A stretch of 64,000 bases of DNA from an uncultured Gammaproteobacteria bacterium (lineage in GTDB: Bacteria; Pseudomonadota; Gammaproteobacteria; Pseudomonadales; Pseudohongiellaceae). Location: NCBI GenBank assembly GCA_913054495.1, contig CAJXIY010000005.1, positions 1 to 64,000 of the forward strand, read 5' to 3'. Under the pieces are notes generated by a model that was not told the origin of the DNA, made no database searches, and saw nothing but the letters and a program-made list of their open reading frames with translations. The translations under genes were made by a program, and so were the position numbers. Below are positions 1 through 64,000 of this stretch, in pieces (within the stretch, counting starts at the first letter, position 1; the number at the start of each line of letters is the position of its first letter).

Positions 1-1
1 C

Positions 2-352
2 GTCCGACAGATGGAAGGGCGAATGTCTGCCTATGACGCCGCCTTCGATGCCGACGTCGACAGTGACGACGAAACCGCCTATCGTGCACCAGCATATTAC
101 CTGGAAGATCAAAACTCAGACCTTGCCACCAATGTGGAAGATGCGCAGTGGGAAGAAGTTACCAACAACAGTCTGCACGAGGCCATGGCAAAGTTGGATG
201 AACGCAGCAAAGACATTCTCAACAGCCGCTGGTTAACTGATAAGAAGACGACGTTGCACCAGTTGGCCGAAAAATACAGCATATCTGCCGAAAGAATTCG
301 ACAACTGGAAAAGAATGCCATGAACAAGATCAAGGCCAGCATGGCTGCCTGA
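2..352 (+). CDS. rpoH: RNA polymerase sigma-32 (heat-shock sigma factor), 3' part
   Basis: This is the C-terminal 116 residues of a sigma-70-family factor. The gene enters from the left edge in an open frame, so its start lies outside the window. The C-terminus carries a sigma region 4.2 helix-turn-helix (TTLHQLAEKYSISAERIRQL), which contacts the -35 element. The segment reading MEGRMSAYDAAFD matches the region 3 part of RpoH proteins. RpoH directs RNA polymerase to heat-shock promoters. It is followed directly by a strong hairpin terminator. Assignment to RpoH rather than another group 2 sigma rests on recalled family sequence, but the fit is good. Confidence 0.93.
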   Translation, partial: VRQMEGRMSAYDAAFDADVDSDDETAYRAPAYYLEDQNSDLATNVEDAQWEEVTNNSLHEAMAKLDERSKDILNSRWLTDKKTTLHQLAEKYSISAERIRQLEKNAMNKIKASMAA

Positions 353-368
353 ATCTGGTTTCAAGTAA

Positions 369-396
369 AGCCGCGAGCAGATCGCGGCTTTTTTTT
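369..396 (+). terminator. Rho-independent terminator after rpoH
   Basis: An 8-bp perfect stem (AGCCGCGA / TCGCGGCT) with a 5-nt loop is followed by an uninterrupted T run. It begins 16 nt after the rpoH stop codon. Confidence 0.93.
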
Positions 397-459
397 GTCG
401 ATGATCGAATCGGCGTGACACTTGAATCCCTGCCCAGTCCCATCCACAATGAAGTCGCC

Positions 460-843
460 ATGCCAAAGCTTCTCCTATTCCTTGCCAGCCTCAATGGATT
501 TATTGCGGTCTCTCTAGGCGCTTTTGCAGCCCATGGGCTCAAGACCCGCTTGAGTACAGAGATGCTGAATACGTTTCAGACCGGCGTTCAGTATCACATG
601 GTTCACGCGCTGGCGTTGTTGGGCGTGGGTGTGTTCGCGCTAAGTTTTCCCAACGCGGTCCTACCTAAAATCAGCGGCTATTTGTTCATGCTAGGCATCA
701 TCCTGTTTTCGGGCAGTCTCTACGTCTTGAGCGTGACGGGGATTAGATGGCTGGGCGCCATCACTCCCATCGGGGGTCTCGCGCTGCTGGCAGGCTGGGG
801 TTGTCTGTGCTGGTTCGCGCTTAGTCAGCAGTTTGAAGTCTAG
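460..843 (+). CDS. DUF423 family small inner-membrane protein (YgdD-like)
   Basis: A 127-residue hydrophobic protein whose N-terminus (LLFLASLNGFIAVSLGAFAAHGLK) is characteristic of the DUF423/YgdD family. About four membrane helices are visible, and AFAAHGL is the family hallmark. An in-frame GTG at 415 would add 15 residues that do not resemble the family, so the ATG at 460 was chosen even though its ribosome site is weak. The biochemical role of the family is unknown. It sits alone between the rpoH terminator and thiS. Confidence 0.88.
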   Translation: MPKLLLFLASLNGFIAVSLGAFAAHGLKTRLSTEMLNTFQTGVQYHMVHALALLGVGVFALSFPNAVLPKISGYLFMLGIILFSGSLYVLSVTGIRWLGAITPIGGLALLAGWGCLCWFALSQQFEV

Positions 844-847
844 GTCA

Positions 848-873
848 CCTCTGAATAAGCCAGTGATGCTCTA
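848..873. repeat. Dispersed 26-nt repeat, copy 1
   Basis: The 26-nt stretch beginning CCTCTGAATAA and ending GTGATGCTCTA lies just after the DUF423 stop codon. It matches 24 of 26 bases with 51329-51354, between mnmG and rsmG. In this copy the flanks also form an imperfect stem (GTCACCTCT at 844-852 against AGAGGCGTGAC at 873-883). No transposase is near either copy. Confidence 0.55.
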
Positions 874-935
874 GAGGCGTGACAGTAGAAATACGTGGTC
901 CGGGCTAATTCGAGAACAGAATCAGAGATCAGTCC

Positions 936-1136
936 ATGCAAATTATTGTTAACGACCGCCAGCACGAAGTTGAAGCCCAGTCTAACCTGCAACAATTATT
1001 ACAGGAGTTGGGTATCACTGGAGGTCGTATTGCGGTTGAACTCAACGGGGAGATTGTGCCGAGAAGCGGCTTCGAGCAATGCCTGCTACAGGTTGGCGAC
1101 AGCATCGAAATCGTGCAAGCCATTGGCGGTGGCTAG
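936..1136 (+). CDS. thiS: Sulfur carrier protein ThiS
   Basis: A 66-residue ubiquitin-fold protein ending in the diagnostic Gly-Gly tail (AIGGG). The tail is adenylated and thiocarboxylated to carry sulfur for the thiazole ring of thiamine. Length is typical of the family. thiG follows after 27 nt, so the two are almost certainly co-transcribed, and ThiS-thiocarboxylate is the direct sulfur donor to ThiG. Other thiazole genes (thiO/thiH, thiF) are not in the window. No TPP riboswitch is recognisable upstream. Confidence 0.96.
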   Translation: MQIIVNDRQHEVEAQSNLQQLLQELGITGGRIAVELNGEIVPRSGFEQCLLQVGDSIEIVQAIGGG

Positions 1137-1163
1137 ATAACTAATAGCCGAAGTGGACGAGTA

Positions 1164-1955
1164 ATGAGCCCAAACTCAACAGATAATCTAGTCATCGCGG
1201 GAAAATCCTATACCTCGAGACTCATCATCGGTAGCGGGAAATACAAAGACTTCCAGGAGAATCTGGCGGCCCTGGAAAACTGCAACGCCGAAATTATTAC
1301 GGTTGCCATTCGCCGGGTAAATCTAGGTCAGAACGCAGATGAGCCCAGCCTGTTGGAGGTTATCTCCCCGCAGAAGTACACCATATTGCCAAACACCGCC
1401 GGTTGCTACACTGCCGACGATGCGGTTCGAACCTGTCGCATGGCCAGAGAGCTACTGGACGGACACAAGCTGGTAAAACTGGAAGTACTGGGCGACCAGA
1501 AAACCTTATACCCCAATGTCACCGAGACCTTGCTCGCTGCGGAAACACTGGTAAACGATGATTTCGAGGTAATGGTCTATACCAGTGATGACCCCTTGAT
1601 CGCGAAGCGGCTGGAGGAGATCGGCTGCGTCGCCGTGATGCCATTAGGTGCACCGATTGGTTCTGGACTTGGCATTAGAAACCCCCACAATATCCGCCTT
1701 ATTCTGGAAAATGCCGGGGTTCCAATCATTGTGGATGCCGGGGTCGGCACCGCGTCCGATGCCAGCATCGCCATGGAGTTGGGTTGTGACGGGGTGCTGA
1801 TGAATACCGCCATCGCCGAGGCCAGGGATCCGGTGCTGATGGCCTCCGCCATGAAGAAGGCGGTGGAGTCCGGGCGGGAAGCTTTCCTGGCGGGACGCAT
1901 GCCACGTCGACTCTACGCCAGCGCATCTTCACCCGTCGACGGCACCTTTTTTTAG
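1164..1955 (+). CDS. thiG: Thiazole synthase ThiG
   Basis: A 263-residue TIM-barrel enzyme that condenses 1-deoxy-D-xylulose 5-phosphate, dehydroglycine and the ThiS thiocarboxylate into the thiazole phosphate precursor of thiamine. Visible signatures are LIIGSGKY near the start, the substrate-imine lysine in [10 protein letters not shown] (about Lys105), and the phosphate-binding region [15 protein letters not shown]. The length is typical. It forms an operon with thiS. Confidence 0.97.
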
Positions 1956-2000
1956 TTTGAATCCCGCCGCTCTCCGCGCTAATTCGTCGGTGCAGCCGCC

Positions 2001-2693
2001 ATGACCAGCTCCAGTAAACCAGACAGCAACAGACCCATACGCAGTTATGTGATCCGCTCGGGCCGCTTCACGACCTCCCAACGCACGGCGATCGAGCAAC
2101 ACTGGGTTGAATATGGGATCGATTACGACGCGGCGCCGTTGCCGCTGGAAGAAATATTCCCAGGGGGCACACGCCTGATTGTGGAAATTGGTTTCGGCAT
2201 GGGGGATTCTCTTCTGCAGATGGCCCGGGAACAACCAGCGTCCAGTTTCATCGGCATCGACGTGCACAGACCCGGTGTCGGCAAATTACTCCATGGTATT
2301 GCCGAGCATGGACTGACCAACCTGCGCATCATTTGCCATGACGCCCAGGAGGTCTTGCAGCATTGTTTCGACAGCGCCAGCATCGACCGGCTGTTGATAT
2401 TTTTCCCAGACCCCTGGCCAAAAAAACGACACCACAAACGCAGACTGCTGCAGTCGGGGTTCGCCGAGCTGGCCAGCGCAAAATTGAAAGCCGGTGGCAC
2501 TATTCACCTCGCCACCGATTGGCAGGCTTATGCAGAACACATGATGGACGTTCTGGAGGGTATCGATATGCTGGAAAACGCAGAAGGAAGCAACTGTTAT
2601 TGGGAGTGCCCCATTCGGTCAGCCACCAAGTTTTCCAGGAGAGGTCAAAAATTGGGCCACGACGTATGGGACCTGTTGTTTCGCAAACGCTGA
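2001..2693 (+). CDS. trmB: tRNA (guanine-N7-)-methyltransferase TrmB
   Basis: A 230-residue class I SAM methyltransferase that makes m7G46 in tRNA. The SAM-binding motif VEIGFGMGDSLLQMA and the family-specific FPDPWPKKRHHKRRL are both present. The C-terminal TKF segment, usual in TrmB, is seen as ATKFSRRGQKLGH. It starts 45 nt after thiG on the same strand and could share its transcript. The end converges on the peptidase-like gene at 2713. Confidence 0.96.
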   Translation: MTSSSKPDSNRPIRSYVIRSGRFTTSQRTAIEQHWVEYGIDYDAAPLPLEEIFPGGTRLIVEIGFGMGDSLLQMAREQPASSFIGIDVHRPGVGKLLHGIAEHGLTNLRIICHDAQEVLQHCFDSASIDRLLIFFPDPWPKKRHHKRRLLQSGFAELASAKLKAGGTIHLATDWQAYAEHMMDVLEGIDMLENAEGSNCYWECPIRSATKFSRRGQKLGHDVWDLLFRKR

Positions 2694-2712
2694 AACGCCG
2701 GTTAGCCTAGCC

Positions 2713-3444
2713 TTAAAACCAAAACCGATGCTCATGTTGCTTCAGCCAGTCCACATACTGATCGCATCGCGGGCATATGGACTCTACCAGGGCCCAGTAT
2801 CTCCTCGAATGATCCATGTGCACCAGGTGACAAACCTCGTGGGTAATTATGTAATCAATGATGCTGTATGGCGCCAACATGATCAGCCAGTTGTACTGGA
2901 TGATGCCGGCTGAAGTGCAGTGCCCCCATTTGGATTTGGTTTTCCTGAGTTTTATTTCCTTGATCTTGTGATGAACCCCCAGGTGTCTGGCGAGCCCCCG
3001 GGCTCGGGGCAGCAGATACTCACTGGCTTTGTCGATGAGATAGTCTTCCACCTGAATCCTGGCCTTGGCCGCGTTGAGCTTGTGTCCCTGGATAATGAAC
3101 TGATCCGGGCTGATCAGTATTCGCTGTTTACGCCCCTGTTTGAATACAATCTCCAGCTCCCGGGCACGATAGAAAATTTTGCCCCCTTTCTCAATCCGCA
3201 GCAGCTCCTTTTCGCGCAGGGACTCCTCCAACAGACGCTTCTCGATCCACTGTTGGTTGGCGTTAACAAACTGTCTTACCTCGAGTCCCGATGCACGCAG
3301 CGGACAGCGCACGACCACCTTCCTGTGGCTGATATAAATGGCCAGGGTCTTGCGTTTGCTGCGCTGTACTTCACAGCTAAATGGCTGCGCCAAGCTGCCA
3401 CCAGCGTTACCAAAATTTAGTGAGACTATTTTAGGCTTGGCCAT
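2713..3444 (-). CDS. YgjP-like (DUF45/SprT-type) zinc metallopeptidase
   Basis: A 243-residue protein of the YgjP/DUF45 family (Pfam PF01863). The zinc motif HEVCHLVHMDHS, preceded by IIDYIIT, shows HExxH plus a downstream His. The segment KTKSKWGHCTSAGIIQYNW is the conserved substrate-side signature (W-G-x-C). The cellular substrate of the family is unknown. The gene lies 33 nt downstream of the methyltransferase at 3478-4038 on the same strand, probably as an operon. Confidence 0.88.
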   Translation of the reverse strand: MAKPKIVSLNFGNAGGSLAQPFSCEVQRSKRKTLAIYISHRKVVVRCPLRASGLEVRQFVNANQQWIEKRLLEESLREKELLRIEKGGKIFYRARELEIVFKQGRKQRILISPDQFIIQGHKLNAAKARIQVEDYLIDKASEYLLPRARGLARHLGVHHKIKEIKLRKTKSKWGHCTSAGIIQYNWLIMLAPYSIIDYIITHEVCHLVHMDHSRRYWALVESICPRCDQYVDWLKQHEHRFWF

Positions 3445-3477
3445 ACTTCTACTTACTCTTATTCCCGTCTGTTCAAC

Positions 3478-4038
3478 TCATTGCCTGCTCGTGCCCTGGC
3501 TGGGTTTTCTTGCAATCAGATTCGCAATCGCCCGCGCCGGGTTGGCAAGCTGACCTTCAAAATAGTGCAGTATTTCCCAATCCCGAAAGTGCTCGCGGAG
3601 CTCATTCCCTCGCAGCAGAAAGGCGGCTGAATGAGGTTTGCCAAACTTGCGCTGCTGCAGCGTGAAAGTTTCATAAAAAATCAAACCTCCCGGCCGAATC
3701 GCTGCGCGCAGCGAATCGAATAGTGGCCGGTGCAAATAATTGAACACCAGCACCGCATCGAAACTCCTCCCCGCCAACAGCCCAACGTCCCCCGCTTCAA
3801 GATCCAGAGGCCAGCATTCGCCATCCAGACCCGCCGCAGCCAGCGTTTCGGCGATGTGGTCAAGCGCGTCGCCATCTCTGTCCGCGAATGTTACAGGAAT
3901 CTTGTTGCGCGCCAGGAAGAGACCATTTCTTCCTCTGCCGCAAGCCAGATCGAGTACACCCGTATCCAAGTCCAGGGAATTCAGAAACGCCAGATTATCA
4001 GTTAGCAAAGGCGCCGCATTGGCATTTGAATGTGGCAT
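3478..4038 (-). CDS. Class I SAM-dependent methyltransferase, TehB-like
   Basis: A 186-residue Rossmann methyltransferase. The SAM motif I is VLDLACGRGRNGLFLA, followed by acidic motif II (VTFADRD) and the motif IV-like segment VLVFNYLHRPLF. The pattern resembles the TehB/tellurite-resistance and small thiol-methyltransferase group, but the substrate cannot be read from sequence. It is transcribed divergently from cmoA and precedes the YgjP-like gene. Confidence 0.8.
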   Translation of the reverse strand: MPHSNANAAPLLTDNLAFLNSLDLDTGVLDLACGRGRNGLFLARNKIPVTFADRDGDALDHIAETLAAAGLDGECWPLDLEAGDVGLLAGRSFDAVLVFNYLHRPLFDSLRAAIRPGGLIFYETFTLQQRKFGKPHSAAFLLRGNELREHFRDWEILHYFEGQLANPARAIANLIARKPSQGTSRQ

Positions 4039-4233
4039 GGATTAACGGATAATACTCGAAGCCGGGGCAAGGCGTAAAATAGGTTAAAGCGCCGCCGCGC
4101 ACAACCGTAATTCGCAAAATATTTTCACATACGCAGCCTAGGGCAGCTCTGAATTATGGCACGTCCAGGCTTCCCAAATTTTAATTGCCGGAGTCTGGCA
4201 AGCAGTGACCCGGCATTACCTGTTCAGACTTAG

Positions 4234-4983
4234 ATGCTAAATATGACTCGCTCCAATCAAACCAGGGATAGGATCTTCGCGGAATTAATGCTGCCGGGAG
4301 ATTTTGTCTTCGATGAAATAGTCGCCAATGTCTTCGAGGATATGATTAACCGCTCGGTGCCTGGCTACAGTACGATTATCGCCATGATTGGGGTTCTTGC
4401 GGAGCGCTACTGCCAGGAAAATACCACGATCTATGATCTGGGCTGTAGCCTGGGAGGCGCCACCTTCGCAGCCGCTTCTCAAGTGAGCTGCTCTGATTAT
4501 TCTATTGTGGCCGTCGACAACTCCTCCGCGATGATTAACAAGTTGCAACACAGGCTTGCTGCCGAGCCAAGCCAGACCGATCATATTCGATGCCGGTGTG
4601 AAGATATCTCCGCCACTAAAATCTCCAACGCCTCGGTGATCGTGCTCAACTTTACCCTGCAGTTTATTCCCCTGGCTCAGCGCCATCAGCTATTGGAAAA
4701 AATCTTTGAGGGCCTGAATCCCGGCGGCATCCTGATCATCTCCGAAAAAATCCTGTTTCCAGATGACAGCTTGAATCGGCTGTTTTCAGACTTGTACCAT
4801 GACTTTAAGGAAAGCAGGGGCTATAGCCAGCTGGAGATAAGTCAGAAACGCGCAGCGCTGGAAAATATACTGATACCGGAAACCCTGGAAGCCCATAGAA
4901 GCAGGTTAGCCACGATTGGATTCCACTCCGTCGATGTTTGGTTTCAATGTTTCAACTTCGCCTCGATGGTTGCGTTTAGGTAG
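4234..4983 (+). CDS. cmoA: Carboxy-S-adenosyl-L-methionine synthase CmoA
   Basis: A 249-residue SAM-binding enzyme that converts SAM and prephenate to carboxy-SAM for wobble uridine modification (cmo5U34) in tRNA. Signatures include VPGYSTIIAMIGVLAERY, the SAM motif YDLGCSLGGAT, and VVLNFTLQFIP. The ATG at 4234 is used; a second in-frame ATG at 4243 is also possible. cmoB begins 7 nt after its stop, so the two steps of the pathway are translated from one transcript. Confidence 0.96.
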   Translation: MLNMTRSNQTRDRIFAELMLPGDFVFDEIVANVFEDMINRSVPGYSTIIAMIGVLAERYCQENTTIYDLGCSLGGATFAAASQVSCSDYSIVAVDNSSAMINKLQHRLAAEPSQTDHIRCRCEDISATKISNASVIVLNFTLQFIPLAQRHQLLEKIFEGLNPGGILIISEKILFPDDSLNRLFSDLYHDFKESRGYSQLEISQKRAALENILIPETLEAHRSRLATIGFHSVDVWFQCFNFASMVAFR

Positions 4984-4990
4984 CGCCGTC

Positions 4991-5950
4991 ATGGACCTGA
5001 CTCCACTGCAAAAACTGATTCAAGGCACGCCACTGGAGTCGCTTGCACCGTTCCTCGAGCCACAGTATTTACAGCAAATACGCCATGGTGACTTTCCCAA
5101 ATGGCGTAAGTTGTTAGCTAGCTTGCCCCCGTTGTCAGCCTCATCGATCTGCCTCGGGGCGACGGTTAGTCTGGGAGATAACACAAATCTTGAAGCCTCG
5201 GCCCTGGCCGCGCTCGAGCTGCAACTCCGGGAATTTAACCCGTGGCGGAAGGGGCCCTTCAGGCTTTTCGGCATCGACATCGATAGCGAGTGGCGCTCCG
5301 ACATGAAGTGGTCCCGCCTGCAGCAGGCGATTGCGCCATTGCCGGGGAGAACGGTACTCGATGTCGGTGCCGGCAACGGCTACTACGGCTTTCGTATGCT
5401 CGAAGCAGGCGCCGATCTCGTCATCGGCATCGATCCCCACATCGCCTATGTGGCCCAGTTCTGGGCGATCAAGCATTTCCTGCCGGCGTTGCCGACATTC
5501 GTGTTGCCGATGGCACTCGAAGCGATGCCTTCCCGCCTAGCTTGCTTCGATACGGTGTTCTCGATGGGCGTAATTTATCACCGCCGTTCGCCGATCGATC
5601 ATCTGTTGCTATTGAAAAATTCTCTGCGTCCTGGCGGCGAGCTTGTCATCGAAACGCTTTATGTTGATGGCGCCGAGGGCTATTGTCTAACACCTGCAAA
5701 AAAGTATGCCCGCATGGGCAATGTGTGGTTTCTGCCAAGCATTGCAACGCTGCTACAGTGGCTGACTCGATGCGGTTTCGAGGATTGCCGGGTGATAGAC
5801 CAGTCTACTACCACCTTCGAAGAGCAAAGAAAAACTGCATGGATGCCATTCGATTCGCTCACCGATGCCCTCGGCCCGGATCATCTCCACATAACGATTG
5901 AAGGATTGCCGGCGCCACAACGGGTCATTGTTACGGCTCGGCGTTCCTGA
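4991..5950 (+). CDS. cmoB: tRNA U34 carboxymethyltransferase CmoB
   Basis: A 319-residue enzyme that transfers the carboxymethyl group from carboxy-SAM to 5-hydroxyuridine 34 of tRNA. Visible family segments are GPFRLFGIDIDSEWRSDMKW, the cofactor motif VLDVGAGNGYYGFRML, and MGVIYHRRSPIDHL. The open frame extends upstream into cmoA, but the ATG at 4991 gives the normal N-terminus and a 7-nt gap after cmoA. Length is typical. Confidence 0.96.
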   Translation: MDLTPLQKLIQGTPLESLAPFLEPQYLQQIRHGDFPKWRKLLASLPPLSASSICLGATVSLGDNTNLEASALAALELQLREFNPWRKGPFRLFGIDIDSEWRSDMKWSRLQQAIAPLPGRTVLDVGAGNGYYGFRMLEAGADLVIGIDPHIAYVAQFWAIKHFLPALPTFVLPMALEAMPSRLACFDTVFSMGVIYHRRSPIDHLLLLKNSLRPGGELVIETLYVDGAEGYCLTPAKKYARMGNVWFLPSIATLLQWLTRCGFEDCRVIDQSTTTFEEQRKTAWMPFDSLTDALGPDHLHITIEGLPAPQRVIVTARRS

Positions 5951-6155
5951 ACGCAGCAACCAGCCGCGCACTAACCCAGCTATGATGGCGTCAAAAATCC
6001 TACAAGGCTACGCTGGAATAATGGGTTAAAAACCTTGCAATTGCAGTGACACAAGCGCGGGCCAAATCCGCAATTATTGGAGTTGAGGCAAATTCTGTTA
6101 CATCGGCCCCAATTTCATTGACGCGCTTGTCTAATTGCGCTAACTATACGCTCTC

Positions 6156-6176
6156 AGCTGACCAACAGGGTCAGCT
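6156..6176. repeat. Short perfect hairpin upstream of the transposase-like gene
   Basis: Perfect 8-bp arms AGCTGACC and GGTCAGCT are separated by 5 nt. It lies 50 nt before the start of the gene at 6227 within the otherwise featureless 276-nt gap after cmoB. It could be a transcript hairpin or a target for the adjacent HUH-type protein; neither is shown. Confidence 0.5.
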
Positions 6177-6226
6177 CTAATTCTATCCTCCTGACATTCT
6201 ATCCAAACACAAAAAGAGAATAAGAG

Positions 6227-7195
6227 ATGGCCAGACCATTACGTATAGAGTACCCGGATGCTGTCTATCATATTTCCAATTATGGCCTCGACAATCAACG
6301 CGTGTTTCCTTCGGCTAAATATTTTGAGATGTTCCTGGAGAGCCTGGGCGAAACCTGCGCCCGGCTAAACGTTGAAATCCATGCCTATTGCCTTCTCAGA
6401 GGCCAGTATCACCTGCTGGTTAAAACCCCTGAGGCGAATTTGAGCAGATTCATGCGTCAAGTCGATGGTCTGTACACGCAACAATATCAACGGCTACGGC
6501 GTAGCGATGGCTCTCTCTTCCGGGGTCGCTACAAGGCGGTGTTGGTGCAGGCGGACAACTACTTGTTGCCTCTGTCCAGATTTATCCACGCCAAGGTAAA
6601 AGCGTCTGAGCGCAGCAGTTACCCCTGGAGCAGCTACACCTACTTTGCCCGCAAGGCGAAACCCCCGCTCTGGTTCAATCGCGACGCCACCCTCAAGCAG
6701 CTAAAAACCACGGCGGCGAAACGTGCTGCTGCGTACAGGAAATACTGTGCCCAGGATGTCGATGCAGATCTCGCCCATTTTTACGGAAAGAAAAACCTGC
6801 CATCGATAATGGGTGATGACAAATTCCGCAAGGCAGCCCAGAAAAAACGTTCGGCGACGGCGGCGAGGGGAGTCTCCAGGGGGGCCAACGCCAAATGGCG
6901 GCCCTCTTGCAAACAAATCATTAGCGCAGTTGCCAAACAGTACCGGGTTTCCGAATCGAGTATCTATAAGGCGGCTCGCGGTCCCGGCTCCAAGAACGTG
7001 CCTCGATGGGTTGCTATGTACTTATGTCAGGAGCTTTCGGCGGTAACCTTGCAGGCCATCGCCAGGCTATTCAAGCTAAAAAGATACGGCACGGTATCGA
7101 CGACGGTGGGGAAGTTAAAAGTGGAGTTTGAGCACAGCCCGAAAGTGCTGGCAACGACAGAAAAACTGGCAAAGCAACTCAGTAAGGCGAAGTAG
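6227..7195 (+). CDS. Y1_Tnp/RAYT-like protein with degenerate HUH motif and DnaA-domain-IV-like C-terminus
   Basis: A 322-residue protein. Residues 1-140 follow the transposase-17 (Y1_Tnp, REP-associated tyrosine transposase) pattern: MARPLRIEYPDAVYHIS, then HAYCLLRGQYHLLVKT, FMRQVDGLYTQQY and SLFRGRYKAVLV. The catalytic HUH pair, usually NHxH in this family, reads GQYH here, so the first His is Gln60. Residues about 228-300 resemble DnaA domain IV (IISAVAKQYRVSESSIYKA, then VPRWVAMYLCQEL, then a GRDHTTV-like turn reading KRYGTVSTTV). Such fusions are known in the family. It stands alone with a good ribosome site (AAGAGAATAAGAG). Loss of the HUH histidine suggests a DNA-binding or domesticated role, which is inference. 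Confidence 0.8.
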   Translation: MARPLRIEYPDAVYHISNYGLDNQRVFPSAKYFEMFLESLGETCARLNVEIHAYCLLRGQYHLLVKTPEANLSRFMRQVDGLYTQQYQRLRRSDGSLFRGRYKAVLVQADNYLLPLSRFIHAKVKASERSSYPWSSYTYFARKAKPPLWFNRDATLKQLKTTAAKRAAAYRKYCAQDVDADLAHFYGKKNLPSIMGDDKFRKAAQKKRSATAARGVSRGANAKWRPSCKQIISAVAKQYRVSESSIYKAARGPGSKNVPRWVAMYLCQELSAVTLQAIARLFKLKRYGTVSTTVGKLKVEFEHSPKVLATTEKLAKQLSKAK

Positions 7196-7239
7196 AAGCT
7201 AAATAGAAGAAAAGCCGAACCTGGCAGTCATTGCGCAAT

Positions 7240-7276
7240 AAAAAGCCGGTATTTCTCAGGGAAATTCCGGCTTTTT
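7240..7276. terminator. Bidirectional terminator between the transposase-like gene and rpmG
   Basis: Arms of 16 nt (AAAAAGCCGGTATTTC / GAAATTCCGGCTTTTT) pair with one mismatch around a 5-nt loop. There is an A run on one side and a T run on the other, so it can terminate both the rightward gene and the leftward rpmB-rpmG operon. Confidence 0.92.
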
Positions 7277-7323
7277 GTTCGCTTTACTTTCCTGCGCAAG
7301 AAAGAGCTGCGCAAGATAGAGAA

Positions 7324-7479
7324 TTACTTAATTTTCGCCTCTTTGTAGATCACGTGTTTACGCACGACCGGATCGTACTTCTTCATTTCCATCTTGTCCG
7401 GCATTGTGCGCTTGTTCTTGTCGGTGGTGTAGTAGTGCCCCGTGTTCGCACTCGATACCATCTTGATCTTGTCCCTCAT
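7324..7479 (-). CDS. rpmG: 50S ribosomal protein L33
   Basis: A 51-residue basic protein translated from the minus strand. It starts [19 protein letters not shown] and ends [14 protein letters not shown], which is the L33 pattern. It lies 46 nt downstream of rpmB, the classical rpmB-rpmG operon, and ends before the terminator at 7240-7276. It is the cysteine-free form: the two zinc-binding CxxC pairs of the C+ type are absent. Confidence 0.97.
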
Positions 7480-7525
7480 AATCTTAACCCTGTCTAAATC
7501 TTTAACTACCTAAAGCCGTGTGCAC

Positions 7526-7762
7526 TTATACTCGAACGCCATTGCTTCGAATATCTGCCAATACGGTGTCGATGCCCAATTTGTCAATGATGCGCATGCC
7601 TTTAGTGGACAGGCGCAATTTGACGAAGCGTTTCTCAGACTCGACCCAAAATCGGTGAGTGTGAATATTGGGCGAGAACCGGCGCTTGGTCTTGTTGTTC
7701 GCGTGAGAAACGTTATTTCCCGCCACTGGTTTCTTGCCGGTGACCATACAAACCCTGGACAT
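7526..7762 (-). CDS. rpmB: 50S ribosomal protein L28
   Basis: A 78-residue L28 beginning [20 protein letters not shown] and containing [13 protein letters not shown], the usual family features. It is the first gene of the leftward rpmB-rpmG operon. A promoter is recognisable about 124 nt upstream, leaving a leader of roughly 115 nt with small hairpins. Confidence 0.97.
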
Positions 7763-7851
7763 TTTGCTGCCTCGCTATCTTTAAAGTGAAAAAGTCTAAT
7801 TGAACCGGGAGTTTCTCCTGGCCTGACTCGGCTATGAGCCGGGGTTTAAAA

Positions 7852-7940
7852 ACAGCCCGTGAGTTGGTTTAAAAATGAGCTGCGTTTTATACCAGAACAC
7901 CCTGCCAATAGCAAGATAATCACTGGAAAACACGGGCTGT
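7852..7940. repeat. 10-bp inverted repeat flanking the rpmB promoter
   Basis: Perfect arms ACAGCCCGTG (7852-7861) and CACGGGCTGT (7931-7940) enclose 69 bp holding the predicted rpmB promoter. One arm falls in the transcribed leader and the other upstream of the -35 box. The repeat therefore cannot fold in the rpmB mRNA and would act, if at all, at the DNA level. Confidence 0.5.
7886..7914 (-). promoter_or_regulatory. Predicted sigma-70 promoter of rpmB-rpmG
   Basis: On the minus strand, -35 TTGCTA (7914-7909) and -10 TATAAA (7891-7886) are separated by exactly 17 bp. Transcription would start near 7879, giving a leader of about 115 nt before rpmB. Confidence 0.72.
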
Positions 7941-7979
7941 CAGGCAAACCCCTGCCCTCCCCATGGCCCTGCGCCCGCG

Positions 7980-8645
7980 CTACAGAAGACCCCTCTCGGC
8001 GAATGAAATCACTTCACCTGCGCCGATTACTAGGTGATCCAGAACCCGGACCTCGATGGTTTGCATCGCTGTCTTCAATTTCCTGGTGATCGCGATATCC
8101 GCCGCGCTGGGCTCGGCAATGCCAGAAGGGTGATTGTGGGCGAAGATAACCGCCGCCGCGTTGTGGTACAGAGCGCGTTTGACCACTTCCCGGGGATAGA
8201 CTGCCGCCCCGTCAATGGTGCCCCTGAACAACTCCTCCAACTCCATCACATGGTGCTGATTATTCAGGAACAGGCAGCTAAAAACCTCACTCTCGCAATT
8301 CTTGAATCTGGCCCTGAGATAGTCGCGGGTTGCCGCCGAACTCGTGAGTATGTCTCTGGATTTCAGTCCTTCCATCATTTGGCGCAGTGATAACTCCTTC
8401 ATGGCAGCCAGACCCGCCGCCTTGGCGACACCAATTCCGGGTTGCGAACATAATTCCTTGTAATTCGCGGAGATCAGGCTGCCGAAGTTTAGCAGCAGGT
8501 CTCTGGCCAGTTCCAATGCTGTTTTGCCTTTAATGCCGGTCTGCAGAAATACGGCCAGTAGCTCTGCATCAGATAAACTGCCGGCGCCGGCGGCAAGTAA
8601 TTTCTCCCGCGGTCGTTCCATCGGTGGCCAGCTGGAAATTGACAT
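7980..8645 (-). CDS. radC: RadC family JAB/MPN-domain protein
   Basis: A 221-residue RadC (UPF0758). The N-terminal helix-hairpin-helix region contains SLSDAELLAVFLQTGIKG, and the C-terminal JAMM zinc motif is HNHPSGIAEPSAAD (about residues 170-183). The ATG at 8645 was chosen because an AAGGA site precedes it and the length becomes typical; the open frame extends 19 codons further. The function is uncertain, since the historical DNA-repair role in E. coli was withdrawn. It is divergent from coaBC, its usual neighbour. Confidence 0.94.
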   Translation of the reverse strand: MSISSWPPMERPREKLLAAGAGSLSDAELLAVFLQTGIKGKTALELARDLLLNFGSLISANYKELCSQPGIGVAKAAGLAAMKELSLRQMMEGLKSRDILTSSAATRDYLRARFKNCESEVFSCLFLNNQHHVMELEELFRGTIDGAAVYPREVVKRALYHNAAAVIFAHNHPSGIAEPSAADIAITRKLKTAMQTIEVRVLDHLVIGAGEVISFAERGLL

Positions 8646-8772
8646 CGGCTGCTTCCTTGGGAATAGACTACTTATAATAGACGGTAGTGGAGAAATGCCC
8701 ACAAATTGCGCAGGATTGGGCTAGCTGCTAGTGTAGGGAGCCTTATATAGCCCCAGATTATTAGCTGTTTTC

Positions 8773-9972
8773 ATGTCAAGCCTATCTAACAAGCGCATCC
8801 TCCTCGGTATTACCGGCGGTATTGCTGCCTATAAATGTGCCGAGCTCACCAGGCTGTTTGTCAAGGCTGGCGCCGAAGTCAGGGTAGCCATGACCGAGGC
8901 GGCAACGGAGTTCATTACGGCGCTTACCATGCAGGCCCTGTCGGGCAACCGCGTACAACTGGATTTACTCGATCCCGAAGCTGAAGCCGCCATGGGACAT
9001 ATAGAACTGGCCCGGTGGGCAGACCTGGTTTTAATCGCCCCGGCCACCGCCGACTTCATGGCAAAAATGGCCCACGCTCAGGCCGATGACATTCTAAGCA
9101 CCCTGGTGCTCGCCGCCTCGGTACCCATAGCCGTCGCCCCGGCGATGAATCAGGCCATGTGGGCCGACGCCGGCACCCAGGCCAACTTGGAAATCTTGCG
9201 AAAACGGAAATACCATGTCTTCGGCCCGGTAGATGGCGATCAAGCCTGTGGCGATGTTGGCCCTGGCCGCATGATGGAACCGGCGCAGCTGCTGGAGAGC
9301 TGTGCCGACATGTTCGAATCCGGATTGTTAGCGGGTCAAAAAATTGTAATCACCGGCGGGCCTACTCGAGAGGCCCTCGACCCGGTGCGTTATATTAGCA
9401 ATCACAGCTCCGGCAAGATGGCCTATGCGTTGGCTACAGAAGCGGTAGCGGCCGGCGCCAGGGTGGTATTGATCAGCGGCCCGGTAAACCTACAGACCCC
9501 CGCCGGCGTCACTCGAGTCGATGTGGTCACTGCCCAGGAGATGCTCGATGCCACCCTGGCAAACGTGAACGACGCCGATGTATTCATCGGTGTGGCGGCG
9601 GTTGTGGATTATCGACCGCAGCGGGTAGCCACTGACAAGATCAAGAAGACCGGCGAAACCGTGCAGCTCAAACTGGTGAAAAATCCCGATATTATTACCG
9701 CCGTGGCAGATCTTGAGAAACCGCCACTGTTGGTTGGCTTCGCAGCGGAGACGTCAAATATCGCCAAGAATGGCCGCGAAAAACTGCTGAAGAAGAAACT
9801 GGATTTACTGTTCGCGAATAATGCCGCCGATACTTTTAATAGCGACAGCATCTGCGTGACTGTGATTTCCGCGGACACCGAAACCGAGCTTCCTGCGGGC
9901 AACAAGCATGTCGTCGCCAGGAACATGCTGCAACTCATTGCCGATCGACTGATGAAAAATGAGAAGACCTGA
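8773..9972 (+). CDS. coaBC: Bifunctional phosphopantothenoylcysteine decarboxylase/synthetase
   Basis: A 399-residue fusion catalysing two steps of coenzyme A synthesis. The N-terminal CoaC flavoprotein half shows GGIAAYK, the PAMNQAMW motif and the active Cys in ACGDVGPGRM. The C-terminal CoaB half shows VITGGPTREALDPVRYISN, the dimer-interface motif SSGKMAYALA and the catalytic KIKK. It heads the run coaBC-algC-argB-slmA. In pseudomonads dut lies between coaBC and algC, but here only 28 nt separate them. Confidence 0.97.
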   Translation: MSSLSNKRILLGITGGIAAYKCAELTRLFVKAGAEVRVAMTEAATEFITALTMQALSGNRVQLDLLDPEAEAAMGHIELARWADLVLIAPATADFMAKMAHAQADDILSTLVLAASVPIAVAPAMNQAMWADAGTQANLEILRKRKYHVFGPVDGDQACGDVGPGRMMEPAQLLESCADMFESGLLAGQKIVITGGPTREALDPVRYISNHSSGKMAYALATEAVAAGARVVLISGPVNLQTPAGVTRVDVVTAQEMLDATLANVNDADVFIGVAAVVDYRPQRVATDKIKKTGETVQLKLVKNPDIITAVADLEKPPLLVGFAAETSNIAKNGREKLLKKKLDLLFANNAADTFNSDSICVTVISADTETELPAGNKHVVARNMLQLIADRLMKNEKT

Positions 9973-10000
9973 TCAGTTTTGCTAACAAGGAGTTAGGCAC

Positions 10001-11413
10001 ATGGCTCCAAGAGGGAGACGCACCGAGTCCAGGGCTGGAAACCCAATCCCGGCCTCGATTTTCAGAGCCTATGACATCCGCGGCATCGTCGAAGAACAAC
10101 TCACTGAGGACAGTGTTAAGCAGATTAGCCGTGGCATCGGCAGCGAGTCGCTGGCCCATGGTATCGACACACTGCTGGTAGGTTTCGATGGCAGGCTGTC
10201 CAGCCCCAGTCTATCCAGGGCCTTGACTGCGGGTTTACTGAGCACAGGTTGCAAGGTTGTGAATCTCGGCATGGTGCCGACCCCCCTGCTTTACTATGCA
10301 TGCCACACCAGTGGAATTGAATCCGGTGTGATGTTAACTGCGAGCCATAACCCGGCCAATTACAACGGGCTGAAAGTAGTCTTCAAACAGACTTGCCTGG
10401 CCGCCAACCAGATTCAGAAGATTCGCCTGCGAGTGGAGCAGGACCAGTTAAGGGATGGCGCCGGCAGCTACTCGGAGCTGAATATCCAGTCTCAGTATAT
10501 CGAGGCTATCCGTTCCTCGGTTTCGCTCGGGCGCAAGTTAAAACTGGTGGTGGATTGCGGCAACGCCGTACCAGGGTTGGTCGCTCCCGAATTGTTCCGC
10601 GCACTGGACTGTGAGGTAGAGCCCCTATTCTGCGATATAGATGGGAATTTTCCGAATCACCACCCCGATCCCACCGTGGCAGACAACCTGGCATCACTGT
10701 CTCAGCGAGTGGTGGCGAGTCAGGCTGATCTCGGTATTGCCTTCGATGGCGATGGCGACAGGTTGGGCATCGTGACGAATCTGGGTGAAGCTGTGGATGC
10801 CGACAAGATTCTGATGCTGCTGGTTAAACACATCGCCCCCAAATACCCGGCGGCGCCGATAATCTACGATGTTAAATGCAGCAGCAACCTGGCCCGTGTC
10901 ATCACCGCGATGGGAGCGACCCCGGTGATGCACAGAAGTGGTCACTCGTTTATGAAGCAAAAGATGCAGGAGACCGGGGCGCCCCTGGGGGGAGAGTTCG
11001 CCGCACACATCTTCATCAAGGACAGGTGGTTTGGCTTCGATGATGGGCTCTACGCGGCGGCCAGGGTCCTGGAAATTTTGTCACATCTACCGCATGCGGC
11101 GCATGAGGAATTCGCCAGTTTTCCCAGCAGCGTGAACACACCCGAGATTAAATTGCCGGTGCCGGAAGCGGCCAGGTTCGAATTGATGCAGCGGATTATC
11201 GACAAGGCGGATTTTCCCGGTGCGAAACTGGTATTGCTGGACGGTCTGCGAGTCGAATATAGTGATGGCTGGGGCCTGGTGCGGGCATCAAATACCAGCG
11301 CCGCCTTGTTACTTCGCTTCGAAGCAGATACCCTACCGCGCCTGCAGGCTATTCAAACCAGCTTTAAAGCTTTAATCCACAGCGCAGATAAAAGCTTAGA
11401 GCTTAATTTTTAA
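10001..11413 (+). CDS. algC: Phosphomannomutase/phosphoglucomutase (AlgC type)
   Basis: A 470-residue alpha-D-phosphohexomutase. Motifs in order are FRAYDIRGIV, the phosphoserine loop MLTASHNPANYNG, the metal loop FDGDGDRLG, GHSFMKQKM, the sugar loop GGEFAAH, and the phosphate loop RASNTSAALLLR. It interconverts hexose 6- and 1-phosphates for polysaccharide synthesis. A strong AAGGAG site precedes the ATG. The sugar loop, usually GEMSGH, reads GEFAAH, and the usual KTGHS reads RSGHS. Those changes may shift specificity. Confidence 0.93.
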   Translation: MAPRGRRTESRAGNPIPASIFRAYDIRGIVEEQLTEDSVKQISRGIGSESLAHGIDTLLVGFDGRLSSPSLSRALTAGLLSTGCKVVNLGMVPTPLLYYACHTSGIESGVMLTASHNPANYNGLKVVFKQTCLAANQIQKIRLRVEQDQLRDGAGSYSELNIQSQYIEAIRSSVSLGRKLKLVVDCGNAVPGLVAPELFRALDCEVEPLFCDIDGNFPNHHPDPTVADNLASLSQRVVASQADLGIAFDGDGDRLGIVTNLGEAVDADKILMLLVKHIAPKYPAAPIIYDVKCSSNLARVITAMGATPVMHRSGHSFMKQKMQETGAPLGGEFAAHIFIKDRWFGFDDGLYAAARVLEILSHLPHAAHEEFASFPSSVNTPEIKLPVPEAARFELMQRIIDKADFPGAKLVLLDGLRVEYSDGWGLVRASNTSAALLLRFEADTLPRLQAIQTSFKALIHSADKSLELNF

Positions 11414-11501
11414 CTATAGACCCCCTAGCGCTTCTGACTTAAGAAGGCGTCGGGGACACATTTTGACCTCCTTACTTCTGAACTGTCTAATCGCGGATTA
11501 A

Positions 11502-12419
<918 letters not shown>

Positions 12420-12443
12420 TAAAGAATTTCAAAAATACTGACT

Positions 12444-13067
12444 ATGGATAAAACCAATAAATATTCCCGCAAAGACCAGATACTGCAGGCTTTGGCCCAC
12501 ATGCTGGAGGCAGCGCCGGGGGAGCGTATTACCACCGCGGGTTTGGCCAGAGAGGTCGGTGTTTCCGAAGCCGCCCTTTACCGGCATTTCCCAAGCAAGG
12601 CGAAAATATTTGAAGGCCTCATCGAGTTCATCGAAGAAACCCTGTTTCAGCGTGTATCTCGCATACTGAGTGAGGAGGCAACCGCTATCGTTCGTTGTGA
12701 AAAAATCCTCACGCTGCTGCTGACCTTTTGTGATAAAAACCCGGGAATGACCAGAATTCTTACCGGCGATGCCCTCGCCGGAGAAACAGATCGACTACGC
12801 CATCGAATCACCCAGTTTTTCAACAGGCTGGAGTCCCAGCTAAAACAAATTCTAAGGGAATCCCAGATTCGGGAAAATTTGAAAACAACGATCTCGCCCA
12901 GCGCCATGGCCAATTTATTATTGGCAGTATGCGAAGGCCGGCTGATCCAGTTTGTGCACAGTGAATTTTCGAAGTCCCCGCTGGAAAACTGGGAATTGCA
13001 ATGGACATACCTCAGCGCCGAACTGCTTATTCCCTATACGACACCCGCCGCAGCCAGCCCTACTTAG
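12444..13067 (+). CDS. slmA: Nucleoid occlusion factor SlmA
   Basis: A 207-residue TetR-family DNA-binding protein. The helix-turn-helix is ITTAGLAREVGVSEAALYRH, within the first 60 residues. SlmA binds chromosomal sites and prevents FtsZ ring assembly over the nucleoid. Identification is supported by length, sequence pattern and position between argB and pyrE, its normal place. It converges on pyrE with 15 nt between stop codons and no recognisable terminator. Confidence 0.94.
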   Translation: MDKTNKYSRKDQILQALAHMLEAAPGERITTAGLAREVGVSEAALYRHFPSKAKIFEGLIEFIEETLFQRVSRILSEEATAIVRCEKILTLLLTFCDKNPGMTRILTGDALAGETDRLRHRITQFFNRLESQLKQILRESQIRENLKTTISPSAMANLLLAVCEGRLIQFVHSEFSKSPLENWELQWTYLSAELLIPYTTPAAASPT

Positions 13068-13082
13068 CAGGCTGTTGAAAAG

Positions 13083-13730
13083 CTATACTCCGTACTGTTG
13101 TCGATAGGCAACGACACTGTCGAGATGCGGCTGTAGTGCCTGGGAATTGCTTTTCTGAAGAAAATCGATGATATCTTGCAAGCTGATGATGCTAACAACT
13201 TCTATTTGGTAATTTTTCTCAATCTCCTGAATTGCTGACAACTCGCCAGAGCCCCGTTCCTGCCGATCCATGGCGACAGTTATTCCGCTCAGACTTGCAC
13301 CGGCCACGGTCAATATTTCGACCGCTTCCCTAACTGCGGTGCCCGCCGTAATCACATCATCGATGATCATCGTACGGCCGGTTAGTTCGGCTCCGACGAT
13401 AGTGCCACCCTCGCCATGATCCTTGGCTTCTTTTCGATTGAAGCAATAGGGCTTGATAATTCCATGCTCGTCGGCCAGGGCAATGGCAGTTGCAGAAACC
13501 AGGGGAATGCCTTTATAGGCCGGACCGAAAAGCACATCGAATTTCTGCCCGGAAAAGACAATCGCCTGGGCATAACTGCGCCCGAGAAATGCAAGCTTCT
13601 CTCCGCTATCAAACAAACCTGCATTGAAAAAGTAAGGGCTGATGCGGCCCGATTTGAGAGTAAATTCTCCGAAGCGAAGAATCTCTTGTTTAATTACAAA
13701 ATTGAGAAAATTGGTTTGAAAATCCTGCAT
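13083..13730 (-). CDS. pyrE: Orotate phosphoribosyltransferase
   Basis: A 215-residue type I PRTase forming OMP from orotate and PRPP in pyrimidine synthesis. The PRPP-binding motif is [13 protein letters not shown], and the N-terminal part [17 protein letters not shown] contains the PyrE signature. It follows rph by 48 nt on the same strand, the ancient rph-pyrE operon arrangement, where translation of rph influences pyrE attenuation in E. coli. No clear attenuator hairpin is visible in the 48-nt gap here. Confidence 0.97.
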
Positions 13731-13778
13731 CGCGTTCCTCGTCGCCTTCTCGTCAGTCAGTTCCAGGGCAGCTACGGC

Positions 13779-14504
13779 CTATGCAAGCACCTGATGTTGT
13801 GCAGCAATCAACTCCTGTATCCCGCCTTCGGCCAGCGCTATCATTTTCTGTAGTTGGGCGTGGCTAAAATCTCCGTCTTCGCCGGTGCCCTGCAATTCAA
13901 TGAAGCCGCCAGACTCCGTCATAACAATATTCATATCTGTTTCGGCATTGGAATCTTCTTCATAGTCTAAATCCAAAACCGCCCGTCCCTTGACGATTCC
14001 CACCGACACCGAGGCAATCAGTTGCTTGATTGGGTTGGTCTTGATCAGCTTCTTTTCCAACAAATAGTTCACGGCATCCACCAGGGCCACACAGCCTCCG
14101 GTTATTGAAGCGGTGCGTGTACCCCCGTCTGCCTGTATCACATCACAGTCCACCTTGATGGTGTGCTCACCGAGCTTCTCCAGATCGACGGCGGCTCTTA
14201 GGGATCTACCAATCAGGCGCTGAATTTCCAGGCTGCGCCCGGTCTGCTTGCCTCGAGTTGCCTCGCGATCCATTCGAGACCCTGTCGATCGAGGCAGCAT
14301 CCCATACTCTGCGGTAACCCAACCCTTGCCGCTACCCTTGAGGAAGCGAGGCACGGATGCTTCGACACTGGCATTGCACAATACTTTGGTATCGCCAAAT
14401 TCTACCAGCACCGACCCTTCCGCATGCTTGGTATAGTTTCTAGTGAGTGTGACTTCGCGTAATTGATTCTCTCGCCGCCGGCTCGGCCTGATCGGGTCTG
14501 TCAT
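13779..14504 (-). CDS. rph: Ribonuclease PH
   Basis: A 241-residue phosphorolytic 3'-5' exoribonuclease that trims tRNA 3' ends. Conserved stretches include [20 protein letters not shown], the [14 protein letters not shown] motif, and [18 protein letters not shown]. Length is nearly exactly that of the family and no frameshift like that of E. coli K-12 is present. It is first in the leftward rph-pyrE pair and divergent from yicC. Confidence 0.97.
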
Positions 14505-14722
14505 GTATGTTCCGTGAATAGTGATAAAAGACGATGGCGGGAATTATCCTCGAATTTCAATCGTATAGCGAGCGAGTAGAAAAGTCCGCTGTGATTCGAG
14601 GCGGTTTACGCTAAACTGCGGGCTCGCAGTTTTCGGAATCCTTGCTTCAGGCAATAGTGAACTAGGGATAATTTTTACGGGGTTCCTATTTCGAGTGCGC
14701 TTGTGTTTTCGGATTCATTATT

Positions 14723-15589
14723 ATGATGTTAAGTATGACCGCCTTTTCGAGGCAACAGTTGGAACAGGAATGGGGATCCCTAACCTGGGAGATACGTTCT
14801 GTTAATCATCGCTACCTGGAAGTAAGCCTGCGCCTGCCGGATCTGTTTCGCGGCCTGGAAAATTCAATTCGAGGCGCCGTGCGCAAGCATCTCAGTCGCG
14901 GTAAAATTGAGTGTCAGTTGCGTTATAAAGCCGGTGAAAGTTTTCAATCGGAGCTGCATTTGAATCGCGCTCTGATTCAGAAACTAATCCAGGCAAACAT
15001 GGAGATAGAACGACTTAGCGGCGCCTCCACAGTCCTGAATAGTACGGAAATTTTGCGTTGGCCCGGTGTGATCCAGGATCAGGAATTTGATATTGCGGCG
15101 ATAGAGAAACAGGCCTTCGAATTGTTCAGTGATGCCCTGGTGGATTTGATAGCAAGCCGACAACGTGAAGGCGAGGAACTCAAGGGTTTTATTCAAAAAA
15201 GAATAGACTCGATCCGAAAAATCGTCACCACCGTGAAGGCGGCAATGCCGGAAATCCTGGCAGCACAAAGACAGAACCTGGCCGACAAATTGGAAGAGCT
15301 CAAGGCTGACCTTGAACCATCACGCTTGGAACAGGAAATTGCACTGCTGGCACAAAAAGCAGATGTAGATGAAGAGCTCGACCGCCTCGTTTCTCATTTG
15401 AATGAAGTGGAGCGGGTGATTTCGAGCACTGGTCAGAAGGGACGTCGCCTGGATTTTCTGATGCAGGAATTAAACCGCGAAGCAAACACGCTTTCGTCAA
15501 AATCCATCGTAGCAGAGACGACTCTGAACGCGGTCGAACTCAAGGTACTCATTGAACAGATGCGAGAGCAAATTCAGAACGTAGAATAA
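14723..15589 (+). CDS. yicC: YicC family endoribonuclease
   Basis: A 288-residue protein of the YicC/YloC family. The N-terminus MLSMTAFSR and WEIRSVNHRYLEVSLRLPD are diagnostic, and the C-terminal DUF1732 region ends with DFLMQELNREANTLSSKS. E. coli YicC has been shown to be an endoribonuclease acting on small RNA. It starts with two ATG codons in a row, so one residue is uncertain. It leads the yicC-gmk pair. Confidence 0.95.
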   Translation: MMLSMTAFSRQQLEQEWGSLTWEIRSVNHRYLEVSLRLPDLFRGLENSIRGAVRKHLSRGKIECQLRYKAGESFQSELHLNRALIQKLIQANMEIERLSGASTVLNSTEILRWPGVIQDQEFDIAAIEKQAFELFSDALVDLIASRQREGEELKGFIQKRIDSIRKIVTTVKAAMPEILAAQRQNLADKLEELKADLEPSRLEQEIALLAQKADVDEELDRLVSHLNEVERVISSTGQKGRRLDFLMQELNREANTLSSKSIVAETTLNAVELKVLIEQMREQIQNVE

Positions 15590-15614
15590 GTAACTTTGCC
15601 GAAGGCGATTTACC

Positions 15615-16229
15615 ATGACTAAAGGCGTTTTTTATTTAATCACCGCCCCATCGGGTGCCGGCAAAACCAGCCTGGTTAAGGCGCTGGTGGAAACTGACGA
15701 AAGCCTCTGCGTCTCGGTGTCGCATACGACACGGTCTCGCAGACCCGGCGAGAAAGATGGTGTCAATTATCATTTTGTGAGCGATGACATCTTCATAACC
15801 ATGCTTACCCAGGGTGATTTTTTGGAAAGTGCCGAGGTCTACGGAAATCGTTATGGGACTTCGCAGCACTGGGTCGGTCAGCAACTGGCACGCGGAATAG
15901 ACGTGATCCTGGAGATCGATTGGCAGGGGGCAGAGCAGGTACGCAATCTCTATCCCAAGGCCTGTTCCATCTTTATCCTGCCGCCGTCATTACAGGATCT
16001 GAGTCAGCGCTTGCAGGGGCGGGCGCAAGACGATGAGGATACCATCGACAAGCGGATGCGCCAGGCTGTCAACGAAATTACTCACGTCGCGGAAGCAGAT
16101 TACATCGTAGTAAATGACGATTTCGAGACGGCGCTGAGTGATATTCGCGCGATCATTAGATCACGGCGTCTGACGGTGCCGGTGCAACAAGGTAAGCTGG
16201 GAGGCCTGCTCTACAGCCTTACCCGCTAA
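15615..16229 (+). CDS. gmk: Guanylate kinase
   Basis: A 204-residue nucleotide kinase converting GMP to GDP. The P-loop APSGAGKTSL is near residue 10, followed by the GMP-binding region SVSHTTRSRRPGEKDGVNYHFV. It starts 25 nt after yicC. rpoZ and spoT follow, the standard arrangement that links guanine nucleotide supply with ppGpp metabolism. Confidence 0.98.
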   Translation: MTKGVFYLITAPSGAGKTSLVKALVETDESLCVSVSHTTRSRRPGEKDGVNYHFVSDDIFITMLTQGDFLESAEVYGNRYGTSQHWVGQQLARGIDVILEIDWQGAEQVRNLYPKACSIFILPPSLQDLSQRLQGRAQDDEDTIDKRMRQAVNEITHVAEADYIVVNDDFETALSDIRAIIRSRRLTVPVQQGKLGGLLYSLTR

Positions 16230-16411
16230 TCTGCAAAAAAATCTGCATTATCGGCAGGAATTCAGTAGAATCCCCGGTCCTCACCGTGGGCCTCGGCAAT
16301 TGGGATTCACGTACTTGATCAGAGGCTACCCGGGTATCTATTTCAGGCCATTGCGTTTGCAGGTCGACCCTCCCGGGGATGACGAAATAGCGATTTAAGG
16401 AAGGTATTGGT

Positions 16412-16702
16412 ATGGCACGTATTACTGTAGAAGACTGTTTAGACAACGTAGATAACCGTTTCGAGCTCGTCATGATCTCGAGTAAGCGTGCACGTCAGTT
16501 GCAGATTGAAGGCAAACACCCGCTGGTTTCCGTGGATAACGACAAGCCAACGGTAATTGCCCTGAGAGAGATTGCGGAAGGCCTGATTGACGCCGACATT
16601 CTGGTGGCCAAGCCTCGCATGGAGCTGGAACAGGCCGAGCAAGAGCTGGAAGCCGTAGCCAATGCCAGCAAGCCCGAAGAGACACCCCCCACCGAAACCT
16701 GA
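16412..16702 (+). CDS. rpoZ: DNA-directed RNA polymerase omega subunit
   Basis: A 96-residue omega subunit beginning [19 protein letters not shown]. The core [29 protein letters not shown] is the binding helix set for the beta-prime C-terminus. In E. coli omega also forms part of ppGpp site 1, and spoT starts 18 nt downstream. The 182 nt before it carry no promoter I would defend. Confidence 0.98.
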
Positions 16703-16720
16703 TAATTACGGAGTCGATTC

Positions 16721-18901
16721 TTGCAAGTACAGGCGCTGGACACCATCGACTCTCTGGCCACCGATCTATCCGGATATCTGGGCCCGGATCAGGTTAATAG
16801 CGTACGCCGCGCCTATTTTTACGCCGAACAGGCCCACGAAGGTCAGTACAGACGTAGCGGCGATGCCTATGTCACCCACCCCCTGGCCGTTGCCGGCATA
16901 TTAAGCGAAATGCACATGGACCATCAGAGTTTGATGGCGGCCATGCTCCATGACGTAATCGAAGACACGGGCATCACCAAGACCGCGATCAAGACGCAGT
17001 TCGGCAATACCGTGGCTGATCTGGTGGACGGCGTCAGCAAACTCAACAAGATTACCTTCAGCAGTCGCGCCGAGGCACAGGCAGAAAACTTTCAGAAGAT
17101 GGCTATGGCCATGGCCAAGGATCTGCGGGTTATCCTGGTCAAGATTGCTGACCGCCTCCACAATATGCGCACGTTGGATGTGCTGACGCCCGATAAACGC
17201 CGTCGCATTGCGCGGGAAACCCTGGATATCTATGCCCCCATAGCAAATCGGCTGGGTATGAATAGCGTGCGCGTCGAGTTCGAGGAGCTGGGCTTCGAAG
17301 CGCTCTACCCGATGCGCTCGCGTCGAATCAAGGCCGCGGTCAAGGGCATCCGCGGCAATCGTAAGCAGATCGTGTCCCAGATTCAGACTTCGCTGGAGGC
17401 ATGCCTCGAGCGCGACGGGCTTCCGGGCCGTACTATCGGTCGGGAAAAACACCTGTATAGCATCTATGAAAAAATGCGCAGCAAGCGCAGGTCGTTCTCC
17501 GAGATCATGGACGTGTACGCTTTTCGGATCATCGTCGATCGCGTCGATACCTGCTACCGCGTGCTGGGCGCTATCCATAGCCTGTACAAACCAGTACCAG
17601 GCCGCTTTAAAGACTATATCGCCATTCCCAAGGCCAATGGCTACCAATCCCTGCATACGACCCTGTTCGGCATGCACGGCGTTCCCATCGAGATACAGAT
17701 TCGCACCGAAGAAATGGAAGCCATGGCCAACAACGGCATCGCCGCACACTGGCTCTATAAGACCAGTGACGATCTACCCAGCGGTGCCCACATCCGTGCT
17801 CGGGAATGGGTGAATGGCCTGCTGGAGATGCAAAAACACGCCGGCAATTCATTGGAATTTATCGAAAACGTGAAAATCGATTTATTCCCCGATGAAATCT
17901 ATGTTTTTACTCCCAAGGGCACGATTATTGAACTGCCGGCCGGATCCACCGCCGTGGACTTTGCCTACGCGATTCATACCGATATCGGCAATTCCTGCGT
18001 GGCATGTCGCATAAGTCGACGGCTCGCCCCCTTGAGTGAACCCTTGCAGAGCGGCCAGACAGTGGAAATCATCACCGCGCCGGGCACTCAACCCAATCCC
18101 GCTTGGCTGAGCTTCGTGGTGACAGGCAAGGCGCGCAGTAATATTCGTCACTATTTGAAGAATCAGAAACACTCCGAGTCGGTCGCATTGGGACGGCGTT
18201 TGCTGGACAAGGCGCTGGGTGGCTTTGGCTGTCAATTCGATACCATACCGAAGGAGAATATCGACGCCGTCCTGCAACAAATCAATTTGCAAACTCTGGA
18301 TCAGCTATTGGAAGAAATTGGACTGGGCAACCGCATGTCCTACATGATTGCCCAAAAACTGTCTGCCCATGGCAATCAATCTATGTTGGCGGACGCGAGA
18401 GACCCGGAACATCATGGATATCTCGCCATACGCGGATCCGAGGGCATGGTCATGAACTATGCCAAGTGCTGCCATCCGATCCCTGGCGACCCCATTATCG
18501 GCCACATCAGCTCGGGGCGGGGCATGGTCATTCACACCGATGATTGCAACAACATCAATGACGTCAGGGATAATCCGGAGAAGTGCGTCTCGGTACGGTG
18601 GGACCCCGAGGTCGAAGGCGAGTTTTCCGTGGAGTTGAGAGTAGAGCTTGAGAATCAACGGGGCATCATTGCGACCTTGGCAACAACCATCACCGGCGAA
18701 GAGGCGAATATTGAAAAGATTAGCACGGTTGAGCGGGACGCTCGCTTTAGCATCGTCAACCTTTCGCTCAATGTCCGCAATCGTGTTCACCTGGCCCGGG
18801 TTATGAAGCGGGTTCGCCTGATCAAGCCCGTCACCCGGGTGACGCGAGTGAAGTCACGCAAGGTTCGTAAAGCCCTGCGCAGTAAAATTGGCAGCCACTG
18901 A
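16721..18901 (+). CDS. spoT: Bifunctional (p)ppGpp synthetase/hydrolase SpoT
   Basis: A 726-residue RelA/SpoT homologue. Residues about 40-190 are the HD hydrolase (HDVIEDT near residue 75). The synthetase follows with RFKDYIAIPKANGYQSLHTT near 294, where RFKD is the bifunctional-type RxKD motif rather than the RelA EXDD form. A TGS domain (DEIYVFTPKG onward), a Zn-finger/helical region with KCCHPIPGD, and a C-terminal ACT domain complete it. The start is a TTG with a GGAG site 7 nt upstream. Hydrolase residues look intact, so it should both make and degrade ppGpp. Confidence 0.97.
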   Translation: MQVQALDTIDSLATDLSGYLGPDQVNSVRRAYFYAEQAHEGQYRRSGDAYVTHPLAVAGILSEMHMDHQSLMAAMLHDVIEDTGITKTAIKTQFGNTVADLVDGVSKLNKITFSSRAEAQAENFQKMAMAMAKDLRVILVKIADRLHNMRTLDVLTPDKRRRIARETLDIYAPIANRLGMNSVRVEFEELGFEALYPMRSRRIKAAVKGIRGNRKQIVSQIQTSLEACLERDGLPGRTIGREKHLYSIYEKMRSKRRSFSEIMDVYAFRIIVDRVDTCYRVLGAIHSLYKPVPGRFKDYIAIPKANGYQSLHTTLFGMHGVPIEIQIRTEEMEAMANNGIAAHWLYKTSDDLPSGAHIRAREWVNGLLEMQKHAGNSLEFIENVKIDLFPDEIYVFTPKGTIIELPAGSTAVDFAYAIHTDIGNSCVACRISRRLAPLSEPLQSGQTVEIITAPGTQPNPAWLSFVVTGKARSNIRHYLKNQKHSESVALGRRLLDKALGGFGCQFDTIPKENIDAVLQQINLQTLDQLLEEIGLGNRMSYMIAQKLSAHGNQSMLADARDPEHHGYLAIRGSEGMVMNYAKCCHPIPGDPIIGHISSGRGMVIHTDDCNNINDVRDNPEKCVSVRWDPEVEGEFSVELRVELENQRGIIATLATTITGEEANIEKISTVERDARFSIVNLSLNVRNRVHLARVMKRVRLIKPVTRVTRVKSRKVRKALRSKIGSH

Positions 18902-18911
18902 GAGCACCGAC

Positions 18912-19295
18912 ATGGCAGAATTAGAGCAGATTCAGACTCCACTGGCCCCAGCGGCCCTCGGGCCCTATTCTCAAGCGATCAGATCCGGCTCGATGGTTTT
19001 CATGTCCGGCCAGATCCCCCTAAACCCTGAAACCATGGCGCTGGTTGATGGTGGTATCGAAGCGCAGACTCGCCAGGTCTTCAGAAACCTGGCCGCCGTC
19101 GCCACGGCCGCTGGCAGCGACTTGTGCCATGCTGTCAAGATTACAATCTACCTCACCGACCTGAACGATTTTACTGCGGTTAACAGCATCATGGCCGAGC
19201 ATTTCAAGGAACCCTATCCGGCCCGGGCAACCATCCAGGTGAGCGCCCTGCCAAAGGGATCCATGGTGGAAATTGACGCTATCCTCGGGCCCTGA
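18912..19295 (+). CDS. ridA: RidA family reactive enamine/imine deaminase
   Basis: A 127-residue YjgF/YER057c/UK114 protein that hydrolyses reactive 2-aminoacrylate-type enamines formed by PLP enzymes. Family marks are LGPYSQAIRSG, FMSGQIPLNPET, and PARATIQVSALPKGSMVEIDAI, with the catalytic-site Arg in PARATI. The ATG at 18912 was preferred over an upstream in-frame start inside spoT. It lies 10 nt after spoT, its usual neighbour. Confidence 0.96.
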   Translation: MAELEQIQTPLAPAALGPYSQAIRSGSMVFMSGQIPLNPETMALVDGGIEAQTRQVFRNLAAVATAAGSDLCHAVKITIYLTDLNDFTAVNSIMAEHFKEPYPARATIQVSALPKGSMVEIDAILGP

Positions 19296-19426
19296 TTCGA
19301 CGCCATCACGCTTTATCTTGATCTGGAATACCCAATAAACTGACGGGTTTACTGGTGATTTCCACTGTGGGTCTGATAGACTCTAGTCGGTTTCGTGTCA
19401 GTCCGTGTCTCCGCAGGTAACGGCCG

Positions 19427-19870
19427 ATGGGATGGGTTAAGAAGAAAAGGCGGTATGGCTTCTCACTGTTAGAGCTTCTGATCACCGTGTCGATCATTGG
19501 CTTGCTCTCCGCTATCGCCTTGCCAAGCTATCGGGACTATGTCGATAGCGTCGATAATGGTCTCGCCGCTGCAGGCGTAGACCAGGTTATTCAGGCCCTC
19601 GAAAGATACTACATCGACTACGATAGCTTTCCATTAACCCTGGCTGCCGCCAGCGTGGGCACCCTCCAGGACCCTTGGGGCAATACTTATCTTTACCTCC
19701 TCTTCGATGAAAATACGAAGGTAGGAGAGATGCGCAAAGATAGAAATCTGGTGCCGGTCAACGATGACTACGATCTATATAGTATGGGTAAAACGGAACT
19801 ACCTCCCTGCCCTTCAACTCAGCCCCGGGTCGAGACGATATTGTTCGCGCAAATAACGGCCGATTCATAG
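19427..19870 (+). CDS. GspG-like type II pseudopilin with class III leader
   Basis: A 147-residue type IV pilin-like protein. The basic leader MGWVKKKRRYG is followed by the prepilin peptidase site G/FSLLELLITV, with Glu at +5 of the mature protein, and one membrane helix. The globular part has DPWGNTYLYL and DDYDLYSMGKTE, which resemble the major-pseudopilin (GspG) core and its calcium loop. No other secretion or pilus gene is near. It is 31 nt ahead of the GGDEF/EAL gene and probably co-transcribed with it. Confidence 0.82.
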   Translation: MGWVKKKRRYGFSLLELLITVSIIGLLSAIALPSYRDYVDSVDNGLAAAGVDQVIQALERYYIDYDSFPLTLAAASVGTLQDPWGNTYLYLLFDENTKVGEMRKDRNLVPVNDDYDLYSMGKTELPPCPSTQPRVETILFAQITADS

Positions 19871-19901
19871 GCCTCGCCGAAGATTACTGAGCCTGATAAG
19901 C

Positions 19902-22757
19902 ATGAAAACAGGAATCGGAATTTTCCGGAGTCGATTTGCCAGAAGATTGTTTACCGTCTTTATTGTCTCCGCCATTCTTCCCGTCCTGACCCTGGCTGCC
20001 CTGTCATTCAATCGAGTTGCCGATCAATTACTGGAACAAAATGAGCAGCAGCAACGCCAGCAAGTCAAAACCATCGGCATGGCTATCTACGAAAGGCTGA
20101 CTTTATTGCAAACAGAGTTACAGATGATCGCATCGAGGCGGGCGAGCGATAAAAACTATCTGCTCGATCCGATGGACGCAAACACGAAACGACTCCTGGA
20201 TGAAAAATTAGTCAACATAGGTTGGCTCGACAATAGAAATATCTACACCCCTCTGTTGCATAATGGCAGTCACGTCATGGGCTTGGATGCCATTAATCAA
20301 CTGCCAGAATCCTCGACCGAATTCACGATTATTACCACCCCGAATGTGGAGGGCGAACGCCATATCTTCATGTTGCAGCCTCCCAATACGGCCGCCGCTG
20401 AGGATGGGATACTGATCGCCGAGCTGAATAACGAATATCTTTGGAACGCGGATATTATTACGGCCAGTCAGGGCTTGTGCATGCTGGACCATCTGAGCGA
20501 TGTGCTATTTTGTTCACCGGCCATTCCAGATCGCTTGATAGAATCGACGGACCGTGAAACCGCCGACTCATTTGCAGGTAACTACGAGTGGGAGGATGCT
20601 AACAATGAATCTCACCTGGTGAGTTATTGGAGTATTTTTTTACGCAGCGAATATGGCATCGATGACTGGACCGTCCTCACCAGCGTTCCAAGACAGGAAA
20701 TTGTCAGGCCTATCACGGATTTCCAAACCCCTTTTATTCTTATATTCGCAGTGAGTCTTCTCATTGTCCTGATGCTTAGCAGCAGCCAGATACAACGCAT
20801 TCTTATCCCCCTGAGGAAACTCACTCTAGCGGTCCAAGATATCGGCAATAGCAACTTCGATAGCAAGGTCGTTATCGATAGCAAGGACGAGTTTTCCGAT
20901 CTGGCCGATTCATTTAATACCATGGGGGCCAAGCTGTCCGATCAATTTCAGAGCCTGGAGACTATGGCTGAAATAGATCGCCTCATTCTTTCTTCGCAGG
21001 ACGCAGAAAATATCGTCCAAGTCGTTCTGGTTCGCATTCAGGAAATTATTCGCTGCGATCAGATTGGCATAGCATCCCAGGACGGCGATGGCCAGTTTAC
21101 GCAAATGGTTATGCGCGTCCGGCAAAACGAGCCGGAGCCAGAGATAATCGAGGCCGAGATCGAATTATTGCCAGTAGATCATGAGTTTCTGGAACAACGT
21201 CAGGGAGGCGCACTCATAGAGCTGGATCGGGGCGTGCCGCTATTCCTCGAACCAATCACCTCGTTGGGTGCCCGTGTCTGCCTGGTATTGCCACTGTTTA
21301 GTGATGACGCCCTCTCGGCCATTGTGGTTCTGGGTTATACGCAGTTGCCAGAAAATCCTGAACAGCTGCTGCAGGATACCCGAAGCTGGGCCGATCGTGT
21401 CGGGGTCGCGCTTTCGAACGCCAGGTGGCAGGAGAAACTTTACCATCAGGCCAACTTCGACGCCCTCACCGGCTTGCCTAACCGACCGGCATTCAAAAAC
21501 TATTTGCAGCAGGCGCTGAATCGGGCAGAAAGAAACAAGGAGATGGTGGGGGTGCTGTTCATCGACCTCGATCGTTTCAAGTTGGTGAATGATTCTCTCG
21601 GGCATGTGGTCGGTGATCAGTACTTGACGGCCATTGCCGAGCGCATCTCCCAGTGTGTACGCTCCACAGATATGCTGGCCCGACTGGGAGGCGATGAGTT
21701 CACAATTGTCGTATCTGAAGACGCCCAGGTTCATATCAAAACCTCAATTTCGGCGGTTGCAGACAAGCTACTGGAAGCGATTCCCAAGCCATTGCAGCTG
21801 GTGGGTCAGGAGCTGCGGTCCAGTGCCAGTATTGGCATTGCCATCTATCCCCTGGATGCAGACAATATTGAAGACCTTATGAAGAACGCGGATTCGGCAA
21901 TGTATCATGCCAAGGCGAATGTCGGAGGCAGTTACCGATACTTCAGCGAAGAGCTTAACCTGGTCATTAGCAACCAGCTTCGGGTCGAGGGCGAACTCAG
22001 GAAGGCACTTCGAAATGACGAACTCACACTCTACTTCCAAGCCAAGGTTGACTGTCACAGTGGAAAATTGGTTGGCGCCGAGGCGTTGTTGCGCTGGAAT
22101 CATCCTGAGAAGGGCCTGGTCTTGCCCGATAGCTTTGTTCCCCAGGCCGAAGAAAGCCGCTTGATTATCGATATCGATCACTGGGTCTTGAATGCCGCCT
22201 GCGCGCAGTTGAAGATCTGGAAGAATGAAGGACGACCGAACCTCCACCTGGCGACAAACTTGTCTGCGCGCTTCTTTCAACTCGATGAGGTTGCTGAACG
22301 CCTGATCGAACTGACCGAACAATACGACGTGAGCATGGAGAATCTGGAGCTGGAAATAACAGAAGGCACCTTGATCGAAGACATCGATAAGGCGCTGCTT
22401 ACCCTCAAGGAACTAAAAATCCTGGGTTTCCAATTGACGATTGACGATTTTGGAACTGGCTATTCCTCTTTGTCGTACCTGAAGCAGCTGTCTATACATA
22501 AACTTAAAATTGACCAATCCTTTATTTCTAATTGCGCTGACGACGAAGTGGATGCCGCCCTGGTGAAAACCATTATTAGCATGGCTCATAACCTGCATCT
22601 GTTGTGCATTGCCGAGGGCGTCGAAACCAAGGAGCAACTCGCATTTCTGCGCAAACACGGCTGCGATCAGGTCCAGGGCTATTACTATTCCAAACCTCTG
22701 GCCGCCAGGGTCTTTGAAGAAAAGTACCTGGTTCCGGCATCTGGTAGTACTGTATAA
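19902..22757 (+). CDS. Membrane sensor with HAMP, GAF, GGDEF and EAL domains
   Basis: A 951-residue cyclic-di-GMP protein. One membrane helix (about 14-36), a periplasmic sensor region, a second helix (about 274-294), HAMP, a GAF-like domain (about 360-510), GGDEF (about 520-680) and EAL (about 690-940). GGDEF is intact (ARLGGDEFTIVV), and a product-inhibition I-site RSTD sits five residues before it. The EAL half keeps GAEALLRW, the metal residues DDFGTGYSSLSYL, and IAEGVET. Both cyclase and phosphodiesterase activities are therefore plausible. The signal sensed is unknown. Confidence 0.93.
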   Translation: MKTGIGIFRSRFARRLFTVFIVSAILPVLTLAALSFNRVADQLLEQNEQQQRQQVKTIGMAIYERLTLLQTELQMIASRRASDKNYLLDPMDANTKRLLDEKLVNIGWLDNRNIYTPLLHNGSHVMGLDAINQLPESSTEFTIITTPNVEGERHIFMLQPPNTAAAEDGILIAELNNEYLWNADIITASQGLCMLDHLSDVLFCSPAIPDRLIESTDRETADSFAGNYEWEDANNESHLVSYWSIFLRSEYGIDDWTVLTSVPRQEIVRPITDFQTPFILIFAVSLLIVLMLSSSQIQRILIPLRKLTLAVQDIGNSNFDSKVVIDSKDEFSDLADSFNTMGAKLSDQFQSLETMAEIDRLILSSQDAENIVQVVLVRIQEIIRCDQIGIASQDGDGQFTQMVMRVRQNEPEPEIIEAEIELLPVDHEFLEQRQGGALIELDRGVPLFLEPITSLGARVCLVLPLFSDDALSAIVVLGYTQLPENPEQLLQDTRSWADRVGVALSNARWQEKLYHQANFDALTGLPNRPAFKNYLQQALNRAERNKEMVGVLFIDLDRFKLVNDSLGHVVGDQYLTAIAERISQCVRSTDMLARLGGDEFTIVVSEDAQVHIKTSISAVADKLLEAIPKPLQLVGQELRSSASIGIAIYPLDADNIEDLMKNADSAMYHAKANVGGSYRYFSEELNLVISNQLRVEGELRKALRNDELTLYFQAKVDCHSGKLVGAEALLRWNHPEKGLVLPDSFVPQAEESRLIIDIDHWVLNAACAQLKIWKNEGRPNLHLATNLSARFFQLDEVAERLIELTEQYDVSMENLELEITEGTLIEDIDKALLTLKELKILGFQLTIDDFGTGYSSLSYLKQLSIHKLKIDQSFISNCADDEVDAALVKTIISMAHNLHLLCIAEGVETKEQLAFLRKHGCDQVQGYYYSKPLAARVFEEKYLVPASGSTV

Positions 22758-22865
22758 AAACCCATATACTCGCCCTACCAATGCCCTGTTTTCGAGAGTC
22801 CTGCCCGGGTCATTCCCTGCCGATACTCGTACATGGCCCGCCACGGTCACGCCCGATTGACGCTT

Positions 22866-24953
22866 ATGACCAGCCAACAACTGGATCAAATCCCACTCAC
22901 CAACCTTAGAGGCGTGGGTCCCGCCTTGAAGGCAAAGCTGAATGCTATCGGCATCTATAATGTGCAGGACTTGCTCTTCCATCTGCCGTTTCGCTACGAA
23001 GACCGCACCCGCATCAGCCCCATAGGCTCCATCCAAGCTGGTCAAACGGTACAGCTCGAAGGAGAAATCGCCACCAGCAATATCCAGTTCGGGCGTCGTC
23101 GCAGCCTGCGATGCACACTGCATGATGGCAGTGGGATAATCAGCCTGCGGTTCTTCTACTTCAGCGCCGCACAGCAAAGATCGCTGGCGCCGACGACACG
23201 AATCCGCTGTTACGGGGAGGTTCGGCGCGGCAGAACCGGCCTGGAAATTTACCATCCCGAGTACAAAGTACTTACCGGGGTCGAGGACGAACCGATCACC
23301 GATGTGTTGACTCCTGTTTATCCCGCCACCGCAGGACTGCAGCAGGCCCGTCTCAGAAAAATCATCGATCAGGCCCTGGTATTACTGCAAACCTCGGTCC
23401 CAATCCGGGATTATCTGCCGACCGAACTGACCGCAAAGCTGGGCCTCCACTGCCTCACCGACGCCATAAAATTGATCCATAGGCCGCCGGCAGAACAATC
23501 CCTCGGCTGGTTAAATGAAGGCATGAATCCTGGACAGAAGCGACTGGCGATTGAGGAGTTGATAGCACATCGGCTGTGCATGCGCAGGTATAAAAAAAAT
23601 TCAGAGAAACAAGCGGCACCTGCGTTCAGCAACAAGGATGAATTACTGCGTCGATTCATAGCCCAGCTGCCATTCTCCCTAACCTCGGCACAGCAAGCTG
23701 TATTTCAGCAGATCTCGCAGGATCTCTACCGTGGCTGTCCCATGCTGAGGCTACTGCAGGGTGACGTAGGATCCGGTAAAACTGTCGTCGCCGCCCTGTC
23801 TGCCCTGCTGGCAATAGCGAATGGCTATCAGGTAGCGCTAATGGCTCCCACCGAGATTCTGGCGGAGCAGCATTTGCTCAGCTTCGAAAACTGGTTTACA
23901 CCCTTGGGTATCAAGGTTGGCTGGCTGAGCGGCAAGGTCAAGGGCAAACTGCGTCGCGCGCAACTGGAGGAAATGGCCAACGGCAGCAGCCAGCTATGCA
24001 TAGGAACCCATGCCCTGTTTCAGGATGAAGTGAGTTACAAGCATCTAGGCCTCATCATCATCGACGAACAACATCGCTTCGGCGTTCATCAGAGACTGGC
24101 CCTGCGGGAGAAGGCAGCCCAGTCTCGACACCAGCCGCATCAGCTGGTAATGACGGCAACGCCAATTCCCAGGACTCTGGCGATGAGCGCCTATGCCGAT
24201 CTGGACAATTCCATTATCGATGAGCTACCGCCAGGACGCATACCGGTGAACACGGCGGTCATTTCCAACGATCGGCGCGATCAGGTAATTGCCAGTATCG
24301 ACAAAGCCTGTGCAGAAAACAGCCAGGCTTACTGGGTCTGCACCCTGATCGAAGAATCAGAAACTCTGCAATGTCAGGCGGCGGAGGTAACCGCGGCCCA
24401 ACTCACGCAATTACTGCCCGACGTTGCAGTGGGTCTCATTCATGGCCGCATGAAGGCGGCGCAAAAAAGCGATGTCATGGCCCGGTTTAAAGCCGGGCAG
24501 CTGCAGTTACTGGTAGCGACCACCGTCATCGAAGTCGGGGTTGACGTGCCCAATGCTAGTCTGATGGTGATCGAAAATCCCGAACGACTGGGTCTCGCCC
24601 AACTACACCAGTTGCGGGGCAGGATCGGCCGTGGCGCAAAGCAAAGCCATTGCATCCTGCTCTATCAGAGCCCCCTGTCCAGCGCCGGCAAGCAACGCTT
24701 GACCGTGCTAAGACAAAGCAATGATGGTTTCTACATTGCCGAAAAAGACCTCGAACTACGCGGGCCGGGCCAGGTATTGGGTACCCAGCAAACCGGGCTG
24801 ATGAGCTTTAAGGTGGCGGACATAGTGCGCGATGCTAATCTGCTGGATGAAGTGCGCAGCGCCTCTGAGCACATCATGAATCAGTATCCGGACATCATCG
24901 ACCCATTGATTGCACGCTGGCTCGGCGAGAAAATCAACTACGCAAACGTTTAG
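22866..24953 (+). CDS. recG: ATP-dependent DNA helicase RecG
   Basis: A 695-residue superfamily 2 helicase that remodels stalled forks and Holliday junctions. The N-terminal wedge/OB region includes DLLFHLPFRYEDRT. The helicase core has GDVGSGKTVVAA (Walker A), IIIDEQHRFGV (DExH box), and QLRGRIGRG (motif VI). The ATG at 22866 was preferred over one 11 codons earlier because it gives the family N-terminus and usual length. Confidence 0.97.
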   Translation: MTSQQLDQIPLTNLRGVGPALKAKLNAIGIYNVQDLLFHLPFRYEDRTRISPIGSIQAGQTVQLEGEIATSNIQFGRRRSLRCTLHDGSGIISLRFFYFSAAQQRSLAPTTRIRCYGEVRRGRTGLEIYHPEYKVLTGVEDEPITDVLTPVYPATAGLQQARLRKIIDQALVLLQTSVPIRDYLPTELTAKLGLHCLTDAIKLIHRPPAEQSLGWLNEGMNPGQKRLAIEELIAHRLCMRRYKKNSEKQAAPAFSNKDELLRRFIAQLPFSLTSAQQAVFQQISQDLYRGCPMLRLLQGDVGSGKTVVAALSALLAIANGYQVALMAPTEILAEQHLLSFENWFTPLGIKVGWLSGKVKGKLRRAQLEEMANGSSQLCIGTHALFQDEVSYKHLGLIIIDEQHRFGVHQRLALREKAAQSRHQPHQLVMTATPIPRTLAMSAYADLDNSIIDELPPGRIPVNTAVISNDRRDQVIASIDKACAENSQAYWVCTLIEESETLQCQAAEVTAAQLTQLLPDVAVGLIHGRMKAAQKSDVMARFKAGQLQLLVATTVIEVGVDVPNASLMVIENPERLGLAQLHQLRGRIGRGAKQSHCILLYQSPLSSAGKQRLTVLRQSNDGFYIAEKDLELRGPGQVLGTQQTGLMSFKVADIVRDANLLDEVRSASEHIMNQYPDIIDPLIARWLGEKINYANV

Positions 24954-25021
24954 CAGTCGGGGTTAAAATCTTTTATGCTAGTTGGCCTTAACTCTGTCAT
25001 GGCGGTCCCCACGTAAAAATC

Positions 25022-25936
25022 ATGTCTTCCCTACGGTCGCTTTGGTCAACGGCGCTGAACCAATTTCAATCTGAATTTCCAGACTTTTATGCCAAATTGC
25101 CAGCATTCGCCGAGCTGGCCCGGCTCGATAAACCCATTGGCATCTACTTGTTGTTATGGCCCACCCTCGGTGCCCTGTGGTTGGCAGCGGAAGGCGTGCC
25201 GCCGCTGCCATTGTTGTTCATCTTTATAATCGGAACGGCGGTGATGCGATCGGCGGGTTGTTGTATTAACGACTTTGCCGATTACAAAATCGATAGCAGG
25301 GTGACCAGAACCCGGCAACGGCCGCTGGCCAGAGCTGCGCTATCTCGAACGGACGCCATGGCCTGTTTCATCGTTCTCTCGCTGACTGGCTTTGCCCTGG
25401 TGCTGCTAACGAATCGGGCCACGATCCTGCTATCGCTGGTCGCAATCGTGGTGGTGGCGATCTACCCCTTCATGAAGCGGTTTACCAACTTGCCCCAGGT
25501 GGTGCTGGGGATTGCCTTCTCATGGGGTATTCTGATGGCGTTCACCGCCCAGACCGGGGCCATCCCGCAGAGCGCCTATTTGTTGTTTGTGGCGAATTGT
25601 CTGTGGACTGTGGCCTATGACACCCAGTACGCAATGGCTGACCGTGAATCCGATATAGAGATCGGAGTGAAGTCTTCCGCTATCTTGTTTGGCGATGCGG
25701 ATAAAGCCATTATCGCGTCCCTGCAAGTCATGTTTATTCTGGCCATGTGGTTAGCGGGCAGACAATTTGAGCTAAGTGGGTTTTACACTGCGTCTCTGGT
25801 GATCGCCGCTGCCTTGCTTTGCTATCAACAAGTCTTGATCAAGGACCGCCTGCCCGGTCCCTGCTTCAAGGCTTTTCTCAACAACAATTGGGTTGGTGCG
25901 GTTATCTTTGCGGGTATTGTTCTGGGCTCACTGTGA
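25022..25936 (+). CDS. ubiA: 4-hydroxybenzoate polyprenyltransferase
   Basis: A 304-residue integral membrane prenyltransferase of ubiquinone synthesis. The first aspartate-rich motif is NDFADYKIDSRVTRTRQRPL, and the second is AMADRESDIEIG. About eight hydrophobic helices are visible. ubiC, often adjacent, is not in the window. The gene converges on gcdH with 19 nt between them. Confidence 0.96.
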   Translation: MSSLRSLWSTALNQFQSEFPDFYAKLPAFAELARLDKPIGIYLLLWPTLGALWLAAEGVPPLPLLFIFIIGTAVMRSAGCCINDFADYKIDSRVTRTRQRPLARAALSRTDAMACFIVLSLTGFALVLLTNRATILLSLVAIVVVAIYPFMKRFTNLPQVVLGIAFSWGILMAFTAQTGAIPQSAYLLFVANCLWTVAYDTQYAMADRESDIEIGVKSSAILFGDADKAIIASLQVMFILAMWLAGRQFELSGFYTASLVIAAALLCYQQVLIKDRLPGPCFKAFLNNNWVGAVIFAGIVLGSL

Positions 25937-25955
25937 AAGCTCGAGAGCCCTATGC

Positions 25956-27143
25956 TCAAGTGAATGCCTGGATACCGGTTTGCGCTCTACCCAGAATTAG
26001 TGCATGGATGTCCTGGGTGCCCTCATAGGTATTTACCACTTCGAGATTCTGGGCATGACGCATGATTGGAAACTCGTCTGAGATACCATTGCCCCCCAAC
26101 ATATCCCGGGCTTCTCTGGCCGTATCCAGTGCCTTCAGACAGGAGTTTCGCTTCAATAAGGAGATCAATGGCGCCGCCAGTTTACCCTGATCCTTGAGTC
26201 GGCAAGCCTGTAGACATCCCTGTAGTCCGAGCGAAATATCCGTCTGCATGATCGCCAGTTTCTTCTGAATCAGTTGATTGGCCGCCAGTGGTCGGCCGAA
26301 TTGTTTACGGTCTAGGGTGTATTGCAGGGCGGTATGCCAGCAAGTTTCCGCGGCTCCCAGTGCGCCCCAGGCAATGCCGAGCCGAGCCGAGTTAAGACAG
26401 CTGAAAGGACCATTGAGACCCTGGGCATGGGGTAATTTATTTTCTTCGGGAACGAAGACTTCATCCATTACTATCTCACCAGTCACAGAGGCTCTTAGCG
26501 CCAACTTGCCCTCGATCTTGGGTGCGCTGAGTCCCTCCATACCCTTGTCGAGAATGAAGCCACAAATGACACCATCGTCATCTTTCGCCCAGACAATGAA
26601 TACATCGGCAATCGGGGAATTCGTGATCCAGTTCTTGGCGCCGGACACGCTGTAGCCCCCATTAACGGATTTCGCCCGGGTGATCATGCCTCCAGGATCG
26701 GATCCGTAGTCAGGCTCGGTGAGGCCGAAACAACCGATAAATTCGCCAGTAGCCAGCTTTGGCAGGTACTTCTGTTTTTGCTCTTCGCTGCCAAATACGT
26801 TGATTGGATGCATCACCAGGGAGGACTGCACCGACATCATCGAGCGGTAGCCGGAATCAACCGCTTCGATCTCACGCGCCGCCAGGCCATAACAGACGTA
26901 ATTCACCCCCGCACAGCCGTATCCCTCAATGGTGGAGCCGAGCAGGCCGAGGGCACCCATCTCGAGGAAGATGGCTGGATCTGTTTCCTCGTTGCGGTAG
27001 GCATCACGCACCCTGGGCAGGAGTTTATCCCGGGCATATTGCTTCGCGGTGTCTCTCACCAGCCGCTCCTCTTCTGAAAGTTGCTGCTCCATCAAAAAAG
27101 GATCTTGCCAATTAAAAGCCGCGTCGTCCGATCTGACAGACAT
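25956..27143 (-). CDS. gcdH: Glutaryl-CoA dehydrogenase-like acyl-CoA dehydrogenase
   Basis: A 395-residue FAD-dependent acyl-CoA dehydrogenase. FAD-site features are [11 protein letters not shown] and KNWITNSP, and the C-terminus [20 protein letters not shown] carries the catalytic Glu in the YEGT segment typical of GcdH. GcdH oxidises and decarboxylates glutaryl-CoA to crotonyl-CoA in lysine and tryptophan breakdown. The start at 27143 has an AGGAG site 6 nt upstream; an ATG two codons earlier and a longer open frame exist. No other lysine-degradation gene is adjacent. Confidence 0.9.
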
Positions 27144-27386
27144 ATTCATCTCCTGGTAAGAAGGATTTCCTGGGGTGCGCCCAAAGTCACAGATGACCAC
27201 GCTCAGGATGAACCTGAGTTAGCGGCTGCGCTATTCGGGTAGAAGCAACCAATCCCAGGCGCCGTATTCTAGCAAATTCGCCTGGCATTTTCTGAGGCTC
27301 CTTAAATAATCATACTCTCTTATGAACACTACGATGAACGCCCACATTAAGCCGGGATTGCGCCAGACATTTTGATAGAATAGACC

Positions 27387-29630
27387 ATGGATGTTTCTCA
27401 CATACTCGATTCTCTCAACGAGCCACAGCGTAATGCTGTCGCCAGTCCCGCGAACAACCTGCTGGTGTTGGCGGGTGCGGGCAGTGGCAAGACCCGGGTG
27501 CTGGTGCATCGTATCGCCTGGCTGCTGCAGGCGGAACAGGCGTCACCCTTCTCCATCCTGGCGGTTACATTTACCAACAAGGCGGCGCGAGAAATGCGCG
27601 GCCGCATCGAATCTTTGCTCGACCAATCGTTCAACGGCATGTGGGTGGGCACTTTCCACGGGCTTGCCCACCGGCTGTTACGAAGCCACTGGCGCGAAGC
27701 TGGCCTGGTACAGGACTTTCAAATTCTCGACAGCGACGACCAGTTCAGGCTGATCAAGCGCATCAATCGCTCGATGCAGATCGACGAAGATAAATGGCCG
27801 GCAAAACAATGCCAATGGTATATCAACTCCCAAAAGGATGAAGGCCTCAGGGCCGCCAACATCGAACACTTCGACGATGGCTACACCAAAACCATGCTGG
27901 ATATATACCGGGCCTATGAAGAGGCCTGCAACCGCGGCGGCATGGTCGATTTCGGTGAGATTCTGCTGCGAGCCCATGAACTGTGGCTGCACAACCCCCA
28001 GATTCTCGCCCACTATCAGAAACGCTTTCGGCATATCCTTGTCGATGAATTTCAGGATACCAACGCCATTCAATACGCCTGGCTGCGGGTGTTGGCCGGC
28101 ACCGACAATCAGCTGATGGTGGTGGGGGATGATGACCAGTCAATCTATGGCTGGCGTGGTGCCAGGATCGAGAACATACAGCAATTCAATATCGACTTTC
28201 CCGGGGCCGAAATCCTGCGCCTGGAACAGAACTACCGGTCCACCGCAATCATCTTGCAGGCTGCAAACAAGTTAATCGCAAATAATCAGGGGCGGCTCGG
28301 CAAGACCCTCTGGACCGAGGACGGTGAAGGCGAGACCATCAGCCTTTATGAGGCCTTCAATGAACAAGATGAAGCCCGCTTCATCGTCGATCGACTTCAG
28401 GATTGGTTCGGCGCCGGCAACAGGCGCTCCGACTCGGCGATTTTGTACCGTTCCAACGCGCAGTCGAGAGAACTGGAAGACGCATTGCTACGCGTTGGCA
28501 TGCCCTACAGAATTTACGGCGGCCATCGTTTTTACGAACGCCTGGAGATCAAGAATGCCCTCTCCTACCTGCGCCTGTTAGTTAATCGAGACGACGATAC
28601 TGCGGTGGAACGAATCATCAATGTCCCCACCCGGGGGATCGGTGGACGCACCCTCGAACTGGTCCGCTCCCTGGCGAGATCTGAAAACTGCTCGCTGTGG
28701 CAGGCCTGTGTGAGGTCGGTGAATGAATCCCATCTCACTGCCAGGGCGGCGAACGCCGTATTGGCATTTCTCGAGTTGATCGACGCGCTGGATACCGCCT
28801 GTGATGGACTTCAGTTACATGAAAAAACCGAACACATCATCGCCAACAGCGGCCTGGTGCAGCACCACGAAAAAGAGGGCGGCGAAAAAGCCAGGGCTAG
28901 AATCGAGAATCTCGAAGAACTGGTGACCGCGGCCAGCAACTTTGACGATGTCACCATCTATGCAGAAAACCTTGAGCAGACCCAGGCCGAAACTGCAGCA
29001 GAATTCGAGCCTGATTCGAAAGCCTTCCTCGCGGCGTTCCTGGATCAGGCTGCACTCGACGCCGGCGATACCCAGGCCCAGGAATCCGAGGATGCGGTGC
29101 AGCTGATGACCTTGCATTCTGCCAAGGGCCTGGAGTTTGAGCTGGTTTTCATGGCCGGCATGGAAGAAGGCTTGTTTCCCCACAAGATGTCCATGAATAA
29201 TATCTCGGGATTGGAAGAGGAACGCCGGCTTTGCTATGTCGGTATCACCAGGGCAAAGAAAAAGCTTTATTTCAGCCACGCCGAATCAAGGCGCCTGCAT
29301 GGCGATGTGAATCTATGCCGCCCCTCGAGATTCATCAGGGAGATACCGGATGAGCTGGTGGATGAGATTCGGCTGAAAACAACCATAAGCCATATTCCAT
29401 CGAGACCCGACAGAAACAGCAGGGGCCTCGGCCGACGTATCGGCGGCCGTATCGAGGTGCCCGAAACCGAGCTGTCTCTCGGTCAACGCGTGGCGCATGG
29501 CAAATTCGGGGAAGGCGTGATACTCAACTATGAAGGCCAGGGTCCGAATGCCAGAGTCCAGGTGAATTTTGATGCGGCCGGCAGTAAATGGCTGGTTTTG
29601 TCCTACGCCAAGCTGCAAGTCTTGGCTTAA
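27387..29630 (+). CDS. uvrD: DNA helicase II (UvrD)
   Basis: A 747-residue superfamily 1A helicase acting in nucleotide excision and mismatch repair. Motifs in order: GAGSGKTRVL (Walker A, about residue 29), TFTNKAAREM, VDEFQDTN (II), GDDDQSIYGWRGA (III), LEQNYRST, TLHSAKGLEFELV (V) and CYVGITRAKKKL (VI). The C-terminal tail has the UvrD-type Tudor-like end GKFGEGVILNYEGQGPNARV. dctP follows 14 nt later. The 243 nt upstream show no defensible promoter. Confidence 0.95.
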   Translation: MDVSHILDSLNEPQRNAVASPANNLLVLAGAGSGKTRVLVHRIAWLLQAEQASPFSILAVTFTNKAAREMRGRIESLLDQSFNGMWVGTFHGLAHRLLRSHWREAGLVQDFQILDSDDQFRLIKRINRSMQIDEDKWPAKQCQWYINSQKDEGLRAANIEHFDDGYTKTMLDIYRAYEEACNRGGMVDFGEILLRAHELWLHNPQILAHYQKRFRHILVDEFQDTNAIQYAWLRVLAGTDNQLMVVGDDDQSIYGWRGARIENIQQFNIDFPGAEILRLEQNYRSTAIILQAANKLIANNQGRLGKTLWTEDGEGETISLYEAFNEQDEARFIVDRLQDWFGAGNRRSDSAILYRSNAQSRELEDALLRVGMPYRIYGGHRFYERLEIKNALSYLRLLVNRDDDTAVERIINVPTRGIGGRTLELVRSLARSENCSLWQACVRSVNESHLTARAANAVLAFLELIDALDTACDGLQLHEKTEHIIANSGLVQHHEKEGGEKARARIENLEELVTAASNFDDVTIYAENLEQTQAETAAEFEPDSKAFLAAFLDQAALDAGDTQAQESEDAVQLMTLHSAKGLEFELVFMAGMEEGLFPHKMSMNNISGLEEERRLCYVGITRAKKKLYFSHAESRRLHGDVNLCRPSRFIREIPDELVDEIRLKTTISHIPSRPDRNSRGLGRRIGGRIEVPETELSLGQRVAHGKFGEGVILNYEGQGPNARVQVNFDAAGSKWLVLSYAKLQVLA

Positions 29631-29644
29631 CAGGATTTAGCGAT

Positions 29645-30787
29645 ATGCGAACATTCTCTCTATTGCTCATGCTCGTGCTTATGGGCGCCTGTAGCGAGCA
29701 GACATCGAGCACCGGTCCCAGCCCTAATCCTGGCAGCGACGAGGCGGTCTATGAGTGGAAGTTAATTACTTCCTGGCCAAAAAACCTGCCAGCCCTGGGG
29801 ACTTCACCGCAGCATTTCGCCGACATCGTGGGGAAAATGAGCAACGGCAGGATGCAAATTCGGGTTTATGGCGCCAATGAACTGGTGGGCGGCTTGGAGG
29901 TATTCGATGCCGTATCACAGGGCGTGGCAGAAATCGGTCATACCGCCGCTTACTATTGGCAAGGAAAGATACCTGGCGCCCCATTTTTCGCAACCATCCC
30001 CTTTGGCCTCACCGCAACGGAAATGAACGCTTGGCTGGCCTTCGGTGGGGGCAACGAATTGTGGCAGGAGACTTATGCACCCTTCAATTTGATACCGGTC
30101 CGCGGCGGTAATTCCGGCACCCAGATGTTCGGCTGGTTTAACAAGGAAATCAATTCCCTCGCAGACCTGCAAGGTCTGAAGATGAGAATTCCTGGTCTTG
30201 GCGGTGAAGTCTTCAGGCGAGCCGGTGGCACCCCGGTGACCATGCAGGCCAGCGAAGTCTTCACGGCGCTGCAAACCGGCGCCCTCGATGCGACCGAATT
30301 CGTCAGTCCCTATAATGATCTGGCCGCCGGTTACCATACCGTGGCCGACTATTACTATTACCCCGGCTGGCATGAGCCTGGCTCCACCCTGGAAACTCTC
30401 TTTAACAAATCGGCAATGGAATCCTTGCCTGCGGATCTGCAGGAAATTTTGTACGCCGGCGCCGAAGCCATGAATCAATTGCTGATGGACGAACTGACCG
30501 CTAAAAATAATGAGGCCTTGCGGGTACTGCTGGAAGAGCACGGGGTGGAATTGCGTAAATTACCCGACGAGGTGTTGATCGAATTACGAAGAATTTCGGA
30601 TGAGGTGGTGAGGGAATTGTCTCAGGTCGATGCGCTCACACTACGGATTTATGAGTCCTATAAGAATTTTCAGGACGGCGTTCAGAACTACCATCGCATC
30701 TCCGAAGAAGCCTATATCGAGGCGCGGAACCTTCCATATAAGCTCCCCAAAAACCTTCCAGAAAACCCCTCAGCAAATCCTCGTTAA
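29645..30787 (+). CDS. TRAP transporter solute-binding lipoprotein (DctP/TakP-like)
   Basis: A 380-residue periplasmic binding protein. The start at 29645 yields a lipoprotein signal (MRTFSLLLMLVLMGAC) with lipobox LMGAC. The mature part shows YEWKLITSWPKNLP and YYYYPGWHEPGSTLE, which fit the TakP-type binding proteins of 2-oxoacid/mannitol-chloroaromatic TRAP systems. The ligand is not determinable. It is on the opposite strand to the permeases (dctQ and dctM, 31239-33199) and directly after uvrD. A lipid anchor is uncommon, though known, for these proteins. Confidence 0.87.
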   Translation: MRTFSLLLMLVLMGACSEQTSSTGPSPNPGSDEAVYEWKLITSWPKNLPALGTSPQHFADIVGKMSNGRMQIRVYGANELVGGLEVFDAVSQGVAEIGHTAAYYWQGKIPGAPFFATIPFGLTATEMNAWLAFGGGNELWQETYAPFNLIPVRGGNSGTQMFGWFNKEINSLADLQGLKMRIPGLGGEVFRRAGGTPVTMQASEVFTALQTGALDATEFVSPYNDLAAGYHTVADYYYYPGWHEPGSTLETLFNKSAMESLPADLQEILYAGAEAMNQLLMDELTAKNNEALRVLLEEHGVELRKLPDEVLIELRRISDEVVRELSQVDALTLRIYESYKNFQDGVQNYHRISEEAYIEARNLPYKLPKNLPENPSANPR

Positions 30788-30799
30788 TTTGGACGGCGA

Positions 30800-31198
30800 C
30801 TACTTCGACAAGGGCCGGGGATTGCCTTCGTCATCTATGGCCACAAAAACAAACAGGCCTTCTGCGACCTTGTTGGGGATTTGCCCGGTGTCCCAGCTCG
30901 ACGTCCAAACCTCAACGCCTATATGCATAGAAGTGCGCCCGGTTTTCACTATGACCGTGTAACAACTCACCGTAGAGCCCACGCTTACCGGTTTAAGAAA
31001 GGTGATATTCTGAATTGCCACCGTGGCTGCCCTGCCCCCCGCCACCTTTCTGGAGGCGATGCCGGCCGCCAGATCCATCTGAGACACCAGCCAGCCGCCG
31101 AAAATATCTCCATTGGCATTGGTATCTCTGGGCATCGCCAGAGTCTGCAGCGCGAGTTCACCCAGTGCCGCGGGGGCCGCTTCGTCTACTGTGTTCAT
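30800..31198 (-). CDS. yciA: Acyl-CoA thioesterase, YciA family
   Basis: A 132-residue hot-dog thioesterase. The sequence LALQTLAMPRDTNANGDIFGGWLVSQMDLA is nearly the E. coli YciA N-terminus and includes the catalytic Asp. Length equals E. coli YciA. The frame extends upstream but the ATG at 31198 gives the family N-terminus. It follows dctM by 40 nt on the same strand and may be carried on its transcript. It converges on dctP with 12 nt between. Confidence 0.93.
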   Translation of the reverse strand: MNTVDEAAPAALGELALQTLAMPRDTNANGDIFGGWLVSQMDLAAGIASRKVAGGRAATVAIQNITFLKPVSVGSTVSCYTVIVKTGRTSMHIGVEVWTSSWDTGQIPNKVAEGLFVFVAIDDEGNPRPLSK

Positions 31199-31238
31199 TT
31201 TGGTATCACCATTACATAGGAGTGATTGCCCCACTTTT

Positions 31239-32618
31239 TTAGCCCAGCAGTGAAGGCAGCCAGGTGGCCAATCCAGGCCGCAGGGCAAGTAGCAACAGCA
31301 GCCCCAGCTGCATGATAACAAACGGCACTACACCCCTGTAGATATCGGCTGTGTTTATTTCAGGCGGGGCTACGCTGCGCAGATAGAACAGGGAAAAACC
31401 GAAGGGCGGGGTTAAAAACGATGTCTGCAAATTGACCGCGATCATTATCCCCAGCCACACAGGATCCACGCCCATGGCTAACAGGATGGGTCCCACTATG
31501 GGCACAACCATAAAGGTAATCTCGATGAAATCGAGGATAAAGCCCAGGAAAAATATCAAAATCATGACGGCAAGCATGGCGGAAAAGATCCCGCCAGGTA
31601 AATTATTGAGCAGGTCTTCGATCAGGCTATCGCCACCGAAGCCTCGAAACACGGAGGAAAATATCGTCGCTCCTACTAAGATCAGATAGACCATGGAGGT
31701 CACGCGCATGGTCTCGATAGACACTGCATGCAATATTTTCAGATTCAGGGACCGTTTTATCAACGCCAGTAACATCGCCCCCAGGGCCCCCACGCTGGCG
31801 GCCTCGGTAGGGGTCGCAACGCCCCCGAGTATGGAGCCGAGAACCGCTACCATGAGAATCACCGGGGGCAGCAAGCCTTTGATCAGGGCCACAAACAGGG
31901 CCGATTGTGCCGGTGAGTCATGCTGATGCTGCAACGGTGGCGCGTCGGCTGGCCGGATTAACGCGATCACGACGACATAGGTGCCATAGGCCGACACCAG
32001 GATTAGTCCCGGAATAATCGCCCCGGCAAACAAGTCTCCTATGGAAACAAAATCCGGGGCAAATATCCCGCTGTTGAGTTGGGCCTGCTGATAGGAGTTA
32101 GAGATCACCTCTCCAAGCAATACCAGGCAGATCGATGGCGGTATTATCTGACCCAAAGTGCCGGTGGCACAAAGCGTTCCGCAGGCCAGGGAGGGTTTGT
32201 ACCCCGCCTTCAACATCGTCGGCAGAGAGAGGATGCCCATGGTGACAACGGTGGCCCCCACGATGCCGGTGCTGGCAGCCAACAACATGCCCACGATAAT
32301 GACCGATATGCCCAGACCACCCGGCATGCGTCCGAACACCAATGCCATGTTGTTTAGCAGGTCCTCTGCGATTCGAGACTTCTGCAGCATCACTCCCATG
32401 AACACGAACAAAGGCACGGCATACAGATTCTGATTAATCAAGATGCCGTAGATTCGATTAGGAATGAGGGCGACGAAAGCCGTATCGAAGCCCCCAAACC
32501 AACTGCCAACAGCGGCAGACAGCAATGAAACGCCAGCCAGGGTCAGTGCCACCGGATAGCCCGCCATCAGTGCCAGGCAAACTACGGCAAAAAACAGTAG
32601 GGGAATAAATTCGACCAC
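31239..32618 (-). CDS. TRAP transporter large permease (DctM family)
   Basis: A 459-residue membrane protein with about 12 helices. Features such as PLFVFMGVMLQ and GTLGQIIPPSICLVLLGEV are typical of DctM large subunits, the sodium-driven translocating component. The length exceeds the usual 425-435 and fits the mannitol/chloroaromatic branch, matching the TakP-like binding protein nearby. It starts with GTG and is 62 nt downstream of the small permease. Confidence 0.93.
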   Translation of the reverse strand: MVEFIPLLFFAVVCLALMAGYPVALTLAGVSLLSAAVGSWFGGFDTAFVALIPNRIYGILINQNLYAVPLFVFMGVMLQKSRIAEDLLNNMALVFGRMPGGLGISVIIVGMLLAASTGIVGATVVTMGILSLPTMLKAGYKPSLACGTLCATGTLGQIIPPSICLVLLGEVISNSYQQAQLNSGIFAPDFVSIGDLFAGAIIPGLILVSAYGTYVVVIALIRPADAPPLQHQHDSPAQSALFVALIKGLLPPVILMVAVLGSILGGVATPTEAASVGALGAMLLALIKRSLNLKILHAVSIETMRVTSMVYLILVGATIFSSVFRGFGGDSLIEDLLNNLPGGIFSAMLAVMILIFFLGFILDFIEITFMVVPIVGPILLAMGVDPVWLGIMIAVNLQTSFLTPPFGFSLFYLRSVAPPEINTADIYRGVVPFVIMQLGLLLLLALRPGLATWLPSLLG

Positions 32619-32680
32619 ACTAAGCCCTGCCGAAGTAAGCCCTGCCAGGCAGCTTCGATGCCAAACGGATGATTAATCTA

Positions 32681-33199
32681 TTAATCAAACTGGGAGTCGC
32701 CCTGCCGGATGCTGACAATGGCTTTGAGGATTTCCGAAATGCCTTGAATGATTAGTAGCAGCGCCAACAAAATGATCGTGGCCTTGAGCAGGTAAACGTA
32801 AGGCAAGCCGCTTAGCTCGGCCGAGCTCTCCTTGATTCGCCATGATACCGACACGTAATCCCAGCTCTCCCAAATGATGAATCCGGCAAAGGGTAACAGG
32901 AAAACCAGGCCGCCCAGTAAATCCACCAATGCTTTTTGCTTGACGCCGAGGCGGTTGTAAAAAATATCGACCCTGACATGTCCCTGCTCTTTTAGAGTAT
33001 AGGCAGCGCCCAGGGTAAAGATCAGTGCGTTAACATAGATTACTGACTCTTGCATGGCGATCGACCCGGTCTGAAACAGGTATCGCAATGCGACAATGAG
33101 AGCCATTAGCAGCACCATGCCCACGGTCAGCCAGGCCGCGCTCCTGCCGATGAGGTCCGAACTTGCATCAATGAGCTTGGAGAGATTTTCTATTCGCAT
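32681..33199 (-). CDS. TRAP transporter small permease (DctQ family)
   Basis: A 172-residue protein with four hydrophobic helices, the DctQ size and topology. The helix segments AAWLTVGMVLLMALIVALRY and VIYVNALIFTLGAAYTLKEQ, followed by GHVRVDIFY, match the family. It is the first gene of the leftward dctQ-dctM-yciA set. The binding-protein gene is on the other strand 1.9 kb away, so the transporter parts are not in one operon. Confidence 0.93.
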   Translation of the reverse strand: MRIENLSKLIDASSDLIGRSAAWLTVGMVLLMALIVALRYLFQTGSIAMQESVIYVNALIFTLGAAYTLKEQGHVRVDIFYNRLGVKQKALVDLLGGLVFLLPFAGFIIWESWDYVSVSWRIKESSAELSGLPYVYLLKATIILLALLLIIQGISEILKAIVSIRQGDSQFD

Positions 33200-33301
33200 C
33201 TATAGTCTGGGTGGCATGGTCGCTTGCCACGCATTATTACACAGCCCATGGTCTCTCTGTGAGGAGCCATGAGGACCGCTTCTTACCGCGCTGCCTTATA
33301 C

Positions 33302-33658
33302 TCACAGCCAGGTCCGCAACAGCTCATAGCTTAGAACCAGCAGCGCCAGGCTCAGGCAGCCCATCAGCAGCGCCAGTACCCATAACAGTCCCCGTCGCGT
33401 GACCACGGACAGTTTGATGCGCCAGCTGGCGTCGTCAGCAGCCCTGGCCGGAACTGTAGCGAATAGTTGCGAGAAGCTATACAGGGTCAAAGACCAACAA
33501 AGTCCCAGCAGAGCCGGAATCAACCAGCCATCCCCCTCAAGCCAGGGATTTTCGAACAAGCTCAGCACAAAAATCGTGAGGAAGCCGATACCAAGGCCGA
33601 TAATGAGCAGCCTGAAATAGGCCAGAAAAATGGCAATGCCTTGTAGTCGTTCTATCAT
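33302..33658 (-). CDS. Hypothetical small membrane protein
   Basis: A 118-residue protein with three hydrophobic stretches (FLAYFRLLIIGLGIGFLTIF, GWLIPALLGLCWSLTLY, and WVLALLMGCLSLALLVL). I do not recognise a family. The ATG at 33658 is chosen because the ten upstream codons do not add a helix. It lies upstream of dctQ on the same strand with a 102-nt gap. No function is proposed. Confidence 0.6.
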   Translation of the reverse strand: MIERLQGIAIFLAYFRLLIIGLGIGFLTIFVLSLFENPWLEGDGWLIPALLGLCWSLTLYSFSQLFATVPARAADDASWRIKLSVVTRRGLLWVLALLMGCLSLALLVLSYELLRTWL

Positions 33659-33848
33659 GGGTTTGCAGTTTACCGGATATTCTCGCAAGCAGCGCCGTGG
33701 CTACAAATTGTGGCAGCAACTTGGGACCAGATACTAGTTCATCGAAACGCTCATCACGGTGCCTGCACAGACCATCCCCATACGATTCGCCAGGGCAGCT
33801 CTGAACAATGCGGTAACGTCTCAGGGAGTCCTGCCAGAAGGGGCTTAC

Positions 33849-33930
33849 AGCCGATTCCGCTCTCATCGTTGCCATTCCTTGACAGGTTGGCACATGCCTG
33901 CGAAAGTGCGCCTTGATAGCGGAATCGGCT
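33849..33930. repeat. Inverted repeat upstream of yaaA
   Basis: Perfect 13-nt arms AGCCGATTCCGCT (33849-33861) and AGCGGAATCGGCT (33918-33930) are separated by 56 nt. Complementarity extends to 16 of 17 bases inward with one mismatch. The arms sit in a 313-nt intergenic region in which I see no gene, 41 nt before yaaA. Confidence 0.55.
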
Positions 33931-33971
33931 ATGGGCCAGAGTGGTCATAGAATGCATCAGAGCTTCCTTAA

Positions 33972-34760
33972 ATGTTAATCGTCATATCGCCTGCCAAATC
34001 TCTCGACTATGGGTCTCCCGCCAAGACACGGAGATTTACGGAACCCGAATTTCTGCGAGACTCCCAACAGCTGGTAAATCTGCTGAAAAAGCTGACCCCC
34101 GGGGACTTCTCCGAGTTAATGCACATCAGCGCCAAGCTCGGTGAGTTGAACCACGGCCGCTACCTGAACTGGCATACCCCGTTTGACTTGAAGAACGCCA
34201 AACAGGCTATATTTGCCTTCAAAGGCGACGTCTACATTGGCCTTGAGGCGGAGCAATTTACCACGGCGGATTTAAACTTCGCCCAGAAGCATCTACGGAT
34301 TCTATCGGGTCTGTATGGTTTGCTACGCCCCCTGGATTTAATGCAGCCCTACCGACTGGAAATGGGCTCGTCTTTTGCCTACAAACAGGGAATAAATGAG
34401 CGCGGTAAAAGTCTTTATGCCTTCTGGGACAGCAAGCTAACCAGGAACTTGAATGCGCTGCAGGCGAGCGAAAAGAACCCAATCCTGATAAATCTCGCTT
34501 CCAAGGAATATTTTAGTGCGATCAAACCAAACGAACTGGACGCCGACGTGATTACTCCCGTATTCAAAGATTTTTCCGGCGGCCAATATCGCGTCCTCAG
34601 TTTCTTCGCCAAGAAAGCCCGTGGCGCCATGTCGGCCTATATTATTAAGAACAGAATTGCCAGGCCAGAAAAATTAAAAGACTTCGCCGGGGATGGATAT
34701 CGCTATAGTGCGGCGGACTCCACCGACTCAAGGTTTGTATTTTTACGCAAGCAGCACTAG
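33972..34760 (+). CDS. yaaA: Peroxide stress protein YaaA
   Basis: A 262-residue YaaA/DUF328 protein starting MLIVISPAKSLDYGSP, the family signature. Further marks are ILSGLYGLLRPLDLMQPYRLEMGS and NLASKEYFSAI. In E. coli YaaA limits intracellular iron during peroxide stress and binds DNA. The start follows a weak site; no OxyR site was recognisable. Confidence 0.95.
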   Translation: MLIVISPAKSLDYGSPAKTRRFTEPEFLRDSQQLVNLLKKLTPGDFSELMHISAKLGELNHGRYLNWHTPFDLKNAKQAIFAFKGDVYIGLEAEQFTTADLNFAQKHLRILSGLYGLLRPLDLMQPYRLEMGSSFAYKQGINERGKSLYAFWDSKLTRNLNALQASEKNPILINLASKEYFSAIKPNELDADVITPVFKDFSGGQYRVLSFFAKKARGAMSAYIIKNRIARPEKLKDFAGDGYRYSAADSTDSRFVFLRKQH

Positions 34761-34809
34761 CCCGCGGTGAACTGCCAGCATAGTGCCGTAGCCTAAGCAG
34801 CCTGCATCA

Positions 34810-35430
34810 ATGAACCCCCCTCTGCCCTTCAGTCAGGCCAGCGAGAACAACAAGCGAGTCATTCTTGAGGTTCTGGCGCGACATTTAACCCGGGGTGACT
34901 CGGTGCTGGAGATTGGTGGCGGCAGCGGCCAGCATGCGGTGTTCTTCGCCACCTGTTTCCGTGAGTTGCACTGGCAGTCCTCGGATATTTCGTCCAATGT
35001 CGATAGCCTCAACTTACGCATCAGCGCGGCGCAACTCCCCAATCTTCCCGCTGCCATCTCCCTGGATGTTAATGACCCCGACTGGAGCTGTCCCTGCTGT
35101 AATGTGATATACAGCGCCAACAGCCTGCACATCATGTCCACGGCCTCGGTAGAAAAATTCTTCTCTGGCGCGGGAACAAAGCTTCGAGATAATGGCGTAC
35201 TGTTGGCCTACGGCCCCTTTAAATACGATGGTGCCTTCACCACCGAGAGCAATGCCCACTTCGATCTCTGGTTGAAGGACCGGGATCCCCGCAGTGGCGT
35301 CAGGGATTTTGAATGGGTGAACGATCTGGCGGAGAACGCCGGCTTAACTTTGCTTGAAGACAACGCCATGCCGGCGAACAATCAGTTTCTGGTTTGGAAG
35401 AAAACCAAGTTGGAACACGGAGTTCGGTAA
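34810..35430 (+). CDS. DUF938 family SAM-dependent methyltransferase
   Basis: A 206-residue protein of the DUF938 family. The N-terminus PPLPFSQASENNKRVILEVL and the SAM motif VLEIGGGSGQHAVFFA are diagnostic, and YSANSLHIMS and GPFKYDGAFTTESNAHFD follow. The substrate is unknown. It lies 49 nt after yaaA. Its stop codon overlaps the first bases of the palindromic element beginning at 35429. Confidence 0.92.
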   Translation: MNPPLPFSQASENNKRVILEVLARHLTRGDSVLEIGGGSGQHAVFFATCFRELHWQSSDISSNVDSLNLRISAAQLPNLPAAISLDVNDPDWSCPCCNVIYSANSLHIMSTASVEKFFSGAGTKLRDNGVLLAYGPFKYDGAFTTESNAHFDLWLKDRDPRSGVRDFEWVNDLAENAGLTLLEDNAMPANNQFLVWKKTKLEHGVR

Positions 35431-35968
35431 CGCTTTGTAGAACGCGCTAGGTGAGAGGCCCCTATTGTCTCAGCGGCTTGCACCCCTCCCGGGTTCCCTC
35501 ACTCGGTCGGGAGCCCTGGAAAACGGTCTCCCTCGGTCACTCGGTGCGGCGCCCTAATTGCTGAGTCAATAGGGGCCTCTCACCCATCGCTCGCAGTTCC
35601 CACTTAGCTTAGTGAAACCAGTATCACGGACTTACTCTAGTCTGAAATGAAGCTAATTGAAGCAATGTCGAATACTTAGAGATTCTGCGATGGATCGCCA
35701 AGCGATGTGATGTCATATCCTTCTGCATCAGCAATCAAGGCGCCGCACCGAGGGAGACCGTCCTTTGGGCTCCCGACCGAGTGAGGAGAACATTCTAGCC
35801 AGTATCGTATTCTTGGAAAGATGCACGATTCTTCTCAGATTCGGAGATCTTGCTGGAGGAACCTTCCCGGGGGGGGCAAGCCGCTGAGGCAGAAGGGTAT
35901 GGCAGCGCAGCGCGCCTTCACTGAGACTCCCATAGGGACCTCTCACCCAGCGCGTTCTACAAAGCGTT
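35429..35968. mobile_element. Gene-free palindromic MITE-like element with 37-bp terminal inverted repeats
   Basis: The two ends (35429-35465 and 35932-35968) are inverted copies matching 35 of 37 bases, sharing AACGCTTTGTAGAACGCGCT at the tips. Inside, the left half (35429-35572) is mirrored by a longer right half (about 35717-35968) with matches such as CGGTCTCCCTCGGT and CTCACTCGGTCGGGAGCC. The right half has extra blocks of about 70 nt (35787-35857) and about 35 nt. No convincing ORF or transposase exists. The element fills the gap between the DUF938 gene and the FemAB-like gene. Confidence 0.75.
35450..35584. repeat. Long internal hairpin within the left half of the element
   Basis: A 25-nt arm at 35450-35474 is complementary at 24 of 25 bases to 35560-35584 (core GGTGAGAGGCCCCTATTG). 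Looser pairing continues outwards for another 4 of 6 bases. A third copy of the motif lies in the right end at 35931-35949. The span of 135 nt could be an older, shorter palindromic unit nested in the larger one. Confidence 0.7.
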
Positions 35969-35989
35969 TGCTGGCCGTCCCTAATACCT

Positions 35990-37147
35990 TCAACACTCTT
36001 TCTTATAAGGGAGCAGTGCCCTGGCTTGCTTCACGTAGCGTTTGATGTGATCCCGCTCCTCATCCAGAAAATTCCCGATAGCGGCGGCAAAACCTTGATT
36101 GGCTAGCCAGTGATTGGAATAGGTGATGATGGGTTCGAAACCGCGCTGGATTTTGTGCTCGCCCTGGGCGCCGGAATCGAAGGACTTCAGGCCGTGTGCG
36201 ATGCAATAATCCTGGCCCTGGTAATAGCAGGTTTCGAAGTGCAGAAACTGGTGGTCCCTGGCGCTGCCCCAGTAGCGACCGAATAGCTGCTCCCGGCTCT
36301 TGAAGAACAGGGCCGCGGCAATCATCTGCCGGTCTTGTATGGCTGAGACCATGAATACCTGTTCCGGCATGGTGGCTGAGAGGGTTTGAAAGAAATTCTG
36401 GTTGAGATAGCCCTGCATCCCTCTCATCATGTAAGTGCTTTGATAGAAGCGGAAGAAAAGCTGCCACTGCTGTTCATCTATGTCATTGCCTTCGGTGATG
36501 TTGAAGGTAATGCCCTGGGCCGAGACATTTCGTCGTTCTTTTCTGATGGATTTGCGCTTCCGCGAATTGAGGCAATTAAGGAAATCATCGAAACTCGTAT
36601 AGGATTTGTTATACCAGTGAAATTGGCTGGCGATTCGGGAAGAAATTCCAAGCTGGTCAAAATCGTCATGCTCGTCCTCCAGGGGAAATAGTATATGCCA
36701 GGACGAAGCGCCAATAGATTCAGCTTTTTCAATCACCTTGTCACGGATGAGCCTGGTGATTTCTGGCCGTGACGCCGACTCTCTTACGAACAGGCGACTA
36801 CCGACGCTGGGGGTAAAGGGCACCGCGCTAACAAACTTGGGGTAATACTCGTAACCGTGACTTTGATAGGCACTGGCCCAGGACCAGTCGAAAACATATT
36901 CCCCGTATGAATTGGTTTTCAGATAAAGTGGCATGATGGCCGCGAGGGTTTTGCGTTTCCCGGCCAGCGCGTAGACTGCGACATGGTGAGGAGCCCAGCC
37001 CGTAGCCGCAGTAGTACAGCCGGTTTGTTCCAGGGCATGGAGGAATTCATAACGGGTGAAGGGGTTTTCGATGCCGGCTAGTTCATTCCAGCTGACGGCT
37101 CCGATATCGGCGATGGAATCTACAAAATGGATTTCTAGCTTATGCAT
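35990..37147 (-). CDS. FemAB-like GNAT-fold protein (DUF482)
   Basis: A 385-residue protein of the DUF482/FemAB-like family (Pfam PF04339). Visible features are NPFTRYEFLHALEQTGC near the start, and LFGRYWGSARDHQFLHFETCYYQ near the end, with FDSGAQGEHKIQRGFEP as the C-terminal signature. The fold is that of aminoacyl- or acyltransferases, but the substrate is unknown in this family. The gene stands alone, divergent from hexR, and its 3' end abuts the palindromic element. Confidence 0.88.
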   Translation of the reverse strand: MHKLEIHFVDSIADIGAVSWNELAGIENPFTRYEFLHALEQTGCTTAATGWAPHHVAVYALAGKRKTLAAIMPLYLKTNSYGEYVFDWSWASAYQSHGYEYYPKFVSAVPFTPSVGSRLFVRESASRPEITRLIRDKVIEKAESIGASSWHILFPLEDEHDDFDQLGISSRIASQFHWYNKSYTSFDDFLNCLNSRKRKSIRKERRNVSAQGITFNITEGNDIDEQQWQLFFRFYQSTYMMRGMQGYLNQNFFQTLSATMPEQVFMVSAIQDRQMIAAALFFKSREQLFGRYWGSARDHQFLHFETCYYQGQDYCIAHGLKSFDSGAQGEHKIQRGFEPIITYSNHWLANQGFAAAIGNFLDEERDHIKRYVKQARALLPYKKEC

Positions 37148-37327
37148 AGCTTAAGTGCTGATCTTTGCTTGCGCCTTGCAGGCGATAGTCCGCAAAAATG
37201 CCTGATATTCAAAGCAGCTTTATGGGTAAAACAGCTCTGGGTACAAAACAAGAGTGCGGCGCGGTGGCAAATTGAGTAGCATTGATTAGTGACGTCAATT
37301 TTAATGGATTAATTTAGCAGGTAGCCG

Positions 37328-38185
37328 GTGCAATCACCAAATCTGATACGCCGCATCGCGGACAATAAATCGGCCCTGCGTAAATCCGAGGCCAAGGTTG
37401 CGAGTTTCGTACTGGATAACGCCAACCAGGTCATCCGCATGCGTATTGTGGATCTGGCGTCCCAGTCCGGTGTTAGCGAGCCCACAGTCATCCGCTTCTG
37501 TCGCGCTATCGGTTTCGACGGTTTTCGGTCATTCAAACTGCAGTTAGCCCAACATCTGAGTCTGGGTGAGGTTTTTACTCAATTTGCTGTGGATGACAAA
37601 GACACCATCGCAGACTTGAGGAACAAGGTCTTCGATTCCACAGTGGGTTCGCTGCTGACGGTGCGGGACGAACTGGATGTGGTGGCCCTGGAGACCGCAA
37701 TCACTACCATTAATCAAGCCAAGCGCGTGGAATTTTATGGCTTCGGTGCATCCGGTTCCGTGGCCGCCGACGCCCAGCACAAATTTTTCAGATTACAGGT
37801 TTCCACCGCAGCCTATACCGACCCTCACATACAACACATGTCTGCCATCTCCCTCGGCAAGGACGATGTGGTAGTGGCTATCTCCCAGTCTGGTCAGACC
37901 CAGGCGCTTCTGCAGAGTGTGCGCCTGGCCATAGAGGCGGGAGCGACGGTCATCGGTCTTGCTCCCCAAGACACCGCGCTAAGCAAGCTCTGCAGTATTT
38001 CCCTCTACGTGAATGTAGAAGAAGACCTGCAGGCGATTGCCCCCGTCTCTTCCCGAATCGCACATCTGGTGGTTATCGATGTGCTTGCCACCGGCGTCGC
38101 CCGACATCGCAGACCCCTGCTTAAAGATCATTTGAAGCGGCTTCACAAGAGTCAGAAAGCCTTGAGAATCAGCGGCTCGAGCTAG
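37328..38185 (+). CDS. hexR: HexR-type RpiR family transcriptional regulator
   Basis: A 285-residue regulator. An N-terminal RpiR helix-turn-helix (SGVSEPTVIRFCRAIGFDGF) is followed by a SIS sugar-phosphate domain (FYGFGASGSVAADAQHKFF). The whole length aligns by eye with HexR, including SRIAHLVVIDVLATG. HexR senses KDPG and represses central carbon genes, usually beside zwf or edd; here it is next to glmS and no such neighbour exists. It starts with GTG. No clear HexR operator was found upstream. Confidence 0.78.
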   Translation: MQSPNLIRRIADNKSALRKSEAKVASFVLDNANQVIRMRIVDLASQSGVSEPTVIRFCRAIGFDGFRSFKLQLAQHLSLGEVFTQFAVDDKDTIADLRNKVFDSTVGSLLTVRDELDVVALETAITTINQAKRVEFYGFGASGSVAADAQHKFFRLQVSTAAYTDPHIQHMSAISLGKDDVVVAISQSGQTQALLQSVRLAIEAGATVIGLAPQDTALSKLCSISLYVNVEEDLQAIAPVSSRIAHLVVIDVLATGVARHRRPLLKDHLKRLHKSQKALRISGSS

Positions 38186-38231
38186 GCTTTGGGAAATTCA
38201 CATGCAAGTACTTGCGATAAGTGGCTAGGAT

Positions 38232-40067
38232 TTATTCGACTGTGACGGACTTAGCGAGGTTTCGCGGATGGTCGATATCTGTGCCCTTGATGATTGCCAC
38301 ATGATAAGCCAACAACTGCAGAGGAATGGTAAACACGATGGGGTCGAGGATGTCGGGGCAATTAGGTAGATTGATTACCTCGCAGCTCCTGTCGCTCTTG
38401 TACTGAATGCTTTCGTCGGCAAACACGTAAAGCTTTCCGCCTCTGGCGCTGACTTCCGCAAGATTTGCTTTCAGCTTTCCTAACAAATCATTGTTGGGTG
38501 CTACGGCAATAACCGGCATAGCGCTGTCTACCAGGGCCAATGGCCCATGCTTCAGTTCTCCGGCAGGATAGGCCTCGGCATGAATATAGGATATCTCCTT
38601 AAGCTTTAGCGCGCCCTCTTTCGCCACCGGATACTGAATGCCTCTACCGAGGAATAGACTGTGATGTTTGTCTGAAAATTGTTTTGACAATTTCTTGATT
38701 TCTTTGCTGAGTTTGAGCGCCTTTTCAACCAGACCCGGAAGTTTTGCCAGTTCCTTTATCAGCTTCGCTTCCTGTTTCGGTTGCAGGCCAGTGCGACGCG
38801 CCAGCACGACAGACAAAATAAGCAGGAGGCTAAGCTGTGTAGTAAATGCCTTGGTGGAAGCGACACCGATTTCCTGGCCCGCCATGGTGAGCAGGCAGAG
38901 GTCCGTTTCCCTGACCAGGGAGCTGGTAGCTACATTACAGATTGCGAGACTTGCGATATAGGGTTTCTTCTTCGCGTATCGAAGCGCTGCTAGAGTATCG
39001 GCGGTTTCGCCAGATTGAGAAACCGCAACGAATAAGGTGCCGGGTTGCACAATTATGTCGCGATATCGATAATCGCTGGCGATGTCTACCTGGCATGAAA
39101 TTTTAGCGATGGATTCAAGCCAGTATTTCGCCACCTGTCCGGCATGGAAACTGGTGCCGCAGGCAACTATCTGTACATTCTTTACTCTGTCGAAGATGGC
39201 CCCTGCCTTTATACCGAAGGCTTCCTCCAAGACGCGAGTAGAACTTACTCTACCATCGAGGGTGTCCTGAATTACCTGTGGCTGCTCATGTATCTCCTTG
39301 AGCATGAAGTGTTTGTATTCCCCCTTCTCCGCTGCCTTGGTTTTGTTCTGAATGGTCGTGACCGGCCTTCTTACTTTTTTACCGCCGTGCCACACTTCTA
39401 TGGAATTCAGAGTAACCTTGGCGGTATCGCCCTCTTCGAGATAAATGAATCTGTCGGTTACTTGTCCGAGTGCAAGCGGGTCTGATGCAACAAAGTTTTC
39501 TCCGATGCCGACACCAATCACCAGGGGACTTCCGCTTCTCGCTACTATTATCTGATCCGGCTGCGTGCTATCGATAACACATAGGCCATAGGCGCCATGT
39601 AGCTTTCTAATAGTTCTCTGCACTGCCGCCAGCAGCGAGACTCTGCCGCCCTTTCTGGACTGGTGAATTAGATGGGCTATTGTTTCGGTGTCGGTCTCGG
39701 TCTTAAAGACATAGCCCTGGGCCGAAAGCTTCTCCCGGAGTACTTCATAATTCTCGATGATGCCATTGTGAACAATGGATATTTCATCGCCAGAGTTATG
39801 GGGATGGGCGTTTGCGACTGTGGGCCGGCCGTGGGTGGCCCACCGGGTATGGGCTATTCCGAGCTTGCCCCTAATATTTGATTTTCTGGCGACGCCTACC
39901 AGCTTCTTAACTTTGCCGACAGTCTTGACTATGTGTGTCTTGCCTTTTGCTCCGCTAATCAGCGCCACGCCGGCCGAGTCATACCCTCGATACTCCAGCC
40001 TTTTAAGACCTTCCAACAGAATGCCGGTGACTTGTCTTTCTGCAATTGCACCTACAATGCCGCACAT
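38232..40067 (-). CDS. glmS: Glutamine--fructose-6-phosphate aminotransferase (isomerizing)
   Basis: A 611-residue enzyme making glucosamine 6-phosphate, the first step to UDP-GlcNAc. The catalytic Cys is residue 2 (MCGIVGAIA). The glutaminase domain has THTRWATHG-like IAHTRWATHGRPT and two SIS domains follow (VACGTSFHAGQVAKYW and FLGRGIQYPVAKEGALKLKE). It ends KSVTVE. Upstream in-frame codons were excluded because the N-terminal Cys is required. It follows glmU by 43 nt. Confidence 0.97.
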   Translation of the reverse strand: MCGIVGAIAERQVTGILLEGLKRLEYRGYDSAGVALISGAKGKTHIVKTVGKVKKLVGVARKSNIRGKLGIAHTRWATHGRPTVANAHPHNSGDEISIVHNGIIENYEVLREKLSAQGYVFKTETDTETIAHLIHQSRKGGRVSLLAAVQRTIRKLHGAYGLCVIDSTQPDQIIVARSGSPLVIGVGIGENFVASDPLALGQVTDRFIYLEEGDTAKVTLNSIEVWHGGKKVRRPVTTIQNKTKAAEKGEYKHFMLKEIHEQPQVIQDTLDGRVSSTRVLEEAFGIKAGAIFDRVKNVQIVACGTSFHAGQVAKYWLESIAKISCQVDIASDYRYRDIIVQPGTLFVAVSQSGETADTLAALRYAKKKPYIASLAICNVATSSLVRETDLCLLTMAGQEIGVASTKAFTTQLSLLLILSVVLARRTGLQPKQEAKLIKELAKLPGLVEKALKLSKEIKKLSKQFSDKHHSLFLGRGIQYPVAKEGALKLKEISYIHAEAYPAGELKHGPLALVDSAMPVIAVAPNNDLLGKLKANLAEVSARGGKLYVFADESIQYKSDRSCEVINLPNCPDILDPIVFTIPLQLLAYHVAIIKGTDIDHPRNLAKSVTVE

Positions 40068-40110
40068 TTTTGATTCTCTATATCTCTGTGTATCGCCTTG
40101 ACCGGCGGGC

Positions 40111-41514
40111 CTACTTCTTGACCGGCCGCTTCCAGCCTGGGATATTACGTTGCTTGCCTCTGCCGATCGCCAGGTTGTCGACTGGCACATCGCGGTTGAT
40201 GGTTGAGCCCGCTGCTATAAATGCATTGTCTGCCAACTCCAGTGGCGCGACCAGGACGCTGTTTGAGCCAACGAATACATTATTCCCGATGCGGGTCTTG
40301 TGCTTGTTGATTCCGTCGTAATTGCAAACAATAGTACCAGCTCCGATATTCACATCCTCTCCGATCTCGGCATCACCGATATAGGCTAAATGGCTGACCT
40401 TGGAACCCTTGCCTATAATTGCATTTTTTGTCTCCACAAAATTTCCAATCTTTACGTTGTCTTTAAGAACAGTGCCAGGTCTAATTCTAGCGTATGGCCC
40501 GATACTTACATTCTTTCCAATTATGCCACCGTCGATATTTGAGCCGGGGAGAATAACTGATCCGTCCCCAATTACGGAGTCTTTTATAATTACATTGGCT
40601 CCGACAATTACACCATTGCCCAAAATTATCTCTCCTTCAAAAATTGCATTTATGTCGATCTCTACATCTTTACCGATTTCCAGTTCGCCCCGAATGTCGA
40701 CCCGTGCCGGATCACGCAGTGTCACACCGGCAGCCAATAGGTCGTCGACTTTATTCATTTGATAGTGCCTCTCCAAGCTGGCCAGCTGAGATTTATCGTT
40801 CACGCCCTGGACTTCAAAATCGTCTTCGATGACTTCCGCAACGATTTTGCAATTTTCTTTCGCTGCCATGGCAATGATGTCGGTGAGATAATACTCCCCT
40901 TGTGCATTGCGGTTTTTAAGTTCACTCAACCATCGCACCAGCTTTATGGTCGGAATTGCCATGATGCCACTATTGGTCTCTTTTATCTCTCTTTGTTCCG
41001 CGCTCGCATCTTTTTCTTCGACGATTGCGGTGATGGCGTTACCGTCACCACGAATGATTCTGCCGAGACCTGTGGGGTCATCCGTGATCAGTGTCAGTAG
41101 CGAGAGTGTTTCAGCATTCGCCAGGCTGAGTAGTTTCCCCAGAGTCGTGGTCTTGATCAGGGGCACATCGCCATACAGAACCAGAACCAGGTTGTCTGTG
41201 TTATTTGAATTCAGCGCAGCTACCGTTTGCTGAACAGCATGGCCGGTACCTAGCTGCGGCTCCTGGATTGCCCAGTTAATACTGTCAACATCCACCGACA
41301 GTGCGACATGTTGTTTGATTTGTTCGCCGCCGTAACCGATCACGAGATGAAGGCAGATATTTCCCAATTTTTCGGCAGCAACGATTACATTCTCGAGCAT
41401 AGAGCGGCCACCGATTCGATGCAGTACCTTCGGCAGGTCTGAGTGCATCCTGGTGCCTTTGCCCGCGGCTAGAATTACGACGTCCAGTTTCATATCAATG
41501 TTCTGCGGTTCCAT
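40111..41514 (-). CDS. glmU: Bifunctional UDP-N-acetylglucosamine pyrophosphorylase/glucosamine-1-phosphate N-acetyltransferase
   Basis: A 467-residue enzyme. The N-terminal uridylyltransferase has LAAGKGTRMHSDLPKVL and the C-terminal acetyltransferase is a left-handed beta-helix of hexapeptide repeats. The start at 41514 gives 467 residues; an ATG at 41493 would give 460 and the normal MKLDVVILAAGKG start, and neither has a convincing ribosome site. It makes UDP-GlcNAc from GlmS product after GlmM. The atp operon terminator lies 17 nt upstream of its first codon. Confidence 0.96.
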   Translation of the reverse strand: MEPQNIDMKLDVVILAAGKGTRMHSDLPKVLHRIGGRSMLENVIVAAEKLGNICLHLVIGYGGEQIKQHVALSVDVDSINWAIQEPQLGTGHAVQQTVAALNSNNTDNLVLVLYGDVPLIKTTTLGKLLSLANAETLSLLTLITDDPTGLGRIIRGDGNAITAIVEEKDASAEQREIKETNSGIMAIPTIKLVRWLSELKNRNAQGEYYLTDIIAMAAKENCKIVAEVIEDDFEVQGVNDKSQLASLERHYQMNKVDDLLAAGVTLRDPARVDIRGELEIGKDVEIDINAIFEGEIILGNGVIVGANVIIKDSVIGDGSVILPGSNIDGGIIGKNVSIGPYARIRPGTVLKDNVKIGNFVETKNAIIGKGSKVSHLAYIGDAEIGEDVNIGAGTIVCNYDGINKHKTRIGNNVFVGSNSVLVAPLELADNAFIAAGSTINRDVPVDNLAIGRGKQRNIPGWKRPVKK

Positions 41515-41530
41515 TTATATCGAGAATATC

Positions 41531-41560
41531 AAAAAAAAAGGTAGCACTCGCTACCTTTTT
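41531..41560 (-). terminator. Terminator of the atp operon
   Basis: On the minus strand a stem of GGTAGC and GCTACC with a 4-nt loop is followed by nine Ts. The hairpin is also flanked by As and Ts in a way that could work from the other side. It begins 36 nt after the atpC stop. Confidence 0.9.
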
Positions 41561-41595
41561 CTTACAATTAACCGGGCCAGCCGATGTAGCTTGAT

Positions 41596-42009
41596 CTACT
41601 TCCGCATTTGCCGAAGTGCCCGCAGTTGCGCCGCCGCCTCGGCCAGTTGGGTCGCAGCAATCGAATACTCGAACGCAGCAGTCTGATTGGCGATGGCCTT
41701 CTCGGCGTCATCCATCGCCGTAATCGCCGAGGCTTCATCGAGATTGTCGGCGCGTAGCGCGGTGTCTGCCAACAGGGTAACGACACCTCTTTGTACTTCC
41801 AGAAAACCGCCAGAGACATAAAACACTTCTTCCTCGCCGCCGCTTAGCACTAGCTTCACCGGACCAGGAATCAAGGCTGTTAGAAGCGGCGCATGCCCAG
41901 GGGCGATACCGAGATCCCCGAGGGATCCCGATGCAACTACCATCTCAACCAGACCGGAGAAAATACTTTTCTCCGCACTTACGATGTCACAATGCATTGT
42001 CATAGCCAT
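41596..42009 (-). CDS. atpC: ATP synthase F1 epsilon subunit
   Basis: A 137-residue subunit beginning [19 protein letters not shown], with the beta-sandwich region ILG-like [19 protein letters not shown] and a C-terminal helical hairpin. It is the last gene of the leftward atpIBEFHAGDC operon, 70 nt after atpD. Epsilon couples and inhibits the rotor. The terminator at 41531-41560 follows. Confidence 0.97.
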
Positions 42010-42079
42010 AATCAGTCTCTCTGCTCTGCGTCCGCGTTTAATCTCTTATCCGCGCTCCCACACTTTATGCTCTTCGGTG

Positions 42080-43483
<1,404 letters not shown>

Positions 43484-43564
43484 TTAATCTGTAGCACTGT
43501 ATCTCCAAATCCTAAATAAGATAATGGGTTGGAATCCGATAGACTCCGGTTTTGTAGTTGGCAT

Positions 43565-44425
43565 TCAGACCGCTGCCGCACCACTTACAATTTCTGACAA
43601 TTCCTGGGTAATCGCCGCCTGCCTGGCCTTGTTGTATACCAGTTGCAGACCATCGATGAGGTCCCCTGCATTGTCGGTCGCGCTCTTCATGGCGATCATT
43701 CTTGCCGCCTGCTCACAGGCGTTGTTTTCAACTACTGCCTGGTAAACCTGGGATTCTATGTATCGGTCCAGCAAGCCATCCAGCAACTCCTTGGCGTCGG
43801 GCTCGTACAGATAGTCCCAGTGATGCTTTAAATCTTCTTCTTCCGATGGTAGCAGGGGTAAGAGCTGTTCAATCACCGGCTGCTGCGTCATGGTATTGAT
43901 AAAACTATTGCTCACGATCTGCAGCTGATCAATTTCATGGCCATCGAATCTGTCTAACATCACCTTGACCACGCCAACCACATCGGCAACCGCCGGCGCA
44001 TCGCCGATGTTGCGTACAGATGCGATTACGTTGCCACCGTAGTTGTTAAAAAAGGCCGTGGCCCTGGCGCCAATCAAACACAGATCAATTTCTACATTGC
44101 TGTCGTGCCAGGCCTTCATGGAAACCACTGCCGCCTTGAAGGCATTAACATTCAAGCCGCCACAGAGGCCGCGGTCGGTTGAAACCACGATGTATCCAAC
44201 CCGCTTCACCGGTCGCGTATCAAAATAAATATGCCGATACTCGGGGGTAGAATTCGCGATATGCCCGATCACGGAGCGAATAAGATGCGCATAGGGCTTG
44301 CCCAGCTGCATGCGGTCCTTTGCCTTGCGCATTTTACTGGCGGCAACCATTTCCATCGCACTGGTGATTTTCTGCGTGTTCTTAATACTCGCGATCTTGG
44401 ATCGTATTTCTTTTCCGCTGGCCAT
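43565..44425 (-). CDS. atpG: ATP synthase F1 gamma subunit
   Basis: A 286-residue central-stalk subunit. It begins [20 protein letters not shown] and has the conserved [17 protein letters not shown], with C-terminal [20 protein letters not shown]. Length and order in the operon are typical. It lies 53 nt after atpA. Confidence 0.98.
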
Positions 44426-44478
44426 TGCTCTTGCCTGTGCTCTCGCTGTTCTCTTTCCGTTAACTCGCCGGTGCCGCC

Positions 44479-46023
44479 TTACCAGGATTGTGTGGCTTTA
44501 AACTGCTCCAGTGCCGCCTTGAACTGGGCTTCGATATCATCATCGTAATCGCCAGTGGTATTGATCCTGTCCATCAACTTGGCGTTCTCGCTGTTCATGT
44601 AAGACAGCAGGGACGCTTCAAAATCCAGCACCTTGTTCAGTTCTATATCCTGAAGATGGCCTTCATTTGCCGCATAGAGGGAAACTGCCATCTCCGCCAC
44701 GGATAGCGGCGAGTATTGTTTCTGTTTCATCAGCTCAGTCACCCGCTGACCGTGTTCCAGCTGTGCTCGAGTGGCATCATCGAGGTCAGAGGCGAAGGCA
44801 GCGAAGGCGGCCAGTTCCCGGTACTGGGCCAGGGCGATACGAATACCACCGCCCAACTTCTTGATAATCTTGGTCTGCGCCGCACCACCGACACGAGAGA
44901 CCGAGATGCCCGGGTTCATGGCGGGTCGAATGCCGGCATTAAACAGGTCTGTTTCCAGGAAGATCTGGCCGTCGGTAATGGAAATCACGTTGGTGGGTAC
45001 GAAAGCAGAAACATCGCCTGCCTGGGTTTCAATAATTGGCAATGCGGTCAGCGAGCCGGTCTTTCCTTTCACTTCACCATTGGTTATTTTCTCAACGTAG
45101 TCAGCGCTCACTCTCGCCGCACGCTCCAACAAACGTGAGTGTAGATAGAATACATCCCCCGGATAGGCCTCTCTCCCCGGCGGCCTGCGCAACAATAGCG
45201 ATATCTGTCGGTAAGCCCACGCCTGTTTGGTCAGATCATCATAAATGATCAATGCATCCTCACCCCGATCACGGTAATACTCGCCCATGGAGCATCCCGC
45301 ATAGGGCGCAATAAACTGCATGGACGCGGGGTCCGATGCGGTGGCCGCGACCACGATGGTGTATTCCATGGCGCCGTGCTCTTCCAGTTTGCTCACCACG
45401 TTGGCGACCGAAGAAGCTTTCTGGCCAATCGCGACATAGATGCATTTAATGCCCTTGCCTTTCTGGTTGATGATGGTGTCAATCGCGACCGCGGTTTTTC
45501 CCACCTGGCGGTCACCAATAATCAGTTCTCGCTGTCCCCGCCCGATGGGTATCATGGAATCGATAGATTTAAGACCCGTCTGCACCGGTTGTGACACCGA
45601 CTGTCTGGCGATGACGCCCGGCGCCACTTTTTCAACGGCCGCCGACAATTTCGCGTCAATTGGGCCCTTGCCGTCGATCGGTTTACCCAGGGCGTCGACC
45701 ACCCGCCCTTCGAGTTCCGGCCCAATGGGTACTTCCAAAATCCGTTTCGTACAGCGACAGGTTTGACCTTCCTTCAGGTTTAAGTAATCGCCCAGGACCA
45801 CTGCCCCCACCGAGTCGCGTTCCAGGTTCAGAGCCATTCCATATAAGCCTCCCTCGAACTCGATCATTTCTCCGTACATCACATCAGCCAGGCCGTGTAT
45901 GCGAATAATCCCGTCAGCCACGCTGACAATTGTGCCTTCGTTCTTCGCCTGGACGGAGACATCGAGATTATCAATGCGCTGCTTGATGATTTCACTGATT
46001 TCTGATGGATTCAGTTGTTGCAT
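44479..46023 (-). CDS. atpA: ATP synthase F1 alpha subunit
   Basis: A 514-residue non-catalytic nucleotide-binding subunit. The P-loop is GDRQVGKTA, and the conserved [20 protein letters not shown] and [20 protein letters not shown] segments are intact. It begins [17 protein letters not shown]. It starts 25 nt after atpH. Confidence 0.99.
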
Positions 46024-46048
46024 GCTTTTTCCCTTGGTCCTGACCTGT

Positions 46049-46585
46049 TCAGGAATTCATTAATTCTGCTAGTTTGTACAATTTACCGCGAACGGAGTTA
46101 TCGATGACCGTATCTCCTGCCCGAATCACTGCGCCACCAATCAAGCTCTGGTTCACGCGGGTCGACAAATTTATTTCCCGTTGTAATCGCGTCTTCAGGG
46201 CCTGTGCCAACTGCTTTGAAACATCTGAACTGATTTCAAATGCCGTGGTAATTTCCACATCGACTGACTTCTCCCGATCGGCTTTGAGGATTTCAAACAG
46301 AGTGGAAATCTCCGGCAACAGGGTCAGGCGCTTGTTCTCGGCAAGCAAGCGAACAAAATTCTGGCCCTTGTTGTCGAGCTCTTCATCACAGACATCGATC
46401 AGGGACTGTGCCAACTGCCCTGAGGCCAATGCCGGCGAAGACAGCATCGATGCAACGGCATCGTCTTCCGTAACCGCTGCCACGACTGCCAGCATATTTG
46501 ACCAGTTCTCCAGGCCACTATCAGCCACAGCGACTTCAAAGGCAGCCTTGGCGTAAGGTCTTGCTAATGTGACTAATTCTGCCAT
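46049..46585 (-). CDS. atpH: ATP synthase F1 delta subunit
   Basis: A 178-residue peripheral-stalk subunit beginning [19 protein letters not shown], with [14 protein letters not shown] and [20 protein letters not shown] near the end, the family C-terminal signature. It attaches the b dimer to the top of F1. It lies 36 nt after atpF. Confidence 0.97.
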
Positions 46586-46621
46586 TTTGTGTTTTATCGC
46601 GGTTCAGGACATTCCAGGGGC

Positions 46622-47092
46622 TTAGAGTTCTGCCGCCAACTTGCTCAGCATTTCTTCATTCGCTGCCTGGTCTATGGATGACTCCAATATTTTTTCGGCG
46701 CCGGCTATCGCAATCGCCGATACCTGTTCCCGGAGGGATTCTTTGGCCCGATTAATTTCCTGTTCAATCTCGGCTTTGGCGCCGGCGATAATGCGCTGTC
46801 CTTCTTCTCTGGCCTGGTCCTTGGCCTCGCCTACAATCTGGGAGGCACGCTTGTTCGCCTGATCAATAATGTTGGCGGCTTGCGCTTTCACTTCTTTGAG
46901 CTGCTCAGTAACCTTGACCTGTGCCTGTTCGAGGTCTTTTTCACCACGAGCGCCAGCCTCAAGTCCATCCGCAATCTTCTGTTTGCGTTGTTCCAGGATG
47001 TTGGCAAAAAGAGGCCAGACCTTGGCCTGGCAAAACCACCAGAACACGAAAAAGGCTATAGACTGTCCAATCATGGTTAAATTAAAACTCAC
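46622..47092 (-). CDS. atpF: ATP synthase F0 b subunit
   Basis: A 156-residue subunit with one N-terminal membrane helix (LTMIGQSIAFFVFWWFCQ) followed by a long charged amphipathic helix (about residues 35-150) forming the peripheral stalk dimer. Length equals E. coli b. It lies 40 nt after atpE. Confidence 0.97.
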   Translation of the reverse strand: MSFNLTMIGQSIAFFVFWWFCQAKVWPLFANILEQRKQKIADGLEAGARGEKDLEQAQVKVTEQLKEVKAQAANIIDQANKRASQIVGEAKDQAREEGQRIIAGAKAEIEQEINRAKESLREQVSAIAIAGAEKILESSIDQAANEEMLSKLAAEL

Positions 47093-47132
47093 GGCACAAC
47101 TCCCTCTATTCGAGTTGACAAATCAGACGACA

Positions 47133-47429
<297 letters not shown>

Positions 47430-47438
47430 TTAATTCAA

Positions 47439-48335
<897 letters not shown>

Positions 48336-48368
48336 CTAAATAGTGAACTACGGGAGCCTGCCGGGCTC

Positions 48369-48788
48369 CTAGATTTTGTGGCTGGAAGGACTAGAACTGA
48401 TAAGCCCGGACATCATTACGCCCACAAAATGGATTGCTATGAACCCAAGTATTAGGGCTAATTCATTTAAACTGCTTATCAGGGCAAAGCTCAGCGCAAA
48501 AAACACCACGGTCATCACTATTTTGCCAAGTTCGCCCCTGATAAAGCCCCTGACAATTTTATCCGCATTGCGCGCTCCGGAATATTTGAAGGCGTGCAAG
48601 GCGAAATAGCTGTTGGGCAATGCGCTAATCAGCCCCCCCAACAGTACAGAGAGGGCCATCGTGGTGCCTGAAAACAACAGAGAAATTACCGATATAAAGC
48701 CCGTTATCGCAAGCTGCGCGAGTATCACTTTATATACCGGGGGGGCTTTTAAATTAGACACACTACGGCTATTTTGCTTGACTGACAT
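48369..48788 (-). CDS. atpI: ATP synthase assembly protein AtpI
   Basis: A 139-residue membrane protein with four hydrophobic helices that starts MSVKQNSRSVSNLKAPPVYK. It is the first gene of the atp operon and aids c-ring assembly in other species. A GTG four codons earlier could be used instead. A well-formed promoter is 83 nt upstream. Confidence 0.88.
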   Translation of the reverse strand: MSVKQNSRSVSNLKAPPVYKVILAQLAITGFISVISLLFSGTTMALSVLLGGLISALPNSYFALHAFKYSGARNADKIVRGFIRGELGKIVMTVVFFALSFALISSLNELALILGFIAIHFVGVMMSGLISSSPSSHKI

Positions 48789-48870
48789 GCCAGCCCACAC
48801 CCCAAAACACCTGCAACAATCACCCGCATCAAACGCCGGCTCCTGTAGCGGCGATCACCAAAGCACGCGC

Positions 48871-48899
48871 ATTATAGGGATTTTAGAGGGCCTTATCAA
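48871..48899 (-). promoter_or_regulatory. Predicted sigma-70 promoter of the atp operon
   Basis: On the minus strand, -35 TTGATA (48899-48894) and a perfect -10 TATAAT (48876-48871) are 17 bp apart. It lies between the parB stop and atpI, so the atp genes can be transcribed independently of parAB. Confidence 0.85.
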
Positions 48900-48912
48900 C
48901 TACGTGAGATTA

Positions 48913-49812
48913 TCATTTTATGTGGGCTAGGATGCCGTCCAGCTCATCTAGAGAGTTGTATTTTAGAACAAGTCGTCCCTTACCTTTTGCGCTGTGCTGT
49001 ATCATTACCTGAGTACCCAACTTTTCGGCCAGGTTTTCTTCCAGGTTCTTGATATCCGGATCGACCAGTTTGCTGGCTTTGGCCTCACCGTCCCCGGCAA
49101 TAAGGCGCCTGACCAGGGATTCGGTTTGTCGCACCGACAGGCCGCGGCCAACGACGGTGCGGGCTGCTTCTGATTGCTGAATGTCGGGCAATGAGAGCAA
49201 TGCCCTGGCATGACCCATCTCCAGGTCGCCATGTTCCAGCATGCACCGGACATCGATGCTCAACCCAATTAGTCGAATCAGGTTAGTCACGCTGGTGCGA
49301 GACTTGCCAACCGCGTCCGCTACTTCCTGTTGGGTAAGCTCAAATTCATCCTGTAGCCGTTTTAGTGCCATCGCTTCTTCGATGGGGTTGAGGTTCTCCC
49401 GCTGGATATTCTCGATAAGAGACATGGCGATGGCGGCTTCATCTCCAACCGGTTTTATAATGGCGGGAATGGTGTCGAGCCCAACGATCTGGCATGCTCT
49501 CCAGCGCCGCTCACCGGCGATAATCTCATATTTATCGGAAGAAATCGGGCGAATTACGATGGGTTGCATAATCCCTTGAACCCTGATGGAATTGGCCAAT
49601 TCCTGCAGCGCTTCTTCGTGCATGTCGGTTCTGGGTTGATATTTGCCGCGCTGAATCAGCTCGATAGGGACATGCTTCATGTCTCCGTCTCGGTCGGCGG
49701 ATACCGATACCGGTTTGTTTTTGGGCCCGCCCAACAGGCTCGCCATGGTTTGTGTGCTGCCTACCGATAACAGCGCATCGAGGCCTTTTCCGAGCTTCTT
49801 CTTTGCTGTCAT
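48913..49812 (-). CDS. parB: Chromosome-partitioning protein ParB
   Basis: A 299-residue ParB/Spo0J protein. The N-terminal CTP-binding box GERRWRACQ follows the ParA-interaction region, and a central helix-turn-helix (LTQQEVADAVGKSRTSVTNL) binds parS. A C-terminal dimerisation segment ends LDELDGILAHIK. Candidate parS sites are embedded in recF at 61128 and 61761. parA is 41 nt upstream. Confidence 0.97.
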   Translation of the reverse strand: MTAKKKLGKGLDALLSVGSTQTMASLLGGPKNKPVSVSADRDGDMKHVPIELIQRGKYQPRTDMHEEALQELANSIRVQGIMQPIVIRPISSDKYEIIAGERRWRACQIVGLDTIPAIIKPVGDEAAIAMSLIENIQRENLNPIEEAMALKRLQDEFELTQQEVADAVGKSRTSVTNLIRLIGLSIDVRCMLEHGDLEMGHARALLSLPDIQQSEAARTVVGRGLSVRQTESLVRRLIAGDGEAKASKLVDPDIKNLEENLAEKLGTQVMIQHSAKGKGRLVLKYNSLDELDGILAHIK

Positions 49813-49853
49813 CTCACACCTACGCTCCAGCGTATTCGGGATTTATGCCCGGT

Positions 49854-50651
49854 TTATCCGGAAACACCGGCGGCGGCCTCGTCGTTTCGCCGCAACAGTT
49901 CTCCGGCGAGGGCTAAATAGGCGAGAGCTCCTCTCGATTGTCGGTCGTATTTAATCACAGGTAGGCCGAAGCTGGGTGCTTCAGCCAGTCTTACATTCCG
50001 AGGGACAACTGTTCTGTATACCGTATCACCAAAATAATTAAATAACTGACCGCTGACTTCGGTGGTCAGTTTGTTCCTCGGGTCATACATGGTCCGCAAT
50101 ATGCCGTCAATTTTGAGATTCGGATTCAAGCGGTCGCGAATGGTGCCAATCGTTTCCATCAGTGCCGACAGTCCTTCCAGTGCGTAGTATTCGCATTGCA
50201 TGGGGATCACCACACCATCGGCTGCCACCAGCGCATTCACCGTGAGCATGTTCAACGATGGCGGACAATCGATCACGATATAGTCATAGTTATGTTTAAC
50301 TGCGTCGATAATTTTCCGTAGTCTCAATTCGCGGTCGTCAATATTGAGCAATTCTATCTCGGCGGCAACCAAATCTGTGTTTGATGGCAACAGATCGTAG
50401 TCTGCCTCCACCGGGTGCACCACAACCTCACTAAATTCCGTGTCCCCACAAAGCATATCGTATACCGATAAGCTCAAGCTGGTCTTGTCGATGCCGCTTC
50501 CCATGGTGGCATTACCCTGGGGATCGAGATCTATCAAGAGTACTTTCTTTCGGGTGATTTTTAACGACGCGGCCAGATTGACCGAGGTGGTGGTTTTACC
50601 CACACCTCCCTTCTGGTTTGCGATTGCTAAAACGTTGCACACTTGGCTCAC
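49854..50651 (-). CDS. parA: Chromosome-partitioning ATPase ParA (Soj)
   Basis: A 265-residue deviant Walker ATPase. The deviant P-loop is NQKGGVGKTTTSVNLAAS, Walker A' GVGKTTT, and Walker B IVIDCPPS. It forms nucleoid-bound gradients with ParB to segregate origins. It is 7 nt downstream of rsmG and followed by parB, the standard rsmG-parA-parB order. Confidence 0.97.
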   Translation of the reverse strand: MSQVCNVLAIANQKGGVGKTTTSVNLAASLKITRKKVLLIDLDPQGNATMGSGIDKTSLSLSVYDMLCGDTEFSEVVVHPVEADYDLLPSNTDLVAAEIELLNIDDRELRLRKIIDAVKHNYDYIVIDCPPSLNMLTVNALVAADGVVIPMQCEYYALEGLSALMETIGTIRDRLNPNLKIDGILRTMYDPRNKLTTEVSGQLFNYFGDTVYRTVVPRNVRLAEAPSFGLPVIKYDRQSRGALAYLALAGELLRRNDEAAAGVSG

Positions 50652-50658
50652 TCCAAAA

Positions 50659-51321
50659 CTAGTTGCGAATCACTTCGACAAAATGTCGGTGGGTTTCACT
50701 CCCAGGTATTTCCAATTTAATAACCCTGCTGACTTCAAATCCCGCGGGCAGCTCGCGTAACTCTTGCTCCGGGTAGCGTCCTTTCATGGCTAGTAGCTTA
50801 GTTTTTTTACCAAATAAGTGCTGTGACTTAGTTACTATATCCTCCAGGGAAGAGAAGGCACGGCACATTACCATATCAATTTGTTGCTGATTTTGATAGT
50901 GCTCGATCCGAGTATTTACGATGCTGATGTTCTCGAGTTGCAAGGCTATTTTGACCTGGAATAGAAACCGCGTCTTCTTGCCGTTACTATCGATCAGCAG
51001 GAAATTCTTTTCCGGATTCATGATCGCCAGCGGTATTCCTGGCAAGCCTGCGCCAGTGCCCACATCAACAATTATGCTTCCGTACAAATAGGCATTTATG
51101 GACAAACTATCCAACAGGTGCATCGACACCATGGTATCGATGTCATCGATACCGGACAGGTTAAAATGGCGATTCCATTTTTTCAAAAGCTGGAGATAGG
51201 AAATAAGAGACGTCGCCTGGCCCTCATCCGCCGCCATGCCCAATTGCTCCAGTCCCTGTCTTAATTCCTGCTGCAGGGCCTGCGATACTGCCGCTTGACC
51301 CTTTTGATGCGCTGCAGCCAT
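50659..51321 (-). CDS. rsmG: 16S rRNA (guanine527-N7)-methyltransferase RsmG
   Basis: A 220-residue SAM methyltransferase. The cofactor motif IIVDVGTGAGLPGIPLAI and CRAFSSLEDIV are family features. It makes m7G527 of 16S rRNA. It starts 30 nt after mnmG, and that gap is almost wholly filled by copy 2 of the dispersed 26-nt repeat. Confidence 0.97.
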   Translation of the reverse strand: MAAAHQKGQAAVSQALQQELRQGLEQLGMAADEGQATSLISYLQLLKKWNRHFNLSGIDDIDTMVSMHLLDSLSINAYLYGSIIVDVGTGAGLPGIPLAIMNPEKNFLLIDSNGKKTRFLFQVKIALQLENISIVNTRIEHYQNQQQIDMVMCRAFSSLEDIVTKSQHLFGKKTKLLAMKGRYPEQELRELPAGFEVSRVIKLEIPGSETHRHFVEVIRN

Positions 51322-51328
51322 TGGGGCT

Positions 51329-51354
51329 CCTCTGAATAAACCAGTGATGCCCTA
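51329..51354. repeat. Dispersed 26-nt repeat, copy 2
   Basis: Matches 848-873 at 24 of 26 bases (shared cores CCTCTGAATAA and CCAGTGATGC). It fills the rsmG-mnmG gap and overlaps the mnmG stop codon, so translation termination of mnmG occurs inside it. Confidence 0.55.
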
Positions 51355-53262
51355 ACTGGCTTTACGATCGGGCCTCTTGAATTTCCTCAGGTAAACCAAG
51401 AGCAAGGAAATGGCAGCTGGGGTCATGCCCGGTATTCGACTAGCCCTGCCGATATTTTCCGGCCTCGCCACGATCAGCTTTTGTTTCAATTCGTTAGACA
51501 GCCCCTGCATTTGCTGGTAGTCAAAATTGCCAGGCAGGACGGTGTTCTCCTGTCGCTTCAGGTGATCTATTTCAAGCTCTTGTCGATTGATATATCCCTG
51601 GTATTTTAATTGGATTTCCACCTGCTGGGTGACCTGTTGGTCCAATCCCTCCTCCTCGCTCAAGCCAGCATCCCCATCATCCACCGCCTGGCACAGGGCA
51701 ACATAATCGACATGTGGCCGCGCCAGCAGGTCAGCCAAGCTATATTCCCGCGTTATAGGTTTCTCCAGTAACAAATCCACCTTTGCTGCTTCTGCGGTGC
51801 GTGGCCGCACCCAGCGATTGCGCAATCGGTCCAACTCGAGCTCAATCTTCTCTCTCTTCTCGTTAAAGAATCGCCAACGATGCTCATCGACCAGACCCAT
51901 CTCTCTTCCTATTTCTGTGAGTCGCAGATCCGCATTGTCTTCGCGCAGGGTCAATCGATATTCTGCGCGACTGGTAAACATGCGGTAAGGCTCATTGGTA
52001 CCGAGAGTAATCAGGTCATCAACCAGGACCCCGAGGTAAGCCTGGTCCCTCCTTGGGCACCAATAGTCTTTGCCGCTCGCGGCCCTCGCTGCATTCAAGC
52101 CCGCCAGTAGTCCCTGCGCGGCCGCCTCTTCGTAGCCGGTCGTACCGTTGATCTGCCCGGCGAAATACAGGCCCTTAATGCTCCGGGTTTCCAGTGAGTA
52201 CTGTAAGTCCCTTGGATCAAAAAAATCATACTCTATGGCGTAACCAGGTCGGGTTATGTGCGCTTTCTCAAATCCCTTGATTTGTCGAACCATGTCCACC
52301 TGAATATCGAAGGGCAGGCTAGTGGATATGCCATTTGGGTATAATTCATTGGTAGTGAGGCCCTCGGGCTCCACGAAAATCTGATGGGATGTTTTGTCGG
52401 CGAATCGCATCACCTTGTCTTCGATCGAAGGACAATAGCGAGGCCCCGTCCCTTCAATGACACCTGTATACATGGGCGAGCGATCCAGGCCGCTTCGAAT
52501 CACGTCATGGCAACGTTCGTTGGTCGCTGTGATGAAACAATTCACCTGTTGCGGGTGGTCTGATTTCTGCCCCAGGTACGACATGACCGGCTGGGGAGTG
52601 TCGCCTTTCTGCACCTGCATTGCAGAAAAATTGACGCTCCTGGCATCTATCCTGGGTGGAGTCCCCGTCTTCAACCGATCCACACGCAAGGGCAATTGCC
52701 GAAGCGTGGTAGCGAGGGCAATCGATGGCGGATCACCCGCCCTGCCACCGGCGCTATTTTCCAATCCAATATGGATCTTGCCTCCCAGAAATGTCCCTGT
52801 AGTTAAAACCACTTTCGGCGCCCTGAACACCAGGCCCATCTGGGTAATCACTCCCCGTATCTCATCCGATTCGATGAGAAGATCATCCACGCCTTGCTGG
52901 AACAGATCGAGGTTTTCCTGTTGTTCCAGAATCTGGCGAATTGCCGCCTTGTAGAGAACTCTATCTGCCTGGGCTCGGGTGGCTCGAACCGCCGGTCCTT
53001 TGCTGGCGTTAAGCACACGGAACTGAATGCCTGCCAAATCCACGGCTTTTGCCATGGCACCGCCGAGGGCATCCACTTCCTTCACCAGGTGGCTTTTACC
53101 AATACCGCCGATCGCTGGATTACAGGACATTTGCCCCAGCGTCTCGATGCTGTGAGTAATCAGCAAGGTGGCTACACCTTGCCGCGCTGACGCCAGGGCT
53201 GCTTCGGTTCCGGCGTGGCCACCCCCGATGACAATAACGTGATAGTGCTTGGAATATTCCAT
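51352..53262 (-). CDS. mnmG: tRNA uridine 5-carboxymethylaminomethyl modification enzyme MnmG
   Basis: A 636-residue FAD protein (GidA). The dinucleotide motif [17 protein letters not shown] is at about residue 11, and [20 protein letters not shown] and [16 protein letters not shown] are family marks. With MnmE it modifies U34 of certain tRNAs. Its start lies at the left edge of the AT-rich origin-like gap. Confidence 0.98.
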
Positions 53263-53626
53263 GATTCTGGGTCTGCTGGTTAGTCGAAAGTAATGTCAAA
53301 ACCCGCGATTACAATCGGCCTATTTTCAGTTACTCACAGGGATAATAATATCTACTACAAAACCTATTATAGTAGATATGTACATATAGGTATTAATGTT
53401 AATATTGATAGCTAGGCGTTTTCCTGTTGAAAAGCCACAAAACTCTTTAAATAATAGACGCATAAGCTACCTCTAAAGCGCTTGAAAAACTCTTGGCAAG
53501 CTAGATATAAGCATTGGACTGATTGTGAATAAATGCTATCCGGTTTCCCGTTCAAAGGACTACAATTTATTTATTCACCTGATTTTCGACTTTAGGGCTT
53601 ACTTACACACAGGATATAGCGCCAGC
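53263..53626. other. AT-rich origin-like region between mnmG and mnmE
   Basis: A 364-nt gap without genes. One exact DnaA box (TTATTCACA, minus strand, 53524-53532) and three 8-of-9 boxes (TTACTCACA 53330-53338, TTATTCACC 53571-53579, TTACACACA 53603-53611) are present. A very AT-rich stretch at 53341-53412 contains 10-bp inverted arms ATATCTACTA/TAGTAGATAT (53348-53379). This is the syntenic position of oriC beside mnmG in E. coli and Vibrio, although mioC is missing and no GATC occurs. It is not proven to be the origin. Confidence 0.5.
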
Positions 53627-55045
53627 TTATTTTCCCACGCAGAATGAGGAGAATATCTCTCCCAGTAAATCGTCACTAGTATACTCGCCGGTGATCACCC
53701 CCAGTTCCTTCTGTGCGAGCCTCAAATCTTCCGCAGGTAATTCAAGCGGCGACCCGGCAACCATATTCCGGATCGCAGATTTGACTAATTCCCTGGAGAT
53801 TTCAAGTGCAACGAGGTGTCTCTTTCGCGCCACAAAAACATCTTCGGTGCCAGGGTTATAGCCGGCGCAGCATTTCAAGTGATCCCTTACCAACTCGACT
53901 CCAGAACCCGTCTTCGCAGAGATGTGGATAACAGTCACTTCGACGCCACCGCAATCCACACTATCAAGACCGATCTTGCTGTCATTCACCAGGTCGGTCT
54001 TGTTGAAAATCAAGGTGGTTCGGTTCAGCAAGGGACTATTCACCGCAGACTCTTCACTAATTAATCCCAGTGAACCCAACAGCTTTTCAACAGAATCTGC
54101 ACTGACCCCATCCTCCGTGTGGGTGAGTTTGTCCACTATCAGCAGAATCTGATCGGCTTGATCGATGGCCAGTTTCGCGCGCTTCACCCCCTCCCGTTCT
54201 ACAATATTGGTACTGTCCCTGAGTCCAGCAGTGTCGACGATGTTCAGTGGCAGCCCATCGAGCGTAATTTGTTCGGTAAGAACATCGCGTGTAGTTCCGG
54301 GTACCGGTGTAACAATTGCGCTATCAATTCCGGAGAGGGCATTAAGCAGGCTGGATTTACCGGCATTGGGTTTGCCGGCCAGGACGACATTCATGCCTTG
54401 CTTCAGGATCGCACCCTGCTGCGCGCCTACGAAGATTTTTTCTAACTCCTTAAGAATATCGGCAAGTGAATGCCCTATTCTGGTGTTGGAGATCAGGTCT
54501 ATATCTTCGTCGGAGAAATCTATCGCCGCCTCTATATTAACGCGAGTGGCAATCAGTTTTTCTCTTACCAGTGAAATCTGTCGAGAAAAATGTCCCCGCA
54601 GAGTTCTAAGCGCGGACCTGACCGCCTGTTGCGAGCTGGAATCGATCAGGTCTGCAATCGCCTCGGCCTGGACCAGGTCGATCTTGTTATTGAGGAATGC
54701 ACGTTCTGAAAACTCGCCGGGCCTTGCCAGCCTCGCACCGAGTGAAATTATCCTGTCGCGCAAGCTTGCAAGCACATGGCTGTTGCCATGCCCCTGTAGT
54801 TCGAGAACATCCTCACCGGTGAATGACTTGGGCTGGCGGAAGAAAAGCGCAATTCCTTGATCCAGCACTTCACCATCTGCGCCCATAAAATCAGAATAAT
54901 GGGCATAGCGATGTGTCGGATCCAGGCCAAGAATCTTTCTTGCAATGGAACCTGCCAGAGGCCCGGAAACACGGACTATGCCAACGCCGCTCCGACCGGG
55001 GGGAGTAGCGATTGCGCAGATTGTGTCGTTATCGATATGAGGCAT
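53627..55045 (-). CDS. mnmE: tRNA modification GTPase MnmE
   Basis: A 472-residue GTPase (TrmE). The N-terminal folate-binding part starts MPHIDNDTICAIATPPGRSG, the inserted G domain has GKPNAGKSSLLNAL and DTAGLRD, and the C-terminus ends in the invariant CxGK (CVGK). It pairs with MnmG. It is the last gene of the leftward rpmH-rnpA-yidD-yidC-mnmE run. Confidence 0.98.
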   Translation of the reverse strand: MPHIDNDTICAIATPPGRSGVGIVRVSGPLAGSIARKILGLDPTHRYAHYSDFMGADGEVLDQGIALFFRQPKSFTGEDVLELQGHGNSHVLASLRDRIISLGARLARPGEFSERAFLNNKIDLVQAEAIADLIDSSSQQAVRSALRTLRGHFSRQISLVREKLIATRVNIEAAIDFSDEDIDLISNTRIGHSLADILKELEKIFVGAQQGAILKQGMNVVLAGKPNAGKSSLLNALSGIDSAIVTPVPGTTRDVLTEQITLDGLPLNIVDTAGLRDSTNIVEREGVKRAKLAIDQADQILLIVDKLTHTEDGVSADSVEKLLGSLGLISEESAVNSPLLNRTTLIFNKTDLVNDSKIGLDSVDCGGVEVTVIHISAKTGSGVELVRDHLKCCAGYNPGTEDVFVARKRHLVALEISRELVKSAIRNMVAGSPLELPAEDLRLAQKELGVITGEYTSDDLLGEIFSSFCVGK

Positions 55046-55099
55046 TTGAGCTTACGTGCCGCCGGGCAGATCAGAGGTTCCCTGGATCAGGGCGCTATT

Positions 55100-56806
55100 T
55101 TAGCTGGCTTTTTTAGCCTCGTACGCAGCATCGATTTTTCGGGTGATATACCATTGTTGCAAGATCCCCAGGGCCGCGTTGGTAAGCCAGTAAAGCACAA
55201 GACCGGCCGGGAACCACAGAAAGATCACAGTCATCATCACCGGCATGAGCTTCATTACCTTTGCCTGCATGGGGTCTGCGGGGGCGGGACTGAGTGATGT
55301 CTGCAGAAACATTGTGGCACCCATCAGTAAAGGCAGCACGAAGAACGGGTCGCGCACGGAGAGGTCATTCAGCCAAAAAATGAAGGGTGCATGGCGCAGT
55401 TCAACGCTTTCAAGTAAAACCCAATAGAGGGAAATGAACACCGGCATTTGTACGAGCATGGGCAGGCAACCACCGAAGGGATTGATTTTCTCTTTCTTGT
55501 ACAGATCCATGGTGGCTTTTTGCAGCTTCATTTTGTCATCGGCATAGCTTTCTTTAAGCTGCTGCATTTTTGGCATTAATCGCCGCATGCCGGCCATCGA
55601 GCGATACTGGGTTTCCGACAGCTTATAAAACGCGGCCTTCACACAGAGGGTGAGAAGAATAATGGAGAGTCCATAGTTGCCAACTATGGAATTGATTCGC
55701 GACAGTAACCAGTATATTGGAGACGCAATAAACCAGAGAAAGCTATAGTCGATGGTGAGGTCAAGATTCGGTGAAATTTCGGCCAGGGCGTACTGGTCCT
55801 TAGGCCCGGCATAATACTGTATGGTATGACTGCCACTGCTGCGGGGTTCGACCACAAAGGCGGAGCTGGTGAATTCTGCCAAATACTGATTAATCTGGTT
55901 TTTTCGAGTGGTGTATCGATTCGCCGATTCTGGATCGGGAATCCAGGCTGAGAGAAAGTAGTGTTGACTAAAAGCAATCCAGCCACCGTTCATTTCCGTG
56001 CTGGTGGTGCCATCGTCGATATCATCGAATTCAATTTCTATATAGGGATCGTCCTCGGCTGTGCCGACAAAACCAAGATAGGTTCGTCCAAATCCACCTG
56101 CATTACTGGGGTCATCGAAGTTGTCTCGCTTGATCTGTCCGAAGGCATTTGCCTGCCAGCTCTCGCCGGTCTGATTGTCGACTATAAAAGTGATATCAAT
56201 CAAGTAGCTATCTCGAGTAAAGACGAAACGCTTTGTTACTTGAACGCCCTCGTCGCTGCGCATCACCAAATTTACAGTCAAGGAATTATCAGATTCTGAC
56301 ATGCTGTAAGAAGCCGCATTCGCCTGATAGTCCGCCCTACCCGCATTGTCGATGCCGTCTCTACCTATCAACCCGCTCTGCGCCACATAAACTCTGTTAG
56401 GCATGGTGTCGAGCATAATAAAAGGGTCACTTGCCACATCTAGTTCTTTCAGGAATTTGGGTAGCGACAGATTAACAATATCACCGCCGTCAAGATCAAT
56501 CTGAAGTTTAAATGTATCGGTGGACACCGCGACAGATCTGATATCGGCCGGGTTAGATGTAGGCTGCCCCACAATAGTAGGTGTGTCCTGCGCGGCGGGA
56601 GTGTTTTGTGTAGGCAGATCGCTGGGAACGCCGGTGGCAGGAGCGGCATCAACACTCTGAGGAACCAGCGGAACCTCGGCAATTGTCTCACTGCTTGTGC
56701 TACTGCCGTCATCTACTACGGGTGGATAGTCTTGCTGCCACGCCAGCAATAACAAATAGGTGACGATGGCCAGGGATGTATAAAGGAAAAAGCGATTAAA
56801 ATCCAT
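55100..56806 (-). CDS. yidC: Membrane protein insertase YidC
   Basis: A 568-residue insertase. An N-terminal anchor (YTSLAIVTYLLLLAW) is followed by a Pro/Ser/Thr-rich linker and the periplasmic P1 domain (about residues 90-340). The conserved five-helix core includes NPFGGCLPMLVQMPVFISLY and ends in a basic tail (RKIDAAYEAKKAS). It inserts proteins such as AtpE. It lies 54 nt upstream of mnmE and 6 nt downstream of yidD. Confidence 0.97.
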   Translation of the reverse strand: MDFNRFFLYTSLAIVTYLLLLAWQQDYPPVVDDGSSTSSETIAEVPLVPQSVDAAPATGVPSDLPTQNTPAAQDTPTIVGQPTSNPADIRSVAVSTDTFKLQIDLDGGDIVNLSLPKFLKELDVASDPFIMLDTMPNRVYVAQSGLIGRDGIDNAGRADYQANAASYSMSESDNSLTVNLVMRSDEGVQVTKRFVFTRDSYLIDITFIVDNQTGESWQANAFGQIKRDNFDDPSNAGGFGRTYLGFVGTAEDDPYIEIEFDDIDDGTTSTEMNGGWIAFSQHYFLSAWIPDPESANRYTTRKNQINQYLAEFTSSAFVVEPRSSGSHTIQYYAGPKDQYALAEISPNLDLTIDYSFLWFIASPIYWLLSRINSIVGNYGLSIILLTLCVKAAFYKLSETQYRSMAGMRRLMPKMQQLKESYADDKMKLQKATMDLYKKEKINPFGGCLPMLVQMPVFISLYWVLLESVELRHAPFIFWLNDLSVRDPFFVLPLLMGATMFLQTSLSPAPADPMQAKVMKLMPVMMTVIFLWFPAGLVLYWLTNAALGILQQWYITRKIDAAYEAKKAS

Positions 56807-56812
56807 ACTGTG

Positions 56813-57061
56813 CTACTTGATGGTCAGACGACCCGTGGGGGCCTCAATACTCGGAACCGGATCATAGCCGCCGGCATGCCAGGGATGGCACTTACCTATG
56901 CGGCGCATTCCTAACCATGAGCCCTTAAAGGCACCGTGTGCCTCGATGGCTTCCTTGGTGTATTGAGAACAAGTTGGGGAGAAACGGCATTGATTTCCGA
57001 TCAACAAACTCAAGCTGAGCTGATAAAAGGTAATTAGTCGAATAAGTATTTTCTTTAGCAT
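56813..57061 (-). CDS. yidD: Membrane protein insertion efficiency factor YidD
   Basis: An 82-residue protein with the YidD signature [19 protein letters not shown] and [20 protein letters not shown]. The start at 57061 is an ATG matching family N-termini; a TTG at 57097 would extend it by 12 codons and overlap the rnpA 3' end. It lies between rnpA and yidC, its universal place. Confidence 0.95.
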
Positions 57062-57083
57062 GGGCTGTTGGGTAGAAATGCCG

Positions 57084-57467
57084 TTAGGAGCGGCCAATGT
57101 GTTTGGGAGCCTCCGTAAGTTTAATATTCAGGTCTTGAAACAACGCGCTTATCTGCTGTGATAGCTGAGAGTTGCTCAGTTTATCAGCATCCTTTCGCAC
57201 GAGCACAATTAAATCCAAAGGCCTCGCCAGACCCGGGCTCCGGCGAAATGATTCCCTCACATGACGCTTGATCCGATTGCGTTGAACGGCGCCAGGGATA
57301 TTTTTCTTGGCGACCACCAGGCCAAGTCGCGACCTCAATAATTCATTACTAACGGCAAGAACAAGAAAGTGGCGGCAGGAAAAATTAAACTGGGCGCCGT
57401 CGAAGACAGCTTTGTAGTCTGCAGCCTTTAGTAACCGGGAGTTTTTGGAAAAGCCGCTAGCAGGCAC
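57084..57467 (-). CDS. rnpA: Ribonuclease P protein component
   Basis: A 127-residue basic protein. The RNR motif [13 protein letters not shown] is intact and [18 protein letters not shown] precedes it. It cooperates with the RNA subunit in tRNA 5' maturation. It is 43 nt after rpmH and is followed by yidD. Confidence 0.97.
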
Positions 57468-57510
57468 TTAAGATTCTCTATTCAACCCGATGGGGATAGA
57501 AAAGTCGGGC

Positions 57511-57645
57511 TTAGGCTGAAAGCTTGGCGCGTCCTCGCGCGCGTCGTCTCTTCAGTACCAGACGACCACCCCTGGTTGCCATACGAGCTCTAAAGCCGTG
57601 CGTGCGTGCGCGCTTAATTAAACTAGGTTGAAATGTTCTTTTCAT
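57511..57645 (-). CDS. rpmH: 50S ribosomal protein L34
   Basis: A 44-residue very basic protein read from the minus strand: [20 protein letters not shown] at the start and RGRAKLSA at the end, exactly the family pattern. It begins the leftward rpmH-rnpA-yidD-yidC-mnmE run and is divergent from dnaA. A small hairpin (57674-57692) lies in its leader. Confidence 0.98.
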
Positions 57646-58067
57646 AATGGAAAAACCAGTTTTTTAATCAAGAAACCGTCCAAGAGACGGTTGGAAAAAA
57701 GAGCGCGAATTCTAGAGGTTTTGACCCGCTGATGCAATCAATTTCGATTCCTGGGGACGGGCTAATCCCATGTCAGCCTTGAGAGATTTTTATAGGCTGA
57801 CTTAGCAGGCAGATATTTTTTTTTATGCCCCTACTTAGTAACAAGTTATCCACAGCTTGTTTATCAACAGCCTTGCCATTATTTCACAAAAACAACGCTT
57901 CTCTTGCCCCGGTATTTATCAGCATTATGGTTCTAACTTATTGAAAACGCTAGGGAATAATCGAGCTCAAAAAACCGGTTTTTGGTGCCTGCCGCAGTGG
58001 ATAACTCCAATTCTTGTGGTTAGAATTGACACCAGATTCTAATAATAAATGAGCGGGCAAGAATAAA
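57646..58067. other. rpmH-dnaA intergenic region with DnaA boxes (second origin candidate / dnaA control region)
   Basis: A 422-nt gap without genes. It has a perfect DnaA box TTATCCACA (57846-57854), near-boxes TTATCAACA (57861-57869) and TTATCCACT on the minus strand (57996-58004), and a run of nine or more Ts near 57815. A hairpin AACCGTC/GACGGTT lies at 57674-57692 toward rpmH, and another (GTCAGCCT/AGGCTGAC, 57772-57801) lies in the middle. This is the oriC position in pseudomonads, and DnaA boxes here also fit autoregulation of dnaA. Confidence 0.55.
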
Positions 58068-59519
58068 GTGGTAGTCACCTATTGGCAAAAATGTACCGAT
58101 TGTTTGAAAGTCGAAATTCCTTCGCAACAATTTAACACTTGGATCAGACCCCTGCACGCAGAAATGGATAGCGATACGCTGCGCTTGTTTGCGCCCAATA
58201 GATTCATCCAGGACTGGGTGAAGGGAAAATTTCTGGGAAGAATAAGCGAGATCGTTAAAGAACTTGCTGGGGATGATCTCCAGGTAATGGTGGAAGTGGC
58301 ATCTCTGGATAGATCCGCCACGGCTGACCCGAAAATTGCAATTGATTCTGGAGGGCTCGATAGGACGCCGCCGGTGGTGAAGCCCTTGACGCCGTCATTG
58401 ACGAGGTCACACCACATTCAAGGACAATTCAGCTTCGGCCCTGAATCGCTTGTCCAACGCCGCAATATGGATATCATCATAGAAGGCAAACTAAGACATC
58501 GCGGGGCCCTCAACAGCCTCAACACCTTCGATAATTTTATTGAAGGGAAATCAAACCAGTTGGCCAGGGCGGCATCGATACAGGTCGCTGAGAATCCGGG
58601 CTATGCCTATAACCCCCTCTTTATTTATGGTGGTGTGGGGTTAGGAAAGACTCACTTAATGCATGCTATCGGAAACTATATGGTGGCTAAAAAACCCGAT
58701 GCGAAGGTGGTGTATCTGCATTCAGAGACATTCGTTGCAACCATGGTGACGGCGCTACAGTTGAATGCGATTAACGAATTCAAACGCTTCTATCGTTCAG
58801 TCGACGCCCTCCTGATCGATGATATTCAATTTTTTGCCGGCAAGGAGCGGTCCCAGGAAGAATTTTTCCATACCTTTAATGCCCTTCTCGAAGGCGGCAA
58901 GCAGATAATCCTCACATGTGATCGCTTCCACAGGGAAATTAATGGGCTCGAGGAGAGGTTGAAATCTCGATTTGGCTGGGGACTCACGGTGGCGGTTGAG
59001 CCGCCGGAGTTGGAAACCAGGGCCGCGATACTGATCAACAAGGCTGCACAGTGTGACATCGACTTGCCAAATGAGGCCGCCTTGTTCATCGCGCAACGGC
59101 TGAGATCCAATGTTCGTGAGTTGGAAGGCGCCTTGAAGCGTGTTATCGCCCATGCCCACTTCGTCGGCGAGAAAATTGATCTGGACCTGATAAAGGAGGC
59201 CCTGCGGGACTTGTTTGCGCTGCAGGACAAGCTCGTTACCATCGATAATATTCAACGCTCTGTGGCCGAATACTACAAGATCAAGATGGCGGATATGTTG
59301 TCCAAACGCCGTAACAGGTCGATTGCGAGGCCTAGACAGGTGGCCATGAGCCTGTCAAAGGAGCTTACAAATCATAGTTTGCCGGAAATTGGGGATGCTT
59401 TCGGGGGCAGAGACCACACCACGGTGATACATGCCTGCAAACAGGTAAGTAAATTGCGTCACAGCTCCATCGATATTAAAGAAGATTACAATAATTTGCT
59501 TAGATCGCTATCTAGTTAA
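58068..59519 (+). CDS. dnaA: Chromosomal replication initiator DnaA
   Basis: A 483-residue AAA+ initiator. Domain I begins [20 protein letters not shown], a variable linker follows to about residue 135, the Walker A is [15 protein letters not shown] near 187, and domain IV ends with [15 protein letters not shown], the DnaA-box reader. The GTG start at 58068 aligns with the family N-terminus. It leads dnaA-dnaN-recF-gyrB. Confidence 0.99.
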
Positions 59520-59567
59520 GCAGAGGCTCACGAGAAACGAGTCCATAGAATAAGGGAATGAAAAGCC

Positions 59568-60674
59568 ATGCATTTCGTGATATCACGTGAGGCCCTGTTA
59601 AAGCCACTTCAAACAGTCTGCGGTGTCGTGGAGCGCCGACAAACCTTGCCGGTACTATCGAATGTGCTCATGATACTGAAAGATAGTGAGTTATCACTCA
59701 CCGGGACAGACTTAGAAGTGGAGCTGGTCGCTAGGGTGACCGTCGATGAAGCGATGCAGCCCGGAGAAATTACGGTTCCAGCCAGGAAGCTCCTCGACAT
59801 CTGTAAATCGCTGGCTGACCAGGCCTCCATAGAGCTTACTATGCTGGCTGATGGAAGACTCACTCTTAAATCTGGCAGGAGCAGATTCACGCTAGCTACG
59901 CTTCCGGCGGCTGAGTTCCCGAATGTAGAAGAAGAGTCTGATACATTTTCTCTCAGCCTGCCACAGTCAAAATTGAGAGAATTGCTGGAGAACACCAGTT
60001 TTGCCATGGCACAACAGGATGTTCGTTACTACCTTAACGGCATGCTTTTTGAAGTTGCCTCAGACTACCTGCGGGTGGTCGCTACGGATGGACACCGTCT
60101 GGCGATGGAGACGCTGACCATCGAAAAGGGCATCGACGAAGTTCAACAACTGATTCTGCCGCGGAAAGGCATTATGGAATTGGCCAGGCTGTTGTCCAAC
60201 GATGAAGAGGATATTGATCTTACCTTTGGGCAAAACCATATTCGAGCCAGGGTGCCTGCCATCACGTTTACTTCAAAACTGGTAGACGGGAAGTTTCCGG
60301 ACTACAACCGAGTCCTTCCGAAGGGAGGTAACAAGGTCGTGATCGGGAATTGCCAGGAGTTACGCGATGCCTTTGCCAGGGCTTCCATACTATCGAACGA
60401 AAAATACCGGGGAGTGAGAGTGTTGCTATCTAGTGGGGAGTTGAAAATTTTGGCCAACAACCCCGAGCAAGAGGAAGCAGAGGAAGTCGTATCGGTTGAC
60501 TATGAAGGTGAGTCACTAGAAATTGGCTTCAACGTAAGCTATCTGATTGATGTGCTGTCCACATTGACGAGCGAGCGCGTGCGTATCACCCTTTCCGACC
60601 CGAATAGCAGTGCCTTGCTGGAGGCTGAGGAAGGTAGCGAAGCGCTCTATGTGGTGATGCCAATGCGCCTGTAG
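59568..60674 (+). CDS. dnaN: DNA polymerase III beta sliding clamp
   Basis: A 368-residue clamp with three equal domains. It begins MHFVISREALLKPLQTVCGV and ends in the family C-terminal ALYVVMPMRL. Two other marks are LPVLSNVLM and KFPDYNRVLPK. It lies 48 nt after dnaA and 41 nt ahead of recF. Confidence 0.99.
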   Translation: MHFVISREALLKPLQTVCGVVERRQTLPVLSNVLMILKDSELSLTGTDLEVELVARVTVDEAMQPGEITVPARKLLDICKSLADQASIELTMLADGRLTLKSGRSRFTLATLPAAEFPNVEEESDTFSLSLPQSKLRELLENTSFAMAQQDVRYYLNGMLFEVASDYLRVVATDGHRLAMETLTIEKGIDEVQQLILPRKGIMELARLLSNDEEDIDLTFGQNHIRARVPAITFTSKLVDGKFPDYNRVLPKGGNKVVIGNCQELRDAFARASILSNEKYRGVRVLLSSGELKILANNPEQEEAEEVVSVDYEGESLEIGFNVSYLIDVLSTLTSERVRITLSDPNSSALLEAEEGSEALYVVMPMRL

Positions 60675-60715
60675 GATACACAGGATATCGGCTTTTTCAC
60701 TTTCCAGGCAGCGCT

Positions 60716-61795
60716 ATGAGCGAGATAACCCGGCTCAATATCACCTCAATCAGGAACATACAGACCGTTACCATCGCCCCCTGCCCCAGAATCAATTTGT
60801 TTTGGGGTGAAAACGGTAGTGGTAAGACCAGCATCTTGGAGTCCATCCACCTGTTGGCGTCAGGGCGTTCGTTTAGAAGTGTCAGACCACAAACACTGAT
60901 TAGTGAGGATTCATCCGAAGCAATCGTTTATGTAGAGCTGGCGGATGGGGGCCGTATTGGCCTCAGCAGGCGACGAAGACAGCCCATCAAACTCAAATTT
61001 CAGGATCAGAGGCAGAAAAACTGGGAGAATGTGGCGCGAGCGATTCCGGTTCTGGTGCTGGATTCGAATTCCTTTCGCCTATTGGAGAGCGGGCCCAAGG
61101 TGCGCAGACGCTTTTTGGACTGGGGTGTGTTTCACGTGGAACCTTCTTTCCTGGCTCATTGGCGGACCGTTAACAAATGTGTGGCTAATAGGAATTCCCT
61201 ACTCAGGCAAAGCCGCTTGGACAAGAGTCAATTGGAGGCTTGGGACACTGAGTTGATTCACGCGGCCATAGCGGTGGATATGGCCAGAACCGCCTACTTT
61301 ACTCGACTCCTACCTGTATTTCAGAACGTCTATTCAACTTTGGGTGGAGAGGCCATCAAAAAGCTGACACTGCGCTACGATCCGGGATGGGATTCAGCCT
61401 TGGATTTTGCTTCTGTGCTCTCTTCGGGGCTGGAAGCAGATCTCCGCTATGGTGCCACGCAGAACGGGCCACACCGCGCAGATATCAAGGTGCAAATTGA
61501 CAAGACTCCAGCTGTCGAGTTTCTTTCCAGGGGTCAGCAAAAAATACTGGTAAGCTCACTAAAAATCGCTCAGGCCCGGATCCTTGCTGATGCCACCGGT
61601 CGTCAATCTATTTATTTGGTAGATGATCTCCCCTCGGAACTGGACAAGGGCAATCGGTTAGCGGTGTTAAAAATGTTGACGCAACTTGGGGGCCAATTGT
61701 TCGTTACAAGTATCGATCTAGATGCGATTACGATAGACGTGGACCAGATTGAGAAGGCCGTGTTCCACGTGGAACGTGGTACAATCACGACTTGA
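60716..61795 (+). CDS. recF: DNA replication and repair protein RecF
   Basis: A 359-residue SMC-like ATPase that helps load RecA at gaps. Walker A is WGENGSGKTSILESIHLLA, the signature motif is FLSRGQQKILVSSLKIAQ and Walker B is YLVDDLPSELD. The peptide VFHVE occurs twice (in WGVFHVEPSF and near the C-terminus), each encoded by a parS-like 16-mer. Confidence 0.97.
   Translation: MSEITRLNITSIRNIQTVTIAPCPRINLFWGENGSGKTSILESIHLLASGRSFRSVRPQTLISEDSSEAIVYVELADGGRIGLSRRRRQPIKLKFQDQRQKNWENVARAIPVLVLDSNSFRLLESGPKVRRRFLDWGVFHVEPSFLAHWRTVNKCVANRNSLLRQSRLDKSQLEAWDTELIHAAIAVDMARTAYFTRLLPVFQNVYSTLGGEAIKKLTLRYDPGWDSALDFASVLSSGLEADLRYGATQNGPHRADIKVQIDKTPAVEFLSRGQQKILVSSLKIAQARILADATGRQSIYLVDDLPSELDKGNRLAVLKMLTQLGGQLFVTSIDLDAITIDVDQIEKAVFHVERGTITT
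61128..61143. promoter_or_regulatory. Predicted parS site within recF (site 1)
   Basis: TGTTTCACGTGGAACC matches 14 of 16 positions of the parS palindrome TGTTCCACGTGGAACA and keeps the CACGTG centre and both GTT/AAC half-site cores. It encodes the VFHVE residues of RecF. ParB binding is inferred. Confidence 0.72.
61761..61776. promoter_or_regulatory. Predicted parS site at the recF 3' end (site 2)
   Basis: TGTTCCACGTGGAACG matches 15 of 16 positions of the pseudomonad-type parS consensus. It lies in the last codons of recF, 20 nt before the end of its stop codon. ParB is encoded about 12 kb to the left. Confidence 0.85.
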
Positions 61796-61827
61796 TTTTC
61801 AATTGTTTTATCCGATATTAGAAGTGA

Positions 61828-64000
<2,173 letters not shown>

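Follow-up and report, generated by a model that had tools for sequence, protein, structure and literature searches.

Paired hairpin repeats resembling oversized REPINs form a dispersed family in aquatic gammaproteobacterial genomes

REPs and REPINs are repeats of 20-50 nt that carry a GTAG or similar tag and are processed as single strands by the RAYT transposase TnpA_REP (PMC3116915, PMC8266576, PMC3733652), with REPINs forming inverted doublets that show compensatory changes in their spacers (PMC3116915). REP dimers are also found inside long palindromes, such as GTAG-15 of Anabaena variabilis and CGTC-1 of Halothiobacillus neapolitanus (PMC3733652). Bacterial repeats of the REP type are short, whereas the family described here is large and structured and has a sequence-conserved core. 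The nearest known kind is the REP/REPIN/BIME type, not the DDE MITE defined by its terminal inverted repeats (TIRs).

The window analyzed is a 64,000-nucleotide stretch of DNA from an uncultured gammaproteobacterium of the Pseudohongiellaceae. The element occupies positions 35429-35968, between a DUF938 gene (34810-35430, + strand) and a FemAB-like gene on the - strand, whose end at 35990 lies 21 bp past the element. The initial annotation had described a palindromic element that lacks coding content and starts inside the DUF938 stop codon. Both points hold: the TAA stop lies at 35428-35430, so the element start overlaps it, and there is no ORF of ≥80 aa within 35429-35968. The 37-bp terminal inverted repeats of that description were also recovered in a repeat search of the window (35429-35465 and 35932-35968; 35 of 37 nt complementary). 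A 20-base stretch of the tip has two sites only in the window at ≤3 mismatches, and 100 shuffles give an expectation of 0. Folded as a single strand of DNA, the element reaches -167 kcal/mol, compared with -82 ± 5 for shuffles (z = -16).

Not visible from the window alone is that each half of the element is a hairpin unit in its own right, both belonging to one family. We aligned 19 units without structure and searched with a covariance model, R1 (160 model positions). R1 matches the window precisely at 35439-35598 (+) and 35694-35918 (-), and also in the reverse reading of the first palindrome. The window element thus has the usual make-up of two facing units, one of type 1 and one of type 2, with a stray tip of type 1 in addition. 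The left half had been described as mirrored in a longer, insertion-bearing right half, and an insertion of ~80 bp is indeed present there. The features are listed below, where G000 is the window's own genome and G077 a close relative (about 91-93% nucleotide identity).

35429-35614, + strand: type-1 hairpin unit (T1), comprising left tip, outer stem, conserved core and right tail GTTCCCACTTAGCTTAGTG; R1 match at 35439-35598 (+), 177 bits, E 4e-40, with the ends extended by copy comparison
35444-35474, + strand: 5' arm of the T1 outer stem, variable among copies and covarying with the 3' arm; 90% complementary to 35560-35590, and pair counts
35475-35559, + strand: conserved T1 core with two apical hairpins (ACCCCTCCCGGGT-type; GGGAG..CTCCC), from conserved columns and pair counts of alignment A1
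35560-35590, + strand: 3' arm of the T1 outer stem, from the repeat search and pair counts
35615-35693, no strand: linker separating the two units, lying between the two R1 matches; its G077 homologue is inverted along with the units
35694-35918, - strand: type-2 hairpin unit (T2) in inverse orientation; R1 match of 79 bits, E 7e-17, with other T2 copies in G000
35787-35866, - strand: ~80-bp alternative apical domain inserted in the T2 core; an 83-nt insertion in the R1 alignment, and G077 comparison
35925-35968, - strand: stray copy of the T1 left tip, source of the 37-bp inverted tips of this copy; the tip is single at the G077 site
6227-7195, + strand: Y1 (IS200-like) transposase-fold gene with a DnaA_C helix-turn-helix (Pfam PF01797, PF08299)

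BLAST of the element against G000 (3.39 Mb, 201 contigs) gave 46 matches at about 14 loci. The flanks are unlike at each copy, which is the pattern that the initial annotation had proposed to look for. Of 58 relatives, G003 (SHZK01), a metagenome genome from Lake Baikal, is the only one with a match by plain DNA similarity. The repeating unit is a hairpin of ~160-190 bp with a long outer stem and a conserved two-hairpin core, and comparison of copies shows fairly conserved ends (AGAACGCGC... and ...GCGCTCGCAGTTCCCAC). The conserved core runs from a CACCCCTCCGGGGT hairpin through CCCTC.CTCGGTCGG and a GGRAG..CTYCC hairpin to CTCGGTCA.TCGGTGC. A search with this core pattern identified true members in Pseudohongiella bin.121, several Gammaproteobacteria MAGs, SAR86 NORP66, a Pseudomonadales MAG and the isolate Mangrovimicrobium sediminis. 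Matches in Azospirillum, Nitrospirillum, Streptomyces, Fimbriiglobus, an actinomycete and one viral contig were dropped on inspection as chance matches.

With 10 candidates per genome scored, R1 places units in at least 34 of 292 relatives, comprising 18 genomes of the window's genus, 10 of g26 (a second genus of the window's family) and 6 of other families. In-depth scans of nine genomes found 13-44 units in eight and 4 in the ninth, including 44 in G003, 33 in G093, 30 in G139, 21 in G119 and 20 in G000. Metagenome assemblies make up nearly the whole genome set, and palindromes misassemble easily. This is a previously unlisted family in aquatic gammaproteobacterial genomes.

The units are arranged in a consistent way. 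Among the 150 best R1 matches in the nine genomes, 31 of 31 neighboring pairs are facing (+ then -), with linkers of 47-282 bp (median 118), and the Mangrovimicrobium copies L111 and L114 show the same facing pairing. Pair ends usually carry two different unit types. In our reading, the full element is two facing units, each a hairpin of ~160-190 bp, across a linker of ~50-280 bp, and solo units are largely remnants. In copies L013, L016, L025, L094 and L115, the ~80-bp alternative apical domain either takes the place of the first core hairpin or enlarges it.

Sorted by gene gap with a simple codon-based gene caller, 49 unit clusters lie in convergent, 34 in co-directional and 7 in divergent gaps; the corresponding counts for element-free gaps of the same loci are 5, 27 and 10. 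The convergent excess matches the REP/BIME habit of occupying gene 3' ends. The units are extragenic, with a predicted ORF containing just 1 of about 105 unit clusters. We sought an autonomous copy, with a transposase between facing units, and recognized none in the ORF lists; where units are spaced 3.6 kb (G076:C9) or 3.9 kb (G139:C13) apart, ordinary-looking genes lie between them.

Comparison among relatives reveals how individual sites have changed. The DUF938/FemAB junction is empty in two distant congeners in which the genes are still adjacent, G021 (~42 bp apart) and G022 (~150 bp apart), as the initial annotation had anticipated for a mobile element; the element is neither single-copy nor present at the same site in all relatives. 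In G077, the same site holds the element reversed, linker included (299-bp inverted match, 91%), with the 37-bp tip occurring once and the ~80-bp apical domain lying within type 1, not type 2. The simplest reading is that the element at the window site inverted in place, with duplication of the tip, and that the apical domain was exchanged, but loss of different parts of a larger inverted cluster or a misoriented assembly may also account for the difference. At one G077 contig end (L278; G077:C113, 15100-15270), a type-2 unit is joined with a type-1 tip and another copy of the DUF938 end (97.8% identity with the main copy). This shows heterogeneity of strains or assembly at the site, and strain mixture, duplication or chimeric assembly may lie behind it. 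A warning follows for metagenome genomes, in which such palindromes may bear local inversions or misassemblies.

The 37-bp tips had been described as terminal inverted repeats of a possibly MITE-like element, and in the window copy they would suit a classical MITE whose DDE transposase recognizes 37-bp terminal inverted repeats. They do not serve as ends of the family, however. The tip is unpaired in the G077 copy at the same site, the sister composite L002 (G000:C119) is without paired 37-bp tips, and two different unit types are usual at pair ends. No target-site duplication was recognized at the five compared sites, where the flanks beside the element are too diverged. The units resemble MITEs in being small, non-coding, dispersed and equipped with inverted repeats, but they have no conserved short TIR with a recognizable target-site duplication, and the "TIRs" of a pair are whole hairpins, often of two types. 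Of the earlier proposal, a multi-copy, non-coding, non-autonomous, inverted composite stands. A TIR-defined DDE MITE does not fit and is highly improbable.

Most sites are common to G000, G077 and G087. At L002 and L009, the insertion is common to these three genomes and one unit has been lost. An apparent inversion at L009 is explained by different units having been lost from a facing pair, and L005 fits likewise. R1 finds no unit at the unit-free sites of L006, L012, L014 and L087, some of which retain small end remnants, and we saw no excised form and no new insertion among the sites compared. When G000 is set against 17 G003 loci, flanks are shared at 1 of 14 G000 loci, and such low site sharing requires past movement. 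At L309 (G077:C206), a separate ~100-bp palindrome (TGTCTGAGTAGACC...GTCTACTCAGACA) adjoins a type-2 unit and is missing from the empty G000 site.

The arms of the hairpin covary extensively. In the structure-free alignment of 19 units, 88% of cells are paired, compared with ~40% once partners are slid, and cells changed on both sides number 106, versus 12 changed on one side. Across 139 units aligned on R1, the outer stem has 86% Watson-Crick cells, with all four types at 22 of 31 pairs. Single-change mismatches comprise 214 A.C versus 33 G.T, and this direction recurs in four lineage groups (p = 3e-5 by a sign test on pairs; cells here are sequences, not independent events). R1 is a top-strand model whose fit would favor G.T, so the bias is not an artefact of the fit. 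A.C on the top strand corresponds to G.T or G.U wobbles on the bottom strand, so the bottom strand is the one constrained; in type 1, this strand has its GTGGGAACTGC start at the linker. The family keeps its stems by compensatory change and reveals the folded strand. Mean identity across families is 69% in the core versus 44% in the stem, and the two core hairpins also show compensatory changes, including in the divergent members L097 and L100.

These data bear on whether the family consists of relics, that is, old and immobile palindromes whose arms are matched by template switching or gene conversion, with neither selection nor an enzyme. The sites mostly common to G000, G077 and G087 would be expected of such relics, and unit loss, apical exchange and inversion are usual palindrome behavior in replication. 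Yet mismatches at columns 26/132 and 30/128 are conserved in many copies, where conversion should erase them, the excess of A.C over G.T requires strand asymmetry, and the little site sharing between G000 and G003 requires past movement. We therefore regard this explanation as unlikely.

A constrained strand could also be transcribed. An RNA read from the top strand is ruled out, as G.T is rarer than A.C. If the units were instead genes for a structured non-coding RNA read off the bottom strand, outward both ways from the linker, and their dispersed duplicates were kept for RNA function, the bias would reflect G-U wobbles in that strand, and a core kept across families as two hairpins with compensatory changes (L097 and L100 too) would be natural. 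Against this, an Rfam search of the window element and eight loci with other copies gave no credible match, and a promoter-like conserved block sought upstream on the linker side was not found. One-sided changes are few overall, the closest relatives freely drop one or both units per site, and placement at gene 3' ends is like that of passive extragenic repeats. We consider an RNA gene family quite unlikely.

Integron attC sites fold from the bottom strand and combine conserved feet with a variable stem. The units share these traits, with an unpaired TCGCA beside a conserved foot, a variable complementary stem and a folded bottom strand, as would an attC-like site acted on by a tyrosine integrase. 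They differ in that gene-cassette arrays were not noticed around the copies, RYYYAAC/GTTRRRY boxes were not seen by eye, and the units have a long conserved core, which attC sites lack. An attC-like recombination site is very improbable.

A link to REPs appears in g26, where a canonical REP head (GTGGGAG.., pointing at the unit) lies ≤110 bp from 18 of 39 units, and on both sides of 8 of the 39, as against 79 of 2926 control windows (2.7%). At 145-600 of locus L229 (G139:C122) lies a compact REP-RAYT module, a ~150-aa Y1 gene with canonical REPs immediately to either side, and these are the same REPs as those of the g26 units. In the window's genus, no canonical REP was found beside units, and the 2 GTGGGAGC sites in 288 kb are both away from units. 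An RTGG tag is frequent solely at the type-1 inner end; the outer end is variable, and GTAG is not conserved there. Y1 genes are present in 32 of 34 carriers versus roughly 62% of other genomes, a comparison confounded by phylogeny and genome size. The 26 Y1 genes examined all lack a unit within about 1.5 kb. The Y1 and DnaA_C gene of the window, 28 kb from the element and also with no unit within about 1.5 kb, is only a candidate for a trans-acting enzyme. Long Y1 proteins (about 320-370 aa) similar to its product occur in most carrier genomes examined.

The units are like REPINs and BIMEs in being extragenic and multi-copy, in forming inverted doublets and compensatory hairpins, and in lying near gene 3' ends (PMC3116915, PMC8266576), as well as in the presence of a Y1 gene in nearly all carriers and the position of many g26 units beside or between canonical REPs. 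They differ in size (~160-190 bp versus 20-50), in their long, conserved core and in pairing as large hairpins, and they are without invariant GTAG-tagged REP ends or an adjoining RAYT. The units thus work like giant REPINs, but their size, tag and RAYT linkage keep us from filing them as REPINs. The REP dimers of long palindromes are similar in being tied to a larger palindrome, whereas the g26 REPs lie outside the unit and the window's genus is without REPs.

Our preferred explanation, to which we give a probability of about one half, is that these are giant REPIN/BIME-like non-autonomous elements that fold as single-stranded DNA and depend for their movement on an enzyme acting in trans, probably a Y1 (RAYT-type) transposase. 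It accommodates the observed copy number, dispersal, paired layout, compensatory arm changes, strand bias, 3'-end context and local rearrangement, and we infer single-stranded DNA as the folded form and a Y1/RAYT enzyme from the REPIN analogy and the g26 link. One strand of a unit, reading outward from the linker with the type-1 start GTGGGAACTGC, would fold into a long hairpin when single-stranded, probably in replication. A trans-acting HUH/Y1 transposase of RAYT type would cut at the hairpin foot, and reinsertion elsewhere would favor gene 3' ends, as proposed for REPINs. The palindromes would then decay by one-unit deletion, apical-domain exchange and, at the window site, apparent in-place inversion. 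Weighing against this explanation are the 26 Y1 genes with no unit nearby, the lack of REPs in the window's genus, the unconserved GTAG, a core more conserved than a passive REPIN spacer requires, and sites that are mostly common to close relatives, with no new insertion or excision.

Possible, though doubtful, is that the repeats make up a class of their own, transposable elements built from paired single-strand hairpins and distributed over several families within one gammaproteobacterial order. The apical core rather than the tips would then be recognized by an enzyme of its own or act as RNA, and REP/RAYT would have joined secondarily in one genus. With its many natural copies, the family lends itself to studies of the recognition and movement of hairpin DNA and of how REP systems recruit other DNA.

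The G003 copies show further local variation. In this genome, type 1 usually faces a third unit type (ACTGTCAGCTCCAACCACTGGCGCC..., with a GGAAAAAGCCCTGTAAAGCGGTCTTTTTCC core), which occurs at L060, L063, L065, L067, L069, L070, L071 and L074. At L073 and L074 (G003:C52 and C56), the cores are broken by another small palindromic repeat with AAAAAAGGGGTCAGACACCTTTT-like sequence. At L061, L063, L065, L066 and L067, 28-bp tandem repeats lie on the outer flank of type-1 units, each repeat consisting of a locus-specific stretch and a copy of the unit tip (GATCGCGCC), as at L065:1660-1774 and L061:1649-1736; the repeat is 41 bp in L064. These tandem repeats look like the product of repeated processing or slippage at the outer end.
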